This document shows positions 1 through 5,002 of a stretch of 5,002 nt of DNA, one piece after another (the stretch's first letter is position 1; each line of letters begins with the position of its first letter). The translations under genes and the position numbers were made by a program. Where the stretch lies: the NCBI GenBank assembly GCA_014859225.1, contig JACUUP010000104.1:1-5002 (forward strand), given 5' to 3'. The notes beneath the pieces are model-generated. The model saw only the letters and a program-made list of their open reading frames with translations. It had not been told where the DNA came from and ran no database searches. The stretch comes from Candidatus Aerophobota bacterium (lineage in GTDB: Bacteria > Aerophobota > Aerophobia > Aerophobales > B3-G15).

Positions 1-4
1 TTTA

Positions 5-1636
5 CTATTCCAACTGAAATTTTTCTTTAGTAAAAAGCTCCAGGCAAGCATCTACCACATCCTCATCATAAAGTTTAGCTTGATTTTTTGATATCTCCTC
101 AAGAGCTTTTTCTATCCCCAGGGCAGGTCGATAGGGCCTGTGTGAGGACATAGCCTCAACTACATCCGCTACCGCTAAAATTTTTGCTTCAAGTAAAATA
201 TCTTTACCTCTGAGCTTTTGAGGATACCCAGAGCCATTCATCCTCTCGTGATGTTGTAGAATAATTTGAGATACTTGCCATGGAAACTCCAGACCTTTTA
301 TTATCTCACAACTAAACTCACAGTGCATTTTAATCATATTAAATTCACTGTCAGCCAATTTACCTGGCTTGCTAAGAATCTCCCCTGGAATATGCACCTT
401 ACCAATATCGTGAATCATTGAAGCTATGTATATAGCGTTAACCTGCTCTTGCAAAAGACCCATCTTCTTAGCTATCTCGCCAGCAAGTTTTGCTACCCGT
501 CGCTGATGAGCAGCCGTGTAAGGGTCTTTTGTCTCAACCATTCTCGTCAGAGCAAAAATAGTATTCTTTATAACTTTTTCCAGAGTTGCAATGCCATATT
601 GCATATCCCTTACTATTTGTTTTTGTTCAGAAGCAGAAGTAGTCAAAGATTTAGATAACATGGCTTGCGTGTAAGGCTGATATTTACCGGAACTGGATGC
701 TCTGACAGAGTACATGGCAACTTCAGAGTGTTTAAACAAAGTATCGCTATCCTCACCGTCGGCTGGAAAAACAGCAATACCGGCACTGGCAGTTATACAA
801 AACTGGTGCCCCCCAAGTATAAATGGTTTTTGAATAACATTTAAGATTCTTTTGGTAGCCATAACAGCGTCTTGCATCCATATAATTCCGGGTAAAATAA
901 GGGCAAACTCATCGCCTCCCATACGGGCAAGAATATCACTCTCACGCATCGTGGCTTTTATTCTGTCAACAATCCCCTGCAATACGTTATCTCCTCTTCT
1001 GTATCCTGCCTTATTATTAACCTGCTCAAAGTTATCAAGGTCAAAAGAGATTACGGCTAATCTTTCCTGATTTCTCCTGGCGTGAGCAATGGCAAAAGCT
1101 AAATTGTTATTAAATAACCATCTGTTGGGCAGGCCGGTGAGGACATCGTGAGTAGATACATAGGAAATCTCTTTTTCCTTTTGTTTGCGCTCAGTTATAT
1201 CAAGAAGATAAACCACACTGCTGTTTTTTCTCCCCTGCTTCCAAATTACAGATATAGTTGCAAGAACATCCTTAATCTCACCCTGTCTATTGATGAATTT
1301 AAACTCGTAGCTTCTGGAGACAGCATCATCTCTGGTAAAGTGATACACTTTTACTTTTTCCCAATCATCTTTTGCCACAAACTCTTTCCAATCTTTCTTA
1401 TTCTCTATCTCCTCTTTTAAATATCCGGAAAACTTCTCAAACTCTGCATTTACTAAATATATCCTCATGCCCTCATTGAGCACTGCTGTAGGAACACTGC
1501 TAATTTCAAAAATAGTTTGATATAACTTTTCCCATCGCTTACGTCGGGTTAAAAACCCGGATGTAAACACACCAGATATACCCAGACAAAAAGCTGCCAT
1601 TAGTTGTGCATATAACCTGGAGATAAAAAGAATCAT
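5..1636 (-). CDS. Membrane-anchored PAS-GGDEF-HD-GYP protein (c-di-GMP synthesis and breakdown)
   Basis: This 543-residue protein predicts both making and degrading cyclic di-GMP. A single hydrophobic segment lies at about residues 5-28, followed by basic RRKR that should face the cytoplasm. A PAS-like sensor spans about 38-150 and ends in the typical DITERKQ linker. The GGDEF domain (about 158-325) has intact GGDEF at 240-244, preceded by the product-inhibition I-site RESD at 231-234. Two usual positions differ: the ND of the nucleotide-binding helix is NN (207-208), and the following GH is GY (211-212). The HD-GYP domain (about 355-540) has HD-IGK at 409-413, HHERMNGSGYP at 462-472 and D491, so the metal site looks complete. 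Position 467 is N where D is common. The ATG follows AGGA (1645-1648) with 8 nt spacing, 27 nt after the radical SAM gene, so it may be the last gene of that transcript. The net direction of its activity cannot be read from sequence. Confidence 0.93.
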   Translation of the reverse strand: MILFISRLYAQLMAAFCLGISGVFTSGFLTRRKRWEKLYQTIFEISSVPTAVLNEGMRIYLVNAEFEKFSGYLKEEIENKKDWKEFVAKDDWEKVKVYHFTRDDAVSRSYEFKFINRQGEIKDVLATISVIWKQGRKNSSVVYLLDITERKQKEKEISYVSTHDVLTGLPNRWLFNNNLAFAIAHARRNQERLAVISFDLDNFEQVNNKAGYRRGDNVLQGIVDRIKATMRESDILARMGGDEFALILPGIIWMQDAVMATKRILNVIQKPFILGGHQFCITASAGIAVFPADGEDSDTLFKHSEVAMYSVRASSSGKYQPYTQAMLSKSLTTSASEQKQIVRDMQYGIATLEKVIKNTIFALTRMVETKDPYTAAHQRRVAKLAGEIAKKMGLLQEQVNAIYIASMIHDIGKVHIPGEILSKPGKLADSEFNMIKMHCEFSCEIIKGLEFPWQVSQIILQHHERMNGSGYPQKLRGKDILLEAKILAVADVVEAMSSHRPYRPALGIEKALEEISKNQAKLYDEDVVDACLELFTKEKFQLE

Positions 1637-1663
1637 AAATTTGTTCCTGTCTTTTGTTATACC

Positions 1664-3040
1664 TTAACTACTTTGCAGCTCAAGAGAAAAATCCTGTGCG
1701 TGCAGTTTTAGATAATCCTCAATCTGTTTTTTCCGAATTCCGCAAAGCTGTGTGCGTGTTTCCTCATTTACTCGCATAGCCTCATATCTGCAACCACCAC
1801 CACAGAGCAAGGCTATGGAACAGTCCCGGCACTCAGGGATTTTTAAAACATCTTGATTTCGCCACAAATTAAACTTCTCCTCATTTAATTCAAGATGAGG
1901 CACAAATCTTCCCATAACAAAAGAGGGGTTTCCTGCTGTCTCCGAACAGGGATACAAAAGACCATCGGCTCCAAAAACAAAAATGCCCGTTGAGCTTGCC
2001 TCGCAATAGTAAAAGTTTGGCTCATAACTTTTATAATCTTTTTCTATTATCTTTAATAAGTGTCCCAGGGTGCGGGAAATACGCATATCACTGAATATGT
2101 TTTTTAGCTCAGGCTCGTTTAATTTTAGCTTTTCAATTTTTTCTGTCAGAGTATACTCTAAAAATAAAGAGTTTTTTTCTCCTCCGTGAGTTTCCACCTT
2201 AGCCAGTCTTGCCCGAAAAATTTCTTTTTCATTCCAGCCTTTTTCTTTTATAAAGTCAGCAAGCTCTAAAAGAAAATGAACATTTTCCATATCCACATTG
2301 ACTCTCATCATAACGGCAATTCCTGAATCTAAGCTAAAATCAATACCTTTAACTATCCTCTCAAAAGTTCCAGCTCCACTAACAAATTTTCTTCTTTTGT
2401 TATGAATATGTGCCGGACCATCAACTGTAATCTGCATAATTTTCACACAACCGGGGTATTTTCTAAAAAGAGAGGTGAATTTAGACAGGTTAACTCCGTT
2501 GGTAATTATGCCCAGGGGGTATTTTCGCTCTGAGGCAAGCTTTAAAATATGCTCTATCAGCGGCTGAGTGCTTGATAAAAGTGGCTCTCCTCCAAAAAGT
2601 TGAATTTCAGCACCCGCAGCCTCATTTTTTTTTACAATCCTATCAAGTGCCTGAAACAGGAGGGTGATTTCCTCCAAGCTAAGACTTATGGGAATTTTTT
2701 CGTGAAGCTCTCCCTGGAAACAATACGTGCAGCGCAGGTTACAGGCATAAGTTGGACATATAACAGTTTTAAGCGGGCCATTAAATATTTTTTTCCTGTT
2801 TTGCTCCAGCATCCTGCGCAAAAGCTCATCTTCTTCGCTCTTGCTCTCAAAAAGATAAGCTCTTTTTTTTAAAACATCAACAAAGTCTTTATCAACAGAA
2901 AAAAAATCACCCTCCTTCATCCTCTGCAAGCTTTCATATCCTTTTCTATCCACTACATCAGCCGCCCCGGATAGTGTATTAAGAAGAATCCACTTTTCTT
3001 CTTTTAGTTGGTGAGTGAGCAAACGATGCGTAAGATGCAT
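1664..3040 (-). CDS. Radical SAM/SPASM peptide-modifying enzyme (putative RiPP maturase)
   Basis: This 458-residue enzyme is predicted to use S-adenosylmethionine and iron-sulfur clusters to install crosslinks or other radical modifications on a peptide. The radical SAM cluster motif is CNLRCTYC (C100, C104, C107), followed by GGEP at 150-153, which normally contacts SAM. The C-terminal SPASM domain is complete: C346, a G-x4-C at 360-365, the C-x2-C-x5-C-x3-C series C404, C407, C413, C417, and C433. It should therefore hold two auxiliary 4Fe-4S clusters. The first 80 or so residues (LLNTLSGAADVVD at 19-31) resemble the RiPP recognition element-like N-terminus of many Firmicutes SPASM peptide maturases. 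The gene starts 22 nt after the small Cys/Trp-rich peptide gene, its obvious candidate substrate. The ATG follows AGAAGGGGG with only 4 nt spacing. Anaerobic sulfatase-maturase-like enzymes share the motifs, but no sulfatase is present. The enzyme class is secure; the substrate and chemistry are inferred. Confidence 0.93.
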   Translation of the reverse strand: MHLTHRLLTHQLKEEKWILLNTLSGAADVVDRKGYESLQRMKEGDFFSVDKDFVDVLKKRAYLFESKSEEDELLRRMLEQNRKKIFNGPLKTVICPTYACNLRCTYCFQGELHEKIPISLSLEEITLLFQALDRIVKKNEAAGAEIQLFGGEPLLSSTQPLIEHILKLASERKYPLGIITNGVNLSKFTSLFRKYPGCVKIMQITVDGPAHIHNKRRKFVSGAGTFERIVKGIDFSLDSGIAVMMRVNVDMENVHFLLELADFIKEKGWNEKEIFRARLAKVETHGGEKNSLFLEYTLTEKIEKLKLNEPELKNIFSDMRISRTLGHLLKIIEKDYKSYEPNFYYCEASSTGIFVFGADGLLYPCSETAGNPSFVMGRFVPHLELNEEKFNLWRNQDVLKIPECRDCSIALLCGGGCRYEAMRVNEETRTQLCGIRKKQIEDYLKLHAQDFSLELQSS

Positions 3041-3044
3041 TTAA

Positions 3045-3053
3045 CCCCCTTCT
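3045..3053 (-). promoter_or_regulatory. Ribosome binding site of the radical SAM gene
   Basis: The minus strand reads AGAAGGGGG, then TTAA and the ATG. The G-run is a usable but imperfect Shine-Dalgarno with short spacing of 4 nt. It lies in the 22-nt gap after the peptide stop codon, so some translational coupling to the peptide gene is possible. No hairpin that would lower enzyme output relative to peptide is visible in this gap. Confidence 0.55.
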
Positions 3054-3062
3054 AACTAACTT

Positions 3063-3206
3063 TTAACCTATCCACCAGCATATATTCCAGCAGCATAAAG
3101 GACCAGGTCCACCGGAATCTAACTTATTTTCCTCGCGGCAACTTTCACTTTGCAAATCAAGTTGCCTGTGCCACAGTTTCTCATCGGGCATCATACTTTG
3201 AATCAC
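3063..3206 (-). CDS. Putative RiPP precursor peptide, Cys/Trp-rich C-terminus
   Basis: This 47-residue peptide starts at GTG (3204-3206). The start is chosen because AAGGAGGTGA ends 5 nt upstream of it. Extending the frame to a TTG at 3303-3305 would run through a promoter-like AT-rich stretch with no ribosome binding site. Residues 1-31 are charged and polar and look like a leader, with LWHRQLDL at 11-18 a possible enzyme docking helix and one Cys at 23. A GG at 32-33 precedes the presumed core PGPLCCWNICWWIG (34-47), with Cys at 38, 39 and 43 and Trp at 40, 44 and 45. CWNI and CWWI form a tandem repeat. The gene sits directly before a radical SAM/SPASM enzyme, which suggests thioether or carbon-carbon crosslinks within the core. 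I do not recognise a named family. A membrane-active or signalling peptide are both possible roles. The gene is short enough to be missed by automated annotation. Confidence 0.78.
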   Translation of the reverse strand: MIQSMMPDEKLWHRQLDLQSESCREENKLDSGGPGPLCCWNICWWIG

Positions 3207-3211
3207 CGCTC

Positions 3212-3221
3212 TCACCTCCTT
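3212..3221 (-). promoter_or_regulatory. Strong Shine-Dalgarno that fixes the peptide GTG start
   Basis: The minus strand reads AAGGAGGTGA, a near-perfect complement to the 16S rRNA 3' end. The GGAGG core is 8 nt from the GTG at 3206. The in-frame ATG pair a few codons further in is about 20 nt from the core, too far. This site is the main reason for calling a 47-residue peptide rather than an 80-residue one, and it predicts high peptide expression. Confidence 0.88.
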
Positions 3222-3233
3222 ATCGTATATTTT

Positions 3234-3254
3234 CTTTGTATAACCTTTGTGTAA
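3234..3254 (-). repeat. Two 10-bp direct repeats, candidate operator of the peptide gene
   Basis: On the minus strand TTACACAAAG (3245-3254) and TTATACAAAG (3234-3243) differ at one position and are spaced by 11 bp, about one helical turn. They begin at the end of the predicted -10 element and cover the likely transcription start, a typical position for a repressor. The upstream BlaI-family protein is an obvious candidate ligand, although that family usually binds inverted TACA/TGTA sites rather than direct repeats, so the pairing is uncertain. Confidence 0.5.
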
Positions 3255-3280
3255 TTTATCATAAAAAATAAAAATGTCAA
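3253..3280 (-). promoter_or_regulatory. Predicted sigma-A promoter of the peptide-radical SAM genes
   Basis: On the minus strand a consensus TTGACA (-35; 3275-3280) is followed after 16 bp by TAAATT (-10; 3253-3258). The -10 has a TG one base upstream (extended -10) and matches 4 of 6 consensus bases. The spacer is T-rich. Transcription would start near 3246, giving a leader of about 40 nt to the GTG. It lies just after the M56 gene stop codon, so the peptide can be expressed separately from the regulator genes. Confidence 0.68.
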
Positions 3281-3316
3281 GTGCTTGCTCTGTTTCCTCT
3301 ATCAATTATCAATTCC

Positions 3317-4402
3317 CTAAAATATCTGAATCTTGTAAAAAAATACACGGATATGGATAAATACCTGGGGGTACAAAAGAAGAAAAACAATGAATCCCAT
3401 TAATATCCTTTTACCCCGGGACATGCGCTCATCACTTATAGCTTTAAAATCTATGAGAGGTTTAATTCTTTCGGTTAGGGATTTTCCCGGTGCTAAAAAT
3501 TTTTGGGTAAAAAAAGACTGGTGCATGGGAAGGGATTTTTTTCTCTCGCTCATCAACTTTGCCGTCTTGAGAAGAGCAGAGGCGAGTGGTTTGGAGTCGC
3601 TAAGTAGCTTTGCTACCGCCCTATCCACTTTTTTTTCTCTTTCCAAGCAAACTTTCATAAAGCTTAAATAAGCAAAGGGGCTAAACAGGAGCAAATCCTT
3701 CAAGATAACAGGTATCCATTGCCAGAGAGTATCTTTTTTCTGGATATGCAAAAACTCATGTGCAAGCACCGCTTCTTTCTCCTCAGATGTAAGATGAGCT
3801 AATATATAGAAGGGACAAACCATGAGCGGGTTTTTTACCCCGATAGAAAAGGGGCTCTCGTATTTTTCTCTGGTTATGAGTAGCCGCACCCGGGCAGGAA
3901 TTTTTTCCTGCAGCCGGGCAAAAATATCTGAAAGTTTATCATCTTCATCTTTTGCAAAAGATGACTGTCTGGACAAGTCTTTACAGAAAAGATAATAGGA
4001 CCTCCATCTCCAGAAAAGAAAAATACCCGCCACTGCAAGAATCAAAATCAGGCTAACACACATATTTATATCAGTTGCGTAAATATCAATTTTCCCCGGA
4101 TGAGTCTCAATGTGCCAGAGATGGGCTGGAATAAAATCCATGGGGTCGGGAAGCTGCAAATTGATAGCTACCGGAGCATATATACTGTATGGCAGGGGAA
4201 AAGTCCCTCTAATAAGAACAACAAGAGGCTTTAGCAGGGCAACAAAAAATAAAATTCCCCGCAGCCGAGCCTCTTCAATTTTGAATAACCTGATAACTCC
4301 TGAAACTAAAAGGAGCATGGTAAAGGAAAGTATTAAGGCAGGAGTGATATGATAAATCGCAATACGTCGCACTAACTCCACCAAAGCAAGGATGGCATCC
4401 AT
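3317..4402 (-). CDS. M56 family (BlaR1/MecR1-like) membrane metallopeptidase without sensor domain
   Basis: This 361-residue membrane protease belongs to the family of BlaR1 and MecR1, which respond to a signal by starting proteolysis that removes a BlaI-type repressor. Hydrophobic segments are visible at about 15-37, 49-65, 113-132, 230-247 and 333-350. The zinc site HEFLH is at 215-219 within VLAHEFLHIQKKD. The later CLEREKKVDRAVAKLL (252-267) corresponds to the conserved stretch that supplies the Glu ligand. After the last membrane segment only about 10 residues remain, so the penicillin-binding sensor of true BlaR1 (about 600 residues in total) is absent and the signal is unlikely to be a beta-lactam by that route. 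It starts 18 nt after the repressor gene, with no clear Shine-Dalgarno before the ATG, which suggests translational coupling or a slightly different start. Its target is inferred from pairing; cleavage of the neighbouring peptide is an alternative. Confidence 0.9.
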   Translation of the reverse strand: MDAILALVELVRRIAIYHITPALILSFTMLLLVSGVIRLFKIEEARLRGILFFVALLKPLVVLIRGTFPLPYSIYAPVAINLQLPDPMDFIPAHLWHIETHPGKIDIYATDINMCVSLILILAVAGIFLFWRWRSYYLFCKDLSRQSSFAKDEDDKLSDIFARLQEKIPARVRLLITREKYESPFSIGVKNPLMVCPFYILAHLTSEEKEAVLAHEFLHIQKKDTLWQWIPVILKDLLLFSPFAYLSFMKVCLEREKKVDRAVAKLLSDSKPLASALLKTAKLMSERKKSLPMHQSFFTQKFLAPGKSLTERIKPLIDFKAISDERMSRGKRILMGFIVFLLLYPQVFIHIRVFFYKIQIF

Positions 4403-4420
4403 TTTGTTTTTTTCAGTTCA

Positions 4421-4849
4421 CTAACTTTGCTTTTGCCCTAATTTGCTCCTTTCCTCATCTAAGAGTTTTTGCAGTTTTTCTATCTCCTCGGGATTGCGGG
4501 CAATTTCTCTTTGAATCAGGCGGGATATTAAATCTATCGTGCCTTTTTTATACATTTTATCTTCATAAGAGCCAAACCTGCCCAGGTCCTTTTCCTCAAT
4601 CAGAGGGCAGTAATGGTATATCCCGTCCACTTTTTTCCGCTCTAAGATACCCCGGGTGATTAAACGGTTCAAAACCGTGTAAACACTACTTTTGGGAAGG
4701 CTTTGCTCTTCAGAGAGAATTTCAAAAACATCCCCTGCGGGTATTCCATCTTTTCCGTAGCGAAAAATCAAATGCATCATTTCTGTCTGAAGAGGTCCAA
4801 GCCGTCCCTTCCAGGACTTTACCCAGCGCCTACTTTTCTTTTTTTTCAA
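4421..4849 (-). CDS. BlaI/MecI/CopY-family winged-helix transcriptional repressor
   Basis: This 142-residue DNA-binding protein has the size and layout of BlaI/MecI repressors, which bind as dimers and are inactivated by proteolysis. A winged helix spans about residues 17-82: the LGPLQTEMMHLIF helix, the recognition helix region LPKSSVYTVLNRLITRGIL (51-69) and the wing ending in GIYHYCPL (76-83). The remaining roughly 60 residues are mostly charged and helical, as in the dimerisation domain of the family. The N-terminus MKKKKSRRWVK is unusually basic. The start is TTG (4847-4849), supported by a strong GGGAGGTG 5-7 nt upstream and no better ATG. It lies 18 nt before the M56 protease gene, the standard repressor-protease pairing. 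It is predicted to regulate its own operon and possibly the peptide promoter, but no full TACA-NN-TGTA operator is visible. Confidence 0.92.
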   Translation of the reverse strand: MKKKKSRRWVKSWKGRLGPLQTEMMHLIFRYGKDGIPAGDVFEILSEEQSLPKSSVYTVLNRLITRGILERKKVDGIYHYCPLIEEKDLGRFGSYEDKMYKKGTIDLISRLIQREIARNPEEIEKLQKLLDEERSKLGQKQS

Positions 4850-4854
4850 TGTAG

Positions 4855-4862
4855 CACCTCCC
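4855..4862 (-). promoter_or_regulatory. Shine-Dalgarno supporting the TTG start of the repressor
   Basis: The minus strand reads GGGAGGTG with the GGAGG core 7 nt from the TTG at 4849. This strong site decides the start: no ATG occurs nearby in frame, and the protein begins at the expected distance before the winged-helix domain. Confidence 0.85.
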
Positions 4863-4874
4863 TTTTGTTAAATC

Positions 4875-4883
4875 AATATTACA
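4875..4883 (-). promoter_or_regulatory. TGTAATATT element: possible -10 and BlaI-type half-site before the repressor gene
   Basis: The minus strand reads TGTAATATT directly after the tRNA 3' end. TGTAAT-like half-sites are typical of BlaI/MecI operators, and TAATAT resembles a -10. The opposite half-site (TACA) is not present at the expected 2-bp spacing, where the sequence is GGCA, and any -35 would lie inside the tRNA T-arm with poor consensus. This is a weak call. Confidence 0.3.
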
Positions 4884-4885
4884 GG

Positions 4886-4958
4886 TGCCGGGGCGCAGAA
4901 TCGAACTGCGGACACCTGGATTTTCAGTCCAGTGCTCTACCGACTGAGCTACCCCGGC
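4886..4958 (-). tRNA. tRNA-Phe (GAA)
   Basis: The minus strand folds into a complete 73-nt cloverleaf. The 7-bp acceptor stem is GCCGGGG with CCCCGGC, the D stem is GCTC with GAGC, and the anticodon stem is CTGGA with TCCAG around loop CTGAAAA. The variable loop is GTGTC, and the T stem CGCAG with CTGCG encloses TTCGATT. The anticodon GAA (4923-4925) decodes phenylalanine. The discriminator is A at 4886. The next bases are CCT, so the CCA tail is not fully encoded and must be added enzymatically. Only 36 nt separate it from the repressor start codon, with no terminator between. Confidence 0.97.
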
Positions 4959-5002
4959 AGCAATATCCTTCAGAGAAATTTGGTAATAGTTTAGCTTTTC
5001 TG

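Follow-up and report, generated by a model that had tools for sequence, protein, structure and literature searches.

Gene order and features of the window

The window analysed here is a whole contig of 5,002 bases (G000:C238) from a draft genome of 1.8 Mb in 273 contigs. Read along the minus strand, it carries in order a tRNA-Phe gene (4958-4884), a gene for a BlaI/MecI-type repressor of 142 aa (4421..4849; Pfam PF03965, 63.3 bits), one for a BlaR1-type M56 membrane metalloprotease of 361 aa (3317..4402; Pfam PF05569, 87.1 bits) with its HEFLH motif at 3746-3760, a 47-codon peptide gene (3063..3206), a gene for a radical SAM (rSAM)/SPASM peptide maturase of 458 aa (1664..3040; Pfam PF04055, 58.2 bits) and, 27 nt downstream of the maturase gene, an ORF with domain matches to a PAS-GGDEF-HD-GYP protein (5..1636). 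That BlaI, M56, the precursor peptide and the maturase form a four-gene RiPP cassette of an unnamed family is well supported by sequence comparison and structure prediction. An earlier note on this DNA had described a two-gene locus; its pairing of peptide and maturase stands, while the M56 and BlaI genes of the conserved cassette had been overlooked.

That the contig belongs to this genome is supported by the tRNA-Phe, which is 97% identical to that of a genome of the same family, and by an exact 55-base overlap between the contig end and contig C77 of the same genome. The terminal ORF of the adjoining C77 is transposase-like (L271 8811-9689). The cassette starts about 35 bp after the tRNA-Phe gene. 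Four related genomes carry tRNA-Phe inside a tRNA cluster (Met-Val-Asp-Phe-Thr), so the site beside tRNA-Phe in the window may be an insertion site.

The precursor peptide

The peptide gene comprises 47 codons and a stop, starts with GTG at 3206 and ends 22 nt before the maturase ATG at 3040. A near-perfect Shine-Dalgarno sequence, AAGGAGG (3215..3221), lies 8 nt before the GTG. These features agree with the earlier description of the gene. The peptide, MIQSMMPDEKLWHRQLDLQSESCREENKLDSGGPGPLCCWNICWWIG, is rich in Cys and Trp and contains four cysteines, three of them in the core. A promoter-like element of sigma-70 type, TTGACA-16-TAAATT, is found just 5' of the gene (3253..3280); it is weak evidence, because the scan that detected it yielded 8 sites where shuffled sequences gave 11.4 by chance. 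Similar elements were read by eye 5' of two other precursors (TTGACA-N17-TATACT in L015, from Geothermocultor, and TTGACA-N17-TAAAGT in L016), as were short dyads upstream of the same two, for which no claim is made. A search of precursor upstream regions for exact palindromes revealed no BlaI operator in common.

Alignment of the window peptide with 26 family peptides revealed two conserved features: a leader that opens with M(I)KSLN-x-LW at the N-terminus, and a core of the form CC[WF]-x(2-4)-C. Most precursors begin M(I)[KR]S[LI]N, and in the leader LW motif (residues 11-12, 3171..3176 in the window) the tryptophan is present in 27/27 peptides and the leucine in 25/27. The core, CCW-NI-CWW in the window (residues 38-45, 3072..3095), consists in all 27 of a CC pair, then an aromatic W or F, then a third cysteine after 2-4 residues. 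Residues following the core W show no conservation, and the linker between leader and core is variable, which blunts counts of synonymous and non-synonymous changes in close pairs. The GG to which the note had drawn attention in the leader is not conserved among the family peptides. A strong Shine-Dalgarno sequence is common to most family precursors, and ATG, GTG and TTG start codons interchange at one aligned position.

Conservation of the peptide frame among relatives, on which the note had made its reading depend, was borne out by a profile built without the window peptide. This profile scored the window peptide at 23.7 bits, against a maximum of 10.0 bits among decoys (9,971 ORFs from other loci). 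The peptide had no match in Pfam or NCBIfam. A single-sequence scan of genome contigs was negative, and the first 60 relatives yielded one distant match. Three further peptide matches (E 0.1-0.4) were discarded: one in another genome of the order (L008) and one elsewhere in the window's genome (L009) proved to be fortuitous frames lying on other genes or on the strand opposite them; a third, also in another genome of the order (L007), was set aside on its E-value. The gene is so short that gene callers can easily miss it. Judged by its sequence, the precursor is genetically encoded, conserved and situated beside a modifying enzyme, as is characteristic of a RiPP.

The radical SAM/SPASM maturase

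By its cysteine motifs the enzyme is a member of the rSAM/SPASM maturase superfamily. The CX3CX2C cluster motif (C100/C104/C107, 2720..2743) is invariant in 56 sequences, and all seven SPASM cysteines are present, in agreement with the note (C346, C365, C404, C407, C413, C417 and C433, 1742..2005) and are invariant or nearly so in the alignment of 56 homologues.

An AlphaFold2 model of the enzyme, computed from the 56-sequence alignment, had a mean pLDDT of 91.3 and a pTM of 0.90. At its N-terminus three strands (residues 7-11, 17-21 and 26-30) are followed by three helices (32-42, 51-59 and 67-87), all at pLDDT 91-97, an order that we take to be that of the RRE winged helix. Residues 1-87 (2780..3040) are therefore predicted with high confidence to form an RRE-like domain, in line with the resemblance noticed earlier. 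The best match among solved structures was CteB (5wgg; enzyme residues 4-451, Z 26.5), which is also the top PDB match by sequence; TigE (8vpo) aligned over residues 1-456 (Z 23.9), and both alignments run through the RRE-like domain. Together with anSME, these matches span Z 24-26.5, compared with Z 16.5 for EpeE.

Enzyme and peptide alike fell below the cut-off of every named maturase or precursor family in Pfam and NCBIfam, consistent with the earlier view that the system belongs to no class that could be named. The closest NCBIfam models are mostly maturases of cysteine-containing peptides: CefB (NF038107; 152.5 bits, cut-off 600), TIGR04463 (145.7, cut-off 525), Clo7bot (123.4, cut-off 600), geopeptide (122.3, cut-off 400) and PapB (106.6, cut-off 340). 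The SCIFF model (TIGR03974) scored 86.3 bits against a cut-off of 425, and the cyclophane-forming YhhB was a weak match at 66.5 bits.

Clade, co-occurrence and distribution

When GTDB contigs were scanned with an alignment of six sequences, the nearest enzymes came from Candidatus Geothermocultor (40% identity; assigned by the NCBI taxonomy to Actinomycetota, Aquicultoria) and from two MAGs, one of Chloroflexi and one of Thermoleophilia. In each of the three, a short ORF with the pattern of the window peptide lies just 5' of the enzyme gene. Relatives of these three genomes were then searched, which added 28 loci, taken with their flanks. In a quick tree of 115 rSAM/SPASM enzymes, made without bootstrap, the window enzyme falls in a 33-member clade (SH-aLRT 99).

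Co-occurrence of peptide and enzyme had been named beforehand as a check on the pairing. A recognizable precursor was found at 29 of the 33 clade members, and in three of the other four the sequence breaks off early, the contigs ending 11, 38 and 245 bp upstream of the matched enzyme (L223, L232 and L235). The fourth, L025 from Armatimonadota, has the enzyme and M56 and no recognizable precursor. A CC[WFY]-x-C peptide preceded by a Shine-Dalgarno sequence was detected next to none of the 82 related enzymes that fall outside the clade.

Occurrence of the cassette is patchy: it was found in Actinomycetota, Chloroflexota, the window's order and probably Armatimonadota (L025, with no visible precursor). 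At E <= 1e-80 the enzyme was missing from each of 16 other genomes of the window's order, and among 386 genomes of many families four matched, the window's included, the other three more weakly. This patchiness suggests that the cassette has spread horizontally. Matches on viral contigs were distant rSAMs and were left out.

Other peptides were also seen outside the clade. A sister clade (L018, L021, L023, L024, L027, L029 and L030) has a different, unnamed family of precursors, of the approximate form MKSL-xKK...QCC(A/S)K-S-xx-(V/I)AGCHD; those of L018 and L021 had no match in NCBIfam, and in L018 and L029 the precursor follows a methyltransferase-like gene (a Pfam match in L018). On a Muribaculaceae plasmid (L011 5333-5476), a 47-aa peptide ending CFTCTLCFTCGEFL lies just after an rSAM/SPASM gene and precedes a large gene resembling an outer-membrane receptor.

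M56, BlaI and neighbouring genes

M56 adjoins the family enzyme in all 29 clade loci with enough flank; the remaining four (L223, L231, L232 and L235) run up against a contig edge. None of the 82 enzymes outside the clade had M56 as a neighbour, as judged with a profile of three family members that a very distant M56 could escape. BlaI lies upstream of and adjoining M56 in 21 family loci, and six loci (L219, L225, L226, L227, L233 and L234) have M56, precursor and rSAM without BlaI. Where M56 and rSAM genes are divergent (L217, L225, L227 and L234), the precursor is on the M56 side. For rSAM, M56 and BlaI, pairwise identity in one protein goes with that in the others (rho 0.66-0.83, with 0 of 2,000 permutations as high), a figure that includes the shared ancestry of the hosts; M56-BlaI distances gave rho 0.83. 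Clustering of neighbouring genes revealed no further constant partner and no transporter conserved in the main cassette.

Residues H215, E216, H219, E256 and D260 of M56 are invariant. A Pfam search of M56 found no transpeptidase (penicillin-binding sensor) domain, and the BlaR1 equivalog model scored 58.3 bits against a cut-off of 400. A structure model of M56 from three sequences was too poor to use (pLDDT 50.5). In one subclade a second BlaI-type repressor gene lies directly 3' of the rSAM gene (L211, L212, L215, L216, L218, L220, L221, L222 and L223).

In 8 of 20 genomes the cassette has a gene for an HD-GYP protein, often GGDEF/HD-GYP, no more than 6 kb away (1.06 expected, P ~1.5e-5); counted by lineage, the figure is 6 of 11 (1.0 expected, P ~8e-5). 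Instances include 5-1636 in the window, L017 911-2812, L209 6551-8548 and G062:C12:4914-5390, among others. In L017 the reading frame of the rSAM continues into the end of a GGDEF domain and an HD-GYP domain, with loss of the SPASM C-terminus, either a real fusion/deletion or a misassembly. The PAS-GGDEF-HD-GYP protein is a possible, not obligatory, partner of the cassette, and a link to cyclic-di-GMP is possible.

Variant cassettes lack M56. In L243 (G1030, a 6.8 Mb genome), the peptide MSSENQFKTRSVNDDKDLWTELFDQVETLENRDEMACINLCCWNCCFQI (5568-5717) has the same leader and core pattern. It is followed by two rSAMs in tandem, an M50-like peptidase (24.5 bits, where the Pfam cut-off is 27.2) and an ABC transporter of MacB type, with neither M56 nor BlaI. 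This peptide and that at L245 6641-6754 share a leader Trp and a CC-x-C core, and are accompanied by tandem or single rSAMs in the absence of M56/BlaI. A membrane metallopeptidase thus seems, from the gene content, to replace M56 in the L243 variant, which favours a processing role for M56; M50 proteases process epipeptides and pearlins (PMC10885120).

Proposed function and alternatives

The reading that we consider fairly probable is that the cassette makes a RiPP under BlaI control: its Cys-rich core would be cross-linked, probably through thioethers, and M56 would process it. BlaI would repress the operon until M56 or the product lifts repression. The RRE-like domain would bind the leader through its conserved LW motif, and the enzyme would take hydrogen from core residues and join the core cysteines there as thioethers, in the manner of sacti- or ranthipeptides. 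M56, which lacks the beta-lactam sensor, would then cut the leader at or in the membrane, releasing a small hydrophobic product, which may be an antimicrobial or a signal. The enzyme very probably cross-links the core, as we infer from the sequences; that the links are probably thioethers is argued by analogy, since CteB, the best fold match, forms thioethers and the closest NCBIfam models are mostly maturases of Cys peptides.

M56 and BlaI, from their genomic association, probably either process the peptide or sense it. M56 enzymes are known to act with BlaI in sensing, and a processing role for M56 is therefore our own deduction. A serious rival, which we hold to be a tentative possibility, is that the RiPP is the same and M56/BlaI are its sensor-regulator: M56 would sense the modified peptide, or a stress arising from it, and relieve BlaI, giving a self-induced signalling or immunity loop. 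Adjacency of BlaI and M56 in the 21 loci, the correlation of their distances and the second BlaI after the rSAM in one subclade speak for it, but six loci keep M56 with peptide and rSAM and have no BlaI, and M56 is without a sensor domain. We lean towards processing because M56 persists without BlaI and because M50 seems to stand in for it in the variant. The BlaR1 protease domain is described as facing the cytoplasm (PMC9834060), which would give M56 access to the modified precursor or to BlaI, and M56 may both process and sense. A self-regulating class of RiPP, in which a sensor-less M56 both carries out maturation of the cross-linked CCW peptide and, by means of it, lifts repression by BlaI, is a speculative extension that we regard as doubtful; if it were true, a signalling pair of the beta-lactam type would serve a peptide signal across several phyla.

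Rather unlikely, in our judgement, is the formation of carbon-carbon (cyclophane) cross-links at the core Trp instead of Cys thioethers. Every peptide has Trp or Phe after the CC pair and cyclophane-forming maturases such as YhhB match weakly; however, the three cysteines are the most constant core residues, the residues after W are not conserved, and neighbours in sequence and fold are mostly Cys-peptide or thioether maturases. Other rSAM RiPP enzymes, EpeE among them, epimerize their substrates. That the enzyme epimerizes or edits residues without cross-linking, or that the product binds a metal or cluster through its cysteines, is improbable: CC-x-C could bind metal and EpeE is among the fold matches, but CteB, TigE and anSME align far better, and the peptide is very short and hydrophobic. 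Finally, although short ORFs turn up often (the window has 40 with 30 aa or more), the notion that this one is a chance frame and that the rSAM acts on another substrate is already refuted, barring unknown bias, by conservation as seen in the left-out profile test, the motif in 27/27 aligned peptides, the conserved position and ribosome-binding site and the start codons that alternate at one place.

Comparison with known systems

RiPPs made by rSAM/SPASM enzymes are a known class; the precursor family, and the link between it and M56/BlaI, appear new to the databases and open-licence papers searched, where absence is not proof. We found no open-licence paper reporting M56 or BlaR1 with a radical SAM and a precursor peptide or SPASM. 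One candidate precedent (PMC6807378) was rejected, as BlaI, M56 and rSAM are there in separate elements, and a review of RiPP leader proteases does not mention M56 (PMC10885120). The cassette represents a RiPP family that is compact, widespread across several bacterial phyla and amenable to test, and its four genes would fit on one small plasmid.

CteB/CteA is alike in having an rSAM/SPASM enzyme with an N-terminal RRE, matched over 403 residues, and a short Cys peptide adjoining it. The window enzyme is, however, only 20% identical to CteB, the cassette has M56/BlaI neighbours, and CteA/SCIFF has six cysteines in 45 residues where the window peptide has three in its CCW-x-C core. With 86.3 bits against a cut-off of 425 and four cysteines in the whole peptide, the sequences do not place the system among the SCIFF ranthipeptides. 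CefA/CefB (NF038107) and TIGR04463 provide the top-scoring NCBIfam maturases, but the window precursor lacks a cysteine at every fifth residue and the partner genes differ; the score of 152.5 bits against 600 and the CC-x-C pattern speak against assignment to CefA/CefB, and the scores under cut-off against TIGR04463, geopeptide, Clo7bot and PapB. EpeX/EpeE/EpeP likewise combines a short precursor, an rSAM and a membrane metalloprotease, there an M50 enzyme thought to cleave and export the product (PMC10885120). In contrast, the window protease is M56, the enzyme has an RRE-like and a full SPASM domain, the core is Cys-rich, BlaI is present and the main cassette has no ABC transporter; given this protease and a precursor with no NCBIfam match, the system does not appear to be an epipeptide.

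BlaR1/BlaI and MecR1/MecI resemble the window's M56 and Penicillinase_R pair (87.1 and 63.3 bits) with its HExxH motif. Unlike them, the window M56 has 361 aa and no penicillin-binding sensor domain, and the pair is linked to a RiPP, not to a beta-lactamase. M56/BlaI, known mainly from beta-lactam resistance, would thus be tied to the maturation or sensing of a peptide. An M56 RiPP protease, if confirmed, would be a new kind of processing enzyme; otherwise BlaI-type repressors would have a new signal, the peptide.
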